From: an uncultured Sulfolobales archaeon
GTDB taxonomy: Archaea > Thermoproteota > Thermoprotei_A > Sulfolobales > NBVN01
Direction: 5' to 3'
Length of the DNA stretch: 64,000 nucleotides
Assembly: GCA_938017505.1 (NCBI GenBank)
Contig: CALIKV010000006.1
Coordinates: 114,927-178,926 of the forward strand
Shown here: piece after piece, positions 1 through 64,000 of the stretch
Position numbering within the stretch: the first letter of the stretch is position 1
How the letters are laid out: each line of letters starts with the position of its first letter
Made by a program: the position numbers and the translations under genes
The notes under the pieces: generated by a model
The model's database searches: none
Told to the model about the DNA's origin: nothing
Seen by the model: the letters and a program-made list of their open reading frames with translations, nothing else

Positions 1-408
1 CAGCTCCTTAGATCCGTGGGCATTGATGAGAGGAAATACGTCCTGATGGCCATGCTCTTGAGCGGTATGTTAGCTGGTGCCGCGGGGGTTTCAATTCTCG
101 CTAATCCCGGGATCGGCAAGCTGGAGAAGATAGCTAATGTAGTCACCCCGCCTACGTTTAACCTGGGGTACACTGCAATACTGGTCTCATGGCTCTCAAT
201 GCTTGACCTACGCCTAGTTCCGGTCTACGCGTACGTGGTAGCCTCACTCTTCCAGGGAGGGGGCTTGCTTCAGTCGGAGGTCAACGCAAGGTTTCCAGGA
301 CTCTCGCTCACCGGAGCTGCCCTAACCTACATACCTATAGGGTCGATACTCTTGGTCTACGTGGTGTTGAGGGTGTTGGTTGATTACTCAGTGAGGTTTA
401 GGAGGTGA
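1..408 (+). CDS. ABC transporter permease (nucleoside/BmpA-associated YufP-like), 5' truncated by window edge
   Basis: Frame stays open upstream of the listed start to base 1 (QLLRSVGIDERKY...); multi-TM permease; overlaps the next permease by 4 nt. Confidence 0.8.
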   Translation, partial: QLLRSVGIDERKYVLMAMLLSGMLAGAAGVSILANPGIGKLEKIANVVTPPTFNLGYTAILVSWLSMLDLRLVPVYAYVVASLFQGGGLLQSEVNARFPGLSLTGAALTYIPIGSILLVYVVLRVLVDYSVRFRR

Positions 409-1337
409 CGTGTTTGTTAGATCAAGTACAGGGTTTTGTATTGTCTATAACCCCGATCTTCACGTGCCTCTACCTAGCTAGCCTGGGTAACTCAATCGTG
501 GAGAAGTCAGGTATACTTAACCTAGCCATAGATGGTGCTTACACGCTTGGAACAGCTATGGCCTTCATCGCAGTTGCCTCAGTGCGTAATCCTACGTTAG
601 CTTTAATAATAACCTCGTTCTTGATAGGATTGCTGGGCATCCTGATCGCGTTCCTAACGACTAAACTGCCTATATCACATGGAGCGGTTGGACTCTCAAC
701 ACAGTTCGTTGGCTACGGCCTGGCATCATTCCTCGCTTACCCGGTCTCCATCAAGGTTAGGAACGAGGGCGTGCCTCTAAACACTTACCTCCCGGTCACT
801 GAAGTCGTGCTTTCATATTTAATCATCTCGTTGCTGATAGGCGTCATTACGCACGTTCTGATGTATCGAAGCAGGTTGGGAGTCGCTATAAGAGCGGTTG
901 GCGAGAACCCTGCGGTGGCGTCCTCACTCGGCACTAACGTACTTGGCGTGAGGGTTATAGCGGCGTTCATGGGGTATATCCTGATAGGGGTTGCTTCATC
1001 CCTCTACATACTCCTATACACGAAGAACTGGCAGGAAGGGGCTGGTATGGGATACGGATGGATTTCATTCGCCATCTCCATATCCGCCGGTAGACACCCG
1101 CTTGTGGGCATGGTGACCTCCCTAATATTCGCTTCTCTTATTAGGTACGCCTACGTACTACAAGACATTTTAATTAGCTACGGAATCAACGTCTCGAACT
1201 ATGCCGTGATCGCGATGCCCTTCATCGCAGCAATCATTATCCCGCTCACAGCTTCAGTAATCCCGCAGATGCGCAGGAGATTCACACCGCCAAAACACCT
1301 CGGGAAGATATTCTTTAGCGAGGAGAGGTCGGTCTAG
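405..1337 (+). CDS. ABC transporter permease (YufQ-like, nucleoside/sugar)
   Basis: Multi-TM protein with 'AIRAVGENPAVASSLGTNV' permease motif; translationally coupled to upstream permease. Confidence 0.85.
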   Translation: MTCLLDQVQGFVLSITPIFTCLYLASLGNSIVEKSGILNLAIDGAYTLGTAMAFIAVASVRNPTLALIITSFLIGLLGILIAFLTTKLPISHGAVGLSTQFVGYGLASFLAYPVSIKVRNEGVPLNTYLPVTEVVLSYLIISLLIGVITHVLMYRSRLGVAIRAVGENPAVASSLGTNVLGVRVIAAFMGYILIGVASSLYILLYTKNWQEGAGMGYGWISFAISISAGRHPLVGMVTSLIFASLIRYAYVLQDILISYGINVSNYAVIAMPFIAAIIIPLTASVIPQMRRRFTPPKHLGKIFFSEERSV

Positions 1338-1530
1338 CGCTTGAAGCTCCTCTCACCCACGTCCTAAACTATACTTAAAGCAAACGTTTTAAGATTCGGA
1401 CTAAAGATGCGGGTATTGACTCAGATTAATCTATAAAAAGTCACGAACTAATACTTGTCGTTTTAGGTTTATTCCTATGGAAATATTTTTAAGTATGTTT
1501 AATGATTTTTAATTTGAGGGATTACGAGCG

Positions 1531-2670
1531 TTGTGCGGATTCCTTGATTCCCCGATTACACAGCCTGGTGTCGAAACTCAATCCATGGCACTGAATAAGT
1601 ACCTCAATCCATCGCTCATAGACTTCATAGACCACCTGCAAAGCTTCGAGTACGTTCCAGAGATATCCGACGTAGCCGACTTAATAGATCTCCACACGTC
1701 AACCGTGTGGAAGTTAATGAAGACATTAAAACAGAGGGGATTGGCTCTTCAGGGACTTGTGGACGTTACTCGCATGGGGATGGTGGAGGTCATTTTAATC
1801 TTTGACAGACTCCTTAAGCTTCAGGAAGTCCCGAAATGCATGCTACGGGAATACTCCCCTATACTGCCATGGGGGTCGTATCTCAGGTACTTAGTGCCTA
1901 GAGGCTTTGTTGAGTCGTTCCTGAACTCACTTTACGTGAAGCTAGGGGTTGAGGCGAGGGAGGTGTACATATTGCCCATAACCATACACAGCAAACCAAG
2001 TCTTAGAGAATACTACGACGTGAACTCCAGGAGGTTCCTTCCTGAATGGGAGCAACTAGTCACGCGTATAAAAACGTACACAAGGGAGTTACTGCCTAGA
2101 GAAGCCCCACCCGAGAAGGTTAGGTACGATGAGATCGACCTATACCTCGTAAGGGAACTGGAGATCAACCCCTTCAACTCCGTGAAGTACATAACCAGGA
2201 AACTTAACGAGGAGCTCTACCCCAGTAAAGCTGTTAACTACATCCTAGTGTTGAGGCATTACAATAATCACGTCAAGAATAGAGGTGTAATAAAGGGGGT
2301 TAGACTTAAGTTAGAGGATGTCACCCTAGACACGCCCATTAAAACCTTAAGCGTGGTTGTCGGCAACCCGATAGATTTGCTGAAGATCTCCAGGGTGCTG
2401 ACCACCCACCCCTATTTCCTGGACGCGTATATCAACATCCCTGACAGCGTCTTAGTCACGCAGGCTCTAGTACCGCCTGGAACCATCTTTAGCCTGAGCC
2501 TACTCCTCGAAGAGCTTAAATCAGGGGGCTTAATAAAGACGTGGAGAAACATCTACCTTGATAGAGCAAGGTCGGCGAAATACGCGTTCCCTGTTAAAAT
2601 ACATTCGTTGACCATCGATGAAATGCTTAACGCAAGTGATGAGAAACTCTTGGTCAGGAAAATCACGTGA
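1531..2670 (+). CDS. HTH-containing putative transcriptional regulator
   Basis: N-terminal winged-helix-like segment (YVPEISDVADLIDLHTSTVWKLMKTLKQRGL); long ORF with AT-rich upstream region. Confidence 0.55.
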   Translation: MCGFLDSPITQPGVETQSMALNKYLNPSLIDFIDHLQSFEYVPEISDVADLIDLHTSTVWKLMKTLKQRGLALQGLVDVTRMGMVEVILIFDRLLKLQEVPKCMLREYSPILPWGSYLRYLVPRGFVESFLNSLYVKLGVEAREVYILPITIHSKPSLREYYDVNSRRFLPEWEQLVTRIKTYTRELLPREAPPEKVRYDEIDLYLVRELEINPFNSVKYITRKLNEELYPSKAVNYILVLRHYNNHVKNRGVIKGVRLKLEDVTLDTPIKTLSVVVGNPIDLLKISRVLTTHPYFLDAYINIPDSVLVTQALVPPGTIFSLSLLLEELKSGGLIKTWRNIYLDRARSAKYAFPVKIHSLTIDEMLNASDEKLLVRKIT

Positions 2671-2684
2671 GACCGGTGATTTAA

Positions 2685-2755
2685 GCCTCATGAGAGTCAT
2701 GAGGCACGTTCCCACTTAGCAATACTTATAAGGTTGCTTGTGAGAGTCGTAAGGG
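2685..2755. promoter_or_regulatory. pgk upstream region: 9-bp inverted repeat, TATA-like 'acttataagg', and a 15-nt direct repeat at 50-bp spacing
   Basis: GCCTCATGA-gag-TCATGAGGC (2685-2705); TGAGAGTCATGAGGC (2691-2705) vs TGAGAGTCGTAAGGG (2741-2755), 12/15 identical. Confidence 0.5.
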
Positions 2756-2765
2756 ATATGTTGGT

Positions 2766-4007
2766 TTGGAGGTATTACAGCTCCCCGCAATTGATGACAT
2801 CGAATTAACTGGGAGGAAGGTGCTCGTTAGAGTAGACTTCAACTCACCTGTGGATAAGGATGGGAGGATAATCGATGACTCCAGGATAAAGGCGCATAAA
2901 CCAACCCTGATGAAACTGATAAACACGGGAGCCGCTACGGTCGTGATTACTCATCAAGGCAGGCCGGGAGATAACGACTTCATCACTCTCGAGACGCACT
3001 TCGAGAAACTCAGGGAGGTACTTGGCATTGACGTTAAGTTCGTTGATGACGTCATAGGTCCTGCCGCACTCAAGGCTGTGAAAGACCTTAAGGGAGGTGA
3101 GGTTTTACTCCTAGATAATGTGAGGATAGTTTCAGAGGAGTTGATCGAGGCGGAGCCTGAAAAGCAGGCTAAGACCTACTTAGTCAGGAGGCTCTCGCCG
3201 TTCTTCGACTACTTCGTATTCGACGCTTTCGCCACAGCACATAGGTCCCAGCCCTCGATAGTCGGGTTTCCCATAGCACTCCCGTCCCTGATGGGTTACG
3301 TCATGAAGCATGAGCTTAACGCATTGAAGAGATCGCTCTCAAGTAGTGAGACGCCGAAGCTCTTCGTCTTAGGGGGTGCTAAGGTCAGGGACACTATTAA
3401 GATCGTGGAGTTCCTGACTAAGAGGAGGGTAGCTGACAGGATATTAACCACGGGGCTTGTCGGTCTAACGTTCCATGTGGCTAAGGGCGGTAGGGCGGGG
3501 AAGTCGCTGTTGAAGTTCCTTGACGAGAGAGGGCTTACCACGTTAATTCCCTTAGCACGTAGAGTGGTTTTATCTGGGGCGCCAGTGGACACGCCTTACG
3601 ACGTGAAGGTGATTAAGGAGGACGGGAGGGTTGTTGAGGAACCCATAAACATTGCTGACGGCGTGCCGGTTGATATCGGTTCATATACGGTGCTCATGTA
3701 CTCTGAGATGATCAGGGAGTCTTCAGTGGTGGTCATGAGAGGACCAGCAGGGTATGTCGAGGACTCCAGGTTCAGATCCGGAACCCTGGAGCTACTTAAG
3801 GCGGCGTTTGAGAGCAATGCGTATTTGATAGTGGGTGGTGGACACCTGGGTTCGATGTTCGACGAAATACCTGTGAGGAAAGAGGGGGGCTTCCACATCT
3901 CAACGGGAGGCGGCGCCCTTCTGATAGCGTTGTCAGGGGAGTCTCTTCCCGCCTTAAAAGCTCTTGAGCTCTCCTATAGGAAGTTTTTCACTGGTGGTCC
4001 TGTATGA
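2766..4007 (+). CDS. pgk: Phosphoglycerate kinase
   Basis: KVLVRVDFNSPV, VVITHQGRPG, FDAFATAHR, FVLGGAKV motifs; TTG start. Confidence 0.95.
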   Translation: MEVLQLPAIDDIELTGRKVLVRVDFNSPVDKDGRIIDDSRIKAHKPTLMKLINTGAATVVITHQGRPGDNDFITLETHFEKLREVLGIDVKFVDDVIGPAALKAVKDLKGGEVLLLDNVRIVSEELIEAEPEKQAKTYLVRRLSPFFDYFVFDAFATAHRSQPSIVGFPIALPSLMGYVMKHELNALKRSLSSSETPKLFVLGGAKVRDTIKIVEFLTKRRVADRILTTGLVGLTFHVAKGGRAGKSLLKFLDERGLTTLIPLARRVVLSGAPVDTPYDVKVIKEDGRVVEEPINIADGVPVDIGSYTVLMYSEMIRESSVVVMRGPAGYVEDSRFRSGTLELLKAAFESNAYLIVGGGHLGSMFDEIPVRKEGGFHISTGGGALLIALSGESLPALKALELSYRKFFTGGPV

Positions 4008-5023
4008 AGGTAAGGGTAGGTGTTAACGGATATGGAACTATAGGCAAGAGGGTTGCTTGGGCGGTAACGCAACAACCTGACATGGAGTTAGCAGGCATCG
4101 TCAAGACAAGACCTAATTGGGAGGCGCTCTCGGCCGTTAAGAGAGGTTACAAGATATACACGTTGAGGGATAGCTTAAAGGAGTTCCACTCACGTGGTAT
4201 CGCTGTTCAGGGGGTGCTGGAGGATTTGATAACCTCTGTAGACGTGATCGTTGACGCGACCCCCGGCGACGTCGGCGCGACGAATAAGGCACTATATGAG
4301 AGGTTCTCACGTAAAGCTATATTCCAGGGGGGTGAGGAGCCAGGCATCGCTGAAGTGAGTTTTAATTCACTTGTGAACTACCGGGAGGCACTGGGTAGGA
4401 ATTACGTTAGAGTAGTGTCGTGCAATACCACTGGGCTCCTTAGAGTGATACACGCGATATCCAGAGTGGATAGAGTGAAGAACGTGAGAGGCTTGATCAT
4501 TAGGAGGGCGGCCGACTTAAAAGAAGTGAAGAAAGGCCCTGTGGAGGGGTTAGTACTCGACCCGCCTAAGCCACCGTCTCATCACGCTCTAGACGTGAAT
4601 ACGGTGATTAACGACTTGGACATAGTGACCTACGCTGTGATCGCTCCGACGACGTTAGCTCACGTACACGTACTACGCTTTACTATGGAGAGAAACGTCT
4701 CACTAGACAAGGTCCTTGACTCCCTAGCTAATACCCCCAGGATACTCCTGGTGGACGGGGGATTACTCAAGTCTACTGCTGAGTTGAGGGAACTGGCTCG
4801 TGATATCGGGAGGCCTTACGGAGATATATTCGAGAACGTCGTGTGGAGTGATAGCGTGTATGTCAGGGGCGATGAAGTCATGCTGACCTACGCAGTCCAT
4901 CAAGAGGCTATAGTTGTACCTGAAAACATAGATGCCGTACGTGCGATAACGAGGATCGCCGAGAGGGCTGAGGAGTCTATTAAGCTAACGGACGAGAGCC
5001 TGGGTATTAAGAGGTGGTTGTAG
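4004..5023 (+). CDS. gap: Glyceraldehyde-3-phosphate dehydrogenase, archaeal type (type II)
   Basis: VGVNGYGTIGKRVA; VVSCNTTGLLR catalytic Cys motif; overlaps pgk by 4 nt. Confidence 0.95.
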   Translation: MKVRVGVNGYGTIGKRVAWAVTQQPDMELAGIVKTRPNWEALSAVKRGYKIYTLRDSLKEFHSRGIAVQGVLEDLITSVDVIVDATPGDVGATNKALYERFSRKAIFQGGEEPGIAEVSFNSLVNYREALGRNYVRVVSCNTTGLLRVIHAISRVDRVKNVRGLIIRRAADLKEVKKGPVEGLVLDPPKPPSHHALDVNTVINDLDIVTYAVIAPTTLAHVHVLRFTMERNVSLDKVLDSLANTPRILLVDGGLLKSTAELRELARDIGRPYGDIFENVVWSDSVYVRGDEVMLTYAVHQEAIVVPENIDAVRAITRIAERAEESIKLTDESLGIKRWL

Positions 5024-5448
5024 TGGGTTATCGCCCTGAACCAACATACCTCATAAGCTACGTATTCAGGAAGATCCTCATCCCAGTTGACGGATCTGCC
5101 ATGTGTTATAGAGCGCTTGAAGTAGGGCTCGACTTCGCGTTGAGATACGGCTCAAAACTGACTGCTCTTGTAGTTGAGGACCCTTCTATACCTAACGCCG
5201 ACGAGGTAAGTAAGAAGGTTAAGAAGATCGCGTCTGAGAGGGGTGTCAGTATAGAGGTTAAGGTAAAGAAGCCTAACTACCCTGATACCTCCGTTGCTAC
5301 AACGATTGTGGAGGAGATGTTTGAGGAGCATTATGACCTAGTCATAATAACAGCACGTGGGAGGACGCTTAACCCGGACCTCGCCTTAGGATCTGTGGCT
5401 CTCTCAGTAATCGTGAACTCAAATACCTCGGTGTTTTTAATCAGGTAG
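5014..5448 (+). CDS. Universal stress protein (UspA family)
   Basis: KILIPVDGSAMCYRALEVGLDFA...; 'LALGSVALSVIVNSNTSVFLIR' C-terminal motif. Confidence 0.85.
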   Translation: MVVVGYRPEPTYLISYVFRKILIPVDGSAMCYRALEVGLDFALRYGSKLTALVVEDPSIPNADEVSKKVKKIASERGVSIEVKVKKPNYPDTSVATTIVEEMFEEHYDLVIITARGRTLNPDLALGSVALSVIVNSNTSVFLIR

Positions 5449-5653
5449 TATTGACCGACAGCTTACGATGAGTTATTTGCTTTTAGCGAACTGAAGAGTG
5501 CTTACGGGCCTCGTGAATCTCTCGTTGAAAGTCTTGCATGGAAATCACGATCACAAGTCACGCGAGAGTGGGTGGGAGTCCTAGCTTGTTTCCCTCTCTG
5601 ACATCCATCCTTTTTATTAATTCGAGTCATAAGATCTAGTTAGGAGATGCAGG

Positions 5654-6907
5654 TTGGGCGTCTCACCAGCTAAGAAATACGTGTTTGACGAGATTCACGG
5701 CTATATAGTTTTGGACCCCCTCATCAGGGATCTGGTTGACACGCCGCCGTTGCAAAGGTTGAGGAGGATTAAGCAGTTATCTCAGGCTTGGTACGTCTTT
5801 CCTGGCGCTGTTCACACGAGGTTCTCCCATACGTTGGGCGTTGTGCGATTGGCGGAGAGGGTGGCAGACAAGCTGATCTCCGATGGATTGCTTGAGAGAG
5901 ATGAGAGGGACTTGCTCAGGGTTTCAGCGTTACTCCATGACATAGGTCATACACCCTATTCACACGCGCTTGAGTACGTGTTCTACACAAGCTTCGGCGT
6001 GAATCACGAGGAGTTAAGTCACATGTTAATAACGGAGGAGCCACACATCAGGGAGACGCTCTCGGATTACGGTCTTTCCCCAGGTGAGGTGGCCAAGATA
6101 GTAATTGGGGAACACGAGAACAGCGGTTTCGTCAACCTCCTGAACGGCGATCTAGACGTTGACAGGCTTGACTACCTGCCTCGAGACGCTCTACACACTG
6201 GGGTTAGGTACGGTCTAATAGATCTGGAGAGGATAATACAGACGTTAACCCTAGATGATGAAGGTAATGTAGCTGTACATCCTAAAGCCATCCAAGCAGT
6301 GGAGTCATTCTACGTGTCCAGGCTTCACATGTACAGGGCTGTCTACTACCATAAAACCATAACTGGCTACCAGCTCTTGTTAGCATCTATATACGAGTTA
6401 ATGATGCTTGAGAGCGAGGTCAAGAGCCTGCTAGACCCCTTCACGTCTCTCGAGGGTATTAGGAAGTCCGTGAGGGACGGTACTATAAGCGCCTGGGATG
6501 ACTTCCTAGTGGGAGGCGTCATAAACGTGGTCCTAGCTAAGAAGCTAGGCAGTGAAATCCTGCAGGAGCTGATTAAATCCTACACTAACAGGAGAGGGTA
6601 TAGAGCTGTGTATAACCACATAAGCTTTAAGCAGGAGGCGGGAGTCACGCCGTCTGAGATGGAGAAACTGAATAAGGTAAATAGATCACTCATGTTGAGA
6701 GGTGTAGGCACATACTCATTTAGAACATACACAGAGTCCGTCCCTGTAGTCTCTAGGGAGAAGGAGGTGAGGGTGTTGGTCGACTCTAGGCCTGTCAAGA
6801 TCTCGGAGACTGACGATTCAATAGTGAAGAACCTGCCTAGGTATATGGAGATAGTTAGGGTTTACTCACTGCCTTCGGTGGAAGAGATCGTTAAGAAGAC
6901 CCTGTAG
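5654..6907 (+). CDS. HD-domain phosphohydrolase (SAMHD1/dGTPase-like family)
   Basis: FDEIHGYIVLDPLIRDLVDTPPLQRLRRIKQL; RFSHTLG; LLHDIGHTPYSHALE; GDLDVDRLDYLPRDA. Confidence 0.85.
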   Translation: MGVSPAKKYVFDEIHGYIVLDPLIRDLVDTPPLQRLRRIKQLSQAWYVFPGAVHTRFSHTLGVVRLAERVADKLISDGLLERDERDLLRVSALLHDIGHTPYSHALEYVFYTSFGVNHEELSHMLITEEPHIRETLSDYGLSPGEVAKIVIGEHENSGFVNLLNGDLDVDRLDYLPRDALHTGVRYGLIDLERIIQTLTLDDEGNVAVHPKAIQAVESFYVSRLHMYRAVYYHKTITGYQLLLASIYELMMLESEVKSLLDPFTSLEGIRKSVRDGTISAWDDFLVGGVINVVLAKKLGSEILQELIKSYTNRRGYRAVYNHISFKQEAGVTPSEMEKLNKVNRSLMLRGVGTYSFRTYTESVPVVSREKEVRVLVDSRPVKISETDDSIVKNLPRYMEIVRVYSLPSVEEIVKKTL

Positions 6908-7376
6908 ATTTCCCCGGCTTCCTTAGATGCTTCGACATCAGATATGCGTCAGAGTCTGGATAGTAATTGGGTATCCTCTCAATAACCTCGTAACCCAGCT
7001 TCCTGTAGAGTTTCAAAGCCTCCTCGTTAAGAACGGAGACCTCAAGCCTCACACACTCAAGGTCCATACCCACACACCTGTCCTCAAACACCTCAATCAA
7101 CCTACTTCCTAAACCCATTCCACGAAAGTCAGGATCCACCGCTATCGATGCGATATGGCAACAATTATCGCTCGTCACGAAGCCCGTGATGTATCCAGCC
7201 ACCTCACCATCACACTCAACTACTAGGAACAACTCCGGGTGTAGGAAGAGCGCCGATATGAAGATTATCTTGGGGTAGGGATGCTTGAAGGATCTCCTCT
7301 CCACTCTAACGATCAAGTCTATGTCTTCAGGTGAGGCATTCCTAACATTACATCTCAGCGTGGCGCCGAACGCCAT
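6891..7376 (-). CDS. rimI: N-alpha/ribosomal-protein acetyltransferase (RimI-like GNAT)
   Basis: GNAT motif 'IASIAVDPDFRGMGLGSRLIEVFED...LEVSVLNEEALKLYRKLGYEVIERIPNYY'. Confidence 0.85.
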   Translation of the reverse strand: MAFGATLRCNVRNASPEDIDLIVRVERRSFKHPYPKIIFISALFLHPELFLVVECDGEVAGYITGFVTSDNCCHIASIAVDPDFRGMGLGSRLIEVFEDRCVGMDLECVRLEVSVLNEEALKLYRKLGYEVIERIPNYYPDSDAYLMSKHLRKPGKSTGSS

Positions 7377-8374
7377 AACCTAATGACCTCGTCCTCAACA
7401 TATGGCGTGTAGATAAGGTCCTTAATGGCGTCTCCCTCAACTACTTCAAGAAGCGGGGCTTCAGGACCTCTTGAAAGAGCCTCGCCTATCACGGAGGCTC
7501 TTATACCGTGCTTCTCGAGCAGTGACACGGCGTCCTCAACCTTCTCCCTCGAGATTGAAGCGAGCAGAGCCCCTGAGGAGAGCATCTTCAGGGGATCTAT
7601 TTTAAGGGCTTTAGTCACCTCCGCGGTTACCTGATGGATAGGGATCCTGTCTAAGTAGACCCTAATCAGCTTGTTAGACGCGTAAGCCATTTCAGCAAGC
7701 CCGCCTAAAATACCCCCCTCCGTCGGGTCATGCATTGCATTCGCTAACCCCTCCCTACTCAAGAGAGTTGCTTCCTCTACAACGCTTACGCTAGTAATAA
7801 ACTCATCACCCTCATCCAGGGATTCCTCATCAACACCCCTAGCACTTAGAACATCCCTGAAGTCTGATGAAAGCACTGCCGTTCCTTCAATCCCAGCATA
7901 CTTACTCATTATTATTAAATCGCCCTCCCCAACCCTATCAACCCTGACCAATCTATCCTGCCTGACCAGACCAAAAGCAGTTGTAATAGCTACGGGCCTT
8001 GACACGCTATCAGTGAATTCGGTGTGACCGCCTACCATGGAGGCCTCGTACCTGCTCAGCGCCTCCTTCATGGACTGCGTTATCACGTCAACCAACCCTT
8101 CGTTAAGGCTCTCCGGGAGCAGTAAAACCGTAGTGAAGAACTTAGGGTACGCACCGGTCATAGCAACGTCGTTAGCGGGTATTACTACAGACAGCGTTCC
8201 CAAATGTCTTACAGCGCCTGATATCGGGTCGGGGTGCACAGCAACTAGCGTTTCGTCACAGACCCTAATCACGGCGGCGTCAACCCCTATGCCGGCCTGC
8301 AGTATCACGTCAGGGTTCGAGCTGCTGAACCTCTCAAACACGTACTTAACTAATGCCTCCGGCCTAAGCTTCAT
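7355..8374 (-). CDS. AIR synthase-related / HypE-like ATP-binding protein
   Basis: PurM-like fold motifs: 'VVIPANDVAMTGAYPKFF', 'VGGHTEFTD', 'MHDPTEGGILGGLAEMA'. Confidence 0.75.
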   Translation of the reverse strand: MKLRPEALVKYVFERFSSSNPDVILQAGIGVDAAVIRVCDETLVAVHPDPISGAVRHLGTLSVVIPANDVAMTGAYPKFFTTVLLLPESLNEGLVDVITQSMKEALSRYEASMVGGHTEFTDSVSRPVAITTAFGLVRQDRLVRVDRVGEGDLIIMSKYAGIEGTAVLSSDFRDVLSARGVDEESLDEGDEFITSVSVVEEATLLSREGLANAMHDPTEGGILGGLAEMAYASNKLIRVYLDRIPIHQVTAEVTKALKIDPLKMLSSGALLASISREKVEDAVSLLEKHGIRASVIGEALSRGPEAPLLEVVEGDAIKDLIYTPYVEDEVIRLWRSAPR

Positions 8375-8492
8375 TACCCCACCAGGAGGGTTATATCGCG
8401 GGAGTAAATATTTGTGTTTAAAACTGCGTCACTGCACTTAAATCACTGATCGATTAATGTTCTGTGGGCGATTGAGCTAGTGAGGTGCTACC

Positions 8493-9227
8493 TTGCCTGA
8501 GCTAGTGTTTCTTGGCGTTGGGGGTTGGCTCTCGAACCCGTTCTTCGGGCAATCAGGAATTTTGGTTATGAACCCAGGCCTTAAGATACTGATGGAGGTG
8601 GGCGAAGGGGCTTTCGAGAGGTTGAACATGTGTCTCGACGTTAGGGTCGACGAGCTTGACTACATCATCGTGACACACTCACACGGAGATCACGTCCTGG
8701 GCTTACCAACCATAGCTCAGCATCTAAAGCAAGTTCTAAAGGTGATCGCCCTGAGAGAGACGGCCGCGGACCTCAGGAAGATCTTCGAAGCCTTACATAT
8801 AGAGGATAAGCTACGGCGGCTGGACATAATTGAGATCCCTCCTGAGGGCGTTATGGAGCTTAAGCCAGGAGCCCTGCTTAGATGGGTTAGGGCCAAACAT
8901 GTGATCCCGTCAATATCTATCGTGCTAGAGCTCGGTGCTTTCAAGATAGCCTACAGCGGTGACACCTCACTTAATCCAGACTTCCTCGAGACAGCTAAAG
9001 GCGCTGACTTACTCATTCACGAGTTCTCAGTCCCTGACGTGGTTAAGGACGTTGCTGAGGTGCTTGGTCACACAACAACCTCCGAAATCGACCAGGTCAT
9101 CGAGATCTCCAGGCCGAGGCGATTAATACCGGTGCATTACTATTTGGAGCCGCCTAAGTTCAGCTTTAAAAAACCAGGAGGAGTTGAGTTAATACTCCCT
9201 ACACCATGCTCTAGGCTCAGTTTTTAG
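8493..9227 (+). CDS. MBL-fold metallohydrolase
   Basis: THSHGDHVLGLP metallo-beta-lactamase motif; YSGDTSLN; LIHEFS. Confidence 0.85.
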   Translation: MPELVFLGVGGWLSNPFFGQSGILVMNPGLKILMEVGEGAFERLNMCLDVRVDELDYIIVTHSHGDHVLGLPTIAQHLKQVLKVIALRETAADLRKIFEALHIEDKLRRLDIIEIPPEGVMELKPGALLRWVRAKHVIPSISIVLELGAFKIAYSGDTSLNPDFLETAKGADLLIHEFSVPDVVKDVAEVLGHTTTSEIDQVIEISRPRRLIPVHYYLEPPKFSFKKPGGVELILPTPCSRLSF

Positions 9228-9318
9228 TCGTTTCTAGATATACTTTAGCTAGGATTTAAATAATTCCTTAGGAGTAAAGGACTAGTCAAAATAAGATTAA
9301 ACTTTTTAAATTCTCTGA

Positions 9319-10431
9319 ATGACTATAGAATTAGAGGTGTGTAGTTTGCCTGAGATAAGAAGGATACAGAAATTCGGTAAATCAACATTGATGGTTTCAC
9401 TCCCGGCTGGTTGGGTAAAGTCGATGAAGATATCCTCAGGAGATAGTGTCAGCATTGATTTAATGGAGGACGGTGCCCTCAGGATAGTGCCCCTCTATAT
9501 GGCTCAGAAGAAGGAGGAGAAGATATTGCAGATAAAGGTTAGCAGAAATTCGTCCGAGACGTTACTCACGAGGAGCATAATAGCGGGTTACCTCCTAGGC
9601 GCTGACGTGGTTGTGGTGGAGGCTATGGACGGGGTGCTCTCGGAAACCCACCTGAAGACCGTTAGAGACGTGGTTAAAGACCTTTTAGGCGCTGAGATCC
9701 TTGAACACACTCCGAACAAGGTATCCGTGCAGATCCTGGTCGACCCTAGTAAATACTCCGCCATTAACATGCTCAGCAGGCTAGTTAATCGAGTTAAGTT
9801 CATGATACAACACCTCCAAATAGCGGTGATAGATAACAAACCCTATTTGCTTGACGAGATAATGGAGATAGAGAAGGAGGTTGACAGACTTCATGCCCTG
9901 GCTATAAGACAGTTCCTTCAGGCTCAGAACGACAGAACTCTGGCTAAGCATCTGGGGATTAAAGTATCATTGATACCTGAGTACAGGGGGATCGTTAAAG
10001 GCCTTGAGGAGGTCGCAGACGCCCTGAGTTCAGCCGCCCATACTCTTAAGGACCTAGGGAACATGGATCTCCTCACACTGCTCGCAAACGAATCAGGCAT
10101 GCTTAAGGAAAGCCTGGACTACTTACTTATGACTGTTGATAGAATCGACAGGACTTTCAAAACCCTGGACCTCTACATCTCTAATGAAGTACTTAACATG
10201 GTTACAGAGTACTACACATTAATCAGGAAGTATGACGAGTTACTGTTCAGAAAGCTTAAGGGAAGAGAAGAACATAAGGCGGAGTTTAACAAGAGGTACG
10301 TCTCTCTAAGGGAGTTCATCGATAGACTCGTAGAGGTCGGCCGGTCTATGGAGTCCGTCTCAGAAGCGATTTTCGACATCTCAGTTGAGAGGGCCGGCGT
10401 GACCCTAGACATATGTAAGGTCTTCGTTTAG
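9319..10431 (+). CDS. AbrB-like N-terminal domain fused to PhoU-type domain (phosphate uptake regulator-like)
   Basis: 'RRIQKFGKSTLMVSLPAGWVKSMKISSGDSVSI' swapped-hairpin-like start; helical PhoU-like remainder (EIMEIEKEVDRLHALAIRQFL). Confidence 0.75.
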   Translation: MTIELEVCSLPEIRRIQKFGKSTLMVSLPAGWVKSMKISSGDSVSIDLMEDGALRIVPLYMAQKKEEKILQIKVSRNSSETLLTRSIIAGYLLGADVVVVEAMDGVLSETHLKTVRDVVKDLLGAEILEHTPNKVSVQILVDPSKYSAINMLSRLVNRVKFMIQHLQIAVIDNKPYLLDEIMEIEKEVDRLHALAIRQFLQAQNDRTLAKHLGIKVSLIPEYRGIVKGLEEVADALSSAAHTLKDLGNMDLLTLLANESGMLKESLDYLLMTVDRIDRTFKTLDLYISNEVLNMVTEYYTLIRKYDELLFRKLKGREEHKAEFNKRYVSLREFIDRLVEVGRSMESVSEAIFDISVERAGVTLDICKVFV

Positions 10432-10513
10432 TCACAGTACCCGCCGCTGAGAGTCCTTAACTAGGACTTCGTTTTTAAGGAAACAACAACCTTAGTTTTA
10501 TGATCGGGGAACT

Positions 10514-11413
10514 ATGGTTAGATTCGACCTAGGTGAAGCGTCGAGAGAAGTTCTTGAGGGAGATGTTTGGTACGCTTTAGAGGCGTTCTTAACGGAACTG
10601 GAGGCGGCTGGAGCGTCAAGCAAGACCGTTCGTGCATACAGGTACGGTATTACTGATTTCCTTAGGTTCGCAGGTAGGAATTACGTTAAGGAGTTGGGTC
10701 TTGAGGACTACAACAGGTGGAGGCTGGAGAGGTTGAGGAAGGGTTTTCCCCAGGGCTCTAGAGATAAAAGGAAGGCGCAGACCACCCTCCATTACTACTC
10801 ACTTTACGTCAGGGCTTTCATTAAGTGGTTAGGATTGGCCGATAGAGTTCCTGCAGTAGCCAGACCTAGGGGAAGAAGGAACGTGGCGACGCTTAAAGAG
10901 GACGAGGTACGCAGGATGTTTGAGGCCTCAAGAGACCTGCTGGATAAGCTGATCATCGCGTTGCTCTTTGAGACAGGCCTTAGAGCGCAAGAGCTTCTCT
11001 CACTGTGTATAGAGGACATAAACCTTGAAAGCCATGAGATGGTAATCAAGCACGCTAAGTTTGGTGAGGAAAGAGTGGTTTTCTTCGGACCCTTAAGCCT
11101 GGAGGCGTTACGCCTCTACTCATCGTTGAACGGTTGGAAGAAGGGCAGGTTAATCAACCTAACCTACAGTGGACTCTACAAGAGACTTAAAACGCTAGCT
11201 GAGAGGGCCGGAGTAAGTCTTGAGAAGGTACGGCCGCATGTGTTGAGACATACATTTGCCACTGAGGCATTGAGGAGAGGCATCGACGTGGTAGCCCTGC
11301 AAAACCTCCTAGGTCATAGAGACGTCAAAACCACACAGATATACGTCCACCTCCTCAAAGAGGACGTCAAGAGATTCTATGAAAGGGCTTTCATGCAAGA
11401 GGTTCAGGTCTGA
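10514..11413 (+). CDS. xerA: Tyrosine recombinase/integrase (XerA-like)
   Basis: Catalytic motifs 'ETGLRAQELLSL', 'HVLRHTFATEALRRG', 'LLGHRDVKTTQIYVH'; N-terminal SAM-like domain. Confidence 0.85.
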   Translation: MVRFDLGEASREVLEGDVWYALEAFLTELEAAGASSKTVRAYRYGITDFLRFAGRNYVKELGLEDYNRWRLERLRKGFPQGSRDKRKAQTTLHYYSLYVRAFIKWLGLADRVPAVARPRGRRNVATLKEDEVRRMFEASRDLLDKLIIALLFETGLRAQELLSLCIEDINLESHEMVIKHAKFGEERVVFFGPLSLEALRLYSSLNGWKKGRLINLTYSGLYKRLKTLAERAGVSLEKVRPHVLRHTFATEALRRGIDVVALQNLLGHRDVKTTQIYVHLLKEDVKRFYERAFMQEVQV

Positions 11414-11625
11414 CGTGGTTCGTAAATTGTGGTAATCCTATCATCCGTTTCTTGTTTTGGTTTTGAGTTTTTCAGGACAACCTCAGAATATTCCCACACC
11501 CGTGTCTTAGGCGGCATCGACCAAAATAGTCCTCGAAATTTCATGAGAGCTGAAACAACGTTCGTCAGGGGCTGCTCGCTATGAGAAACACCATTGAGAC
11601 CTAGGTGACCTCAATGATCGATCGC

Positions 11626-12921
11626 TCACGTATTAGGCCGCTGAAAGCCTAGCATATTCAGGGCCCTCGGTAATATATCCCATCCGTGTTTAATCACTCC
11701 AAGCGATCCCTTCTCGTAACACTCACGCTCACTTAACCTTAAAACACTGTCAGGGGTTACATCGCCGCCTACAAGTAGGATGGGCACTGGATCGTCTGTA
11801 TGGGCTCTAACTGAAGGAGGTGTTGCGTGGTCAGCCGTCACAAGTAACGCGACGTCGCTTAAGTCAACGCTGCCCAGCAGCTCCTTAACGTAATATCTAT
11901 CTATCTCCTCTATGGATCTGATCTTGCCCTGGAGATCGCCGTCATGGCCGGGCTCGTCAGGCCCTTTCAAGTGAACGTAGACCACGTTAACCTCGTTAAG
12001 TAACTTGAGCGTGGCCTCCAGCCTTAAGGCGTAGTCTGAATGTTTGTCCTGTGTGGGAGGAGGCACTTCCATGGCACGCATCCCGAGGAGCCTCGCTATG
12101 CCATTTTCAACAGGCATTTCGGTTATCGAGCCGAAGATCGCTCTGAACGTCTGGCTTATCGGTGTCAGTTTAGGCAATCTCGAACCAGCGTCTCTCACTA
12201 AAATCACATTAGCCTTAAGGAGTCCCTCCTTTTCCCTCCTCACATTCACAGGATGTTTATCTAATATTTCTATAGCTCTTGAAGTGAATTCATTCACTAG
12301 CTCAGCAGTCGCTTGAGCATTTAGACTCGCGCTCAGCGGCGAAGATTCTTTGACGTAGGGTGAAAAAGCCTTCTCAGCCACGGATATCAAGCCAACTCTC
12401 CTGTACGCCGGATCAGTGTTATCTACTTCATCGCTTAAGGCCAGATCCTCACTGCCCAACACAACAACGGCCCTGTGACCAATGGTGGCTTTAACCTTCA
12501 CGTAGCCTTTATGGCTGCTCAGCTGTAACCCGTCGAGGGACTTAGCAAGCTCGCAAGCCTCTTCAGTCGTCAATGACCTACTAACCCTTCTATCAATTAA
12601 CCTTCTTGTCTTAGGATCTACTGTAGCGAAGTTAGCTCTAAAAGCTACCTCATGCCCCTCAAGAAACGACATTCCAGCTCCGATAGCCTCAACAGGTCCT
12701 CTGCCCGTGTAGTACTTGTGTGGGTCGTAACCCAATATGCTCATAACTGCTGCGTCAGACTCAGGAGCTATCCCCTCACCTACCGTGTAAACCGTGCCAC
12801 ATACGCCAGCTCTTGCAAGGAGATCTAGAAACGGCTTCCTGGCTGAACTCAGCGAACTTTTGACGTCACTTAGCCTGTCGGCCATGCCGTCAAGAATTAA
12901 ATACACTAGCCTCACTCTCAA
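11626..12921 (-). CDS. apgM: 2,3-bisphosphoglycerate-independent phosphoglycerate mutase, archaeal type
   Basis: LILDGMADR; GEGIAPESDAAVMSILGYDP; HLKGPDEPGHDGD; TADHATP. Confidence 0.92.
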   Translation of the reverse strand: MRVRLVYLILDGMADRLSDVKSSLSSARKPFLDLLARAGVCGTVYTVGEGIAPESDAAVMSILGYDPHKYYTGRGPVEAIGAGMSFLEGHEVAFRANFATVDPKTRRLIDRRVSRSLTTEEACELAKSLDGLQLSSHKGYVKVKATIGHRAVVVLGSEDLALSDEVDNTDPAYRRVGLISVAEKAFSPYVKESSPLSASLNAQATAELVNEFTSRAIEILDKHPVNVRREKEGLLKANVILVRDAGSRLPKLTPISQTFRAIFGSITEMPVENGIARLLGMRAMEVPPPTQDKHSDYALRLEATLKLLNEVNVVYVHLKGPDEPGHDGDLQGKIRSIEEIDRYYVKELLGSVDLSDVALLVTADHATPPSVRAHTDDPVPILLVGGDVTPDSVLRLSERECYEKGSLGVIKHGWDILPRALNMLGFQRPNT

Positions 12922-13039
12922 TTCACCACTAATTGAATGGTCTAGAGTTTTTAATTTGGTTGGTAGATACTCTTGAGAGCGTAGACGTAGGCGTAAACTA
13001 CTTAAATTTTCAACTGGCGTACTCTCCCATTGGGTCTAG

Positions 13040-13804
13040 ATGATGAGGCCCGTTAAGGTACTTGGCCTGAACGCCTCGCCGAGAAAATACGGAAACACGT
13101 TCAAGCTACTTGACGTAGCTCTTAGGACAGCCTCTCTTCATGGGGGTGAAGTAAAACTCATACACATATATGACTACAGTATAAAGCCTTGTGAAGGTTG
13201 CTTAAGCGATGAACAACTCGCTTGCAGACCGCCGTGTCTGAACAACGACGAGAGCTGGAACCTCCTTAAAGAAATACTGAGGAGCGATGCGCTTATCATA
13301 GCGACGCCTGTGTTTTGGTACGGTCCTTCAGGGCATCTTAAAAACCTCATAGATAAGTTAACGATATTCGAAAACATGATTTTCATAAGCGGTAGGTCTT
13401 GGGTGGAGGGCAAGGTAGCTGGCTTCATAGCTGTAAGCGCTGAGGCAGGTGCTGTGACGACTATCGCATACCTAATGTCCGTTCTGAACTCCCTCGGCTA
13501 TTTCATACCTCCTTGGGCACTTGCGTATTACCAAGGAACTGGCGACGCGTTGAAGAGTAAGGAAGCTGTGATGGACTCAGCCAACATAGGCAGGATAATC
13601 GTGAAAGCCGCTGAGACGATCAAGGCAAACATGCCGGGTAAGTGGTACGAGCCTCAGATATTGAAGACGCTAGAGGAGCATGGCGTGGTCGAGAGCGTGG
13701 CTAAGGAGGCAGAGAGCCTCGAGAGGGAGGAGCGAAGCAAGAGATCTGAGTTGGTAGGTAAGATGTTGAAAACGGATCCAAGTAAATATAGATTCACGTT
13801 ATAA
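13040..13804 (+). CDS. NADPH-dependent FMN reductase / flavodoxin-family protein
   Basis: VLGLNASPRKYGNTFKLL; CEGCLSDEQLACRPPC; IATPVFWYGPSGHLKNLIDK. Confidence 0.85.
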   Translation: MMRPVKVLGLNASPRKYGNTFKLLDVALRTASLHGGEVKLIHIYDYSIKPCEGCLSDEQLACRPPCLNNDESWNLLKEILRSDALIIATPVFWYGPSGHLKNLIDKLTIFENMIFISGRSWVEGKVAGFIAVSAEAGAVTTIAYLMSVLNSLGYFIPPWALAYYQGTGDALKSKEAVMDSANIGRIIVKAAETIKANMPGKWYEPQILKTLEEHGVVESVAKEAESLEREERSKRSELVGKMLKTDPSKYRFTL

Positions 13805-13927
13805 AGGTCTTTCTGCAAGGAGCGTTCATTATTGACGATTTGACTTAGCTTTGCATATCTCACTTTGCCGCCGAACGCTTCGAAATATTTAAACCGCTGC
13901 CCGTCAATTTCTTGGTTGGCTGTCTTG

Positions 13928-15316
13928 ATGTACGACGTGGTAGTTATCGGCGGTGGTCCAGCTGGATATACCGCGGCGATAACGGCTCTCCAAAACGGCT
14001 TAAGAGTAGCTCTCGTGGAGCAGAAGTACTTAGGCGGTGAGTGTACTAACTGGGGGTGCATTCCTTCTAAGGCGTTGATCGAGTTAGGCAGCGCAGTAGG
14101 CGTTGCGAGGGCCTTAAGCAGGCACGGCATCACGCTTAAGGTAGAAAGCATTGACAGAAGCAAGACTTTGAGACACATTTCTAGAGCTGTTACTAAGGCT
14201 AGGGAGGGTGTTAAGTACTTACTTAGCGAGGTTGACGTTATTCAGGGTTTCGGAAGGCTTAAGAACACTCACTTAGTGAAGATCAACGGCTCAGAGAGTA
14301 AGGAAGTTGAAGCGAGGAATATAGTCATAGCGACGGGGACAGAGCCTAAGACTGTGCCGACCTTCAGTTTCGACGGTGTGAAAATAATTCACAACAGGCA
14401 CTTCTTCGAGTTAGAGTCCCTGCCTAACTCGATAGCTATAATAGGAGCTGGAGCGATAGGATGTGAGATCTCAGGAGCTCTAGCCAACTTAGATGTAGAA
14501 GTACACTTAATCGAAATAATGGATAAGATACTTCCTGAAGTCGACAAGGACGTAAGCGATGTAGTTGCTAAGTACCTAGCCAGATCCGGTGTTAAGATAT
14601 ACACGTCCTCTAGCGCTCAGTTTAAGGAGTACTCGGGTGACGATGTTTTGATAAGGATATCCGGCAAGGGAGGGACCGCCGAGATACGAGTTGAGAAGGT
14701 GCTCATAGCGGCGGGTAGAAGCTACAACACCAAGGACATAGGGCTAAGCGAGGTAGGCGTTGAAACGGATGAGAGGGGCGTGGTTATAGTTAACGATTTA
14801 ATGAGAACAACAATCCCCAACATATACGCTGCCGGAGATATCACAGGACCTCCTCTACTAGCGCATAAAGCGTTTAGGGAGGGCGTAATAGCTGCCGAGG
14901 CTATCGCAGGCGTTAAGGAAGTCCTCCCGAGAGGGCCTGTGCCCATGGTGATATACACACATCCTGAAGTAGGTTTTGTAGGGTTTAGTGAGTCGCAAGC
15001 AACTAGGATCGGCGTTAAGCATAGGGTTGTGAAATTTCCTTACGTGGCGTTAGGGAAGGACTCAACAACCATCAGGTCAACGCCTGACGGCTTTGTTAAA
15101 CTCATCCTAGAGGAGGAATCGGGTAAGATTATGGGAGCCGCAATAGTCGGTAACGGCGCTGCCGACGTGATACATCTGTTCACCCTAGCGATGAGTCAAC
15201 GTATGGAGCTACGTGACTTAAGAAAAGCCATCATGACACATCCAACATACTCGGAGCTCTTCAGCGAGATAGTCTCAAGCGCGTTAGGGAGGCCTCTCCA
15301 CGCTCCTAAGTCGTGA
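13928..15316 (+). CDS. lpdA: Dihydrolipoamide dehydrogenase-like FAD/NAD oxidoreductase
   Basis: YDVVVIGGGPAGYTAAI; GGECTNWGCIPSKALIE redox motif; listed ORF start 13865 likely extended, ATG 13928 preferred. Confidence 0.9.
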   Translation: MYDVVVIGGGPAGYTAAITALQNGLRVALVEQKYLGGECTNWGCIPSKALIELGSAVGVARALSRHGITLKVESIDRSKTLRHISRAVTKAREGVKYLLSEVDVIQGFGRLKNTHLVKINGSESKEVEARNIVIATGTEPKTVPTFSFDGVKIIHNRHFFELESLPNSIAIIGAGAIGCEISGALANLDVEVHLIEIMDKILPEVDKDVSDVVAKYLARSGVKIYTSSSAQFKEYSGDDVLIRISGKGGTAEIRVEKVLIAAGRSYNTKDIGLSEVGVETDERGVVIVNDLMRTTIPNIYAAGDITGPPLLAHKAFREGVIAAEAIAGVKEVLPRGPVPMVIYTHPEVGFVGFSESQATRIGVKHRVVKFPYVALGKDSTTIRSTPDGFVKLILEEESGKIMGAAIVGNGAADVIHLFTLAMSQRMELRDLRKAIMTHPTYSELFSEIVSSALGRPLHAPKS

Positions 15317-16403
15317 ATAAAGGTAGTTTGTTCAGGACCTCGCAACCGCTCTTCTTAACTAAGACTAGGTTCTCCAGCCTCACACCGAATTTACCAGGCA
15401 CGTAAACGCCAGGCTCGACTGTGATTATCATTCCATTAACTAACACGTCGTCCACTCCCTGCGCTAATCTAGGTCTCTCATGGATTTCCAACCCCACGCC
15501 ATGACCTAGCGTGTGGATAAAGTGCTGCTCTAGACCGTGTTTCCTCAGGACGCTTCTCGCTAGGGAGTCAGGCTCACTTGCCTTAACACCATCGCTAATC
15601 AGATCGACTGCTCCTGTAAGAGCTTCGCCAACCGCCTCTATAACTCTTGACGCTCCGTCATCGAGATTGCCCGTGAGTACTGTTCTGGTGGTATCGGAGC
15701 AGTACCCTCTATACTTAGCGCCGAAGTCTAGCACCACGACGTCATTGCCTATTACCCTCTCAGTAGGGTATGCGTGTGGATACGCAGAGTTAGGACCTGA
15801 TGCAACTATAGTCTCGAAGGCTATTGACTCAGCCCCACCAAGTCTCATAAGGCTATCTAGCTTCGCGGCGACTTGCATCTCGGTTAAACCGGTAATTCCT
15901 TCGGAGAGTAGCCTACCGAAGCTGCTCTCAGCTATGCTCAACGCGCTCTTTACGAGTTCAATCTCTCCAGGCTCCTTAACGGATCTCTGAGCAGCTATTA
16001 ACGCCCCTATATCCTCCACCTCAACGTGGTTCCTTAGTCTCCCGCCTAGTTCCTGAGAGAGCTGTGTTGAGTAGCTTAGATCAAACCCGACTTTAGTATG
16101 ACCGGAGTCTATAAGGTACTTGGCAAGCCAGTCGGAGAGCCTGCCTTTAAGCAGCTTAGGAATACCAGGCAACTCGTACGTTGAGTACGGCAGGACCTCA
16201 GCGGATCCCCCGACTAGGTCGGAAACCCTCCAGAAATCAAGCGCTGGTGTTAACACTTTCAGGTCCCCGCCGTCTTCGTAAAGAATGAAATTACCGCTTG
16301 CCCTAGGGATGCCTAGATAGTAGAACACATTCCACTCGTAAGTTACTAGAACCGCATCTAGACCGCGGTCCTCAAGCACTCTCTTAAGCTTACTCAACCT
16401 CAC
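15306..16403 (-). CDS. pepQ: Xaa-Pro aminopeptidase/dipeptidase (M24 family)
   Basis: VVLDFGAKYRGYCSDTTRTV; HTLGHGVGLEIHERP; ITVEPGVYVPGKFGVRLENL. Confidence 0.92.
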   Translation of the reverse strand: MRLSKLKRVLEDRGLDAVLVTYEWNVFYYLGIPRASGNFILYEDGGDLKVLTPALDFWRVSDLVGGSAEVLPYSTYELPGIPKLLKGRLSDWLAKYLIDSGHTKVGFDLSYSTQLSQELGGRLRNHVEVEDIGALIAAQRSVKEPGEIELVKSALSIAESSFGRLLSEGITGLTEMQVAAKLDSLMRLGGAESIAFETIVASGPNSAYPHAYPTERVIGNDVVVLDFGAKYRGYCSDTTRTVLTGNLDDGASRVIEAVGEALTGAVDLISDGVKASEPDSLARSVLRKHGLEQHFIHTLGHGVGLEIHERPRLAQGVDDVLVNGMIITVEPGVYVPGKFGVRLENLVLVKKSGCEVLNKLPLFTT

Positions 16404-16541
16404 GACGGCACACCCTTAGAGATAAGGGACTAGAGGTTTAAATCGGCGGCTCAATCGTTTGTGCGTAACTATAAAAACAATTTATTGTTAGGAATCAAAA
16501 ATTTTTAAGGCCAGAAAACCTATTATTGGGGTGGTGGTTAT

Positions 16542-17870
16542 TTGGTGAGAAGAACCAGAGTGATCATCGTTGGGGCTGGGGGTAGGGATTTCCATAACTT
16601 TAACGTGCTCTACAGGGATAACCCAGACTACGAGGTCGTCGCGTTCACGGCAGCTCAGATACCAGGTGTTGAGAGGAGGAGGTACCCGGCTGAGTTAGCT
16701 GGGTCGCTATACCCTGATGGAATACCTATAGTGCCTGAGAGTAAGTTGGGAGATATGATTAAGGAGTTTCACGTGGACGAGGTCGTCCTCTCGTACAGTG
16801 ACTTGAGGTACGATGACTTGGGGAGGATAGCCTCCATAGCTTTGTCGAGCGGCGCCAGCTTCAGACTGCTCTCACCTAGGGAGACTATGCTACGCTCCCA
16901 CAGGCCCGTGATAGCCGTCACCGCCGTGAGGACTGGCGCAGGTAAGTCAACGGTTTCAAGAGCTATTGTGAAAGAGCTTTTCAGCCGAGGTATTAAACCG
17001 ATTCCAGTGCGTCACCCAATGGCTTACGGGGACCTGAGGGAGATGGCAGTGCAGGTCTTCAAGACTTACGAGGACCTTGATAGGTGGAAGGTCACTGTAG
17101 AGGAGAGGGAGGAGTACGAGCAGTACCTAAGACTCGGTCTCCCAGTGCTGGCTGGGGTTGATTACGGTAAGGTACTTACAGTCGCTGAGGGGATGGGCGA
17201 TGTCATCCTGTGGGATGGGGGGAATAACGACTTCCCGTTCTACGTGTTTGACTACATGGTGACAGTGGCAGATGCCATGAGACCAGGCCATGAAATCGGA
17301 TCGTACCCTGGTGAGGTAAATGTCAGGATGGCTAACGCTGTAGTAGTGAATAAAGTCAGTCAAGCAGGTGAGGAATCCGTTAAGAAAGTGGTCCTAAATG
17401 TTAGGAGGGTTAACCCGAATGCTAAGGTGTCCCTAGCTGATATGGAAGTCACGGTCTCAAACCTGAGTTTAGTTGAAGGCAGGAGGGTTTTAGTGATCGA
17501 GGACTCACCTACTGTGACTCACGGTGGTGTGTCTTACGGTGCCGGGTACGTAGCGGCTAAGAAGTACGGGGCGTCAGAGGTGATTGACCCGAGGCCCTAT
17601 GCTGTAGGGGTTCTCAGGAAGCTTTACGAGGAGTATCCTCATATGAAGGAGGTACTGCCCTCAACAGGCTATACACCGGAACAGTTAAGGGATTTAGAGG
17701 AGACTATAAAGAGGACTCCGGCTGACGCTGTGGTCTTAGGAACTCCGGCTGACATAACGTTGTTATTAAATATAGACAAGCCCGTTGTTAAGGCTACGTG
17801 GGAGCTTAAGATCGTCGAAGGACCAACGATAAGGGAGCTGGTTGACGAGTTCCTAGAGGGTAAGGGCTAA
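16542..17870 (+). CDS. Cyclic 2,3-diphosphoglycerate synthetase-like GTPase/ATPase
   Basis: P-loop 'VTAVRTGAGKSTVSRAI'; 'VILWDGGNNDFPFY' and N-terminal Rossmann-like segment. Confidence 0.75.
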   Translation: MVRRTRVIIVGAGGRDFHNFNVLYRDNPDYEVVAFTAAQIPGVERRRYPAELAGSLYPDGIPIVPESKLGDMIKEFHVDEVVLSYSDLRYDDLGRIASIALSSGASFRLLSPRETMLRSHRPVIAVTAVRTGAGKSTVSRAIVKELFSRGIKPIPVRHPMAYGDLREMAVQVFKTYEDLDRWKVTVEEREEYEQYLRLGLPVLAGVDYGKVLTVAEGMGDVILWDGGNNDFPFYVFDYMVTVADAMRPGHEIGSYPGEVNVRMANAVVVNKVSQAGEESVKKVVLNVRRVNPNAKVSLADMEVTVSNLSLVEGRRVLVIEDSPTVTHGGVSYGAGYVAAKKYGASEVIDPRPYAVGVLRKLYEEYPHMKEVLPSTGYTPEQLRDLEETIKRTPADAVVLGTPADITLLLNIDKPVVKATWELKIVEGPTIRELVDEFLEGKG

Positions 17871-17876
17871 ATCAGC

Positions 17877-18824
17877 TTAACTACTGAGTCTAGAGGAACG
17901 TACCATCCTCAGTTTTTCATTAATAGATTCGATAACTGAAAGGCATTTGAGAGCGTCTTGGAGGGATGGCGCCTCAGCAGGTTTGAGACCCTCTATAGCT
18001 TTTACGAAATCCCTTAATTCAGTCTTTAATGGTTCCTCACCTGAAACCCTCTGTATGTTGGTACCGCTTCTATCTTTAATTAAGATCGTTGAGTCCGTGA
18101 ACGAAGCTTCGTAGTAAGCCTCCTCAGTAGTAATCTCGACGACCCTGACTTTAGCCGGTAACATGCCGTCGGCAATCAGGTATGCTGGAATGTCGTTCAG
18201 GAGGAGTGACGCATGTACCTCCTGAGGAACGCCGGATACCTCCTTAAACCCGACGGCGCTTAACACATCGACTTCCTGAGGCTTAACGAAGCTTAACGCC
18301 AGGTCTATATCGTGTATCATGAGGTCCAACATTATCGAATGTATCATCCTATGCGTTGGTCTGGCTGAGAACCTCTTAAAGATCAGATTCTTAGGTCCCC
18401 CCTTCATCAATTCCCTCATAGCTCTAGTCACTGGGTCGTACCTAACTATAAATCCTGGCTGAGCGATCAAGGAAGAGTCCTCAGCAATGTTAATCAACTC
18501 TTTCACCTCATCCGGTTTCGTGGAGACGGGCTTCTCTATAAATGAATGAACCCCAAAGCTCAGGGCCTCCCTAGCTACGGGGAAAAGCTTATCTAACGGA
18601 ACTGAGATAACCACGGCCTCCACGCCGAGCTGAACCAGATCTTTAACGGTCCTACCGTAGCTTTCAACATTATATGACTTGGCAACGCTGGCCGCTAGCT
18701 CTATGTTAATGTCGGCCACACCGGTCAACCTAACTAGATCCTCGTTCTCCAGCTCTTTGAGAGCCCTCACGAGGTTCTTACCCCAGGAACCAACACCTAC
18801 GACACCCACCTTAACGCCTCTCAA
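17877..18824 (-). CDS. Gfo/Idh/MocA-family oxidoreductase
   Basis: VGVVGVGSWGKNLVRAL; 'FIEKPVSTKPDEV' motif. Confidence 0.88.
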   Translation of the reverse strand: MRGVKVGVVGVGSWGKNLVRALKELENEDLVRLTGVADINIELAASVAKSYNVESYGRTVKDLVQLGVEAVVISVPLDKLFPVAREALSFGVHSFIEKPVSTKPDEVKELINIAEDSSLIAQPGFIVRYDPVTRAMRELMKGGPKNLIFKRFSARPTHRMIHSIMLDLMIHDIDLALSFVKPQEVDVLSAVGFKEVSGVPQEVHASLLLNDIPAYLIADGMLPAKVRVVEITTEEAYYEASFTDSTILIKDRSGTNIQRVSGEEPLKTELRDFVKAIEGLKPAEAPSLQDALKCLSVIESINEKLRMVRSSRLSS

Positions 18825-18834
18825 CGCGCAACAC

Positions 18835-19584
18835 CTACTTAACCCTACGTAGTAGCTCCGTATAGTTATTATATACCTCCTGAAGGACGTCCCCCGGTTT
18901 AACGCCTTTAATCGTAGCTACTTCACTCACTAGGCTAGGGATTAAGTCAGGACCTAGCCGGAGACCTCTATACTCGTAAGGTCCGTCAGACTCTGTTAGC
19001 AGTAGCTCCAGAGGGGCTTGCCTCACTACCTCCCTAGCCTTGGCCTGTCTTAAGAGAGCTGCATTAACGCCTATGTAGTACCCTAGGTCTTCAACGCGTT
19101 TAATGAGATCCGTGGGACCCGTATACCAGTGAATGACGGCAACCCCCACGGATGATCTGTCAACCAGGCTCAGGACCTCCTTCCACGCCCCCGCCGCGTG
19201 AAGCAATAATCCCTTACCCCTACTCTCCACCTCCTTAAGAATATTTACGAAGACCTCCACCTGGGTTCTGAAGGTCTCAGGCACAAACCTCTTGTCCAGA
19301 CCTACCTCACCAACAAACCTCACCCTATCAATCAGCTTAATGACCTCTGAGAATTCCTCTGAGGAGATCTTACCAACCACCCATGGATGAACTCCAACAG
19401 CTGCCTGGACGTTCTGACATCTCTCCATTAAGGAGATGTTCGTTAACGAGGACTTAAGGTCCTCAGAAACCGTGATCAACTCGAGATCACGCCTGCCACA
19501 GTACCTCAACAAGTCCTCACTAGTATAATCGTTCAGATGAATGTGTGAATCAACATACTTCATCGACGCTGACCTCGCCATCAT
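18835..19584 (-). CDS. TatD-family hydrolase/nuclease
   Basis: YVDSHIHLND; VGEVGLDKRF; VIHWYTG; LTESDGP. Confidence 0.88.
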   Translation of the reverse strand: MMARSASMKYVDSHIHLNDYTSEDLLRYCGRRDLELITVSEDLKSSLTNISLMERCQNVQAAVGVHPWVVGKISSEEFSEVIKLIDRVRFVGEVGLDKRFVPETFRTQVEVFVNILKEVESRGKGLLLHAAGAWKEVLSLVDRSSVGVAVIHWYTGPTDLIKRVEDLGYYIGVNAALLRQAKAREVVRQAPLELLLTESDGPYEYRGLRLGPDLIPSLVSEVATIKGVKPGDVLQEVYNNYTELLRRVK

Positions 19585-20287
19585 CTACTCTAACACATCT
19601 TGACGTGAAGCCTGAATCCTGGATTAATTTCCGAGCGCTCGGTGTTAATGACCGTGCAACTATAACTCCTCTCACTTTCTTCATACCTAGGGACTTGTAA
19701 TACTCAACATACCTCCTCAGTTGATAGACCGCCTCAACGTCTGCAACCCCTCTCTTAACCTCGACCATCACTAGCGCACCGTCTCTGCCGCGGAGAACTA
19801 AATCCACGCGTCCATGTGGAGTTGCTACTTCCCTCGCTACTAATTCACAGCCTTCCTCAATCAAGCCTGGGTCGCGTGTGAGGTATTCAGCTATGTCATG
19901 CTCAGTCCCTGTGAGGACGAATCTACCAACACCTAGCTTAACCACAAGGACCTCGCATGGACATCTTAATCTAATGAGGAGCTCCTCACGTGGCTTGGTT
20001 CTGAGCGCCTTGATTATTAACACATCCTCCCTGACTTCCGAGACCACGTACGAGTTAGGTTGCCAATTAACAGGCTCCCTACCTGTTGATTCATGGATCA
20101 ACACAGTCCCATCCTCCTTTATGATTAATAACCTCCAGGACCTGCTTGCTTTAGAGAAGGCCCTCCCTGAGTACGCTACCTCGCAGTCCGCTATAATGAC
20201 TATGGTTGAGCGTCTGAACCACTTCTTAATAGTGCCATGGAGCTCCTTAAGCGTTAGACTTCCTCTGTATAGGACTCTCTCTGACAC
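19550..20287 (-). CDS. nucS: Endonuclease NucS/EndoMS
   Basis: 'ADCEVAYSGRAFS' N-term; 'GRVDLVLRGRDGALVMVEVKRGVADVEAVYQLRRYVEYY' PD-(D/E)XK-type nuclease motif. Confidence 0.9.
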   Translation of the reverse strand: MSERVLYRGSLTLKELHGTIKKWFRRSTIVIIADCEVAYSGRAFSKASRSWRLLIIKEDGTVLIHESTGREPVNWQPNSYVVSEVREDVLIIKALRTKPREELLIRLRCPCEVLVVKLGVGRFVLTGTEHDIAEYLTRDPGLIEEGCELVAREVATPHGRVDLVLRGRDGALVMVEVKRGVADVEAVYQLRRYVEYYKSLGMKKVRGVIVARSLTPSARKLIQDSGFTSRCVRVDDGEVSVDEVC

Positions 20288-21245
20288 TGTGCATCACGTC
20301 AACGATTAAATCAGCGACTTTCTGGAGGTCTAGTTCAGGTAGGGTAGCTGAAGCCGCCTCAGCATGCCCACCAAACCTCCCCCTGCCGACGCGCGCTATC
20401 TCCCTGCATATCCTAAGCGCTTTATCGGTGAGGGTTCTCACAGTCACGACTACCTTATCCTCCTCCTTCCTCACAAGCACCACGTCCGACTTATACATCC
20501 TCGCTAACTCAGTGGTTCCCACCCCAAGCAACCCGGCGAATATCCTTGACTCAGGCAATGTAAGTGTCGTTATCTTTACAACGTTCCTGTAGGAGAGCGC
20601 GTTCTCACCTAATTGCTTGAGTAGCCTGCTAAGAAGGAACTTAGCAGTCCTGTATCTCCTGTTTACGAGCTCGTCCGTCTCAACGTCCTTATTCCTCATG
20701 ATCAGGTTGAGGAGGTAATTCATGAAATCGTAATCGCCGGGATCCCTAGCTATGGAGAGCTTAATGACGTCTGCTATCCTAGCTACATCCAGTGACGAGG
20801 CTTCACCGCCTTCACATACGTCTGCCACGTCAACAAGTAACCTCTCGTAGGGGTTAGGTGAGATCCTTAGGGAGTTCACAATTAACCGAGGGCATGACTG
20901 GGTTCTCTCGCATACAACTCTCACGTTCCCTGACGTGCTGCTTAAGACTTGACCGACGAACTCCAACGAACTCACGTGATGATCAACCACCGCCACCCTC
21001 CTTAAACTACCACTCATACTGAGTATCTCCTTAACCAACTCGCTACTAAGCGCTAAATCAAGAAGTACGACCTCTTCAACGACCTTCTGCAACCCCCTAA
21101 CTAAGTCTAGGTTAGCCCTCCAGGGTTGAGTGAAAACCACGGTCACGTGCGACGGCCACATATCCTTCATGAAATGTTTGATGTACAGGTAGGCGGAGAT
21201 TATGCCGTCGCAATCACCATGAGTTACGACCATGCTGACGCCCAA
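20247..21245 (-). CDS. DHH/DHHA1-family phosphoesterase (RecJ-like)
   Basis: THGDCDGIISAYL; VAVVDHH; C-terminal GRFGGHAEAASATL DHHA1 motif. Confidence 0.85.
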   Translation of the reverse strand: MGVSMVVTHGDCDGIISAYLYIKHFMKDMWPSHVTVVFTQPWRANLDLVRGLQKVVEEVVLLDLALSSELVKEILSMSGSLRRVAVVDHHVSSLEFVGQVLSSTSGNVRVVCERTQSCPRLIVNSLRISPNPYERLLVDVADVCEGGEASSLDVARIADVIKLSIARDPGDYDFMNYLLNLIMRNKDVETDELVNRRYRTAKFLLSRLLKQLGENALSYRNVVKITTLTLPESRIFAGLLGVGTTELARMYKSDVVLVRKEEDKVVVTVRTLTDKALRICREIARVGRGRFGGHAEAASATLPELDLQKVADLIVDVMHSVRESPIQRKSNA

Positions 21246-21355
21246 CCACCATCACTAATAAAAATCTCTTAAGGGCAACTTTAAAAGCGAGGTAAGTCTA
21301 CTATTTAATTAGCGATACTGAACTATCATGGTGGGTGTGAAGCCTGGATAAAGAG

Positions 21356-22675
21356 TTGATTCAGATAAAGGATCCTATACACGGATACCTGAGGCTGGCC
21401 AAGCATGAGATATGCCTGGTTTCCTCACCACCCTTACAAAGGTTAAGGAGGCTTAAGCAGTTAAGCACGTCGCATTTAGTTTATCCAGGGGCCGTCCACG
21501 TCAGGTTCTCCCACTCCTTAGGGTCTATGCATGTGGCAGGGATTCTCGCCGAATACGCTTACTCTAAGTTAGGGTTAGGGCCTTCAGAGTTGAGGAGGCT
21601 TGTGTACATAGCGCGTCTCCTCGGTTTATTGCACGATATAGGTCACGGACCCTTCTCACACACCTTTGAGGACCACGTGCTCGTGAACTACGGGGTGAAT
21701 CACGAGGTCTTGGGAGGGAGGATAGTTAGAGAGCACCCGGATATCTCTAGGTGCTTCGACGACTATATCGAGAAGGAGCTGGGTCTCTCTGCCGAGGTCA
21801 TGGCCAGGCTCATCGAGGCCTCATCGCTTGATTCCTGGCCACTCACATCGAGCATCAGCAACGGAGTCACGGAGAGAACTCTTTACTACGTGACTAAGGG
21901 GGCCTACAGCGCTGATATAATTGATTACCTCTTACGTGATTCATACTTCACAGGCGCTAATTACGGGTTTGGGCTTGACTGGGAGAGACTCGCATTCCAC
22001 TCAAGACCTGTTAAGGACAGGATAGTTCTCGAGTACAAGGCGAAGGACGTCCTAGATCATCTACTCATAGCGAGGATCTTCATGTTCAAGACCGTTTACT
22101 ACCATAAAACCGTGAGGGCCTTTGATAAGATAGCTGGTGAAATGCTGCTTAAGGCGGATAAGGTCTTCAACTACGGAGAGAGGCTTGACGAGGTTGACAA
22201 GTACGTTGAGTTAGACGACGAGTATGTATTGTCTAATCCGGAGGTGCGGGGGTTTGATGAAGCCAAGTACTTGCTTAACAGGGTGGTGCCCTACAAGAAC
22301 GTTTACCAGGCAGTCCTGCCCATAGACCAAACGTTCAAGGGATTCCTAACGATGAGTAGAGAGGTTCTTAGGGGGAGCGTGGAGAGCAAGTTAAGGAAAG
22401 CGCATCCGGAGCTATTGAGTAGTGACAATATAGTGTTCGTGGACACCCCTAAACTCCCCACAAATCCCATGTTTGAGGAGACTGAGGTCTTTATAGAGAA
22501 CAATGAAGGAGAAGTCGAGGCGAAGCCAGTCAGGGAGACCCTAGCCGGGTCGATGCCTGCTGAACTGGCTTTCCTCAGGATTTACGTGAGGGATAAGTAC
22601 ATAAGGCACTCAAACGAGGTTAGGGAGATAGCTAGAAACATGATCTCAGGTAAAGAGATCCGTAGTTTCTATTAG
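21356..22675 (+). CDS. HD-domain phosphohydrolase (paralog of 5654-6907)
   Basis: IKDPIHGYLRLA...PPLQRLRRLKQL; RFSHSLG; LLHDIGHGPFSHTFED; YHKTV. Confidence 0.85.
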   Translation: MIQIKDPIHGYLRLAKHEICLVSSPPLQRLRRLKQLSTSHLVYPGAVHVRFSHSLGSMHVAGILAEYAYSKLGLGPSELRRLVYIARLLGLLHDIGHGPFSHTFEDHVLVNYGVNHEVLGGRIVREHPDISRCFDDYIEKELGLSAEVMARLIEASSLDSWPLTSSISNGVTERTLYYVTKGAYSADIIDYLLRDSYFTGANYGFGLDWERLAFHSRPVKDRIVLEYKAKDVLDHLLIARIFMFKTVYYHKTVRAFDKIAGEMLLKADKVFNYGERLDEVDKYVELDDEYVLSNPEVRGFDEAKYLLNRVVPYKNVYQAVLPIDQTFKGFLTMSREVLRGSVESKLRKAHPELLSSDNIVFVDTPKLPTNPMFEETEVFIENNEGEVEAKPVRETLAGSMPAELAFLRIYVRDKYIRHSNEVREIARNMISGKEIRSFY

Positions 22676-22959
22676 GGGGTTCAGCTCTTACGTCGGTCTA
22701 TTGCTTTATTTCTCTCTGTATTGGTCTTGGGGGCGCTCCCGAAGGCCCCTAAAAGTGATGCAAACCCAAGACCCACGCTCCAAGGCCTGACCACTTATAG
22801 AGAATAACTGTAAGCCTTTAAGACACCAACACATACGAACCCTCGCGAAAACCGAAACAGCAGTGAAAGGCGGGCGCGACGTGCGTGCGTCCCGTATGTC
22901 AGGATCGTCCTGACGACCGACTCATCCCTCATCGAAGCACTGCTAACAAGTGATTCTCT
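22676..22959. other. Structured non-coding intergenic region (possible ncRNA)
   Basis: Perfect 9-bp stem GGTCTTGGG (22723-22731)/CCCAAGACC (22765-22773) and perfect hairpin GTCAGGA-tcg-TCCTGAC (22898-22914); no listed ORF. Confidence 0.35.
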
Positions 22960-23961
22960 CTAGAGACGCTCTACTGTGAGTCCCTCATCGTATATTGAGG
23001 CTTTAAACACGTGAGGCGTGACTAGCTTAAGCGCGTTCATAAGAGTCTCAGCGTTCCCCGGCAGGGTCAGCGCTACCGACGCACCACCGCCGCCCCCTCC
23101 TGTGAGTTTAGAGCCTAAAGCCCCTGCGACCCTGGCCACGTAGACAACTTCACTCAGTCTTCTTGAGGAGACCCCTATCGCCTCTAAGAGACCGTGATTC
23201 ACGTTCATCAGCACACCGACCTCGGCCAAATCGCCCTTAACCAGGGCTTTCTCAGCCTCCATCACCACCTTACCGATGTGCTCCAGTATCCCGCTAACTA
23301 AATTAGGGTACCTCTCTCGAAGGCTTTTAACTAGCATCAACATCTCCCTAGTCGTCTTCTCTCTCTCGACATACGCCAGCACGAAGACCGGCTCACCGCC
23401 TACGTTGACAGGCGTCCTGTACACGTTGTCTCCCTCAAACCGTACTTTAAGTGTACCGCCGAAAGTAGCTATGGACGTGTCCATAGGAGACGCGATCCCT
23501 TGAACGTTCCTCTCAACCCTCCACCCTAAACTGGCGACCTCCTCCTTACTTAACTCATAGCCCAGACAGCTACTGTAGGCCGCTATTGTGGCGACGGAGA
23601 CCGCGGCTGAAGTTCCGAGTCCAGCACCTACAGGCATCTCAGACTTCACCTCTAGGTTAACCCCCTTCCTCACCCCGAGATACTCGGACGTCAGCTCTAT
23701 TGCCTTACTTAAGTATCCTATAGCCGATAAGGTCCTCCCGTAGTCTGTCGTAACTTGGATCTCGCCGTTACTTATAGATACTATAACTCCAGGAGTCCTC
23801 AGATCCTGAGCGTTTATCCGGATGCTATCATCGTCTCGAACCTCAGCAGCCACATAAACCTTCTTGTTGATAGCCGCTACTATCGCCGGATACCCGTAAA
23901 CCACGGCGTGCTCGCCGAACAGCGTTATCTTACCTGGTGCTGAGGCGACCACCTTGCCCAA
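22960..23961 (-). CDS. mvk: Mevalonate kinase
   Basis: APGKITLFGEHAVVYGYPAI; PVGAGLGTSAAVSVA; KLTGGGGGGASVAL GHMP kinase motifs. Confidence 0.93.
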   Translation of the reverse strand: MGKVVASAPGKITLFGEHAVVYGYPAIVAAINKKVYVAAEVRDDDSIRINAQDLRTPGVIVSISNGEIQVTTDYGRTLSAIGYLSKAIELTSEYLGVRKGVNLEVKSEMPVGAGLGTSAAVSVATIAAYSSCLGYELSKEEVASLGWRVERNVQGIASPMDTSIATFGGTLKVRFEGDNVYRTPVNVGGEPVFVLAYVEREKTTREMLMLVKSLRERYPNLVSGILEHIGKVVMEAEKALVKGDLAEVGVLMNVNHGLLEAIGVSSRRLSEVVYVARVAGALGSKLTGGGGGGASVALTLPGNAETLMNALKLVTPHVFKASIYDEGLTVERL

Positions 23962-24080
23962 TTTAACACCCTCTAGACAATTGATTCAGGTAATTAATTG
24001 TTTCTTTTTAGTAAGGCATGGGACCCGGTCGTGTTCTTCCTTAATAAAGGCTTCTCACAGTAATTTATAACGGTGAGTAA

Positions 24081-24944
24081 GTGCTACCGCCTCATTTAAG
24101 ACTTGACTTCCGGAAGGCCGAGGTAATTATCGAGGGCTTCATTAAGACTAAGGTTAGAGAAGCGGGTGCCTCAGGCGTTGTTATAGGCCTCTCAGGCGGC
24201 GGAGACTCGTCAATATGCGCCGCCCTATCCGCTAGGGCGTTAGGATCCTCATCTGTTCTAGCGGTTCATATGCCTGAAGCGGAAAGCGGGCCTATAGCAA
24301 CTTTACTAGCTAGTAAAGTAGCGAATAGCCTGGGCCTGGACTTAATGAACATAGACATCACCGACGTGGTTACCGCGTTCCTTAAGTTGCTCGGACTGAG
24401 TTATGAGTCCTCCGGGAAGTTGGTTAGAGGTAATATAAAGGCTAGGAGTAGGATGACGATTCTCTACGCCATAGCTAACAAGGAGAACATGCTGGTCGTC
24501 GGAACCAGCGACAGGTCGGAGTGGCTGATAGGGTTCTTCACTAAATGGGGTGACGGCGCTGCAGACATGTACCCAATCATAGGGCTCTACAAGACTCAAG
24601 CAAGAGAGTTCGCCAAGTACCTAGGATTACCCGTTGAGGTTGTCTCCAGACCTCCATCGCCTGACTTATGGCCTGGCCACACAGCTGAAGGCGAGCTAGG
24701 CCTGACCTATGATGAGATCGATGAAGTGCTATATAGACTATTCGATGAAGGCCGTAAACCCCAAGAAATACCGGGGATCTCGGGAATTCCTATTGAAGTG
24801 GTTGAGAAGGTTATTAGGCTTCACATCAAGACCAGGCATAAGAGAGTAATTCCGGAAGCCCCCTTCCACTCGTTTAAAGAATTAGAGGGGATCTCGGGAA
24901 TTCCTCGTGAAAGGCGTCTTAACTGCTCGAGGATACTTTATTAA
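24081..24944 (+). CDS. nadE: NAD+ synthetase (ammonia-dependent type)
   Basis: VIGLSGGGDSSICAAL PP-loop; VVGTSDRSEWLIGFFTKWGDGAADMYPI. Confidence 0.93.
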   Translation: MLPPHLRLDFRKAEVIIEGFIKTKVREAGASGVVIGLSGGGDSSICAALSARALGSSSVLAVHMPEAESGPIATLLASKVANSLGLDLMNIDITDVVTAFLKLLGLSYESSGKLVRGNIKARSRMTILYAIANKENMLVVGTSDRSEWLIGFFTKWGDGAADMYPIIGLYKTQAREFAKYLGLPVEVVSRPPSPDLWPGHTAEGELGLTYDEIDEVLYRLFDEGRKPQEIPGISGIPIEVVEKVIRLHIKTRHKRVIPEAPFHSFKELEGISGIPRERRLNCSRILY

Positions 24945-24949
24945 TTACG

Positions 24950-26137
24950 TTGAGCCTTAATATATTGAGATCCATGCTGAATCACATGAGGTATGCAGAG
25001 CTGATCAGGCCTGACTCGGTTAGGGTGTGGAGGGATGAGGGGGTTAGAGAGAGGCTCTCGTGGTACTACTCCGTGATGCGTGGTGACGCACCGCCTAAGT
25101 ACATCATAGTTAAGAATGTCCCCACATCCCTCAGGAACCGTGAAATCCCCTCTCTAAGCACTGAGGAGCTTTTGAGCGAGCATGTGAAGACCCGTCAGGA
25201 ATTCGGTAGGTTGTTGGATGAGATCAGGGGGTCAAGCGATCCCTGGAGACATGTAAGAGTTAACGGGGTTGAGGGTGTCTCCTTCCTAGACCTTAAGGTT
25301 GAGTTGGCGCGTCGTTACTCAAGCCCCTGCAGGCTTTGTGAGTGGAAGTGCGGTGCTCTGAGGAGTGAGGGGAGGATGGGATACTGCAGGGTTGCAGGGG
25401 TTAATAGTTTCGTCGATAACTTCTTCCACCACATGGGGGAGGAGGCCCCACTGATCCCCTCAGGAACCATCTTCTACGTGGGCTGTAACTTCAGGTGTGT
25501 GTACTGCCAGAACTGGAGCATAAGTCAACGTGAGGGCTACACTGCTGAGGAGCAGAGTCCCGAGGACCTCGCTAATATTCAGACGTGGCTAGCCGCTGGC
25601 GGGGCCAAGAACATAAATCACGTTGGCGGTGAGCCAACACCCAACATCCCAGCCATGCTGACATCGCTTAAACACCTAACAATTAAAACCCCTCAACTAT
25701 GGAACAGTAATATGTATCTAAGCGAGGTAGCTATTGAACTAATAAAGGACGTCATAGATATATGGTTGCCTGACCTCAAGTACGGGAACAACGGATGCGC
25801 CCTCAAATACTCGATAGTCAAGAATTACTTTGACATAGTCACTAGAAACATAGTAATCGCCCATGCCTCCGGGGACATGATAATAAGACACCTAGTACTA
25901 CCTAATCACGTTGATTGCTGCACCAGCAACGTCCTCAAGTGGATCTCGGAGAACGCTAAGAGAGCGTTAGTGAATATCATGGATCAGTACAGACCCGAGT
26001 ACATGGTGCTTAGGCAACCTAGGAAGTGGGAGGAGATAGGCAGACGCGTTAAGGCGGAGGAAATGGACAAAGCATTTAGACTGGCTCGCGAGTACGGGTT
26101 CGTAGGTCCTGTCGAGGATCTATGGTATGTAGCGTGA
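24950..26137 (+). CDS. Radical SAM protein, PflA/PflX-like
   Basis: GCNFRCVYCQNWSISQ (CxxxCxxC); N-terminal CRLCEWKCGALRSEGRMGYC cluster. Confidence 0.85.
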   Translation: MSLNILRSMLNHMRYAELIRPDSVRVWRDEGVRERLSWYYSVMRGDAPPKYIIVKNVPTSLRNREIPSLSTEELLSEHVKTRQEFGRLLDEIRGSSDPWRHVRVNGVEGVSFLDLKVELARRYSSPCRLCEWKCGALRSEGRMGYCRVAGVNSFVDNFFHHMGEEAPLIPSGTIFYVGCNFRCVYCQNWSISQREGYTAEEQSPEDLANIQTWLAAGGAKNINHVGGEPTPNIPAMLTSLKHLTIKTPQLWNSNMYLSEVAIELIKDVIDIWLPDLKYGNNGCALKYSIVKNYFDIVTRNIVIAHASGDMIIRHLVLPNHVDCCTSNVLKWISENAKRALVNIMDQYRPEYMVLRQPRKWEEIGRRVKAEEMDKAFRLAREYGFVGPVEDLWYVA

Positions 26138-26179
26138 TCTCAACGCTTATATACTGTGGCTCTTTAAAATTAAATTGAT

Positions 26180-27091
26180 GTGTATCTCCACATGAGAGCT
26201 GCGCACGCCTCATTCACGTTGAACGTGGTGTCGTTCTCGCTTAAAGCCGTAGGCATGCTGAACGCTACCTCCGTAGCTGTCAACGCTGAGTTCCTCCACT
26301 CCCTAGGCGATACCGTGGGCTCGGGGCTCCTGGTCCTCGGGCTCTCGATTACTGGGAGAGGGCCCTCGATCAAATACCCCTTCGGTTTAGGCAGAGCTAT
26401 ATACGTTTTCGGGCTGATAGTCTCCTCCCTAGTTGGGGGTTTCCTCTTCGCAATAACCTCAATTACCGGGATTCAGCAGCTGATGGTAAGAGAGCAAGTC
26501 ACCTCGACAGACATATCACTTGGTTCTTTCGCACTGGCCCTCCTGTTCGATTTCATTGTTTTAACCTGGAGTTTAATTGAGTATAGGAGGGTACCGAGCG
26601 ATCCTTCAGTTAGGGGAACTATAGTTGAGAACCTAGCCGACAGCGTCAGCGGCTCAGCAGCTCTTTTATCCCTCATACTGAGGAGCCCGTTCATCGATGG
26701 CTTAGGAGCGTTAGTGGTGTCAGTAATCTTGCTCTCCTCTTCAGTCTCACTCAGCTACAGGTACTTCGAGGTGTTGGTGGGTAGGGCAGCACCGAAGAAC
26801 GTCATCGGGAGGGCTGTTAAGATAGTTCTCTCTGACCCCAGGGTGGTCGACGTTAACGACGTGAAGTCGTTAGTAGTAGGTCCCGGCGAGTTCCTCATAC
26901 TACTTCAAGTCGAGGTCCCTGAGTACTCCAGCATCGAGGACGTGGGACATATAAGAGAGGAGTTAAGCAGGAGGATAAAGGAAGGTGTGAAAGGCGTTAA
27001 GTACGTGGTCATAGAGTTCCAGAAACCCACGTCACCCCCCATGAGCTTCAAGAAGATACTCAAGGACATCCTCACTTTAGGTGAGATGTAG
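26180..27091 (+). CDS. Cation diffusion facilitator (CDF) family transporter
   Basis: 'EFLHSLGDTVGSGLLVLGL' and 'VENLADSVSGSAALLSL...SPFIDGLGALVVSVILL' CDF TM motifs. Confidence 0.85.
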   Translation: MYLHMRAAHASFTLNVVSFSLKAVGMLNATSVAVNAEFLHSLGDTVGSGLLVLGLSITGRGPSIKYPFGLGRAIYVFGLIVSSLVGGFLFAITSITGIQQLMVREQVTSTDISLGSFALALLFDFIVLTWSLIEYRRVPSDPSVRGTIVENLADSVSGSAALLSLILRSPFIDGLGALVVSVILLSSSVSLSYRYFEVLVGRAAPKNVIGRAVKIVLSDPRVVDVNDVKSLVVGPGEFLILLQVEVPEYSSIEDVGHIREELSRRIKEGVKGVKYVVIEFQKPTSPPMSFKKILKDILTLGEM

Positions 27092-27157
27092 TTTAGATTC
27101 TAAAGACCTGAGCCCTTATAAGGATGACTGCGTGCTTAAGCCCTATTAAGGGAGCAC

Positions 27158-27493
27158 TTGGCACATAACACGGTTAACGAGCTTGAGATTAGCGGGCTGG
27201 CAACTGAGGGTGAGGCGTTCACCGAAGGCGATATCCTAGAGGGCTTCAGCCTAGTCATGATTATTGATAGTAAAGGTCATGTAACTGACGCCACAGTTAA
27301 CGCCCCGACCAAGGTCATTGACCCAGAGATCGTAGCCAAGATATCGTTGATGATAACAGTGCTCGCGAGGAACCTTCTCGACTACATAAACGTGGAAGAG
27401 GTTGACGAGATTAACATAGGCTTTAACGGTGGTATGCTCTTAATAGTCCCTGAGGGGGACGTAGTCAGGGTCGCACTCACGACAGCCCCGTAA
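27158..27493 (+). CDS. Conserved hypothetical protein (possibly roadblock-like)
   Basis: Intact ORF upstream of korDABC; no confident motif. Confidence 0.5.
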   Translation: MAHNTVNELEISGLATEGEAFTEGDILEGFSLVMIIDSKGHVTDATVNAPTKVIDPEIVAKISLMITVLARNLLDYINVEEVDEINIGFNGGMLLIVPEGDVVRVALTTAP

Positions 27494-27554
27494 ATCCGTC
27501 GTGAAGTCTAGAGTAATGAAAAATTTTTATAACGCTTAACACGATATATAGCTG

Positions 27555-27821
27555 GTGATGGGATTAGCTACCTTAGCCAGCACGGAATTAGTCAGGGCTT
27601 CTAACGCCAGGTTCCGCGTAAACGTGTTGATCAGTAGGTGTAAGGAGTGCGGGATCTGCATCAGTGTGTGTCCTACTAAGGTCCTCGTCAGGAGCGATAA
27701 GTACAACAAGTACGGGTTCAGATACCCGGAGCCGGCTAACATCGCTAAGTGTATTGGCTGCAGGCTCTGTGAATTTAACTGTCCTGACTTCGCTGTTTTC
27801 GTGGAGGTTATCGGTAAATGA
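27555..27821 (+). CDS. korD: 2-oxoacid:ferredoxin oxidoreductase delta subunit (4Fe-4S ferredoxin)
   Basis: CKECGICISVCPTKVL and CIGCRLCEFNCPDFA 4Fe-4S motifs; operon position. Confidence 0.88.
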   Translation: MMGLATLASTELVRASNARFRVNVLISRCKECGICISVCPTKVLVRSDKYNKYGFRYPEPANIAKCIGCRLCEFNCPDFAVFVEVIGK

Positions 27822-28942
27822 GGAAGGCGTTTATCTCAGGTAACATGGCTATTGCGGAGGGAGCCATAATAGCCGGGATGAAATTCTTCGCTGGATATCC
27901 TATAACACCTGCCTCAGACATCATGGAGTATCTGGTTGAAAGACTTAACGAGGTCGGGGGTGTGGTCGTTCAGCTCGAGGACGAGATCACCTCAATTAAT
28001 GCAGTGATCGGGGCTTCTTGGGCAGGGGCCAAGTCGATGACGGCTACTTCAGGTCCTGGCTTCTCGCTCATGGTTGAGGCCCTCGGCCTAGCAGTGATAA
28101 GTGAGACCCCTCTGGTTGTGGCTGATATAATGAGGACGGGGCCCTCCACGGGCGTGCCTACGAAGACTTCACAGAGCGACGTGCTTCAGGTCAGGCACGG
28201 TGCTCACGGGGATCACATAATCCCCGTGCTTGTGCCGTGGTCAGTTCAAGACGCCTTCGAGTTAACGGTCAAGGCGTTTAACATAGCAGAGTCCTTGAGA
28301 ACCCCGGTGATATTGCTCTCCGACGCTGTGATTGCTCACTTATGGGAGTCGGCAGTCCTGAAGGATCCTGGGGAGATAGAGGTGGTGGACAGGAAGAAAC
28401 CCATGGTACCGCCGAGTGAGTACCTTCCCTATAAGCCTGATGAAGATCTAATACCACCTATGGCGAGCTTCGGGGACGGTTACAACGTGATTGTCGAGTC
28501 GTTAGTGCACGACGAACACGGGTATTACAGGCAGGACTCTGACACCTACCGTAGGCTCATTACCAGACTCACCAGTAAAATCATGAGCAACGTTGACAAG
28601 GTGTTTGAGGTCGAGAGCTACTACGTCAACGACTCCAAGTACGTCGTGGTGTCGTACGGGTCCACGGCTAGAGCCGCTTTAGCGGCCGTGAGGGTCTTGA
28701 GGAGTTCCGGCGTTAAGATAGGCCTGCTGAGACTTAAGACTTTATGGCCTCTCAAGCCTGAGGCTCTCAGGGAGCCATGTAGGAACGCTGATTTAGTGTT
28801 CGTAGCCGAGAATAACACCGGTAAGATAGTCGCTGACGTAGAGAGGTTCGTGAAGAACGCCGAGGTGGTCTCACTTCCGTTACTAGATTTAGAGGTTCCA
28901 ACACCCGACGAAATTGTGGAGGGGGTTAAGGAGTGGTTGTAG
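27818..28942 (+). CDS. korA: 2-oxoacid:ferredoxin oxidoreductase alpha subunit
   Basis: GYPITPASDIMEYL; ATSGPGFSLMVEALGLA; overlaps korD by 4 nt. Confidence 0.92.
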   Translation: MRKAFISGNMAIAEGAIIAGMKFFAGYPITPASDIMEYLVERLNEVGGVVVQLEDEITSINAVIGASWAGAKSMTATSGPGFSLMVEALGLAVISETPLVVADIMRTGPSTGVPTKTSQSDVLQVRHGAHGDHIIPVLVPWSVQDAFELTVKAFNIAESLRTPVILLSDAVIAHLWESAVLKDPGEIEVVDRKKPMVPPSEYLPYKPDEDLIPPMASFGDGYNVIVESLVHDEHGYYRQDSDTYRRLITRLTSKIMSNVDKVFEVESYYVNDSKYVVVSYGSTARAALAAVRVLRSSGVKIGLLRLKTLWPLKPEALREPCRNADLVFVAENNTGKIVADVERFVKNAEVVSLPLLDLEVPTPDEIVEGVKEWL

Positions 28943-29769
28943 GGAGTGTTTACGAGAGGGGAGCCCACCCATTGGATAAGTACTTGAGGGTTACTAGGCT
29001 ACCTCACATATGGTGTCCCGGCTGCGGGTTAGGCATTGCTTTAGGGGGGATTTTAAGGGCTATAGACAGGAGGATTAGCGAGGGTATGCTCAAAAAAGAG
29101 AACGTGGTCTTCGTCACTGGGATCGGGTGCTCGGCGAGGACCTCGTTCTACGCTAATTTCGACGCTGCCCATACACTGCATGGGAGGGCCATAGCCTTCG
29201 CCACCGGGGCCAAGCTCGCGAAACCCGAGTTAGATGTGATAGTGATCGGCGGTGACGGGGATATCGCGGGGATTGGAGGCAACCACTTAATACATGCGGC
29301 CAGGAGGAACATGGACTTAATAGTGATTATGATAACGAACTTCGTCTACGCTATGACGGGAGGACAGGTAGCCCCGACAACGCCGCAGGGGATCTACACC
29401 ACAACCACGCCGCATGGCAACCCTGAGTTCCCGCTTAACGTCATAAAGCTGGTTTCATCGCTTAACCCTAACTACGTGGCTAGGGCTTCAGTGACTCACC
29501 CGCCGCTCGTAGAACAGTTCATGTATAGGGCCTTAGGTATGAAAGGCTTCAGGTTCGTAGAGATCCTCTCCACATGCCCTGAGGTCTTCGGGAGACACGT
29601 AGGTCTCAGGGACTCCGTGACCCTCTACAATACCTTGAGATCTAAGGTAGTCGTTAAGCACAACCCAGGAGTTGAGGAATCAGAGCCTGACTGGGAGAAG
29701 GGTTTGGTTGCCGGTGAGTTTTTAGTACGTGATAGGCCTGGTTATCTAGAGATGCTTAGGAGGCGGTGA
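28933..29769 (+). CDS. korB: 2-oxoacid:ferredoxin oxidoreductase beta subunit
   Basis: WCPGCGLGIALG; TPP motif GGDGDIAGIGGNHLIHAARRNMDLIVIMITN. Confidence 0.92.
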   Translation: MVVGSVYERGAHPLDKYLRVTRLPHIWCPGCGLGIALGGILRAIDRRISEGMLKKENVVFVTGIGCSARTSFYANFDAAHTLHGRAIAFATGAKLAKPELDVIVIGGDGDIAGIGGNHLIHAARRNMDLIVIMITNFVYAMTGGQVAPTTPQGIYTTTTPHGNPEFPLNVIKLVSSLNPNYVARASVTHPPLVEQFMYRALGMKGFRFVEILSTCPEVFGRHVGLRDSVTLYNTLRSKVVVKHNPGVEESEPDWEKGLVAGEFLVRDRPGYLEMLRRR

Positions 29770-30305
29770 AGATGAGGCATGAGATACTCATAGTAGGGAG
29801 GGGGGGCCAGGGGATACTCCTTCTAGGACGTATATTAGGGCTTGCTGCGTCGAAGTACTCCGGTTTATACGTGACCGGTTCCGAGGCCTACGCGTCGGAG
29901 ACGCGGGGTGGTATGTCACGCGTTGACCTTATAATCGCCGACAGCCCAGAGGACATAGACTACATCAGGGTTAGGAAGGCCAACATAGTGCTCTTCATGT
30001 TCCCCTACGACCTAGAGGGATACGCTAGAATCATGAGTGATGACGCTTTCATCTTCCTCAACTCCACCTACGTTAAGGAACATCCTTACGTAACACGGAG
30101 GGCCTTCTCCGTGCCGTACAACGAGGTGGCCGAACAGGTAGTAGGTACCTCAAGAGTGAGTAACATAGTGGCGCTAGGTCATTTAGTAGCGAGGACAGGC
30201 GTTCTCGGTGATAAGCAGGTTGAGGAGGCTTTGAAGGAGATTATTCCTGAGAAATGGCTAGATCTAAATATGAAGGCTTTGAGAGCAGGCTTGGAAATTA
30301 GATGA
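29766..30305 (+). CDS. korC: 2-oxoacid:ferredoxin oxidoreductase gamma subunit
   Basis: IVGRGGQGILLLGRILG; EAYASETRGGMSRVDLI. Confidence 0.9.
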   Translation: MKMRHEILIVGRGGQGILLLGRILGLAASKYSGLYVTGSEAYASETRGGMSRVDLIIADSPEDIDYIRVRKANIVLFMFPYDLEGYARIMSDDAFIFLNSTYVKEHPYVTRRAFSVPYNEVAEQVVGTSRVSNIVALGHLVARTGVLGDKQVEEALKEIIPEKWLDLNMKALRAGLEIR

Positions 30306-30418
30306 ATAATTTTTACACTTAACAAGTTCTAGTGAAATTTCATTTGTACAATAAACTTATAACTCAAACCAAGTACATTAAATGAAGGTAGTAAGCGGTG
30401 AGACCTAGGTGAGCGACG

Positions 30419-30664
30419 ATGTCATTAAGCAACGCTGACGGGGTGAAGTGTCCTAGATGTGGCGGCAAGGTAACGTATTACAGCGAGACTGAGTTGAGCA
30501 ACGGCATCAAGTTAACCAGGTACGTGGTTAGATGTAAGACCTGCGGGTTCAGGGACGTGCTTCAGGAGGTTGAGTTAAGAAGGAGCGATGAAGGTGTCTT
30601 CGTCTCGGTTCATAAACCGTTGAAGACCGCGAGGGTGGGTGGAAGAGTCTCCATGCATAGGTAG
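30419..30664 (+). CDS. Small zinc-ribbon protein
   Basis: CPRCGGKV...CKTCGF paired CxxC. Confidence 0.65.
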   Translation: MSLSNADGVKCPRCGGKVTYYSETELSNGIKLTRYVVRCKTCGFRDVLQEVELRRSDEGVFVSVHKPLKTARVGGRVSMHR

Positions 30665-30718
30665 TGACAAGAAGAACTGTGTTTATTAGTTTAAATTGGG
30701 CTTCATCACCAACCTCAC

Positions 30719-31447
30719 TCATAATCCCTCAGTAATCTTTACGAGTTTGTATAGGTGTGAAGGCGGCAACAGTATGAGGAGCCCTTCAAACTTCGCGCTG
30801 CTTAACTCCCCGTAGATCTCGCTACGCTTGCATGTCTCACTATGACCCGATATAAACTCCCTAACAAACTCCTCGAACACACCAGGCGACCTGATGTACA
30901 TGTAACTTGCAATGAAGATGATGAGGTATATATCCCATGCTGCATGGTGCTTTTCAGCGTCCTTCACTGCTTGCTCAGCGTCTATGATGTAAAGCGTGCC
31001 ATCACTCCCCACCAGGAAGTTAGTCGGTTTCGTATCTCCTAGAGCCCAGCCCCTCTCATGTACTTCACCCATAGCTAGACCAAGCTTCCGAGCCTCCATA
31101 TCAATATCAATTTGCCTCCCATCCACGTACTCCCTAACTACTCTGTAGTTCTCTTCATCGATTTCCAGAATCCTCGGGGTCTTAAAGGAACTCCATCCTG
31201 CATTGAAGAAATCGAGCTCCCTCCTAAGTCTCTCCCTAGGGTTAAAAGCGAATGGATAGATAGGGCTTAGAAGGGCCGTCACAGGGAGCCACTTAATTGA
31301 GGACTTCTCACCCCAGAAGCTCTTTAACACGTACCTACCCTCAGCAGTCTCAACCACCTCCGACTGCGAGATCAGCTTATCCAGCAAGCCGCCTAGGTTA
31401 AGCCTGCTCAAGCAGTTACACCTGTCCAAATAATTTATTACCGTCAA
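30719..31447 (-). CDS. Bud32/RIO-like small protein kinase-fold protein
   Basis: 'GLAMGEVHERGWALGDTKPTNFLVGSDGTLYIIDAEQA' resembles catalytic loop and DFG-equivalent. Confidence 0.65.
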   Translation of the reverse strand: MTVINYLDRCNCLSRLNLGGLLDKLISQSEVVETAEGRYVLKSFWGEKSSIKWLPVTALLSPIYPFAFNPRERLRRELDFFNAGWSSFKTPRILEIDEENYRVVREYVDGRQIDIDMEARKLGLAMGEVHERGWALGDTKPTNFLVGSDGTLYIIDAEQAVKDAEKHHAAWDIYLIIFIASYMYIRSPGVFEEFVREFISGHSETCKRSEIYGELSSAKFEGLLILLPPSHLYKLVKITEGL

Positions 31448-31463
31448 CTATTAAGTTTCTTAG

Positions 31464-32210
31464 GTGTATACTGTGGCCTACTACCAGAGTAAGAGGCAGA
31501 TAATCGTTACAACAATGTACTCACAAGTACTCATATTCTCGCTATCAGTCGTCAACGTCTTCTACCCTCAGTACTACCAGCAAATCTTCCTAGTGTTCTT
31601 CCTAGCGGCTATAATGTTTACTGCTTGGAGCGTCAGGAAGACTAGAGTAGGGGCTAAGGTCTCTCCAGAGGAGGTGAGGGCTGGCAGGCTGCTTTTCAAG
31701 GCTTCGAGAAACGACACGTCAGAACTCCAGAGGGTAGACACGGAGCTGATGGCTGAGTTGAAGCCGATGCTTAAGGTTTCAGCTTTGAACTTAGTCGTGC
31801 TCCCGATATTCCTCATCTGGTACTGGGTATACTTCCCCTACGTGAACACTTTATCGATCGTCGAGGCGAGCGAGTACAGGTTCTTGGCGTACTTGGCAGG
31901 TTACGAGGTCCCCTTCGTCATAATTCACGCGATGAACCTGGCGACCAGGAAATTAGTTAGGACGTTTGTTCAAGTGATATCCGAGTACGAGATTTACGAT
32001 AAAGGGATATTAGGCGTTGGAGTCTCGCTGAAATTCCCGTTAAGTGATGAGCAATACAAGGTTGAACTTAACCCGAAGAGGATGTTCGTGGATCTCATCC
32101 ACGCGTCGAGCGGCAGAGCCGCAGTTAAGTTCAGGCTATACAGCAAGAACCCTGAAAGGGTCTACGAAATACTCAAGAGATACGGGTTACCCTCCACGCA
32201 TAGATCCTGA
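31464..32210 (+). CDS. Membrane protein of unknown function (possibly DUF2208-type)
   Basis: Two hydrophobic blocks at N-term and middle; archaeal unknown. Confidence 0.5.
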   Translation: MYTVAYYQSKRQIIVTTMYSQVLIFSLSVVNVFYPQYYQQIFLVFFLAAIMFTAWSVRKTRVGAKVSPEEVRAGRLLFKASRNDTSELQRVDTELMAELKPMLKVSALNLVVLPIFLIWYWVYFPYVNTLSIVEASEYRFLAYLAGYEVPFVIIHAMNLATRKLVRTFVQVISEYEIYDKGILGVGVSLKFPLSDEQYKVELNPKRMFVDLIHASSGRAAVKFRLYSKNPERVYEILKRYGLPSTHRS

Positions 32211-32280
32211 ACCTAGCCTTACGACTGAAAGCCTTATCCTTCAGGGTGGGAGGAAGCCCACTCTCACTCATTAAGGGTAG
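32211..32280 (+). mobile_element. Possible solo IS200/IS605-type (TnpB) 3'-end remnant
   Basis: 'gactgaaagccttatccttcagggtgggaggaagccc' stem-loop and G-rich tail resembles TnpB 3' end sequences from memory; no TnpB ORF adjacent. Confidence 0.3.
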
Positions 32281-32319
32281 GTCTTATAACGTCTTAGCGT
32301 CAAAGAGTGTTTCCGGTAG

Positions 32320-32637
32320 GTGTTAAACAGCATGCGCGGGGACGTGTTGTCGCCTCTGAAGCTTCTGGAGGTGTTAAGTATGTACAAGGAATTCAACAAC
32401 ATCCTAGATATACACAGGGCGATATACTCGTTACAGAATGAGAAGGGATTCAGACTAGGCTACAGCTTCGTGATGTACTCCTTCGGTCCTTACTCCAAGG
32501 ACCTCGAGGATGACTTAGAGATACTTGAGCGGGTGGGTTTAATCACAATAGAGAACAGCAAGGGGAGAACCCTTATTAAACTCAGCAGTAAGGGAGCTGC
32601 TCTTCTAAGTAGCGTGAGCTATGTAAAGTCTGGGTGA
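32320..32637 (+). CDS. Hypothetical winged-helix-like protein
   Basis: 'LLEVLSMY...YSFVMYSFGPYSKDLEDDLEILERVGLITIENSKGRTLIKLSSKG' wHTH-like pattern. Confidence 0.5.
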   Translation: MLNSMRGDVLSPLKLLEVLSMYKEFNNILDIHRAIYSLQNEKGFRLGYSFVMYSFGPYSKDLEDDLEILERVGLITIENSKGRTLIKLSSKGAALLSSVSYVKSG

Positions 32638-32675
32638 CCTGTTTTTAAGACCTGACAAATATTAATCTAGGTGCT

Positions 32676-33407
32676 TTGATGAGTTCCGCGCACAGGATGT
32701 TGAGGAGTAGTGAGAAGACTGTAGTGCTAGCTGTGAACTCGCCGCCGCCAGACATAACGCAGCTTGGCATGTTCCTGGATACAGCTGGCGATTTCATCTC
32801 GGGTGTTAAGATAGGGCTACCATACATACTTAGATATGGTCTTAAAAGCGTGGGTAACTTGATCAGCAGACATAGGGGTTCCTATTACTTCATAGCGGAT
32901 TTAAAGCTAGCTGACATAGATGAGGTCATGGTAGCCGCGGTTAATGAGGTGTTTGATGCCGGTTTTAACGGGGTAGTCGCGCATGCGTTCGTTGGTTATA
33001 GGGGGGCTTTAGAGCCTGTGTCAGTACGTGTGAAGGATCTGGGGATGGATCTGTTCCTACAGGTCTCCCTACCACATGAAGGATCTGGGGAGGTGCTTGA
33101 TCCATCGTACCCATTAGTGAGGAACGTCTTAAACGTGACCAGCGCTTCAGGGCTCGTGGTCCCGGCTAGTAAGAGACTGATCATCAGCGATTTAAGGAAC
33201 CTCTTCGGCAGGAAGTACGTGATCCTCGCTTCAGGGATCCTCAGGATGGGTGCACGACCAGGCGAGGGCCTTTGCGCAGGCGCCGATGCGGAGATAATTG
33301 GAAGGGCGATAACGTTAGCCGTCAACCCAGGGAAGGCAGTCAAGGAGATCGTGAGTTCTCAGAGGGAGTACCTTGAGAGCAGGAGGGCTGAGTGCGTGCA
33401 GAGGTAG
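32676..33407 (+). CDS. pyrF: Orotidine 5'-phosphate decarboxylase
   Basis: GVKIGLPYIL; YFIADLKLADIDEVM; ILASGILRMGARPGEGLCAGADAEIIGRAI. Confidence 0.9.
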   Translation: MMSSAHRMLRSSEKTVVLAVNSPPPDITQLGMFLDTAGDFISGVKIGLPYILRYGLKSVGNLISRHRGSYYFIADLKLADIDEVMVAAVNEVFDAGFNGVVAHAFVGYRGALEPVSVRVKDLGMDLFLQVSLPHEGSGEVLDPSYPLVRNVLNVTSASGLVVPASKRLIISDLRNLFGRKYVILASGILRMGARPGEGLCAGADAEIIGRAITLAVNPGKAVKEIVSSQREYLESRRAECVQR

Positions 33408-33461
33408 GTTCTTCACGAGCTTTATAATTCCTTTAGAGCTAACTTAGTTAGAGGTCGTAAA

Positions 33462-34217
33462 ATGGTAACTAAAGTGAAGGTTGTTAAGAAATATGAGAGC
33501 GAGGGCAAGCATCTCCTAATAGGCCTTCCGGGAATGGGGAGGGTTGGCTATGCGTCGATCAACTACGTCCTCGAGAAAGTGGGGGGTGATTTAGTTGCTG
33601 AGCTCTACTCAACGACTTTCCCCTCCCAGTTGGTTGTTAATAAACGAGGACTCTCATCTCTCTTCATAGGGAGGCTCTACGACTCCGATGATTTCCTAGT
33701 GTTTACTGGCGAGACGCAACCTCAAAGCTCGGATGGCCAGCACGAGATATGCGTTGAGTTGCTGGATCACTTAGCAAGTAAGGGATTGCCTAAGTCAATC
33801 ATAGCTACAGCAGCTTACGTAGTGCCTGAGTTCAGCAATGAGAGAAGGGTTTTCGTCGCCGGTAATGACGAGGGATTCATCAACGAACTCAGCAGGTTAG
33901 GCGGCAACGTCCTTGAGGAAGGCGTCATCACAGGGGTTAACGGGGTTATGATCGGTTGGGCCTCCTATTACGGGATTAAGAGTGCGGTGATGTTGGGCGA
34001 GACTTGGTCAGCGATAGTTGAGTTTAATGAGGTTGATTATAGAGCAGTTAAGTCCGTGGTAGATCTGCTTAAGGACTACTTTAAACTGAGACTCGATACA
34101 GAGGACCTAATAGCGCAGGCCGAATTCGTGGAGTCAAGGGTTCAGGCGGCAATATCCCAGGTGAGTAGGCTGATGGGTAGAGGTGCTGAGAGAAGGGAGT
34201 CCAGGGAGATTATGTGA
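33462..34217 (+). CDS. PAC2-family (proteasome assembly chaperone-like) protein
   Basis: 'LLIGLPGMGRVGYASINYVLEKVGGDLVAELYS' PAC2 motif. Confidence 0.85.
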   Translation: MVTKVKVVKKYESEGKHLLIGLPGMGRVGYASINYVLEKVGGDLVAELYSTTFPSQLVVNKRGLSSLFIGRLYDSDDFLVFTGETQPQSSDGQHEICVELLDHLASKGLPKSIIATAAYVVPEFSNERRVFVAGNDEGFINELSRLGGNVLEEGVITGVNGVMIGWASYYGIKSAVMLGETWSAIVEFNEVDYRAVKSVVDLLKDYFKLRLDTEDLIAQAEFVESRVQAAISQVSRLMGRGAERRESREIM

Positions 34218-34783
34218 TTGAGAATACGCCGACAACCACTAATCCTGTGCTGGTTTGTGTGGGAACAACAAACCCCTCTAAACTAGAGGGGGTTGGCAGG
34301 GCTTTCCACAGGGTCTTTGGCGGGAATGCCGTAGAGCTCGTCAGCGTGAAACCCATTGACATTAACCCACAACCCATGGGTCTTGTTGAAACGCTTCACG
34401 GCGCTTTAGAGAGAGCTATGCAGGCCTCACGCCTTAGCAGCTGTGATTTCTACGTTGGTGTCGAGGCCGGGGTTGTCGAGCTATTGCCTGAGAAGTACGT
34501 TGACCTACAAGTAGCGGTTGTGATAGGCCATAACGGGGATTTAACAATAGGGCTCTCACCGGCTTTCCAGGTACCTCCCCGGCTCATCAGACTCGTCACC
34601 GAGGGCAGAGTCCGCGAGCTAGAGGAGGCCGTTGAGATAACTTACGGTGTAGCTGATGTGGGTGAACGCGGAGGCCTCATACACCTTCTCTCGAAGGGGT
34701 TGATGGATAGACCGCACTTAACAGAGGAAGCCGTTTTAATGGCTCTACTTCCCTGGGTTAACGAGGACGCGTACAGGAGGTAG
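34214..34783 (+). CDS. Inosine/xanthosine triphosphatase (YjjX-like NTPase)
   Basis: 'VGTTNPSKLEGVGRAF', 'QPMGLVETLHGALERA', 'FYVGVEAGVVE'. Confidence 0.85.
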   Translation: MIENTPTTTNPVLVCVGTTNPSKLEGVGRAFHRVFGGNAVELVSVKPIDINPQPMGLVETLHGALERAMQASRLSSCDFYVGVEAGVVELLPEKYVDLQVAVVIGHNGDLTIGLSPAFQVPPRLIRLVTEGRVRELEEAVEITYGVADVGERGGLIHLLSKGLMDRPHLTEEAVLMALLPWVNEDAYRR

Positions 34784-34857
34784 ATCGAAGGAGCTAAAAA
34801 CCAAAGCATGCGGGAAGCGCTTATTAAGCGGGTTTCTCCTACTTAACGGGTGGTAGC

Positions 34858-35073
34858 GTGCCGGTCGAGGTGTATGACAGGAGTAAGTTCATAGAGATAT
34901 CGTCGAGAGCAGAGCTGTGCAGGGTAGTTAGGAGGGAGAAGGAGGGCATAGCTAAGGTCAAAGCAAGGACTAAGAGGTACCTCTACACCATAAAAATACC
35001 TGTTAACGAACTTGAGGAGTTCATAAAGCAATTGAAATGTAAGGAGTTAGTTGAGGTAGGGAAGAGCTCATAG
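34858..35073 (+). CDS. rpl38e: Ribosomal protein L38e
   Basis: MPVEVYDRSKFIEISSRAELCRV...KVKARTKRYLYTIKI; matches the L38e 'RYLYTL' core. Confidence 0.8.
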   Translation: MPVEVYDRSKFIEISSRAELCRVVRREKEGIAKVKARTKRYLYTIKIPVNELEEFIKQLKCKELVEVGKSS

Positions 35074-35092
35074 ATCCTGGGGAACTAGGTTG

Positions 35093-35149
35093 TGGTTCAG
35101 TGTGGATTACTTCCCATCACCCTTCAGCGATCGAGGACATCATCATTAT
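35093..35149 (-). ncRNA. C/D-box sRNA (2'-O-methylation guide)
   Basis: Minus strand: ATGATGA (C) - 12 nt - CTGA (D') - 3 nt - GTGATGG (C') - 13 nt - CTGA (D); intergenic. Confidence 0.75.
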
Positions 35150-35221
35150 ATATTCACGTAGAGTAAGCACTTACCGCTATTAATTCTTTTCAGACCATAT
35201 ATTTATAGTGGTGTTAGTTCA

Positions 35222-35911
35222 GTGGGCAACGTCCAGAAAGCTCGTCTAGCGGCCGTCAACGAAGCGCTTAAGTACTTTGAAGGAAGGAGGTTGATTGGTT
35301 TAGGCACAGGCTCCACAGCAGAGCTCCTCATTAGGGAGGCTCATAAGGCAGGTCTACTCAGAGGCAGAGAGTTGGTGGCTTCATCTGTAGAGACCGCTGA
35401 GGTCCTGGCAGGGCTTGGATATAAAGTCGTTGACACGCTCTCCATCGAAGGACTCGAGCTCTATTTGGATTCAGCTGATGAGGTTGACAGGGAGGGGAAG
35501 ATGATAAAAGGCGGTGGTGCGGCGTTAACCACAGAGAAGTTGCTCGCGAGACACGCGGAGCTCAGGGTCTTCTTCGTCGATGAGTTCAAAGTTGTTGAGA
35601 GGCTAGGGGTGATAAATCCAGTGCCTTTAGAAGTGCTTCCAAACGCGCTGAGGATGATCCTCAGCGATTTGATCAAACTCGGAATATCGGTGAGCGTTAG
35701 GAAGGGTTCGGGCAAAAGGGGTCCTGTCGTGAGCGATGTAGGAGGGGTTATAGTCGATGCAAGACTGCCGTCTAGCATAAGTCCCGAAGATTTCGAGAGA
35801 CGTGTGAAGAGCTTGACAGGCGTTATCGAGGTCGGGTTATTCCTCAATGAGGCTGACGTGGTGATTGTGGGACATGAGGACGGTGGTACTGAATACTTGA
35901 AGAGAGTCTAA
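35222..35911 (+). CDS. rpiA: Ribose-5-phosphate isomerase A
   Basis: LIGLGTGSTAELLI; YLDSADEVD; KGGGAALTTEKLLA. Confidence 0.95.
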   Translation: MGNVQKARLAAVNEALKYFEGRRLIGLGTGSTAELLIREAHKAGLLRGRELVASSVETAEVLAGLGYKVVDTLSIEGLELYLDSADEVDREGKMIKGGGAALTTEKLLARHAELRVFFVDEFKVVERLGVINPVPLEVLPNALRMILSDLIKLGISVSVRKGSGKRGPVVSDVGGVIVDARLPSSISPEDFERRVKSLTGVIEVGLFLNEADVVIVGHEDGGTEYLKRV

Positions 35912-35952
35912 ACTCACGTGACCACGTTAGGTGTTGAGGAATACGCCTTGTC

Positions 35953-36945
35953 TCAGTAACCTGATTCCTCGCCAATCCCCATAGCAATCGAGTACTCGTA
36001 CGCGGAGAGCGCGGCTATGGCGCCCTCGGCGACAGCTGTCACAATCTGGTCGAATTTCTTTTTATGAGCCCCACCAGTACAATCGCCAGCAGCAAAGAGA
36101 CCCTCTATGTTTGTTTTCTGCCCTGGCTCTACCATCACATATCCTTGCTCATCCAGGTTTAGCCCTATCTTACTTAGGAACTCCTTAGGAGGCTCGGAAC
36201 CTATCTCGACGAGAACTCCCTCCGCATTTAGCTTCCCTACCTCATGCGTGGTCACGTTCTCTACGTTAACCCACTTAACCGATTTATCACCGCCTATCTC
36301 CTTAACAACTGAATTGAGGAGTAACTCTATCTTTGGGTGTGAGGTAACTAGCTTAACGTAGGTCTCATAGGCTCTGAAGCTCTCCCTTCTATGTACGAGG
36401 TATACCTTGGAGGCATACGTTGTTAGGAGGAGTGCTGATTGAAGAGCTGCATTACCTCCACCCACAACTACTACCACTTTCCCCTTAAAGAAGGGAGCAT
36501 CACATGGGGCGCAGTAAGAAACTCCCCTATTGACGAACTCCTTTTCACCTGGAACTCCTAATTTCTTCCTCCTACTGCCGACAGCCAATATAACAGACCT
36601 CGCTGTGAAGGGCGTGCCAGATCTAGTCACGACTCTGAAGGAATTGCCTTCTTTGATTATATCAGTAACTAGATCCTTGTATATTGGTACTTTGTACTTT
36701 CGCACGTGCTCCTCAAACTTCTTAGCGAGGTCAGGGCCTAAAACCCCCTGCACACCTAGGTAGTCATCGACCTCTCCTGCATCGTTTAGAGTCCCTCCAA
36801 CATTTTCACTCACGCAGACGGTCTTAAGACCCAATCGTGCTGAGTATAACGCCGCTGATAGCCCAGCCGGCCCTGCACCAACTATCACGACGTCGTAAGG
36901 CATTGTGTGTAAAGCTCTTCCAGGCATCTCCAGTCTGAAACCCAT
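35953..36945 (-). CDS. trxB: Thioredoxin reductase
   Basis: VVIVGAGPAGLSAALYSARLG; SYCAPCDAPFF (CxxC); GLFAAGDCTGG. Confidence 0.92.
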   Translation of the reverse strand: MGFRLEMPGRALHTMPYDVVIVGAGPAGLSAALYSARLGLKTVCVSENVGGTLNDAGEVDDYLGVQGVLGPDLAKKFEEHVRKYKVPIYKDLVTDIIKEGNSFRVVTRSGTPFTARSVILAVGSRRKKLGVPGEKEFVNRGVSYCAPCDAPFFKGKVVVVVGGGNAALQSALLLTTYASKVYLVHRRESFRAYETYVKLVTSHPKIELLLNSVVKEIGGDKSVKWVNVENVTTHEVGKLNAEGVLVEIGSEPPKEFLSKIGLNLDEQGYVMVEPGQKTNIEGLFAAGDCTGGAHKKKFDQIVTAVAEGAIAALSAYEYSIAMGIGEESGY

Positions 36946-37055
36946 CTCACATCGCCTTAAATAGTCTAAGTAAATAACATTTATGGCAGTTTATTAACGT
37001 TGCGATAACCGCATGTATGGGTGGGTAGGGCTAGTTAAGTACACGTGGTGATGAC

Positions 37056-37742
37056 GTGTTGAAGTACCGAGAGTTGCTGGCTTTGCTTGTCTCCGAATAT
37101 ATTAGAGCGGTAGAGTGCAAGGGACTTTCACCGAGCATCGGTAGACCTGACATTAGGTACCGCCTGGCAAGCACTGCCAGGGCTCTACAGGCCTCCGAGA
37201 ATCTGAGAAGGGATTTAAGCTACTATATGCAGTGCTACAAGAAATTCATCAAAGAACATCTCAGGGCATCGTATAATAAGACTGGCTACTCACCCGAGGT
37301 TCTGGCTAAGGTGTTGTTCAAGCGCCCCTACATAAGGTTTAAGAACGATGTAGATGGCATTCGCTACGTAAACGAGCTGAAGACATTCATCCCCATGGTT
37401 ATTCTGGACAGGAGCAAAGCGAGCCCTCCTTTTATGCTGCGTAAAGCTCTTAAGCGTGAGGTAGTCCCTCGAGTTAAGTCTAATCTAGTGCTTTCCGGTT
37501 ATGAAGTAGTCTTGGCCGATGAGTCAAACAGGGTCATCTATGTCCTCTTCTCCAAGGTTAGTAAGCTGTACATCCTCGGTAGGAACGTTCAGGAGGTCAT
37601 AGCACTCTTCCTCGGAGTTCCTAACATGCCTAAATACTTCCTAGGCAGGTCTGTGGACGAGTTTAAGTCACTCATGCACATGTATTACCCGGAGAGCATG
37701 TGCGAAGAGGTAAGGACGAGAGACTTGATAAAGACTCCTTAA
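37056..37742 (+). CDS. Hypothetical protein
   Basis: Intact basic ORF; no motif recognised. Confidence 0.6.
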   Translation: MLKYRELLALLVSEYIRAVECKGLSPSIGRPDIRYRLASTARALQASENLRRDLSYYMQCYKKFIKEHLRASYNKTGYSPEVLAKVLFKRPYIRFKNDVDGIRYVNELKTFIPMVILDRSKASPPFMLRKALKREVVPRVKSNLVLSGYEVVLADESNRVIYVLFSKVSKLYILGRNVQEVIALFLGVPNMPKYFLGRSVDEFKSLMHMYYPESMCEEVRTRDLIKTP

Positions 37743-37792
37743 ACGCTCAAAGAGCTTATTTCCTATTACGCGGATTTGATTGGGTGATGTAG

Positions 37793-38896
37793 TTGATGAA
37801 GGTTAACTCGCCTTACATAACTGACGAGGATATTCAGGAGGTTGTTAAGGTCTTAAAGAGCGGTAACCTGGCAGCTGGGGAGTACGTGCGTCTGTTCGAG
37901 GAAGCTTTTGCAGGGTATTTAGGTGTTGAACACGTGCTTACAGTTAATAACGGAACCATAGCGCTTTACCTAATTTTCAAGGCTTTAGGAATAGGGCCTG
38001 GTGACGAGGTTGTAGTCCCGGACTTCACGTTCGCGGCAACAGCAACCACCGTCGCCCTGGCGGGAGGCAAGATAACTCCAGCCGACATAGAACTGGAGAC
38101 CTACAACATTGACATTGAGAGTTTGGAGGAGAGGCTCACTGAGAGGACTAAGGCTATCGTAGTTGTGCACCTCTACGGACACCCTGCCGACATGGATCCA
38201 ATAGTTAGGCTGGCTGGTGAGAGAGGCATTCACGTCATCGAGGACTGTGCGCAGTCCCACGGCGCAAACTACAAAGGGGTTAAAACAGGGTCTGTGGGGG
38301 TCGCCTCCGCGTTCAGTTTCTACGCGACTAAGAACCTGACTATGGGGGAGGGTGGTGCTGTAGCTACTAACGATGATTCGGTGGCCACGTACGTGAGGCT
38401 TCAGAGAAACCACGGGCAGTTGGAGAAGTACGTTCACTCAGTCGTGGGTTGGAATTTCAGGGTGACCGACATACAGGCGGCTCTCGGATATTCACAGCTA
38501 GCTAGGCTTGAAGAGATGAATAAAAGGAGGCGGATAATAGCCACAGTATATAACGATGAACTCTCCGGGGTTAAGCACGTCAGGCTACCTACTGAGAAGC
38601 CCTACGCCAAGCACGTGTATCATCAATATACGTTATGGGTTGAGGGTCATGGGATACGAGACAAGTTAGCTGAGTTCCTGCTGATGAGGGGTGTTCAGAC
38701 AGCTATTCACTACCCGTTACCGATACATCAGCAACCCTGTTTAAAGAACCACCTAATTCTACGCGGTGATCTGACGAACTCCACAGAAGCGTCTAAACAC
38801 GTGCTCTCACTCCCAATGCACCCGGGACTCAGGGACGAAGACGCGTTGTTCGTAGCCCGCTTGATTAAGGAGTTCTTCAAGGACCTTAAAGTTTAG
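37793..38896 (+). CDS. DegT/DnrJ/EryC1/StrS-family aminotransferase
   Basis: VNNGTIALYLIFKALGIGPGDEVVVPDFTFAATA; HLYGHPADMDPI; EDCAQSHGA; FYATKNLTMGEGGAV. Confidence 0.92.
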   Translation: MMKVNSPYITDEDIQEVVKVLKSGNLAAGEYVRLFEEAFAGYLGVEHVLTVNNGTIALYLIFKALGIGPGDEVVVPDFTFAATATTVALAGGKITPADIELETYNIDIESLEERLTERTKAIVVVHLYGHPADMDPIVRLAGERGIHVIEDCAQSHGANYKGVKTGSVGVASAFSFYATKNLTMGEGGAVATNDDSVATYVRLQRNHGQLEKYVHSVVGWNFRVTDIQAALGYSQLARLEEMNKRRRIIATVYNDELSGVKHVRLPTEKPYAKHVYHQYTLWVEGHGIRDKLAEFLLMRGVQTAIHYPLPIHQQPCLKNHLILRGDLTNSTEASKHVLSLPMHPGLRDEDALFVARLIKEFFKDLKV

Positions 38897-38950
38897 AGGA
38901 GTCTAAAATTATTTATAGCTTCTGACACGTTCTTATGTCGGTGGCGCGAG

Positions 38951-39604
38951 GTGTGGGCTGACTTAAGCGAGTCCGTTGAAGACTACATACTCACCGTGTA
39001 CAGGCTTGAGAGACTATGCGGTAACGCGAGGACCTCACAGATAGCTGAAGAACTTAAAATAAGGGAGGGTACTGTGAGTAAGGTCCTTAAGAAACTCCAG
39101 GCAGACGGTTTAGTGGCTCTAACTAAGTATAGAGGCGTTAAGCTGACTGACTTAGGGAGGGACGTAGCTGAGAACATATTGAGAAAGCACGCGATACTTG
39201 AGGAGTTCCTAGTTAATTACCTGAACTTCAACTTAGCTAAGGCGCACTACCTAGCCCATAAGATGGAGCACCTGCCTGACGAGGTGGTTGAGGCCATATA
39301 TGTTAGGTTTGGGAGTCCTGTTTTACGTTACCCGATAACTCTAGTGAGGGATGCGGACTTAAGCACCGTAATACCGCTTGTCAAGGCATTACCTGGCAAG
39401 TGCTACTTAATAACCCATCTGTACGTTGAGCTAAATACCGTTCTAGATAAGCTATCGAAATCCAGGTGTGGATATCCCTGTGTGGTGAGGGTTGAGGGAT
39501 CCGGAGCTAGGGGGGTTTCCGTGAGCACGCGTGAGGCCGAGATAGTCTTCACGCATGAGGAGAGTGAGTCCATATACGTCCAAGAGGTGACCTGCGGTGA
39601 ATGA
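38951..39604 (+). CDS. DtxR/MntR-family metal-dependent transcriptional regulator
   Basis: SESVEDYILTVYRLERL...RTSQIAEELKIREGTVSKVLKKLQADGLV; HxxxE metal-binding helices. Confidence 0.85.
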   Translation: MWADLSESVEDYILTVYRLERLCGNARTSQIAEELKIREGTVSKVLKKLQADGLVALTKYRGVKLTDLGRDVAENILRKHAILEEFLVNYLNFNLAKAHYLAHKMEHLPDEVVEAIYVRFGSPVLRYPITLVRDADLSTVIPLVKALPGKCYLITHLYVELNTVLDKLSKSRCGYPCVVRVEGSGARGVSVSTREAEIVFTHEESESIYVQEVTCGE

Positions 39605-39821
39605 CATTCTATCTAACGTCCCAAGTGGACGTAGAGTCCTTATAGTGAGGATTAACGCAGGTAAGGGCATCGTGAGCAGGCTTTATCAAATGGGTCTACT
39701 GCCCGGGGAGGAGGTCCTTGTCAAGCACAATAACAGAGGCATGGTCGTGCTGGAGGTAAGGGGGGTTGAGATAGGCGTAAGCAGGGGCATTGCCATGAAG
39801 ATCGAGGTTAGATCTACCTGA
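39597..39821 (+). CDS. feoA: FeoA-domain protein
   Basis: 'RLYQMGLLPGEEVLVKHNNRGMVVLEVRGVEIGVSRGIAMKIEV'; overlaps DtxR-like gene by 8 nt. Confidence 0.8.
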   Translation: MNDILSNVPSGRRVLIVRINAGKGIVSRLYQMGLLPGEEVLVKHNNRGMVVLEVRGVEIGVSRGIAMKIEVRST

Positions 39822-39853
39822 CGAGTAGGCGAAACCTCACCGGTTATCCAAAG

Positions 39854-40810
39854 CTATTCAAGGCCCAGCTCTTTAAGCACTTTCAAGCCCTTAGGAGTTA
39901 ATCTATATACCGACTTCCCACGTGAATACGCCTTCTCAACCAGCCCTAAGCTTCTGAGCTTCTCAAGCCTTCTCCAGACAACCGACTTGTTTAACCCTGT
40001 CGCTTCAGTCAGCTCTGTCAACGGTATCTCGCCACTGCTTAAGACCTTGAGAATTGTCTTATCTCGCTCGTCGAAACCGGTTTCGACGAGCGGCTCTGCA
40101 TGGGTGCCGCCGATCCTCCTCCTGATGATGATAAATGTAATTAGCGCAAGGATTGCAGCTATGGTCAATATCAACAGCAGCAAGAACGTGTTAACTCCGG
40201 CCTCTCCGGGAGGCGTTGTCGTGGTTGGAGAGGTTGTCGGTGTCATCGTGTGAGAGAGGATTAGGTAATGTATCTCGTATACACCACCGCTACCGAACTT
40301 AAGGATCACGTAGACGTATCTGCCCGAGGCATCGCTTCTAGTCTCAACCTGTGGTGTTCCGTTGAAATACAGGAGGGCTGAGTTAGGGGGTAGGATCACT
40401 TCAGCAGGTCCTGAGGGATGTATGATTGCGTTGATAACTACCTCCTCGTAAACCACGCCCACGTAAGCGTCATACTCGACAGTAACGTCGCTTAACCCAC
40501 TCACGTCGAGCTCTACCTCGCCCTCAGGAGTTACGCGTGCTGGTAAAGGCATTCCCTCCGAGGAAAAAGCCATTAGCGAATTCTCTATATAGCCCTTCTC
40601 CAGACTAATTCTTATAGTTCTTTCGTCAGAAATTCCGTCAACGATTATAGATATCGATGCGGAGCCATCTATGTTAAGCAGATACCTATACCTTAGGTTG
40701 TAGGAAGCGGTGACTACTGCTGAGGAAGCGAGCAGCAGGTTAAAGGCGATTAGCGCGATTAAACACGAGACCAAGGCCTCTCTGGGAATAGCCATGGGCA
40801 ACACGTCCAC
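39854..40810 (-). CDS. Membrane-anchored HTH transcriptional regulator with extracytoplasmic domain
   Basis: N-terminal hydrophobic signal, ectodomain, Thr/Pro linker (TPTTSPTTTTPP), TM helix, C-terminal winged helix (PLTELTEATGLNKSVVWRRLEKLRSLGLV). Confidence 0.7.
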   Translation of the reverse strand: MDVLPMAIPREALVSCLIALIAFNLLLASSAVVTASYNLRYRYLLNIDGSASISIIVDGISDERTIRISLEKGYIENSLMAFSSEGMPLPARVTPEGEVELDVSGLSDVTVEYDAYVGVVYEEVVINAIIHPSGPAEVILPPNSALLYFNGTPQVETRSDASGRYVYVILKFGSGGVYEIHYLILSHTMTPTTSPTTTTPPGEAGVNTFLLLLILTIAAILALITFIIIRRRIGGTHAEPLVETGFDERDKTILKVLSSGEIPLTELTEATGLNKSVVWRRLEKLRSLGLVEKAYSRGKSVYRLTPKGLKVLKELGLE

Positions 40811-40948
40811 CGTATCACTTTAGCCAAGAAATTTAAAATACGATACCCCATTTAAGTTTAGATGGTCGTGATTGAGGTTGAGTACGGGCATGGTTTATTC
40901 TAGTAATATTTTTATAGCGTCTACGTTTTGATAGGTAGGTAATGATCG

Positions 40949-42415
40949 ATGAGCGTGGAGAGGGCCTTCAGGGCGAGTTTGAGGGAGGAGTTGCTGAGGA
41001 GTGGTGTGAGCCCCTATCCACACAGGTTAAGTTTGGGTTACGTGCCTATACGGGATATAGTTAGCAATCGGAGGGTTGGTGAGGCGGTTTCGACGGCCGG
41101 CAGAGTAGCTAGTATGAGGAGGCATGGCGGGTTGATCTTCTCCGACCTAGTTGATGACGGGTTCAAGATACAGCTGTCCCTGGATTTAAGCGTTGTAGGT
41201 AATGAGAGGTTCGAGTGGTTTATAAAGTACGTGAACCTAGGTGACTTCATTAACGTAGCGGGTGATCTCTTTTACACGCATAAGGGGGAACTAACGATTA
41301 ACGTGAGGGAGTACTGCCTGCTGGTTAAGGCGTTAAGATCCCCGCCAGTTAAGTGGGGTCACAAGATTCTAGATACTGAGGTCAGGTATAGAAAGCGATA
41401 CCTAGACTTAATGATGTCCCCTCAGGTGAGGAGGATTTTCGAGGTGCGTTTCAACACTATAGCGGAGATAAGGAGGTTTATGTGGGAGAGGGGGTTCATA
41501 GAGGTTGAGACCCCGATACTTCAACCAGTGTATGGCGGCGCAACTGCTAAACCCTTTATTACCAGAGTACATTCTCTCGGTGAGGATTGGTACCTAAGGA
41601 TAGCGCTTGAGCTGTACCTGAAGAGGTTTCTAGTTGGCGGATTCAACAAGGTATTTGAGATAGGCAAGAATTTCAGGAATGAAGATATAGACGTCCAGCA
41701 TAACCCGGAGTTCACAATGATGGAGGCTTACCAGGCCTACGTCGATTACGAAGACATAATGAGGTTGATCGAGGAGTTAATAAGCAACGTTGCTGAGCGT
41801 GTACTAAACACCACTAAAGTGAATTACCCGGTAGGAGGCTCTGAAGTTGAGATAGATTTAAGGCCTCCGTACAGGAGGGTTAGAATGGTTGAGGGCCTAA
41901 GGGAGTTCGCAGGAGTGGATGTTGAGGGTTTAAGCGATGATGAGATGAAGAGCCTCCTTAGAAAACATGACCTACTCATCCCGGGCGGCTACGACAGGGG
42001 TAGGGCTATAGTCAAGCTGTTCGACAAGCTAGTAGGGGAGCATCACTTAATTCAGCCGACATTCGTCATGGACTTCCCAGCATCATCCTCACCACTTGCT
42101 AAACCGCATAGGACAGACCCCAAGTACGCTGAAAGGTTCGAGCTTTACATAGCGGGCATGGAGCTGGTGAACGCGTTCACCGAGTTGAACGACCCGGTGA
42201 TTCAGGAAACTTACTTCAGGAATGAGGAGGAGAGGAGGAAGTTAGGAGACGCTGAAGCCCACCCCTACGACTGGGACTTCGTAGAGGCTCTCGAGTACGG
42301 CATGCCACCGGCTGGCGGCCTGGGGTTAGGCATAGATAGGTTAGTCATGATACTCACCGGACAAACCTCTATAAAGGAGGCAATCCCGTTCCCCATGCTA
42401 ACCCGCTCCATGTAG
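40949..42415 (+). CDS. lysS: Lysyl-tRNA synthetase class II
   Basis: Class II motifs 'FIEVETPILQPVYGGATAKPF', 'FRNEDIDVQHNPEFTMMEAYQAY', 'GLGLGIDRLVMILT'. Confidence 0.95.
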   Translation: MSVERAFRASLREELLRSGVSPYPHRLSLGYVPIRDIVSNRRVGEAVSTAGRVASMRRHGGLIFSDLVDDGFKIQLSLDLSVVGNERFEWFIKYVNLGDFINVAGDLFYTHKGELTINVREYCLLVKALRSPPVKWGHKILDTEVRYRKRYLDLMMSPQVRRIFEVRFNTIAEIRRFMWERGFIEVETPILQPVYGGATAKPFITRVHSLGEDWYLRIALELYLKRFLVGGFNKVFEIGKNFRNEDIDVQHNPEFTMMEAYQAYVDYEDIMRLIEELISNVAERVLNTTKVNYPVGGSEVEIDLRPPYRRVRMVEGLREFAGVDVEGLSDDEMKSLLRKHDLLIPGGYDRGRAIVKLFDKLVGEHHLIQPTFVMDFPASSSPLAKPHRTDPKYAERFELYIAGMELVNAFTELNDPVIQETYFRNEEERRKLGDAEAHPYDWDFVEALEYGMPPAGGLGLGIDRLVMILTGQTSIKEAIPFPMLTRSM

Positions 42416-42446
42416 GATCGGAATTGAGTTAAGTGGTAGTTTCTAG

Positions 42447-42572
42447 ATGGTTTGTTATCCGAGGTGTGCCCGATGTGGGAGTGCTTTGCCGTTGCCCCTA
42501 AAAGCCGGCAATGAAGTCCCAGCTGAAGTGGAATGGATAGTAAAAGTTAAATATCCGACAACGGTTGCATAA
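42447..42572 (+). CDS. Putative 41-aa Cys-rich micro-ORF (half zinc ribbon) downstream of lysS
   Basis: ATG 42447 to TAA 42570-42572: MVCYPRCARCGSALPLPLKAGNEVPAEVEWIVKVKYPTTVA; CxxxCxxC motif; absent from supplied ORF track (under 60 aa). Confidence 0.45.
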   Translation: MVCYPRCARCGSALPLPLKAGNEVPAEVEWIVKVKYPTTVA

Positions 42573-42661
42573 GCACTCACAGCCGCTTCTGAATCACTCG
42601 CTCTAGCTAAGTATCACACGTTATTAAGTGTTTTGCACTGATAATATTTCGGTGTAGTGAT

Positions 42662-43717
42662 TTGATGGAATTGGAGTTAAGGTGTTGGAGGTGTGGGACT
42701 CGACTGGGATACACGCCAGGGCTTGACAGATGTACGTCATGTGGAGAACCACTGCTTGTTGAGAGTGATTTTAGGGGGTCTCTTCAGAGGGACGGTTCTC
42801 TAGTCCCTAGGGAGTTAAGGACCGTATCACTTGGGGAGGGTCGAACACCGCTCATTAAGTCTCGGGAGGGCGTGTACCTAAAGCTGGAGTATCTCAACCC
42901 AACAGGTTCCTTCAAGGACAGGGGCGCAGCCACAGCCATTTCAGAGGCCTTAAGCAGGGGATGCTCGCTGGTTGTAGAGGATTCATCCGGCAACGCCGGT
43001 ATATCGTATTCCGCTTACGCTGGCCGCGCTGGCCTTAAGGTCAGGATCTACGTCCCTTACGACGCTCCGATTGGTAAGAGGAACATGTTGAGAGCTCTGG
43101 GTGCTGAGGTTGTTGAAGCCCCTACAAGGGATGAGGCTGCTAGGCTGGCGACCGCCGACTCTGAAGGGTGTTATGTGGGGCATCGCATAAATCCGTTCTT
43201 CCTCGAGGGCGTGAAGGACTTAGCTCTTGAGCTAAGTAGTGAGCTTAAGGATGTTGATTACGTAGTCACTCCATTATCTAGCGGCACGCTATTAATAGGT
43301 GTGTGGAAGGGGTACATGGAATTAGTGGAGGCAGGTATCTCTAAACGCGTCCCTAAGCTAGTAGCTGTTCAGGCGTGCGGGTATGAATCCCTTAGCAAGC
43401 ATTTTAGACCCATTACCAACGTTTGCAGGTCTGAGGCCGTATTGCCTGACGGGATAAGGTTAAGGGACGCTCCTCGATTACAGCACGTGGCCGAGATACT
43501 CAAGGGGGCCGAAGGCATGTATGTAGTGTTAGATGATGGGATTGTTAGGCCATATCTAAAGGAACTGTGGAGGGAGGGCGTGGTTTCGGAGCCCACGAGC
43601 GCCTACGCTTACGCTGCGGCCAGGGAATTACTTAGAGAGCACTACATATCTGGTAAGGTAGTGGCAGTGATTACTGGTAACGGGATGAAGCACGTCTCAG
43701 GTGGAATGACTATATGA
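42662..43717 (+). CDS. thrC: Threonine synthase-like PLP-dependent enzyme
   Basis: N-terminal zinc-ribbon CWRCG...CTSCGE; LEYLNPTGSFKDRGAATAI PLP motif; EDSSGNAGISYSAYAGRAGL. Confidence 0.88.
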   Translation: MMELELRCWRCGTRLGYTPGLDRCTSCGEPLLVESDFRGSLQRDGSLVPRELRTVSLGEGRTPLIKSREGVYLKLEYLNPTGSFKDRGAATAISEALSRGCSLVVEDSSGNAGISYSAYAGRAGLKVRIYVPYDAPIGKRNMLRALGAEVVEAPTRDEAARLATADSEGCYVGHRINPFFLEGVKDLALELSSELKDVDYVVTPLSSGTLLIGVWKGYMELVEAGISKRVPKLVAVQACGYESLSKHFRPITNVCRSEAVLPDGIRLRDAPRLQHVAEILKGAEGMYVVLDDGIVRPYLKELWREGVVSEPTSAYAYAAARELLREHYISGKVVAVITGNGMKHVSGGMTI

Positions 43718-44667
43718 GCGAAGGGATTGACGCGCTGATCAACAAGGCGTTAAGCTGGGACAAGGTCTCGGTAAGTAAGCTCATAACCCTGATCGAGACC
43801 GACCCTCTCGAATCCCTTAAAGTGCTGAGCAGAATTCCTCAACGACCTAAGGGGTCACACGTCATAGGATTCACAGGCTCGGCCGGAGTTGGTAAGTCCA
43901 CGTTAATAAACGCCGTTGCGACGCTGTTAGCGCGTGATAATCGCTCAGTGGCCGTGATGGCTGTCGACCCTAAATCCCCTATAACTGGCGGAGCCGTAAT
44001 GGGCGATAGAATTAGGATGAAGGACGTCCCGAGGAATGTTTACGTGAGGTCGATGACGACGCGTGAGGAGGAGTCACTTCCCCTGAAGGCAGTTCTAACA
44101 GTCGAGCTCTTTGAACGCTTAGGCTACGATAATATAATAATCGAGACCCCTGGAGCCGGCCAATTCAGCACTAGGGTGATGAAGGCCGTTGACACCGTGG
44201 TAGTCGTTTTAATGCCTGGAGCCGGTGACGAGATCCAGGCGATTAAGGCTGGCATGATGGAGATAGGCGATATTTACGTAATTAATAAGTCAGACCTGCC
44301 TGGTGTGAACCTGACTTATAGCCAGGTTCTCTTCGCGCTGAACTCAACCACAAGGGACGGATGGATCCCGAGGATCCTGCTGACCAACGCCCTAAGTCTG
44401 GCGAGTGTGGAGCCTCTCGTGAAGGCTATTAAAGAACATCGAGAATACCTAGAGTCAAGCAAGCTCCTCACCATTAAGAGATCGGTGAGGAAATCCCTAG
44501 AACTACAGTTAATAGTTAACGAGGAGGTCGATAAGGCGGCGAGAACCATAAGCAGGCCTGAGAGCGATCTATACAAGGTGTATGAAGAATTCCTGAGCGG
44601 CGTGGGCTCTATAGAGCATCTGAGAGAGAGGATTAGGAAGGAACTCCTAAATGAACTCATTAAATAA
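43714..44667 (+). CDS. MeaB/ArgK-family G3E GTPase
   Basis: GFTGSAGVGKSTLINAVA; AVDPKSPITGGAVMGDRIRM; ETPGAGQ. Confidence 0.9.
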   Translation: MSEGIDALINKALSWDKVSVSKLITLIETDPLESLKVLSRIPQRPKGSHVIGFTGSAGVGKSTLINAVATLLARDNRSVAVMAVDPKSPITGGAVMGDRIRMKDVPRNVYVRSMTTREEESLPLKAVLTVELFERLGYDNIIIETPGAGQFSTRVMKAVDTVVVVLMPGAGDEIQAIKAGMMEIGDIYVINKSDLPGVNLTYSQVLFALNSTTRDGWIPRILLTNALSLASVEPLVKAIKEHREYLESSKLLTIKRSVRKSLELQLIVNEEVDKAARTISRPESDLYKVYEEFLSGVGSIEHLRERIRKELLNELIK

Positions 44668-44701
44668 CATTAATATTCTTTGCTTTGTTCTATTGTTTTG
44701 A

Positions 44702-44775
44702 GGGGCCGTAGTTTAGCTTGGTAGAATGCGGGGCTTGGGTCCCCGTGGTCCGGGGTTCAAATCCCCGCGGCCCCA
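44702..44775 (+). tRNA. tRNA-Pro (TGG), intronless, followed by CCA
   Basis: GGGGCCG/CGGCCCC acceptor; anticodon arm CGGGG-CTTGGGT-CCCCG; T arm CGGGG-TTCAAAT-CCCCG; CCA at 44776-44778. Confidence 0.95.
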
Positions 44776-44797
44776 CCAAATAAACTTCAAGGCTATC

Positions 44798-46003
44798 CTA
44801 TCTCAGGGTTTCGCGAGTCTGGGTCGCTGCCAGGATGGCCCCTACTAGAGATGCCGCTAAGTGTATGATGATTGAATTGCATGAGTTGGTCATAGATGCT
44901 ACTGTCTGGAGCACTGCCGTGCCGGAGAACAGGAAGGTGTTGAACAGAGCTATGGCTGTTGCTGAGTATTCCGCGGCGTAGCTCTCCTTAGCCATGGGTG
45001 GCACCACTGTGTGGAGGCCGGCCGCTATCCCCAGGAGGACCAGAGATATGGCCGTGGTGGTTATGTTGAGTGTTAGCGTTGAGTAAAGCATGAGGGTCCA
45101 TGATGACGCTGAAGTAACGGACGCCGCCAGTAATAACGGTTTCCTTCTTCTTAACACTTTATCGCTTAAGAAACCTGCTATCGGGGTTGTTAACGTGAAG
45201 ATCAGCGCCAGGAGCATTAGGTATTGGCTAGCTACCTCTATGCTCATCCCTAAGGTCTCACTTAAGTGCTTCTGACCCCACGAGGACTGGTAAGCTAGCG
45301 TAACCCCGTAAATGCCTAGGGACGCTATTCCGAGACCCCGGATGTGCGGATCCTTGATCAAAACCTTGAGGTACCTCACCGTGCCTCTAAGCCCGTCAAC
45401 CCGATCCCTGGATCCATGATCCTTGGAGAGGGTGAAGATGCACGCGGCCGTCGCAAACGTGAGTGTCGCCAGAACTAATAAAGTCGTTCTAGAGCCTACA
45501 GTGTTTAAAGCCACCCTCAAAGGGTACGTGGCTATCAACGTGCTCAAGTTACCTAACACGAGCGCGTATGAAGTCAACCTCCCCTGATGTTCCCTGCTGT
45601 AAGCAAGTGATGAGGCTCTCTGATAAGCTAGGAAAGCCACTGCAGCTGAGAACCCCACCAGAACCCTCCCTAGAATCAGAGTAACTGGACTCATTAAAGA
45701 CATCAGCAAGGCCCCGGCACCCATAATGACGGCGAACAGAGCCCCGATCCTCTTGATACCGAAGGCATCGGTCAGCGCCCCCACGAAAAGCTGCGCTATA
45801 GTGTATGAGTAGAAATAAGACGAGGATAGGAAGGCTAGGAACACATCCGGGTTAACGCCATATAGTAAAGCCACATAGTCGATCTCAACCTTCATGACCC
45901 CGGTCATCACCCTGTGAAAATACACTACCATGTAGAACAGCAGGAGAGTGATTATTAATGGTTGCATCCCAAAACCTGAGGACCTCTGAAACCGTCTACC
46001 CAA
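44798..46003 (-). CDS. Major facilitator superfamily transporter
   Basis: Multi-TM protein; 'YTIAQLFVGALTDAFGIKRIGALFAVIMGAGALLMSL' MFS motif A region. Confidence 0.85.
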   Translation of the reverse strand: MGRRFQRSSGFGMQPLIITLLLFYMVVYFHRVMTGVMKVEIDYVALLYGVNPDVFLAFLSSSYFYSYTIAQLFVGALTDAFGIKRIGALFAVIMGAGALLMSLMSPVTLILGRVLVGFSAAVAFLAYQRASSLAYSREHQGRLTSYALVLGNLSTLIATYPLRVALNTVGSRTTLLVLATLTFATAACIFTLSKDHGSRDRVDGLRGTVRYLKVLIKDPHIRGLGIASLGIYGVTLAYQSSWGQKHLSETLGMSIEVASQYLMLLALIFTLTTPIAGFLSDKVLRRRKPLLLAASVTSASSWTLMLYSTLTLNITTTAISLVLLGIAAGLHTVVPPMAKESYAAEYSATAIALFNTFLFSGTAVLQTVASMTNSCNSIIIHLAASLVGAILAATQTRETLR

Positions 46004-46313
46004 CCCTCACTACCGAACTAAACTGCTACCTCTTAGCCTTAATAAGGCTCGCTTAACTGTTCGCATGTGGTTATAGGGAGAATGAAGACTGCTTCATGAA
46101 GCCTCTTAGCTTGCTTGAGGGAGACAAGCTTCCGAGGACGGGCTAAAAGAACATTAAGGCAGACAACCGAACATAAGAACAACATAACCAAATAAAGGTC
46201 GAAGTCCTCAAAGACCGCTCCGAAAATAGCTACAAAACAAACCTACGTGAAATCTGAAAACAGCTACACGGGGCAGAACAGTTTTTAAGGCCGATTATGT
46301 AGTAGTTTATTGG

Positions 46314-46401
46314 GCCGCCGTAGCTCAGCCGGGTAGAGCGCCGGACTCATACGGTCGTCTGAGACATCCGGAGATCCGGGGTTCGAATCCCCGCGGCGGC
46401 A
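46314..46401 (+). tRNA. tRNA-Met (CAT) with 14-nt intron (46352-46365)
   Basis: GCCGCCG/CGGCGGC acceptor; CCGGA-CTCATA-[cggtcgtctgagac]-A-TCCGG; BHB central helix CTCA/TGAG with TAC and ACA bulges; CCA follows. Confidence 0.92.
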
Positions 46402-46408
46402 CCAACGT

Positions 46409-46496
46409 AGCCGGGTCGTCTAGCGGCCAAGGATGCGGGGCTCTGGTCCTATGGGGGAGTGCCCCCGTGACCGGGGTTCGAATCCCCGCCCGGCTA
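46409..46496 (+). tRNA. tRNA-Gln (CTG) with 15-nt intron (46447-46461)
   Basis: AGCCGGG/CCCGGCT acceptor; CGGGG-CTCTGG-[tcctatgggggagtg]-C-CCCCG; BHB helix CTCT/GGAG; CCA 46497-46499. Confidence 0.9.
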
Positions 46497-46599
46497 CCAC
46501 TCGATCGCACTTCAACATCGGTGCTAAAGGAGCTCAGATCTGGTGTGGACTTATTTATTGCCGTCAACGAATACTGGGCGTAAACAGTTTAAACAGATC

Positions 46600-46735
46600 C
46601 TGGCTCCTATACCTCGCCAGCGGTTTCAGGATGGAAAGGTCGATGATAGGTTGACGGTGAGGTGCGGGGGCAATCCCCGCACTCTAGAAGCACAGCTCCC
46701 TATGAATGAAGAGAGGAAGGGACTACAAGACTACG
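46600..46735 (+). mobile_element. Possible decayed IS200/IS605 (TnpB) 3' end remnant
   Basis: 8-bp hairpin GTGCGGGG-gcaat-CCCCGCAC (46662-46682) followed by 'ctctagaagcacagctccctatgaatgaagagagg', a layout resembling archaeal TnpB 3' ends from memory. Confidence 0.35.
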
Positions 46736-46775
46736 TAGCTCAGAACCATGTAGGTAGTTCCTTCTTATACAGGGA

Positions 46776-47111
46776 TCACTGGCTCGTCTTCAGTATCTTG
46801 TCTCTGAGTTCCTGGATTAGAATGGCCTTGAGCTCATACTTGTGAAGCCTCGTCAGGTGTAGGTACATCCCCCTCTTTGTGAAGGGGCCCTTCCCGCAGA
46901 TATTGCAGTAGAGTGAGGCTCCTTCAACCCTGGCGATTTCCTTAGCCACGGACTCTATCGCATCCAGAGAGGCTTTAGCTATTGAGGAACCTGTTATTAT
47001 CTTGAGTTTGTTGAAGTCGATGCCCCTATTAGATGCTCTCCTAGCTAGGAAATCTAACAACCTCTCTGAGAGAGGGTCGAGCTTAGTTAAGTTAAGACCC
47101 ACTAAGACCAC
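46776..47111 (-). CDS. Hypothetical protein with C2H2 zinc finger
   Basis: CNICGKGPFTKRGMYLHLTRLH (C-x2-C-x12-H-x4-H). Confidence 0.6.
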   Translation of the reverse strand: MVLVGLNLTKLDPLSERLLDFLARRASNRGIDFNKLKIITGSSIAKASLDAIESVAKEIARVEGASLYCNICGKGPFTKRGMYLHLTRLHKYELKAILIQELRDKILKTSQ

Positions 47112-47604
47112 CTGTGCAGACCGCCAAAGCCGTCGCTATCAACTGGAGGACTAAGGCAGGCTCCGAATCGCTAGCAAGCTCCCTAATCACCTGAGTCTTA
47201 CTTACGTCGACCCCTATTAACCTAGTGAATCTGTTAAGCAATTCCATAGCTTCCTCTTTACTAACCCCACCTTTATCAAGCCTCCTCCTCATGTCAAGGG
47301 CATCTGTCAAAACCTTGATCAACTCTGAATCACTATACTCTAAATCCCACAGCTTCCTCCCATAGGTGCTCAGCTCATACGCCAAACCATTGACGTAGAC
47401 GCCGGTGCCCAGCCTCATCACGAGCTCGCCTGACAGCGTTTTAACGAGTGGCATCAACTCACGGGCAATGTCCTCGTAACCTAAACGCTTAGTAGCTACG
47501 AGCATTGAGGCGGACAGGGTGAAGCTCTCGGCGATGAAGTCCTCCTGATCGCACACCTCCTCAACACCCTCGCGGCTTCTAGACAGAGACTCCGCCAAGA
47601 ACAA
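47092..47604 (-). CDS. Hypothetical protein
   Basis: Intact helical ORF overlapping the C2H2 gene by 20 nt. Confidence 0.55.
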   Translation of the reverse strand: MFLAESLSRSREGVEEVCDQEDFIAESFTLSASMLVATKRLGYEDIARELMPLVKTLSGELVMRLGTGVYVNGLAYELSTYGRKLWDLEYSDSELIKVLTDALDMRRRLDKGGVSKEEAMELLNRFTRLIGVDVSKTQVIRELASDSEPALVLQLIATALAVCTGGLSGS

Positions 47605-47686
47605 CCCCTATATGAATCTAAACATAACACAGCGATTTAATTCGTGGTATAAGTAAGACCGACCAGAGACCTCCACGCCTTAGTTA

Positions 47687-47790
47687 GCGTATTATTAAGG
47701 CGTATTAATTCAGCACAACGTATTACTAAAGGTAATACCTCGACGCCGTGAGGTCACACGAAACTAGGCCTCTACCTGAAAGGTAGGTGC
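47687..47790. repeat. Cluster of short repeats: three CGTATTA copies plus two small inverted repeats
   Basis: CGTATTA at 47688, 47701, 47719; GTATTAC-taaag-GTAATAC; CTACCT-gaa-AGGTAG. Confidence 0.5.
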
Positions 47791-47852
47791 TTTAAGTCAT
47801 ATAGTTTGGGAGAATGGAAAGACTAGAGCCTGCTTTTTATTAAAAGTAAAGT

Positions 47853-49337
47853 TTAATTAAAATTTTCTATTGCTAGGTCTGCTTGAATCAACCCGCTACC
47901 TACAGCGTCATCACTCCATTCAAACTTTACGAATCCCCCGCTGCTGGGGTCGAGGACGTAAGCTTCATACCAATCTATCTTAAACGTTGATTTTTCAAGC
48001 AATTCCTCCGCTTCCGCTTGGCCTAGATCTACGTCTCCGTCCTCTAGATCTAACTGTAGGACTAGAGCGAGCACGCCACTAACGTGCGGTGTAGCCATTG
48101 ACGTCCCTCCGAGGTAGTAGTACTGCCCAGGCACTCCCTCCGCCCAGTACGGTGGGTGTGCAGCGCCATAGGGCGTGTAAGGCCCTACGACCCAGCTACC
48201 CGGGGCTAGAACGTCTAGATCCTGACCATCCTTTTGCCTTCCGCTGAAGTCAGTGACATACACTTCACCCTTCAAGCCCTCTCCCTCAGGCACGTCCGCA
48301 AATCGCCACCACCCGGGAACAATCCATTCGCCAGTCCAGCCAACCGCGCCAACGGAGATCACGGGTCCGTAGGCGCCTGGGTAATCCATCCCTAGATCGC
48401 CTCTGTTCCCAGCGGCTGCAACTACGAATACCCCCTGCTCTATGGCGTAATCTATAGCTGCTTTCTCCAGGGGGGATAGGGAGGGCCCGCCGAGGCTCAT
48501 ACTTATTATGATCGGGTTTACAACTCCCTTAGGCTCTAGAATGTCCCCGTTGCTCTCTTTCTCCAGAAGATATAGGTTGGCGATGTAATATATGCCAGCC
48601 GCAACATCTGTTGAGAATCCCCAGCCATAGTTGCTCAACACTTTGACAGGCACTATTTTAACGCCAGGTGCCACCCCATCCACTTTGAGTCCGTAGAGGC
48701 TGAAGCCTATGAGGGTGCTGATCACGTGCATCCCGTGGCCGTTGGTGTCAGCTTTCCAAGCGTTCATGTTGTTCACGTTACCTGTAACCCAGTACGCGGT
48801 CGCCATAGCTCCGAGGAATGCCGCGGCGTGCTCCACATCTATGTTATCCTCTTGGAAGTAATTCCTCCACTGAGGTTCGAGTCCTGTGTCAAGTACCGCA
48901 ACGTAGACTCCACTGCCGTCTAAACCTCCCTCATGTACTGTAGGCACGTTGATCAAGTCTAGATTCCATGTCAGGGTGGTCGAATGCGATCCGCAACTAC
49001 CCGGCAAGATTTCTGAGACCCCCTCAACCTTAACTGCCAATCCTATCTCCCTCACACCGTCAAGCCTTCTCAAGTCATCTAGCCTATTGGTCTTCACAGA
49101 TACTGCCAATCCATTGATCTCGTTGAGGCGATAAATCACGTTACCTCCCAACGACGATATCTTAGCGAGATCTTCTCGATTTATAGGTCTGTCAAAGATC
49201 ACCTCTACAATAACATGACCTCTATCGTTAGTAGTGGGCTTAGCGGCTAGAGTCACTACCGTCGAGGAAGCGCTAATAACTAACACGACGAACATTAACG
49301 CCATTAACTTAAGTTGGGGAACTAACTTCACATCCAT
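47853..49337 (-). CDS. Subtilisin-like S8 serine protease, secreted
   Basis: N-terminal hydrophobic segment; VAVLDTGLEPQ (Asp); NGHGMHVISTL (His); GGTSMATPHVSGVLAL (Ser). Confidence 0.92.
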   Translation of the reverse strand: MDVKLVPQLKLMALMFVVLVISASSTVVTLAAKPTTNDRGHVIVEVIFDRPINREDLAKISSLGGNVIYRLNEINGLAVSVKTNRLDDLRRLDGVREIGLAVKVEGVSEILPGSCGSHSTTLTWNLDLINVPTVHEGGLDGSGVYVAVLDTGLEPQWRNYFQEDNIDVEHAAAFLGAMATAYWVTGNVNNMNAWKADTNGHGMHVISTLIGFSLYGLKVDGVAPGVKIVPVKVLSNYGWGFSTDVAAGIYYIANLYLLEKESNGDILEPKGVVNPIIISMSLGGPSLSPLEKAAIDYAIEQGVFVVAAAGNRGDLGMDYPGAYGPVISVGAVGWTGEWIVPGWWRFADVPEGEGLKGEVYVTDFSGRQKDGQDLDVLAPGSWVVGPYTPYGAAHPPYWAEGVPGQYYYLGGTSMATPHVSGVLALVLQLDLEDGDVDLGQAEAEELLEKSTFKIDWYEAYVLDPSSGGFVKFEWSDDAVGSGLIQADLAIENFN

Positions 49338-49415
49338 TTTTACACCTAGATATTTAAGACAACCAAGTATTTAAGGTGATTTACTCAACCAGTTTAGTTA
49401 GCGAATTCATCGAAT

Positions 49416-49448
49416 CCTAAACGAGAGACCGAATCGGTCTCATTTAGG
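49416..49448. terminator. Strong composite hairpin between metallophosphoesterase and S8 protease genes
   Basis: CCTAAA-cga-GAGACCG-aat-CGGTCTC-a-TTTAGG; 13 paired bases in two helices. Confidence 0.45.
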
Positions 49449-49474
49449 CGCCTGTTGAGCTGCAGTGTGTTAGT

Positions 49475-50221
49475 TCACTGTTGTGGTGTTCGGAAGTCGT
49501 TCAACGTTTTCTTAAGCGGAAACTCTATTTGAGTAATGCTCTTTCGAGCCGGTAGAGAGACGTTGTAGATCCTGATGTTCCCTAGGGTTGCCTCGATGAC
49601 TCTGGCGTTGTGTGCGTGGGCATGAATTACTAACTCCGGCCTCGTTTCCTTAATCATCCTCTCCATCAACTGAGATCCCATGAAAGGATACACCCTCTCA
49701 GGCTCCCCTTTAACAGTTAGGAACGCCGGCGCGTAGTGAGTGACTAAGACAACTACGTCAGCGTGTTTCCTAGCCTCACTTAAGAGCTCCTTTATTATCC
49801 TAGGTCTCTCAGCGTACACTAACCTGAGCCCCGGCTTATTCCTTCTCTGCCAATACGTCAACCTATCTAACGAGCCTCGAGACCCCACGAAAGCTGTTTT
49901 AACCCCTCTAACCTCCAGAATACACATAGAGTCATTTAACCACATTAACTCAGGGTACCTGCTCATGAACACATCCTCGTACTCATGATACTCCTCATTA
50001 CCGAAGATCGAGATTATCGGCGTACTAGGGAACTTAGTCTTCACCTCATTAACTACCACATCCAGATCGTCAGCCCTGCCCTCATCAACCATATCCCCCG
50101 CGAAAACGCAGACGTCCGGCTTGAAGGAAACCATAGATCTGAGCGAAGCCTGGAAGATCTGGAAGTATCTCTTCCCATGCACGTCTCCCACAGCACATAT
50201 CCTCACAGAGGACATTCCCAC
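49475..50221 (-). CDS. Metallophosphoesterase
   Basis: AVGDVHGKRYF; CVFAGDMVDEG; SIFGNEEYHE; VTHYAPA; VIHAHAH. Confidence 0.85.
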   Translation of the reverse strand: MGMSSVRICAVGDVHGKRYFQIFQASLRSMVSFKPDVCVFAGDMVDEGRADDLDVVVNEVKTKFPSTPIISIFGNEEYHEYEDVFMSRYPELMWLNDSMCILEVRGVKTAFVGSRGSLDRLTYWQRRNKPGLRLVYAERPRIIKELLSEARKHADVVVLVTHYAPAFLTVKGEPERVYPFMGSQLMERMIKETRPELVIHAHAHNARVIEATLGNIRIYNVSLPARKSITQIEFPLKKTLNDFRTPQQ

Positions 50222-50327
50222 ACCACCTAATTCTACGCATCAAACATTATTATAATATTGAGTTATCACGTGTTGGCGTCCTCGTTGAATACAATCCTTA
50301 TTAACCGTATCCACAAGTATATGGGAG

Positions 50328-50549
50328 GTGGTTAGGATGGGCATACTGAAGGGCGTGACTGCCTCGGGACATCTCGGATGGGCTATTAAGAATTGCACGA
50401 TATGTAGGAAGAGGTTAGTAGTTGGTAAGGAGTTGGTATACGTGTGCAGTAAGTGTGGAGGCGAGAAGGTCGTGATATGCTCAGGGGATTACAAAGCGCT
50501 GAACGGTAAGTGCCCCTACTGCCATTCAGACCTGGTTCCTCTGTTATGA
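50328..50549 (+). CDS. Small zinc-ribbon protein
   Basis: CTICRKR...CSKCGGEKVVICSGDYKALNGKCPYCHS. Confidence 0.6.
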   Translation: MVRMGILKGVTASGHLGWAIKNCTICRKRLVVGKELVYVCSKCGGEKVVICSGDYKALNGKCPYCHSDLVPLL

Positions 50550-50596
50550 GACAAGCACCTCCTAGCGAAAGACTTAAGTAGGACGGCGATTCCGAT

Positions 50597-50929
50597 ATGC
50601 CAAAAGTTATCGAGCGCTCGGTCTATGAATTCGTAAAGGTTGTCTTCGTATGCGATGATGAAGACTCCGCCGAGGCCTTAGGGGATCTGCCAGCGCTTCC
50701 TTACTGCTTCACAAGCTCTGAATGCATTAAAACGAACGAGACTGAGGTATGCTGGTCGGAGTGGCTGAGGATTGGGGACTTGTTGGTCCGTGTCGAGAGC
50801 TCCACGGTAGGCGGTTTACCCGCCTCTATATCGTTTCACGCCAGAGGGGTTAAATGCGGTGACGACCCCAGGAAGGTTTACGATCTAATCAGCGAGCACT
50901 TAAACGACGTATGCGTGAAGAGAAAGTAG
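50597..50929 (+). CDS. Hypothetical protein
   Basis: Intact ORF, codirectional with upstream zinc-ribbon gene. Confidence 0.5.
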   Translation: MPKVIERSVYEFVKVVFVCDDEDSAEALGDLPALPYCFTSSECIKTNETEVCWSEWLRIGDLLVRVESSTVGGLPASISFHARGVKCGDDPRKVYDLISEHLNDVCVKRK

Positions 50930-51002
50930 CGAACTGGGCTATACCCTAGTTAATGACTTATAAACCATTGAGAAGGTTTTCAACCCCATCGACAGGAAAC
51001 AC

Positions 51003-51308
51003 TTAACTCGCCGTTTCTCGGGGGGCCTGTGTCTGGGTCTCTAGGTATATGGCTGTGATAATCAGCTCCCCACCGCACTTAGGGCACTTACCGCTCCTCC
51101 TGCCTACGTAGTCCTCTTTATTGTAGGTGCTAGATGACGTGTAGCCGCAGTTAAGGCACTTACTCAAGCTGATCACCTTGCCCTTATCCTCTTTCTTCTG
51201 AGTTGATGCTTCCCTCAGGTAGGTGACTGCCATGTAGGAGGCTAGGAAAACCACGATAGCTATCAGAAGGATGTAAATAGGGTCGAAACCTAAGGGCATG
51301 TGATTCAC
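51003..51308 (-). CDS. Membrane-anchored zinc-ribbon protein
   Basis: N-terminal TM (IYILLIAIVVFLASYMAVTYL), CLNCGYTS...CPKCGGEL. Confidence 0.6.
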   Translation of the reverse strand: MNHMPLGFDPIYILLIAIVVFLASYMAVTYLREASTQKKEDKGKVISLSKCLNCGYTSSSTYNKEDYVGRRSGKCPKCGGELIITAIYLETQTQAPRETAS

Positions 51309-51309
51309 C

Positions 51310-52407
51310 TCACTCTATACCCAACGTATTCCCTACCCCTACCACGACTACAGTATCCCCCTCCTTAGTTTTACCCAGCACTATTCTCTTAATCACCTCA
51401 ACAGCCTTAACCACTCCTTCATACACCTGCTTGGTCATTGTGTTTATGGCCTCCTCGTTGCTCATCTTAACGACCACGGCGTCCAGGGGGACGGAGCACT
51501 TAGACGCTACCCTCTCCATAGCTATCTTCTCAGGACCTATATCTCCTATAGCAGCCCCCACACCATATGCCACCTCGCCGCTCCTCTCGCTCTCTAACTT
51601 CAGAGCAGCATCAACCGTCACTATCCTTGAGATCCTGCACTCACGACTATCCACGAACTTCTCAAGAGCCTCTCCAGGCCACCCGACCGTGGGTCCAGGC
51701 CCCTTCGCCTTTATAATGTAGAGCCTCCTCCCCTCGAGAGTAGTTTCGTAGAGCACTGTTTCGGGAGCTAATTCAACAGGGTTCGAGCCACTGTCTACGA
51801 GCATCCGTGCTGCAAGAGCCCCGGCCCCATCCCCTACGGGAGCCCCTAAACCGAAGGAGTCTATCGCGTCCTTATACGCCTTAGCCAGCCTAGCTATCTG
51901 GTTTATCTGAAGCGCTAGTTGCATCATCATTATCCAGTCGTTGAACTTAACGCCTAGGTTGTAGTAATGCTTAACGACCTTGTTTATGTAGGTAAGTATG
52001 GAGTTGATCTCGAGCAGGACCTCGATCCTCTGCCTACTCACATCAGGCACGTCCGAGACCTTCTCGGTGACATACTTTTTAACGGCCTCGTCACGCGTCC
52101 TTATTAGATGCTTCAGCCTCTTTATTATGTCCGTAGGCTCCTTCTCCACAGGGGTTATGACGAAGAAGTTATCAACGTAATCGTCTATAAGGCCCTTCGG
52201 GTTTGGGAAGTTCATATCCTTCAGGAACTTTACTGACTTCCTCCTCCCCTCCTCCTCGAACTCCATGAGCTCCATCAACTTTCTCCTAACCACCGAAGAG
52301 TAGCGCGCGAACTGAATCCTCTGCGGCACATCCGTGAAGTTAAGCACGAATGAAGAGAGTATTAATATGGCTATCAACATCGACGTCCAGTCCTGAAGCC
52401 CATCCAT
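51310..52407 (-). CDS. DUF1512-type archaeal membrane-anchored protein
   Basis: N-terminal TM then conserved archaeal sequence (PNPKGLIDDYVDNFFVITPVEKEPTDIIKRLKHLI); adjacent to 51003 gene. Confidence 0.65.
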   Translation of the reverse strand: MDGLQDWTSMLIAILILSSFVLNFTDVPQRIQFARYSSVVRRKLMELMEFEEEGRRKSVKFLKDMNFPNPKGLIDDYVDNFFVITPVEKEPTDIIKRLKHLIRTRDEAVKKYVTEKVSDVPDVSRQRIEVLLEINSILTYINKVVKHYYNLGVKFNDWIMMMQLALQINQIARLAKAYKDAIDSFGLGAPVGDGAGALAARMLVDSGSNPVELAPETVLYETTLEGRRLYIIKAKGPGPTVGWPGEALEKFVDSRECRISRIVTVDAALKLESERSGEVAYGVGAAIGDIGPEKIAMERVASKCSVPLDAVVVKMSNEEAINTMTKQVYEGVVKAVEVIKRIVLGKTKEGDTVVVVGVGNTLGIE

Positions 52408-52482
52408 CTCTCTACCACGCTCACCTCTTACTCAATTAACTCAGGCCTTAAAACATTTTATATTTTTACTCTAAACACGTCA

Positions 52483-53418
52483 CTACCTACTTAACTCCGG
52501 GTTGGTCGTCACTATGACGTCATTACCGTGAATCAGAACAGTCTCTTCGAACTGCGCTACAAACCCGTCACTCACCTCCTTAAGAACCGGATAGCCCACA
52601 ATCACAGACTTCCTAACCAGCTTCTGGATGAGCATCCTCAGACCCTCTACGTCAGCGTGCTCGTCCTTAAGCCACCTCTCACAGAAGGGCAACGTCCTGA
52701 ACCTACTGCTAATAGAGCTCACTAACTGAGCCTCATCACCTTCCACGCGCTTCAGGCTCTTAACGTTGGTCGTTAGAACGTATATCTGAGTGAAGCCCTT
52801 GACCTCCTCCACATATCCTCTGCCGTTAGTGAGGAACGGCTCCACAGCGTACGCTTTACCGCTCACCAGCTTCCCCATGGGGATTCTCGACGCGTGATTA
52901 GGTATTGTATCGCCTGCATGTATTAAGTACCTGCCGAGCGAGTGCCCTGACAGATTCCGGATGACGTTAAAGCCGTAGTTCCTTGCAACAGCCTCAACCA
53001 CCCTGCCAACCGCGTTAGCCTGAACCCCTGGCGTTATGCTTAGTAAAGCCCTGTTTAAGGCCTCCCTAGTCGCCTCAGTAAGCCTAATCAACTTATCATT
53101 GAACGTGAGAGTTATCGCGGTATCGGCTATGTAGCCGTTAACGTGAACACCTATGTCGACCTTGACGAGAGACTCTTCAGGCACGATGCTTGGATCACCT
53201 ATGTAAGGCGTCCTGTGCGCTGCGATCTCGTTAATTGATACATTAGTTGGGAAAGCTGACTTACCGCCGAGACCCCTAATCACGTTTTCAACGCCTTCAG
53301 CTATGTCAAGGATCCTCACACCCGGCTTAACCATAGACTCGGCCACGCGCTTAACTCTATAAGCGACCTCACCAGCCCTTAAGTAAGCTCTGAGCGACTC
53401 CTCATCAATCATGAACAC
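52483..53418 (-). CDS. map: Methionine aminopeptidase, type II
   Basis: AFPTNVSINEIAAHRTPYIGD; VKVDIGVHVNGYIADTAITL; NLSGHSLGRYLIHAG; YAVEPFLTNGRGYV. Confidence 0.93.
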   Translation of the reverse strand: MFMIDEESLRAYLRAGEVAYRVKRVAESMVKPGVRILDIAEGVENVIRGLGGKSAFPTNVSINEIAAHRTPYIGDPSIVPEESLVKVDIGVHVNGYIADTAITLTFNDKLIRLTEATREALNRALLSITPGVQANAVGRVVEAVARNYGFNVIRNLSGHSLGRYLIHAGDTIPNHASRIPMGKLVSGKAYAVEPFLTNGRGYVEEVKGFTQIYVLTTNVKSLKRVEGDEAQLVSSISSRFRTLPFCERWLKDEHADVEGLRMLIQKLVRKSVIVGYPVLKEVSDGFVAQFEETVLIHGNDVIVTTNPELSR

Positions 53419-53522
53419 CGCACCACCAACATCTACGTATAAAGTAAATTAAGTCGGGTGTGTAACTGCTGAACGCGTAAAACATATATGCTTAAATTCG
53501 TTATCTTATTACCGGTGTTAAT

Positions 53523-54218
53523 ATGAGTAATACTGTCAACGTTAAATGGTTTGGTCACGCCGCGTTCAGGATTGGTATGTTCGGTAAGGTGTTCCTGATA
53601 GATCCATGGATAACCAACCCGACATCGCCTGAGACCAAGGTGAACCACATCTGCGGCGACTACGTTATCGTGACTCACGATCACGGGGATCATATAGGTA
53701 ATGCCCTAGAGATCCTGAAGAACTGCCCTGACTCTAAAGCAGTGGCAATATACGAGCTAGCGTCTTTCATGGCTGGGGAGTTAGGCAGTGAGGAAAGAGC
53801 TGTGGGAGGCAATATCGGGGGTCCCATCACCCTCGAGGGGGGTTTCGAGGTGGTGCTGACTCCAGCGCTTCACTCCAGCGGGAGGGGATCCCCAGTAGGT
53901 GTCATCTTAGGCAAGCAAGGTGTTAACGTCTACCACGCGGGGGACACCGGCTTGATGTATGATATGAAGCTAATCGGCGAGCTCTACAAACCGCTAGTCG
54001 CTCTCCTTCCGATAGGAGGACACTTTACCATGGGGCCTAAGGAAGCCGCTTACGCAACCCTTCTAATAAACCCCAAGTATGTGATACCAATGCATTACGG
54101 TACCTTCCCCTTAATAAAGGGAGCCCCAGCTGAATTCAGGAGACACCTACTGGAATTCGGCTCTACCTCAGAGCTCATAGTTCTTAAGCCAGGGGAGGAA
54201 ACCAAACTCACCGTATGA
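53523..54218 (+). CDS. UPF0173-type metal-dependent hydrolase (MBL fold)
   Basis: VTHDHGDHIGNA; VYHAGDTGLM; ALLPIGGHFTMGPKEAA; VIPMHYGTFPLI. Confidence 0.9.
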   Translation: MSNTVNVKWFGHAAFRIGMFGKVFLIDPWITNPTSPETKVNHICGDYVIVTHDHGDHIGNALEILKNCPDSKAVAIYELASFMAGELGSEERAVGGNIGGPITLEGGFEVVLTPALHSSGRGSPVGVILGKQGVNVYHAGDTGLMYDMKLIGELYKPLVALLPIGGHFTMGPKEAAYATLLINPKYVIPMHYGTFPLIKGAPAEFRRHLLEFGSTSELIVLKPGEETKLTV

Positions 54219-54249
54219 TTAAACTAAAAGGTTGGGAGTTTTTCCCCTC

Positions 54250-54590
54250 CTACAGGGTTTAGGTCTTACATCGACTTACGGTTGAGGATTAGGAGCTGTT
54301 TTAGCGTGTAGGTGTTTGTTCTGCAGCCGCGGCGAGTCGCTTGGCGGGGCCCAACTAAGACGGGGAACGAACCTACGCATAAATCGTAATGGAGGAGCAG
54401 CCATAAACCCTTTACGAAAGACCTGGTAATTACTTGCGGCTTACCAGATTTAACGGTCCCCTCAGACCTGCGTGGGTAAATCACCCATCATACCTTTCGA
54501 GCCTCATCACCGGTGGTGACAAGTCACAGCTCCTTAGCGGATCACCGTGTCATGCGTTCCGGCTTCTCTTCAGGCCCTAAAGACCTGTAG
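54250..54590. ncRNA. Candidate structured ncRNA of about 340 nt, identity and strand unresolved
   Basis: Long-range closing stem CTACAGG-g-TTTAGG (54250-54263) / CCTAAA-ga-CCTGTAG (54576-54590); internal hairpin CTGGTAA (54423-54429)/TTACCAG (54441-54447); no credible ORF; minus-strand TATA-like 'tttaaaaag' near 54640. Confidence 0.5.
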
Positions 54591-54736
54591 CACGTCCCCA
54601 CGACGCTTGCGGGTTCGAGCAGACTGCCGTAAGTATTCTTTTTAAATAAGGTTAATAAGCAGCGAAGTCGACGTCTGAAGGGCGACGACAGTGTAATATT
54701 AAAACCTAAACTCAGTATCCGTATATAGTTACGTAT

Positions 54737-55375
54737 GTGAGGGATGACTGGTTGGGCAGGTTTGTCGTAGGGATAACTGGGAGTAGTGGTATTGTTTACG
54801 GCTTGAGACTCGTTGAGGTCTTAAGCAGTTCATGCCATGAAGTTCACGTGGTCGTGAGTGAGGAGGCTAAGGCGGTTTCGGAGAGTGAGTGCCTCAGCTG
54901 GGACAAGTTGCTGGGGTTACTCAGGAAATTCACTAACTACGTCTACGGTGAGTATGACTTCACGTCGCCAATAGCTTCTTCATCCTACGTGATCGACGGG
55001 GTTGTTGTCATGCCCTGCAGTCTTAAAACCCTTGGAGAGATAGCTAACTCAATCCAGTCAACGCTTGTTAGTAGGGCGGTGCTGAATAGCCTCAGGTTAA
55101 GGCGACCAGCGATCCTAGTTATCCGTGAGACACCGCTATCAACTCTCGACATAGCGAACATGCTTAAGGTATCCCTAAGTGGTGGTGTAGTGATGCCGGC
55201 GTCGCCAGCGTTCTACACGGAGCCTCAAACCCTTGAGGAACTGATCGACTTCATGGTTGGCAAGGTTCTAGACGTGCTTGGTATAGAAAACAATCTATAC
55301 AGGAGGTGGGAGGGTATGAGGGTTACTCAAGGAAGGAACCTTTGCGGCCGCCTCTACGGGCGAGGAGACTCTTAA
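54737..55375 (+). CDS. ubiX: UbiX-family flavin prenyltransferase
   Basis: VVGITGSSGIVYGLRLVEVL; VVMPCSLKTLGEIANSIQSTLVSRA; LVIRETPLSTLDIANMLKVSLSGGVVMPASPAFY. Confidence 0.92.
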   Translation: MRDDWLGRFVVGITGSSGIVYGLRLVEVLSSSCHEVHVVVSEEAKAVSESECLSWDKLLGLLRKFTNYVYGEYDFTSPIASSSYVIDGVVVMPCSLKTLGEIANSIQSTLVSRAVLNSLRLRRPAILVIRETPLSTLDIANMLKVSLSGGVVMPASPAFYTEPQTLEELIDFMVGKVLDVLGIENNLYRRWEGMRVTQGRNLCGRLYGRGDS

Positions 55376-55775
55376 CTTTATCGTCTATCTCAGCCTCGTT
55401 CAACTCCTTAATGAACTCCTTATCGCCCTCCTTGAACTTCACGGCGAACGCGCACTTACCGTCAGGTAGGAGTGCCTTCCTCTCACAGAAGGCAAACTGA
55501 CATCTATACCCTAGACAGGAGTCACCTATCCACCTACACATAGCTGCCTTCTGTACATGACCCTTGACAACCCTGTTCACCACTACTAAAGCGTTCTTAG
55601 AGCACCTGAACAAAGGACACAGCATGTTGCACTTATCCCCGAGCGGTAGGGGCTTCACCTCGCCTCTTAAAGCCCTCTCCTCCTCATCCTCGTGGACTCT
55701 CTCGAACCTCTCATGCCTCCTTATCCACCCCTGTCGATCGTCATGCGGCATGCGATGCTTATTTGGGTACCCCAC
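55323..55775 (-). CDS. Cys-rich conserved hypothetical protein
   Basis: CNMLCPLFRC...CRWIGDSCLGYRCQFAFCERKALLPDGKC. Confidence 0.6.
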   Translation of the reverse strand: MGYPNKHRMPHDDRQGWIRRHERFERVHEDEEERALRGEVKPLPLGDKCNMLCPLFRCSKNALVVVNRVVKGHVQKAAMCRWIGDSCLGYRCQFAFCERKALLPDGKCAFAVKFKEGDKEFIKELNEAEIDDKVKSLLARRGGRKGSFLE

Positions 55776-55812
55776 CCGATCTCACCGGTTTAACGCTGAT
55801 CCTATGTTATTC

Positions 55813-56325
55813 TTATGGTTTAAACCATTTTAAAGCTAAATAGGTAATCAGACCTGACTGGTAAGTCACAGCTAGGATCAACTCCTTCCTGACGCTATGC
55901 GAGAGCCTCCCCCAGCTAATCAGATCGCCGGGCTCAATCACCTGCCCGTACTTAAGCACCTTGACCAGGTACGGGGCGTGCTCTAACCCCGGCTTCTTCC
56001 TGTAGAGGGCGAAGTCAGTGCCGTACTTGAGTGCCGACCTAATGATCAGCCCTGCCTCCTTAAACTCCCTGTAGCTCCTGTAGAGATCATCGAACCCTGG
56101 TATGTGCTTCTTGCAGACCTCCTTGAAGGCATCCATGCTCAGCTCCTCAGAACCCTTAAACACCTTTAAGACGCCCTTCTCCATCAGGTGGTATGCCTCG
56201 ATGAGCGATAACTCAAGAGGCTTATTAACTTCTTCCCGCTCCTTAGGCTTCTTAACGCCGATGGGCTTACCTATGAAGCCTGTGGTGAAGATACACCTAG
56301 CTAGGTCGACGTCAAACACTATCAC
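55813..56325 (-). CDS. endA: tRNA-splicing endonuclease (EndA), catalytic-type subunit
   Basis: 'YREFKEAGLIIRSALKYGTDFALYRKKPGLEHAPYLVKVL...HSVRKELILAV' with Tyr/His/Lys catalytic positions. Confidence 0.9.
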   Translation of the reverse strand: MIVFDVDLARCIFTTGFIGKPIGVKKPKEREEVNKPLELSLIEAYHLMEKGVLKVFKGSEELSMDAFKEVCKKHIPGFDDLYRSYREFKEAGLIIRSALKYGTDFALYRKKPGLEHAPYLVKVLKYGQVIEPGDLISWGRLSHSVRKELILAVTYQSGLITYLALKWFKP

Positions 56326-56374
56326 CTTAGAACCTATCAGGTATGCCTCACCACTACCGCAACCCTGGAGTCTC

Positions 56375-57076
56375 CTACCTATGGAGCGAGATGAGCCGGA
56401 GATCAGTCCCCACCCTCTTGAGTATGTCGGCTGAGTCCTCTAGCTTGTCGGTCAGCTCTTTAAGGAGAAGGAGGGCACCGACGTCGCTGGAGTAGCTCTT
56501 AATAATCTCGAGTCCCAACTCCCTGTAAATCTCGTCCACGTTGTTCTCCAAGCCAGCCTCCTTCTGGTAAAGCTCCTTAACAGTCTTCAAGTTATTCAGC
56601 TTACCAAGCATCTCGACCAAGACGCTCACCATCTCAACGATTTTCCTAATCGTGGAGTCGAGGTATACATACATGTTGTCAGGCATCTTATCGAACCCCT
56701 TAGTAACTAAGAGTAGACACCTGTTAGCTGCAGCCTCGCCGTGCTCCGCCAACCTAATCACGTTCTGAGTCATCCCTATGTATATGCTTTCCATGGTTAA
56801 GGCGGGTGAGACCCTGACAATGTAATCAAGCAAGTTCGTAGCCCCCTCCTCTATCTCTTCCTTCACAAGCCGGACCTTACCATACATCCTCTCAACTCCT
56901 GCGTTGTTAAGGTCATCTAATTCCTTCAGTAGGATCTGTAGCTCTTTATAGAGATCCATAGACCTCCTCATAAGGGCTATTAACTGCTCGGTAATGGCTG
57001 ACTCAGCTATGCTCTCCTTCTCACCACGTTCACGAATTCCCTCAAGCCTTATGCTCTCCTCAGTCATTCCGTTCAC
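56375..57076 (-). CDS. PhoU-like / DUF47-type helical protein
   Basis: Long helical ORF with PhoU-like spacing (VIRLAEHGEAAANRCLLLV...LLLLKELTDKLEDSADILKRVGTDLRLI). Confidence 0.55.
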   Translation of the reverse strand: MNGMTEESIRLEGIRERGEKESIAESAITEQLIALMRRSMDLYKELQILLKELDDLNNAGVERMYGKVRLVKEEIEEGATNLLDYIVRVSPALTMESIYIGMTQNVIRLAEHGEAAANRCLLLVTKGFDKMPDNMYVYLDSTIRKIVEMVSVLVEMLGKLNNLKTVKELYQKEAGLENNVDEIYRELGLEIIKSYSSDVGALLLLKELTDKLEDSADILKRVGTDLRLISLHR

Positions 57077-57203
57077 CTGACACAGCCAATCCCATTCTAA
57101 ATACTATAAACACCTTAAATATACCTACACATCTACAGATCCCCTCAGAAGTCAGGCTTTCATAGGGCTTGATGCAAGCCTGTGTCAAACTCGGACAACT
57201 TCG

Positions 57204-57632
57204 CTAGGCCCGCATGCTGGGGGATGTGAGGAGGTTCCTCAACACCCTGGACGCTAAAGCGCTCAGCTCCTTAAGCTTCATCAGCTCGCCATCTACAAAC
57301 CTCACCTCCTCATACATCCCCTCGTTATCTAGGTAGTTCCTGAGATCCGTTAGCATGTCCTCCTCATCATTTATCGAGACCATTAGAGCGAACGTTATCA
57401 AGGTCTGCAAGGGCTCAACGAATTCCTCACGCACCTCCGAGGTCTCGCAGGACTCCATGCTCCTCCTCAAACTACTTCTAGTCCTGCTGACCTTGAGAGC
57501 ATACTCCTTAACCACATCGTAAGATACTCTTTTACTGAAGAGGTTATCGATCAGCTCCCTCAACCTAGCTAGCTCTTTATTCCTCTTCAAGGTGTTGTCT
57601 TCAAGCTTCCTGAGAATTAGTGAGTCCTCCAT
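57204..57632 (-). CDS. Hypothetical coiled-coil protein
   Basis: Helical/charged ORF; abuts the upstream gene end at 57632. Confidence 0.5.
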   Translation of the reverse strand: MEDSLILRKLEDNTLKRNKELARLRELIDNLFSKRVSYDVVKEYALKVSRTRSSLRRSMESCETSEVREEFVEPLQTLITFALMVSINDEEDMLTDLRNYLDNEGMYEEVRFVDGELMKLKELSALASRVLRNLLTSPSMRA

Positions 57633-58000
57633 TAAGCCGACCTCACGGTGGCCATGGAGTTATCAGCTACCCCATTCCTCCTCATGAACTCCTCGTTAGC
57701 GCGAACCTCGTTCTCAGGGAGTTCCTCAGAGAGGAGGACCTTAAGAACAAACTTCTTGCCGGAGACTGAGAGCTGAGCACCCTCCTTGATGCCTAACTCG
57801 CCAGCCAATTTTTTACTCACCTGAAGGATGTCCTCAGGGATGGTCTCGCTAAGCCTCACCCTAACTCTCCTCTCCAGCACTCTTCTCCGACCTTGACTAA
57901 ACACCTCGCTAGCCGGGGGTATGACGGCGACTAACTGCTTAACGTCCTTCTTCTGGGCTTGCTGGGAACCACCCTCATTGCTCAGTAAACACCACCACAA
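57632..58000 (-). CDS. Hypothetical small beta-barrel-like protein (possible double-psi barrel)
   Basis: 'VRVRLSETIPEDILQVSKKLAGELGIKEGAQLSVSGKKFVLKVLLSEELPENEVRANEEFMRRNGVADNSMATVRSA' resembles VAT-N/CDC48-N pattern. Confidence 0.45.
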   Translation of the reverse strand: MWWCLLSNEGGSQQAQKKDVKQLVAVIPPASEVFSQGRRRVLERRVRVRLSETIPEDILQVSKKLAGELGIKEGAQLSVSGKKFVLKVLLSEELPENEVRANEEFMRRNGVADNSMATVRSA

Positions 58001-58067
58001 AAGTAATAATCAGTGGACATATAAATTAAATCACTGTAGCCTTGAGTTAACTAGCTGATTGGCCTCT

Positions 58068-59786
58068 CTAAAGCTGAGACCCTGTAAACCTGTTGGCGAC
58101 CCATCTAATCAGGTCATCAATCCCGACTCTGACCTGCTCTCTAGTGTCTCTAAGCCTAACCGTCACGGTACCGTCGTCTAGGGTCCGGTAATCCACGGTC
58201 ACGGCGAAGGGAACCCCGATCTCGTCAACTCTTGCATACCTCCTCCCTATGCTCCCGTCCTCGTCGTATATGACGGTCAAGCCGGCTCTCACGGCTTCCT
58301 CGTAGATCCTCCTAGCCACGCTTCTCAACTGATCCTTAGTCACCAGAGGAAATACAGCTAGCTTGTAGGGTGCTATCCTCGGTGGTAGTTTAAGGACTAC
58401 CCTACCACCCTCCTCCGTGTATGCCTTATCCAAGGCCACTAAAACAAGTCTCTCAGCCCCGAAGGACGGCTCAATGACGTGCGGTACGAACCTACGTCCT
58501 CTAATCACCTCCACCTCCTCTACGACGCGTAGGGCGTTAGCTGGAACCCTGAGACCGGCGACAACGACTTCTCCGTCTTTAATCATCCTCTCCGCCTCAT
58601 CAGCCTTAAAGCTCTTCAAGATGTTAACAACCTTGACAGCCTCCTCGCCGAGGGACTCCCTCAGAACAGCCTCGTCAACGACGACTCTCCTGACCACAGC
58701 CTCTTTAGGCTCCCTCAACTCCCTATAGACGGTCATGTCCTCTCCTGAGAACTGCATGTGCCTGGACAAGTCGTAGTCCGTCCTGTAGGCATGGCCTGAG
58801 ATCTCGACCCACCCCCACCTAGATATGGCGACAAGCTGGTCGAAAGTTTGTCTCGAGTAATGAGCCCTCTCCTCCGGCAGCTTCTCCTCAAACACGACCT
58901 CACCCTCCCCCAGCCCTATCTCCTTCACGAATGCTTGAGCGACGGACATCCAGTACGCGAGCCAGGGGTTCAACACTATGCCCTCCGCCACCGCCTCCTC
59001 AGGCTTCACTGTGATAGGCTCCTCAACGCCGCTTCTCCGGGACTCGGCTGTGAGTATCTTAAGCCTCCCCTGAAATCTGTTAAAGTCAGGTGTTATGGGC
59101 TCCTCAGGGTCGAAGAAGAACTCCACCTCCATTATCGTGAACTCCCTCAACCTAACCATCCCCTGCCTAGGGGATATCTCGTTCCTTGCAACCCTGCCGA
59201 CCTGGGCAATCCCCACCGGGAGGGTGTACCTCATCGAGGTGAAGACCCTCTTGAACGATGTGAACATGCCTTGAGCTGCTTCAGGCCTTAGGTATGCTGT
59301 CCCATGCCTGTAGGGACCGACGTTGGTCTGGAATAGCAGGTTGAACGTTCTAACCTCACCCAGTTCACCCCCGCATGAAGGGCATCTAACGCCCTTCTCC
59401 TTAATGAGGGCATTCAACTCTTCTGGATGCATCCCCTCAGTCCTAACACCTAATGAGTCCTGGAGGAGGTGATCAGCCCTGTAGATCTTATTACACTTAC
59501 TGCAGGCAACTATAGGGTCGGTGAAGCTCTCGAGATGACCTGACGCCTTAAAGACCGCCTCAGGCGCTATGACTGGGGTCTCCACGAGAACAACCATGTC
59601 CTGATGCTTGAAGACGAAGTAATCAAGCCAGAGATTCTTTATGTTCTCCTTGAGGAGAGCTCCCAGGGGACCTAGGTCGTAGAAGCCGGCGAGTCCCCCG
59701 TAGATCTCATAGGAGGGCCAAAAGAACCCCCTACGCATAGCTAGGTCAACAACTTTATCGTACTTCTCCTCGTCGCCTAAGCTCAC
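58068..59786 (-). CDS. glyS: Glycyl-tRNA synthetase
   Basis: RRGFFWPSYEIYGGLAGFYDLGPLGALLKENIK; FNLLFQTNVGPY; RPEAAQGMF; VIEPSFGAERLVLVAL. Confidence 0.95.
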   Translation of the reverse strand: MSLGDEEKYDKVVDLAMRRGFFWPSYEIYGGLAGFYDLGPLGALLKENIKNLWLDYFVFKHQDMVVLVETPVIAPEAVFKASGHLESFTDPIVACSKCNKIYRADHLLQDSLGVRTEGMHPEELNALIKEKGVRCPSCGGELGEVRTFNLLFQTNVGPYRHGTAYLRPEAAQGMFTSFKRVFTSMRYTLPVGIAQVGRVARNEISPRQGMVRLREFTIMEVEFFFDPEEPITPDFNRFQGRLKILTAESRRSGVEEPITVKPEEAVAEGIVLNPWLAYWMSVAQAFVKEIGLGEGEVVFEEKLPEERAHYSRQTFDQLVAISRWGWVEISGHAYRTDYDLSRHMQFSGEDMTVYRELREPKEAVVRRVVVDEAVLRESLGEEAVKVVNILKSFKADEAERMIKDGEVVVAGLRVPANALRVVEEVEVIRGRRFVPHVIEPSFGAERLVLVALDKAYTEEGGRVVLKLPPRIAPYKLAVFPLVTKDQLRSVARRIYEEAVRAGLTVIYDEDGSIGRRYARVDEIGVPFAVTVDYRTLDDGTVTVRLRDTREQVRVGIDDLIRWVANRFTGSQL

Positions 59787-59855
59787 TCCGACACCCCAGA
59801 ATTAATTAGACAGGTTTTATAAAACCCTGCGAACCTACATCATGGGGTGTAGGTT

Positions 59856-60770
59856 ATGCTTGAGTTATACTTGATTAGCAACCCGTACGTCTTCCTGGGC
59901 GTCAGCGGAAGTAGAGATAGAACTAAGCTCAGCTTCGTTGGGATCCCGTTTGACTCAACAAGCAGCTTCAGAGGCGGCTCTAGGTTCGCGCCAATCAACA
60001 TCAGGCAGGCGTCACAGTCTCTAGAGACTTACTCGTTCAGAAGCGCGTCCTCTCTGGAGGACAACCCGCCGGTGGACGAGGGTGACGTCTCGGTCGTCCA
60101 TGGAAGTGCTGAAGCTACGTTAAGGAACGTCTCAGCGGTCTCGGAGGAGCTCCTCAGATTCAGGAAGGTCGGGTTCATTGGAGGCGACCACATCGTGACG
60201 TACGGTGTGGTTGAGGGATTGGTCAAGGCTCTTGGGAAGACCCCATGCGTGCTTGTCTTCGACGCTCACCTGGACTTTAGGACTGACTACTTGGGATTCA
60301 GGTACAGCCACGCTTGCGTGACGAGAAGGGTTAACGAACTTGTAGGAGGGAGTAACGTGATGGTGATCGGCTTCAGAGCCGTTGACTCTAAGGAACTCAG
60401 GGAAGCTAGGGAGGCAAGGCTCAACATGATTAACGCCTACGAATTAACGAAGATGACCTTGAGGGAGGTTAGCGGTAAGGTGGGTGACTTCCTAAGCACG
60501 TGCGAGAACACGTACATCTCATTCGACATGGACGTGCTGGACCCCGCCTACGCACCCGGGGTAGCCACGCCTGAGCCTGAGGGACTTCAACCCACATTCA
60601 CTATAGACCTGCTGACACGCGTAGCGGATGAGAGGCTCGCTGGCTTCGACCTAGTGGAGGTGAATCCATTGGTAGATGTAGGCAATGTTACCTCGTTCCT
60701 AGCGGCGAAGATACTCGTAGAGCTCTTCACAAAGCTCACCACAACACCCTTTAAACAGCCAGTCCGGTAG
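59856..60770 (+). CDS. speB: Agmatinase/arginase family (ureohydrolase)
   Basis: GGDHIVTYGVVEGL; VFDAHLDFRTDY; SFDMDVLDPAYAPGVATPEPEGL. Confidence 0.9.
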   Translation: MLELYLISNPYVFLGVSGSRDRTKLSFVGIPFDSTSSFRGGSRFAPINIRQASQSLETYSFRSASSLEDNPPVDEGDVSVVHGSAEATLRNVSAVSEELLRFRKVGFIGGDHIVTYGVVEGLVKALGKTPCVLVFDAHLDFRTDYLGFRYSHACVTRRVNELVGGSNVMVIGFRAVDSKELREAREARLNMINAYELTKMTLREVSGKVGDFLSTCENTYISFDMDVLDPAYAPGVATPEPEGLQPTFTIDLLTRVADERLAGFDLVEVNPLVDVGNVTSFLAAKILVELFTKLTTTPFKQPVR

Positions 60771-60844
60771 GGAGTTCAGCTTACTAATGCCCGGTAAATC
60801 TTTAAAAACTTGGTCTTGAAAGATTATATGTAGTAGGGTGTGAG

Positions 60845-61177
60845 ATGAGTAAAAAGGGTAAGATCGATATAACTTCCCTGTGTGGAGGGTTACCAGAGGA
60901 ACTCTGCATTCAGTTAGGCGCTGAAGAGCAGCTTGTTAAGATCCGTCTAGAGAAGAGGAAGTTCGGTAAAGAGGTGACGGTCATCGAGGGCATAGATCCG
61001 TCCACCTACGACCTGAGGAAGATAGCCTCAGCTCTTAAGAGTAAGTTAGCCACTGGAGGTACTGTGAAGGACAACCACATAGAGATTCAAGGCGACCAGA
61101 GACAAAAAGTTAAGAACATACTTACAGAGGAGTTCGGCATACCTGTTGAAAGCATAATATTCATAGAAACGGAGTGA
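60845..61177 (+). CDS. Translation initiation factor aIF1 (SUI1)
   Basis: '[59 protein letters not shown]'. Confidence 0.95.
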
Positions 61178-61205
61178 GCGCGTTTTTAACTGGAAGCACA
61201 GGTAA

Positions 61206-62138
61206 TTACTCTTCCTCCTCCTCCGGGACCTTGAGATTCAGATGCAGAGTTATTTCCCTGTACCTATTCCTAACAGTTACCTCCGTCACGCCAGCCACCT
61301 GGGCTATGTCCTTCTGCGTTTTCTTTATGCCGCACAACCTAGCCGCTATGTAGACCGCTGCAGCAGCGACTCCTGCAGGATCCTTGCCAGCCGTGATCCC
61401 TGTGTTCTTAGCTTGCTCAAGTATCTCCCTAGCCTTAGCCTCAACCCTACCCCCAAGACCTAGTGCTGAGATCATCTGTGGCACGTAATCACTCGCACCT
61501 GAGACAGGTATCCTTATGCCCAACTCACGCACTAGGAGTCTGAAGCATCTTGCGATCTCCTTCTTCTGGGTCTTAGTGAACTCAGCTATGTCGTCGAGAG
61601 ACCTAGGCAGCTTGTAGAGCCTGCAAGCTATATAGAGACAGGCCGCGACCACGGCCTCAACAGCCCTACCCCTAACAACCCCCCTCTCCACAGCTCTACG
61701 ATATATGGTCGCGGCCTCCTCCTTAATTGCCTCAGGAAGCCCGAGCTCTTCAGCAAGCCTATCCAGCTCCTCAGCCGCCTGAGTTATGTTCCTATCAATG
61801 CTGTTCTGTATCCTGGTTCTAATTTGCCACTTACGCATGCGCATAGCTTCCAACTTACGTTCTAACTCAAGCTTCTTACCTGAGGCATCCCTGTCACGCC
61901 AGTCGATCATAGTGGCTATGCCGCTGTCATGTAGTGTCTGCGATAGAGGCGAGCCTGAACGAGATCTCCTCTCCTTCTCCTCCGGTGTGAAAGCCCTCCA
62001 CTCAGGTCCTTGATCAACAACCCTCTCCTCAATGACCTCACCGCTCTCAGTGCAAATGTACTCGCCTCTAACCTCGTCGAAAACTATCTTACCCGGGGGA
62101 CACTTATCCTCCCGGGACTCCTCACTTTTCTCTTCCAT
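61206..62138 (-). CDS. tfb: Transcription initiation factor TFB
   Basis: [23 protein letters not shown]; two cyclin-like repeats; N-terminal ribbon with reduced Cys ([23 protein letters not shown]). Confidence 0.95.
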
Positions 62139-62331
62139 TACCCAGCCACCAACAGTAAACCTTAAAAAGGTTGGTTACAGAGTTAATAAGCTTTTTTATT
62201 GGTCCCAAGAAAAAATCTAACGCTGAAGGCTCAGTAGTACCACCCAATAGTAATATCGTAACCTTTAGCACCTGTCAAGCCCTAGCGTCATATTTAATAA
62301 GCGTGTGAGAAAGTAAATATTGCGGAGGTAG

Positions 62332-62532
62332 TTGACGGGTTTGAGTGAGTTGCCGAGCGTCACGTATAAGTGTTGGAAGTGCGGGAAGGAGTTTACTCTT
62401 GAGGAAGGCCTGGAGAGTTTCATAAAGGCTGAGGAGAGGGAGGGATACACTTTCTTAAGGTGCCCTTACTGCGGGTTTAGAATAATAGTTAAGGCCCGTA
62501 GGCCAAGCCCTAAGAGGGTAAGGGCTGTCTGA
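62332..62532 (+). CDS. rpoP: RNA polymerase subunit Rpo12 (RpoP)
   Basis: YKCWKCGKEF...LRCPYCGFRIIVKARRPSPKRVRAV C-terminal signature. Confidence 0.85.
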   Translation: MTGLSELPSVTYKCWKCGKEFTLEEGLESFIKAEEREGYTFLRCPYCGFRIIVKARRPSPKRVRAV

Positions 62533-62584
62533 CCCTATTCCGTCTCAGCGCTTCACGAGGCCTAGGTGGTCTACAATCATACCT

Positions 62585-63025
62585 GTGGACGTGTTAATCA
62601 GCTTCACTGAAGGATTGCTTCGCCTCGAGGATCTTGAGTGGATTTTAAGCGACGTCGAAGCCAGCGGCTTAAAGCATGTTCTAATCTCTTTCACCACGGA
62701 CTCCGAGTTGATCCCTCAGGTCAACTTAATCTTCTCATACCTGCCTGAGGTCGATTTGATTGAGTGGCTACGTTTAGAAGTCCTCGTCTCACAGGATGTC
62801 GAGGCATCAAGCTTCTTCACTAGGTATTACCAGGAATTAATTAAGTCAGGTGGCGAAGTTCTTGTGAGGAGCGACGGCATCTCGATCTTCTACAGGATAG
62901 GCAACGCCTCGAGATTCAAGAGCCTGAGGGACTACGTAGGCATTGTCTCCAGCGTGCTGAACACCACGGTTAAGGAGTTGAGGTACGTCAGCTACGGCCT
63001 AATCCCCGCTGAGGGGGGTCTTTAA
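62585..63025 (+). CDS. Hypothetical protein
   Basis: Intact ORF between rpoP and dphB; no recognised motif. Confidence 0.55.
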   Translation: MDVLISFTEGLLRLEDLEWILSDVEASGLKHVLISFTTDSELIPQVNLIFSYLPEVDLIEWLRLEVLVSQDVEASSFFTRYYQELIKSGGEVLVRSDGISIFYRIGNASRFKSLRDYVGIVSSVLNTTVKELRYVSYGLIPAEGGL

Positions 63026-63059
63026 CAATCCTGGCGGACTTAGTAAGTGGGGGGTTGGA

Positions 63060-63851
63060 GTGGCCGGGAAGATAATTCTCGTGGGTTCTGGCCTTTCAGC
63101 AGACTTAATCACGTTGAGAGGGGTTAAGAGGATCTCTGAAGCTGATTTAGTTTTCGCGGACTCCTACACTAGCATCACTCTAGGCGACTTGAGGACCTTG
63201 TTAATGTCTCTGACCGGTAAGGAAGTCGTTTACCTCAAGCGTGAAGATATAGAGGAGAGATACCTCGACGTCTTGGTGAAGCCAGCGCTTAACGGGCTTA
63301 ACGTAGTGCTGGTAGTGCCGGGCAACCCGCTTGACGCCACAACGCACACGGCCCTCCTGAATGAGGCGAGCAGAAGGGGTGTTGACTTCGAAGTCGTCCC
63401 AGCACCAGGCATAATACCCAACGCCCTAACTATGTCTGGCTTAATGATCTACAGGCTAGGGAAGGTGGCTACGTTGACTTACCCTAAGTCAGGGGTTATC
63501 TCTGAGTACCCCTACGACGTATTGAAGGATAACGACTCTAGGAACCTCCACACAGTGTTCCTTACGGAGATAGACCTTGAGAGAGGCGTTAAGATGCAGA
63601 TTAGGGAGGCCGTTGAGATACTCTACACGCTTGAGGAGATACGTGGTGAGGGACTTGTGAATGACTTGAGGAGGGCTATAGCGGTTTCCAGTCTGACAGG
63701 CCCCAGTCAGAGGATATGCTTCAAACCGCTTAAGGAGTTGAAGTCCATCCCCGATCACGAGGGCCCTCACACGCTAATAATGACCTCGCCTGGGATGCAC
63801 TTCATGGAGGAGGAGGTAGCCGAGATCATCTCCAAGAAGTACTGCCAGTAG
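63060..63851 (+). CDS. dphB: Diphthine synthase
   Basis: ILVGSGLSADLITLRGVKRISEADLVFADSYTS; VVPGNPLDATTHTALLNEA; SAM methyltransferase fold. Confidence 0.9.
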   Translation: MAGKIILVGSGLSADLITLRGVKRISEADLVFADSYTSITLGDLRTLLMSLTGKEVVYLKREDIEERYLDVLVKPALNGLNVVLVVPGNPLDATTHTALLNEASRRGVDFEVVPAPGIIPNALTMSGLMIYRLGKVATLTYPKSGVISEYPYDVLKDNDSRNLHTVFLTEIDLERGVKMQIREAVEILYTLEEIRGEGLVNDLRRAIAVSSLTGPSQRICFKPLKELKSIPDHEGPHTLIMTSPGMHFMEEEVAEIISKKYCQ

Positions 63852-64000
63852 GGGTCCGCCGGCACCTCCCAGACTGTTAACGCTATGTTATCGTCATCGA
63901 TTTATGGCGTGCTCGACGCGTGGCGGGTTAGGCGGGCTGAACGGGCACTCCTTAAAACCCTGACGCGCCGTTCTTCACCGCGTCCTCGAAACCCCTCGCG

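Follow-up and report, generated by a model that had tools for sequence, protein, structure and literature searches.

The intergenic gap between an MBL-fold gene and a UbiX-like gene in the 64,000-nucleotide stretch of archaeal DNA analyzed here (the window) very probably encodes, at 54458-54515 of the minus strand, an archaeal C/D box sRNA predicted to guide methylation of two tRNAs, tRNA-Glu(UUC) at U34 and tRNA-Leu at G47. An earlier note on this DNA had mentioned an embedded C/D pattern here; it was the right lead, the pattern being real and on the minus strand, although the description "partial" does not hold since all four boxes are present. The sRNA is best read as an additional member of a well-known class, the archaeal C/D box sRNAs, that is absent from Rfam, and it appears unusual in that both of its guides aim at tRNAs.

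Anatomy and conservation of the sRNA

The gap spans 518 bp (54219-54736) and is ORF-poor, containing only a 72-aa antisense ORF that is not convincing, which bears out the previous description of the interval as free of ORFs. A whole-gap blastn-type search against 60 related genomes gave matches in 27 of them, and all matches beyond the genome of the window fall within the same ~30-57 nt (window 54458-54514) at 77%-92% identity. The remaining ~450 nt appear to be unconserved spacer in which any pairing is incidental. Relative to ubiX, the sRNA strand runs in the same direction in one genome (G002, locus L006) and antisense in other genomes of the same genus (L005, L008 and L009).

Table 1. Features of the gap and its flanks; strands refer to the window, and guide positions are counted from the respective D box.
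Feature	Position	Strand	Basis or remark
MBL-fold gene	53523-54218	+	left flank of gap
C/D box sRNA including short terminal stem	54458-54515	-	conservation, model matches, stem covariation
Box D, CUGA	54462-54465	-	sequence; CTGA in 58/58 copies
D guide ACCCACGCAGG, positions 2-12 from box D	54467-54477	-	pairs with tRNA-Leu
Box C', GUGAUU	54479-54484	-	sequence; RUGA core in alignment A2
Box D', AUGA	54488-54491	-	sequence; NUGA in 47/58 copies
D' guide GCUCGAAAGG, positions 2-11 from box D'	54493-54502	-	pairs with tRNA-Glu(UUC)
Box C, GUGAUGA	54504-54510	-	sequence; conserved in alignment A2 and 58 copies
Terminal stem	54512-54513 with 54460-54461, 54515 with 54458; mismatch 54514/54459	-	short
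Possible TATA-like promoter element TTATTTAAAAAG	54637-54650	-	sequence only
UbiX-like gene	54737-55375	+	right flank of gap

The element carries the boxes C (RUGAUGA) and D (CUGA) together with internal D' and C' boxes, and shares with archaeal C/D sRNAs a length of ~50-60 nt, a 12-nt C-D' interval, the register of the terminal stem and guides that end at the D boxes. Its variation was described from 58 distinct copies, gathered by means of a search pattern in which most of the guides were fixed and the D box, flanks and spacer left open. Box D reads CTGA in every copy, though the pattern allowed other letters there, and the C-D' interval is 12 nt throughout, with a D'-C' spacer of variable length. 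The D' guide GCUCGAAAGG occurs in 52 copies and the D guide CYCRCGCAGG in all 58. Alignment A2, an unbiased set of 20 copies, shows ten conserved nt in both guides, at positions 2-11 from the D boxes with position 1 free, in agreement with the published 10-nt recognition limit (Yang 2016).

The terminal stem lies beside the C and D boxes at the kink-turn register. Across the 58 copies, pairing at this register amounts to 154/290, compared with 109.5 ± 7.4 after shuffling (z = 6.0), and registers shifted by one either way give z = 1.9 and 0.1. The z value is inflated by related copies, a bias that the neighboring registers carry as well, and only the expected register covaries. The signal is one of covariation at the RNA level, on the minus strand.

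Copies of the sRNA are widespread. Of 229 genomes of the class, 195 gave matches to the sequence model R1; among 397 sampled from the phylum, 132 did, the latter figure being an upper estimate because weak or partial matches there include other C/D sRNAs. Named records in an exact-pattern scan include Metallosphaera, Staphylothermus, Thermogladius, Ignisphaera, Fervidicoccus, Zestosphaera and Acidilobaceae. None of the Rfam C/D families (sR5, sR20, snoPyro_CD and others) reached its gathering threshold in the window (best 17.1 of 44 bits), in the copies of 16 relatives, or in 20 distant copies (best 31.1 of 40).

In at least eight copies from Ignisphaera-type and other genomes (L015, L113, L142, L152, L171, L193, L200 and L205), a tRNA gene directly precedes the sRNA in the same orientation; where its anticodon arm can be read (GTTAA), it is tRNA-Asn. 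Such a tRNA gene and the downstream sRNA are likely to form a dicistron, and a tRNA gene followed by a C/D sRNA is an arrangement known in archaea (PMC7994747). Where it is present, the tRNA gene just upstream lends indirect support to transcription of the sRNA strand. The window copy has no close TATA-like box ahead of box C; the minus-strand TATA-like TTTAAAAA near 54640, which had been pointed out before and is indeed present in the sequence, could drive a longer sRNA precursor.

Predicted targets of the two guides

The guides were compared with 46 tRNA genes recovered from the genome assembly, a few of which come from a contaminating bacterial contig and have no effect on the guide matches. 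The D' guide (guide 1) pairs with the anticodon loop CCUUUCGAGC of tRNA-Glu(UUC), placing the box+5 base A54496 opposite the wobble base U34. The loops of tRNA-Glu(CUC) and tRNA-Asp(GUC) are the same except at position 34, and the pairing is therefore perfect with U34 alone. The D guide (guide 2) matches all five tRNA-Leu genes perfectly at CCUGCGUGGGU, where the box+5 base C54470 faces G47, which directly precedes C48 and lies at the foot of the variable arm. Both predicted duplexes are ~10 nt long, involve stable RNAs and contain the box+5 base. Only 6 of 2000 shuffled D' guides and 3 of 2000 shuffled D guides match any tRNA equally well.

These target sequences are conserved in 27 genomes, the tRNA-Leu site being near-invariant, and the changes seen in guide 2 all leave it able to pair with tRNA-Leu, placing either purine opposite U and either pyrimidine opposite G. 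Since the targets barely vary in the class, guide-target covariation there consists mostly of wobble-compatible change rather than full compensation. Both tRNA-Glu genes (L065 and L067) have a probable intron at the canonical position, with intron and 3' exon each starting with AGC, so that the D' guide can pair with the unspliced as well as the spliced anticodon loop. Two further adjoining tRNA genes with extra sequence in their anticodon loops, probably introns, are found at 46314-46499 of the window; ARAGORN gave them no assignment.

The sole rRNA operon in the assembly of the window, on contig C28 (L023, L024, L025 and L030), is bacterial, with a bacterial 338F site, spacer tRNA-Ile(GAU) and tRNA-Ala(UGC), and no archaeal primer sites. 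The metagenome-assembled genome is thus contaminated and lacks an archaeal rRNA operon. Possible rRNA targets were accordingly sought in relatives rather than in the organism's own rRNA, and no full-length guide match was found in the complete archaeal 16S and 23S of G045 or in the partial 23S of two Ignisphaera-type genomes.

Across the class guide 1 hardly changes, whereas distant members have altered versions of it. In G298 it reads GGCUCGAGAGG and matches tRNA-Glu(CUC) perfectly, its box+5 base on C34 (equaled by 4 of 5000 shuffles), and guide 2 has slid by about three nt along tRNA-Leu. In G045 guide 1 is GGCUUUCAAGG and matches tRNA-Ser(UGA) with the box+5 base on U34 (10 of 5000 shuffles); the tRNA-Glu(UUC) of this genome reads CCUUUCAAGC, with which a guide of the window type would mispair. 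Members of family f41 carry GGCTTAAAAGG or TGCTTTAAAGG as guide 1 (L237 in G331, L238 in G326). The G331 guide itself suggests retargeting to tRNA-Lys(UUU), which the recovered tRNAs do not support. There are about even chances, in our view, that these copies represent a two-tRNA guide reaching deep into the phylum, in which the tRNA-Leu guide stayed nearly fixed and the other switched among wobble targets (Glu UUC, Glu CUC and Ser UGA), thereby coupling wobble methylation with that of tRNA-Leu.

Alternative readings of the locus

The earlier note had proposed that the gap holds a new structured RNA of 300-350 nt, closed by a long stem and resembling RNase P or SRP RNA. Its stem exists exactly where it was placed (54250-54256 with 54584-54590 and 54258-54263 with 54576-54581; overall 54250-54263/54576-54590), as do inner hairpins such as CTGGTAA/TTACCAG, and a composite stem of at least 13 bp arises in only 4 of 150 dinucleotide shuffles, which makes it mildly unusual. 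Yet the whole 351-nt span folds no more stably than shuffled sequence (z = -0.97 on the plus and -0.92 on the minus strand), and conservation is confined to the ~55 nt of the sRNA (54458-54514 in the relatives). The whole-gap search of the 60 related genomes revealed no counterpart of either arm; in relatives the upstream gene ends ~13-160 nt from the conserved element, and there is accordingly no room for the 5' arm. The likeness to RNase P RNA (RF00373) and SRP RNA (RF01857) was only one of supposed size and end-pairing. Neither model, nor any other Rfam model at threshold, matches the gap, and the genes of this genome sit elsewhere, that for RNase P RNA on contig C27 (188.8 bits) and that for SRP RNA on contig C10 (167.3 bits), so both identities were rejected. 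When 54150-54800 was scanned permissively against Rfam, there were five C/D-box matches, each below threshold; one is a 15-nt fragment within the upstream gene, and the other four share a single 55-nt stretch of the minus strand. On folding, limits of conservation and the position of upstream genes in relatives, the large RNA is rejected as highly improbable. Still more remote is the idea that the conserved element is no RNA gene and regulates the neighboring ubiX-like gene in cis: within the same family most members do have it beside ubiX, but it is antisense to ubiX in the window and its orientation to that gene varies. Of 49 distinct copies, most have no UbiX motif within 0.9 kb and at least eight follow a tRNA gene instead, and the conserved letters are those of C/D boxes and guides.

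An sRNA gene being accepted, it could still be that one guide alone has a real tRNA target and that the other acts on a different RNA or on none. This would follow the pattern reported for tRNA-directed sRNAs, which use one guide while the other is without target, as reviewed for Pyrobaculum (PMC7994747, after Lui 2018). Guide 1 of G331 has no clear target among the tRNAs recovered, and in the G045 genome the tRNA match of guide 2 is equaled by 224 of 5000 shuffles, both of which fit such a division. Conservation of both guides over 10 nt across the class argues the other way, as do the shuffling results for both guides against the tRNAs of the window's genome and the fact that the box+5 bases fall at positions 34 and 47, both of them plausible; for 47 there is an earlier prediction elsewhere. 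We therefore consider a single tRNA target unlikely, and favor an sRNA directed at both tRNA-Glu(UUC) and tRNA-Leu.

Proposed function and relation to known sRNAs

For the two-tRNA sRNA, the following mode of action is proposed from its sequence. The transcript would fold into two kink-turns, C/D and C'/D', each bound by L7Ae and joined by Nop5 and fibrillarin. For each D box, the base five positions upstream would mark the nucleotide opposite it, whose 2'-OH fibrillarin would then methylate. Guided by the D' guide, 2'-O-methylation would fall on the wobble base U34 of tRNA-Glu(UUC); guided by the D guide, it would fall on G47 of all tRNA-Leu isoacceptors. Such modifications may serve to make the wobble base, and likewise the core of tRNA-Leu, stiffer at high temperature.

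Compared with archaeal C/D sRNAs in general, the guides of this sRNA match two different tRNAs and none of the rRNAs compared, and they are far more conserved than usual for a class whose guides are described as highly variable (PMC4644070). The sRNAs of Pyrococcus for position 34 of tRNA-Leu, tRNA-Met and tRNA-Trp and the Pyrobaculum families (Lui 2018) likewise place one guide at wobble position 34; here the tRNA is tRNA-Glu(UUC) and the second guide also matches a tRNA, whereas theirs aim at a single one (PMC7994747). G47 of tRNA-Leu(UAA) in P. furiosus is a predicted C/D target (snoRNAdb), at which methylation was undetected in the tRNAs analyzed (PMC7668247). The sRNA predicted there, compared by description only, addresses the same nucleotide in one isoacceptor, and the one described here is predicted to do so in all five. 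Rfam sR5 (RF01304), sR20 (RF01140) and snoPyro_CD (RF00095) have C/D boxes and length in common with it, but their guides differ and their matches stay below the gathering score. A literature search, with supplementary sRNA lists outside its reach, returned no report of this sRNA.

Targeting of two tRNAs, with one guide switching between wobble positions, would depart from the one-guide generalization (PMC7994747). According to a recent survey, several methylated sites in archaeal tRNAs have no assigned guide or enzyme (PMC7668247). The present sRNA would provide two precise site assignments across many genomes, some of them of cultured species. Ribose methylation of the wobble base can tune decoding, and the copies of this sRNA may offer a series of examples from nature in which a guide was redirected to another tRNA, still at position 34.
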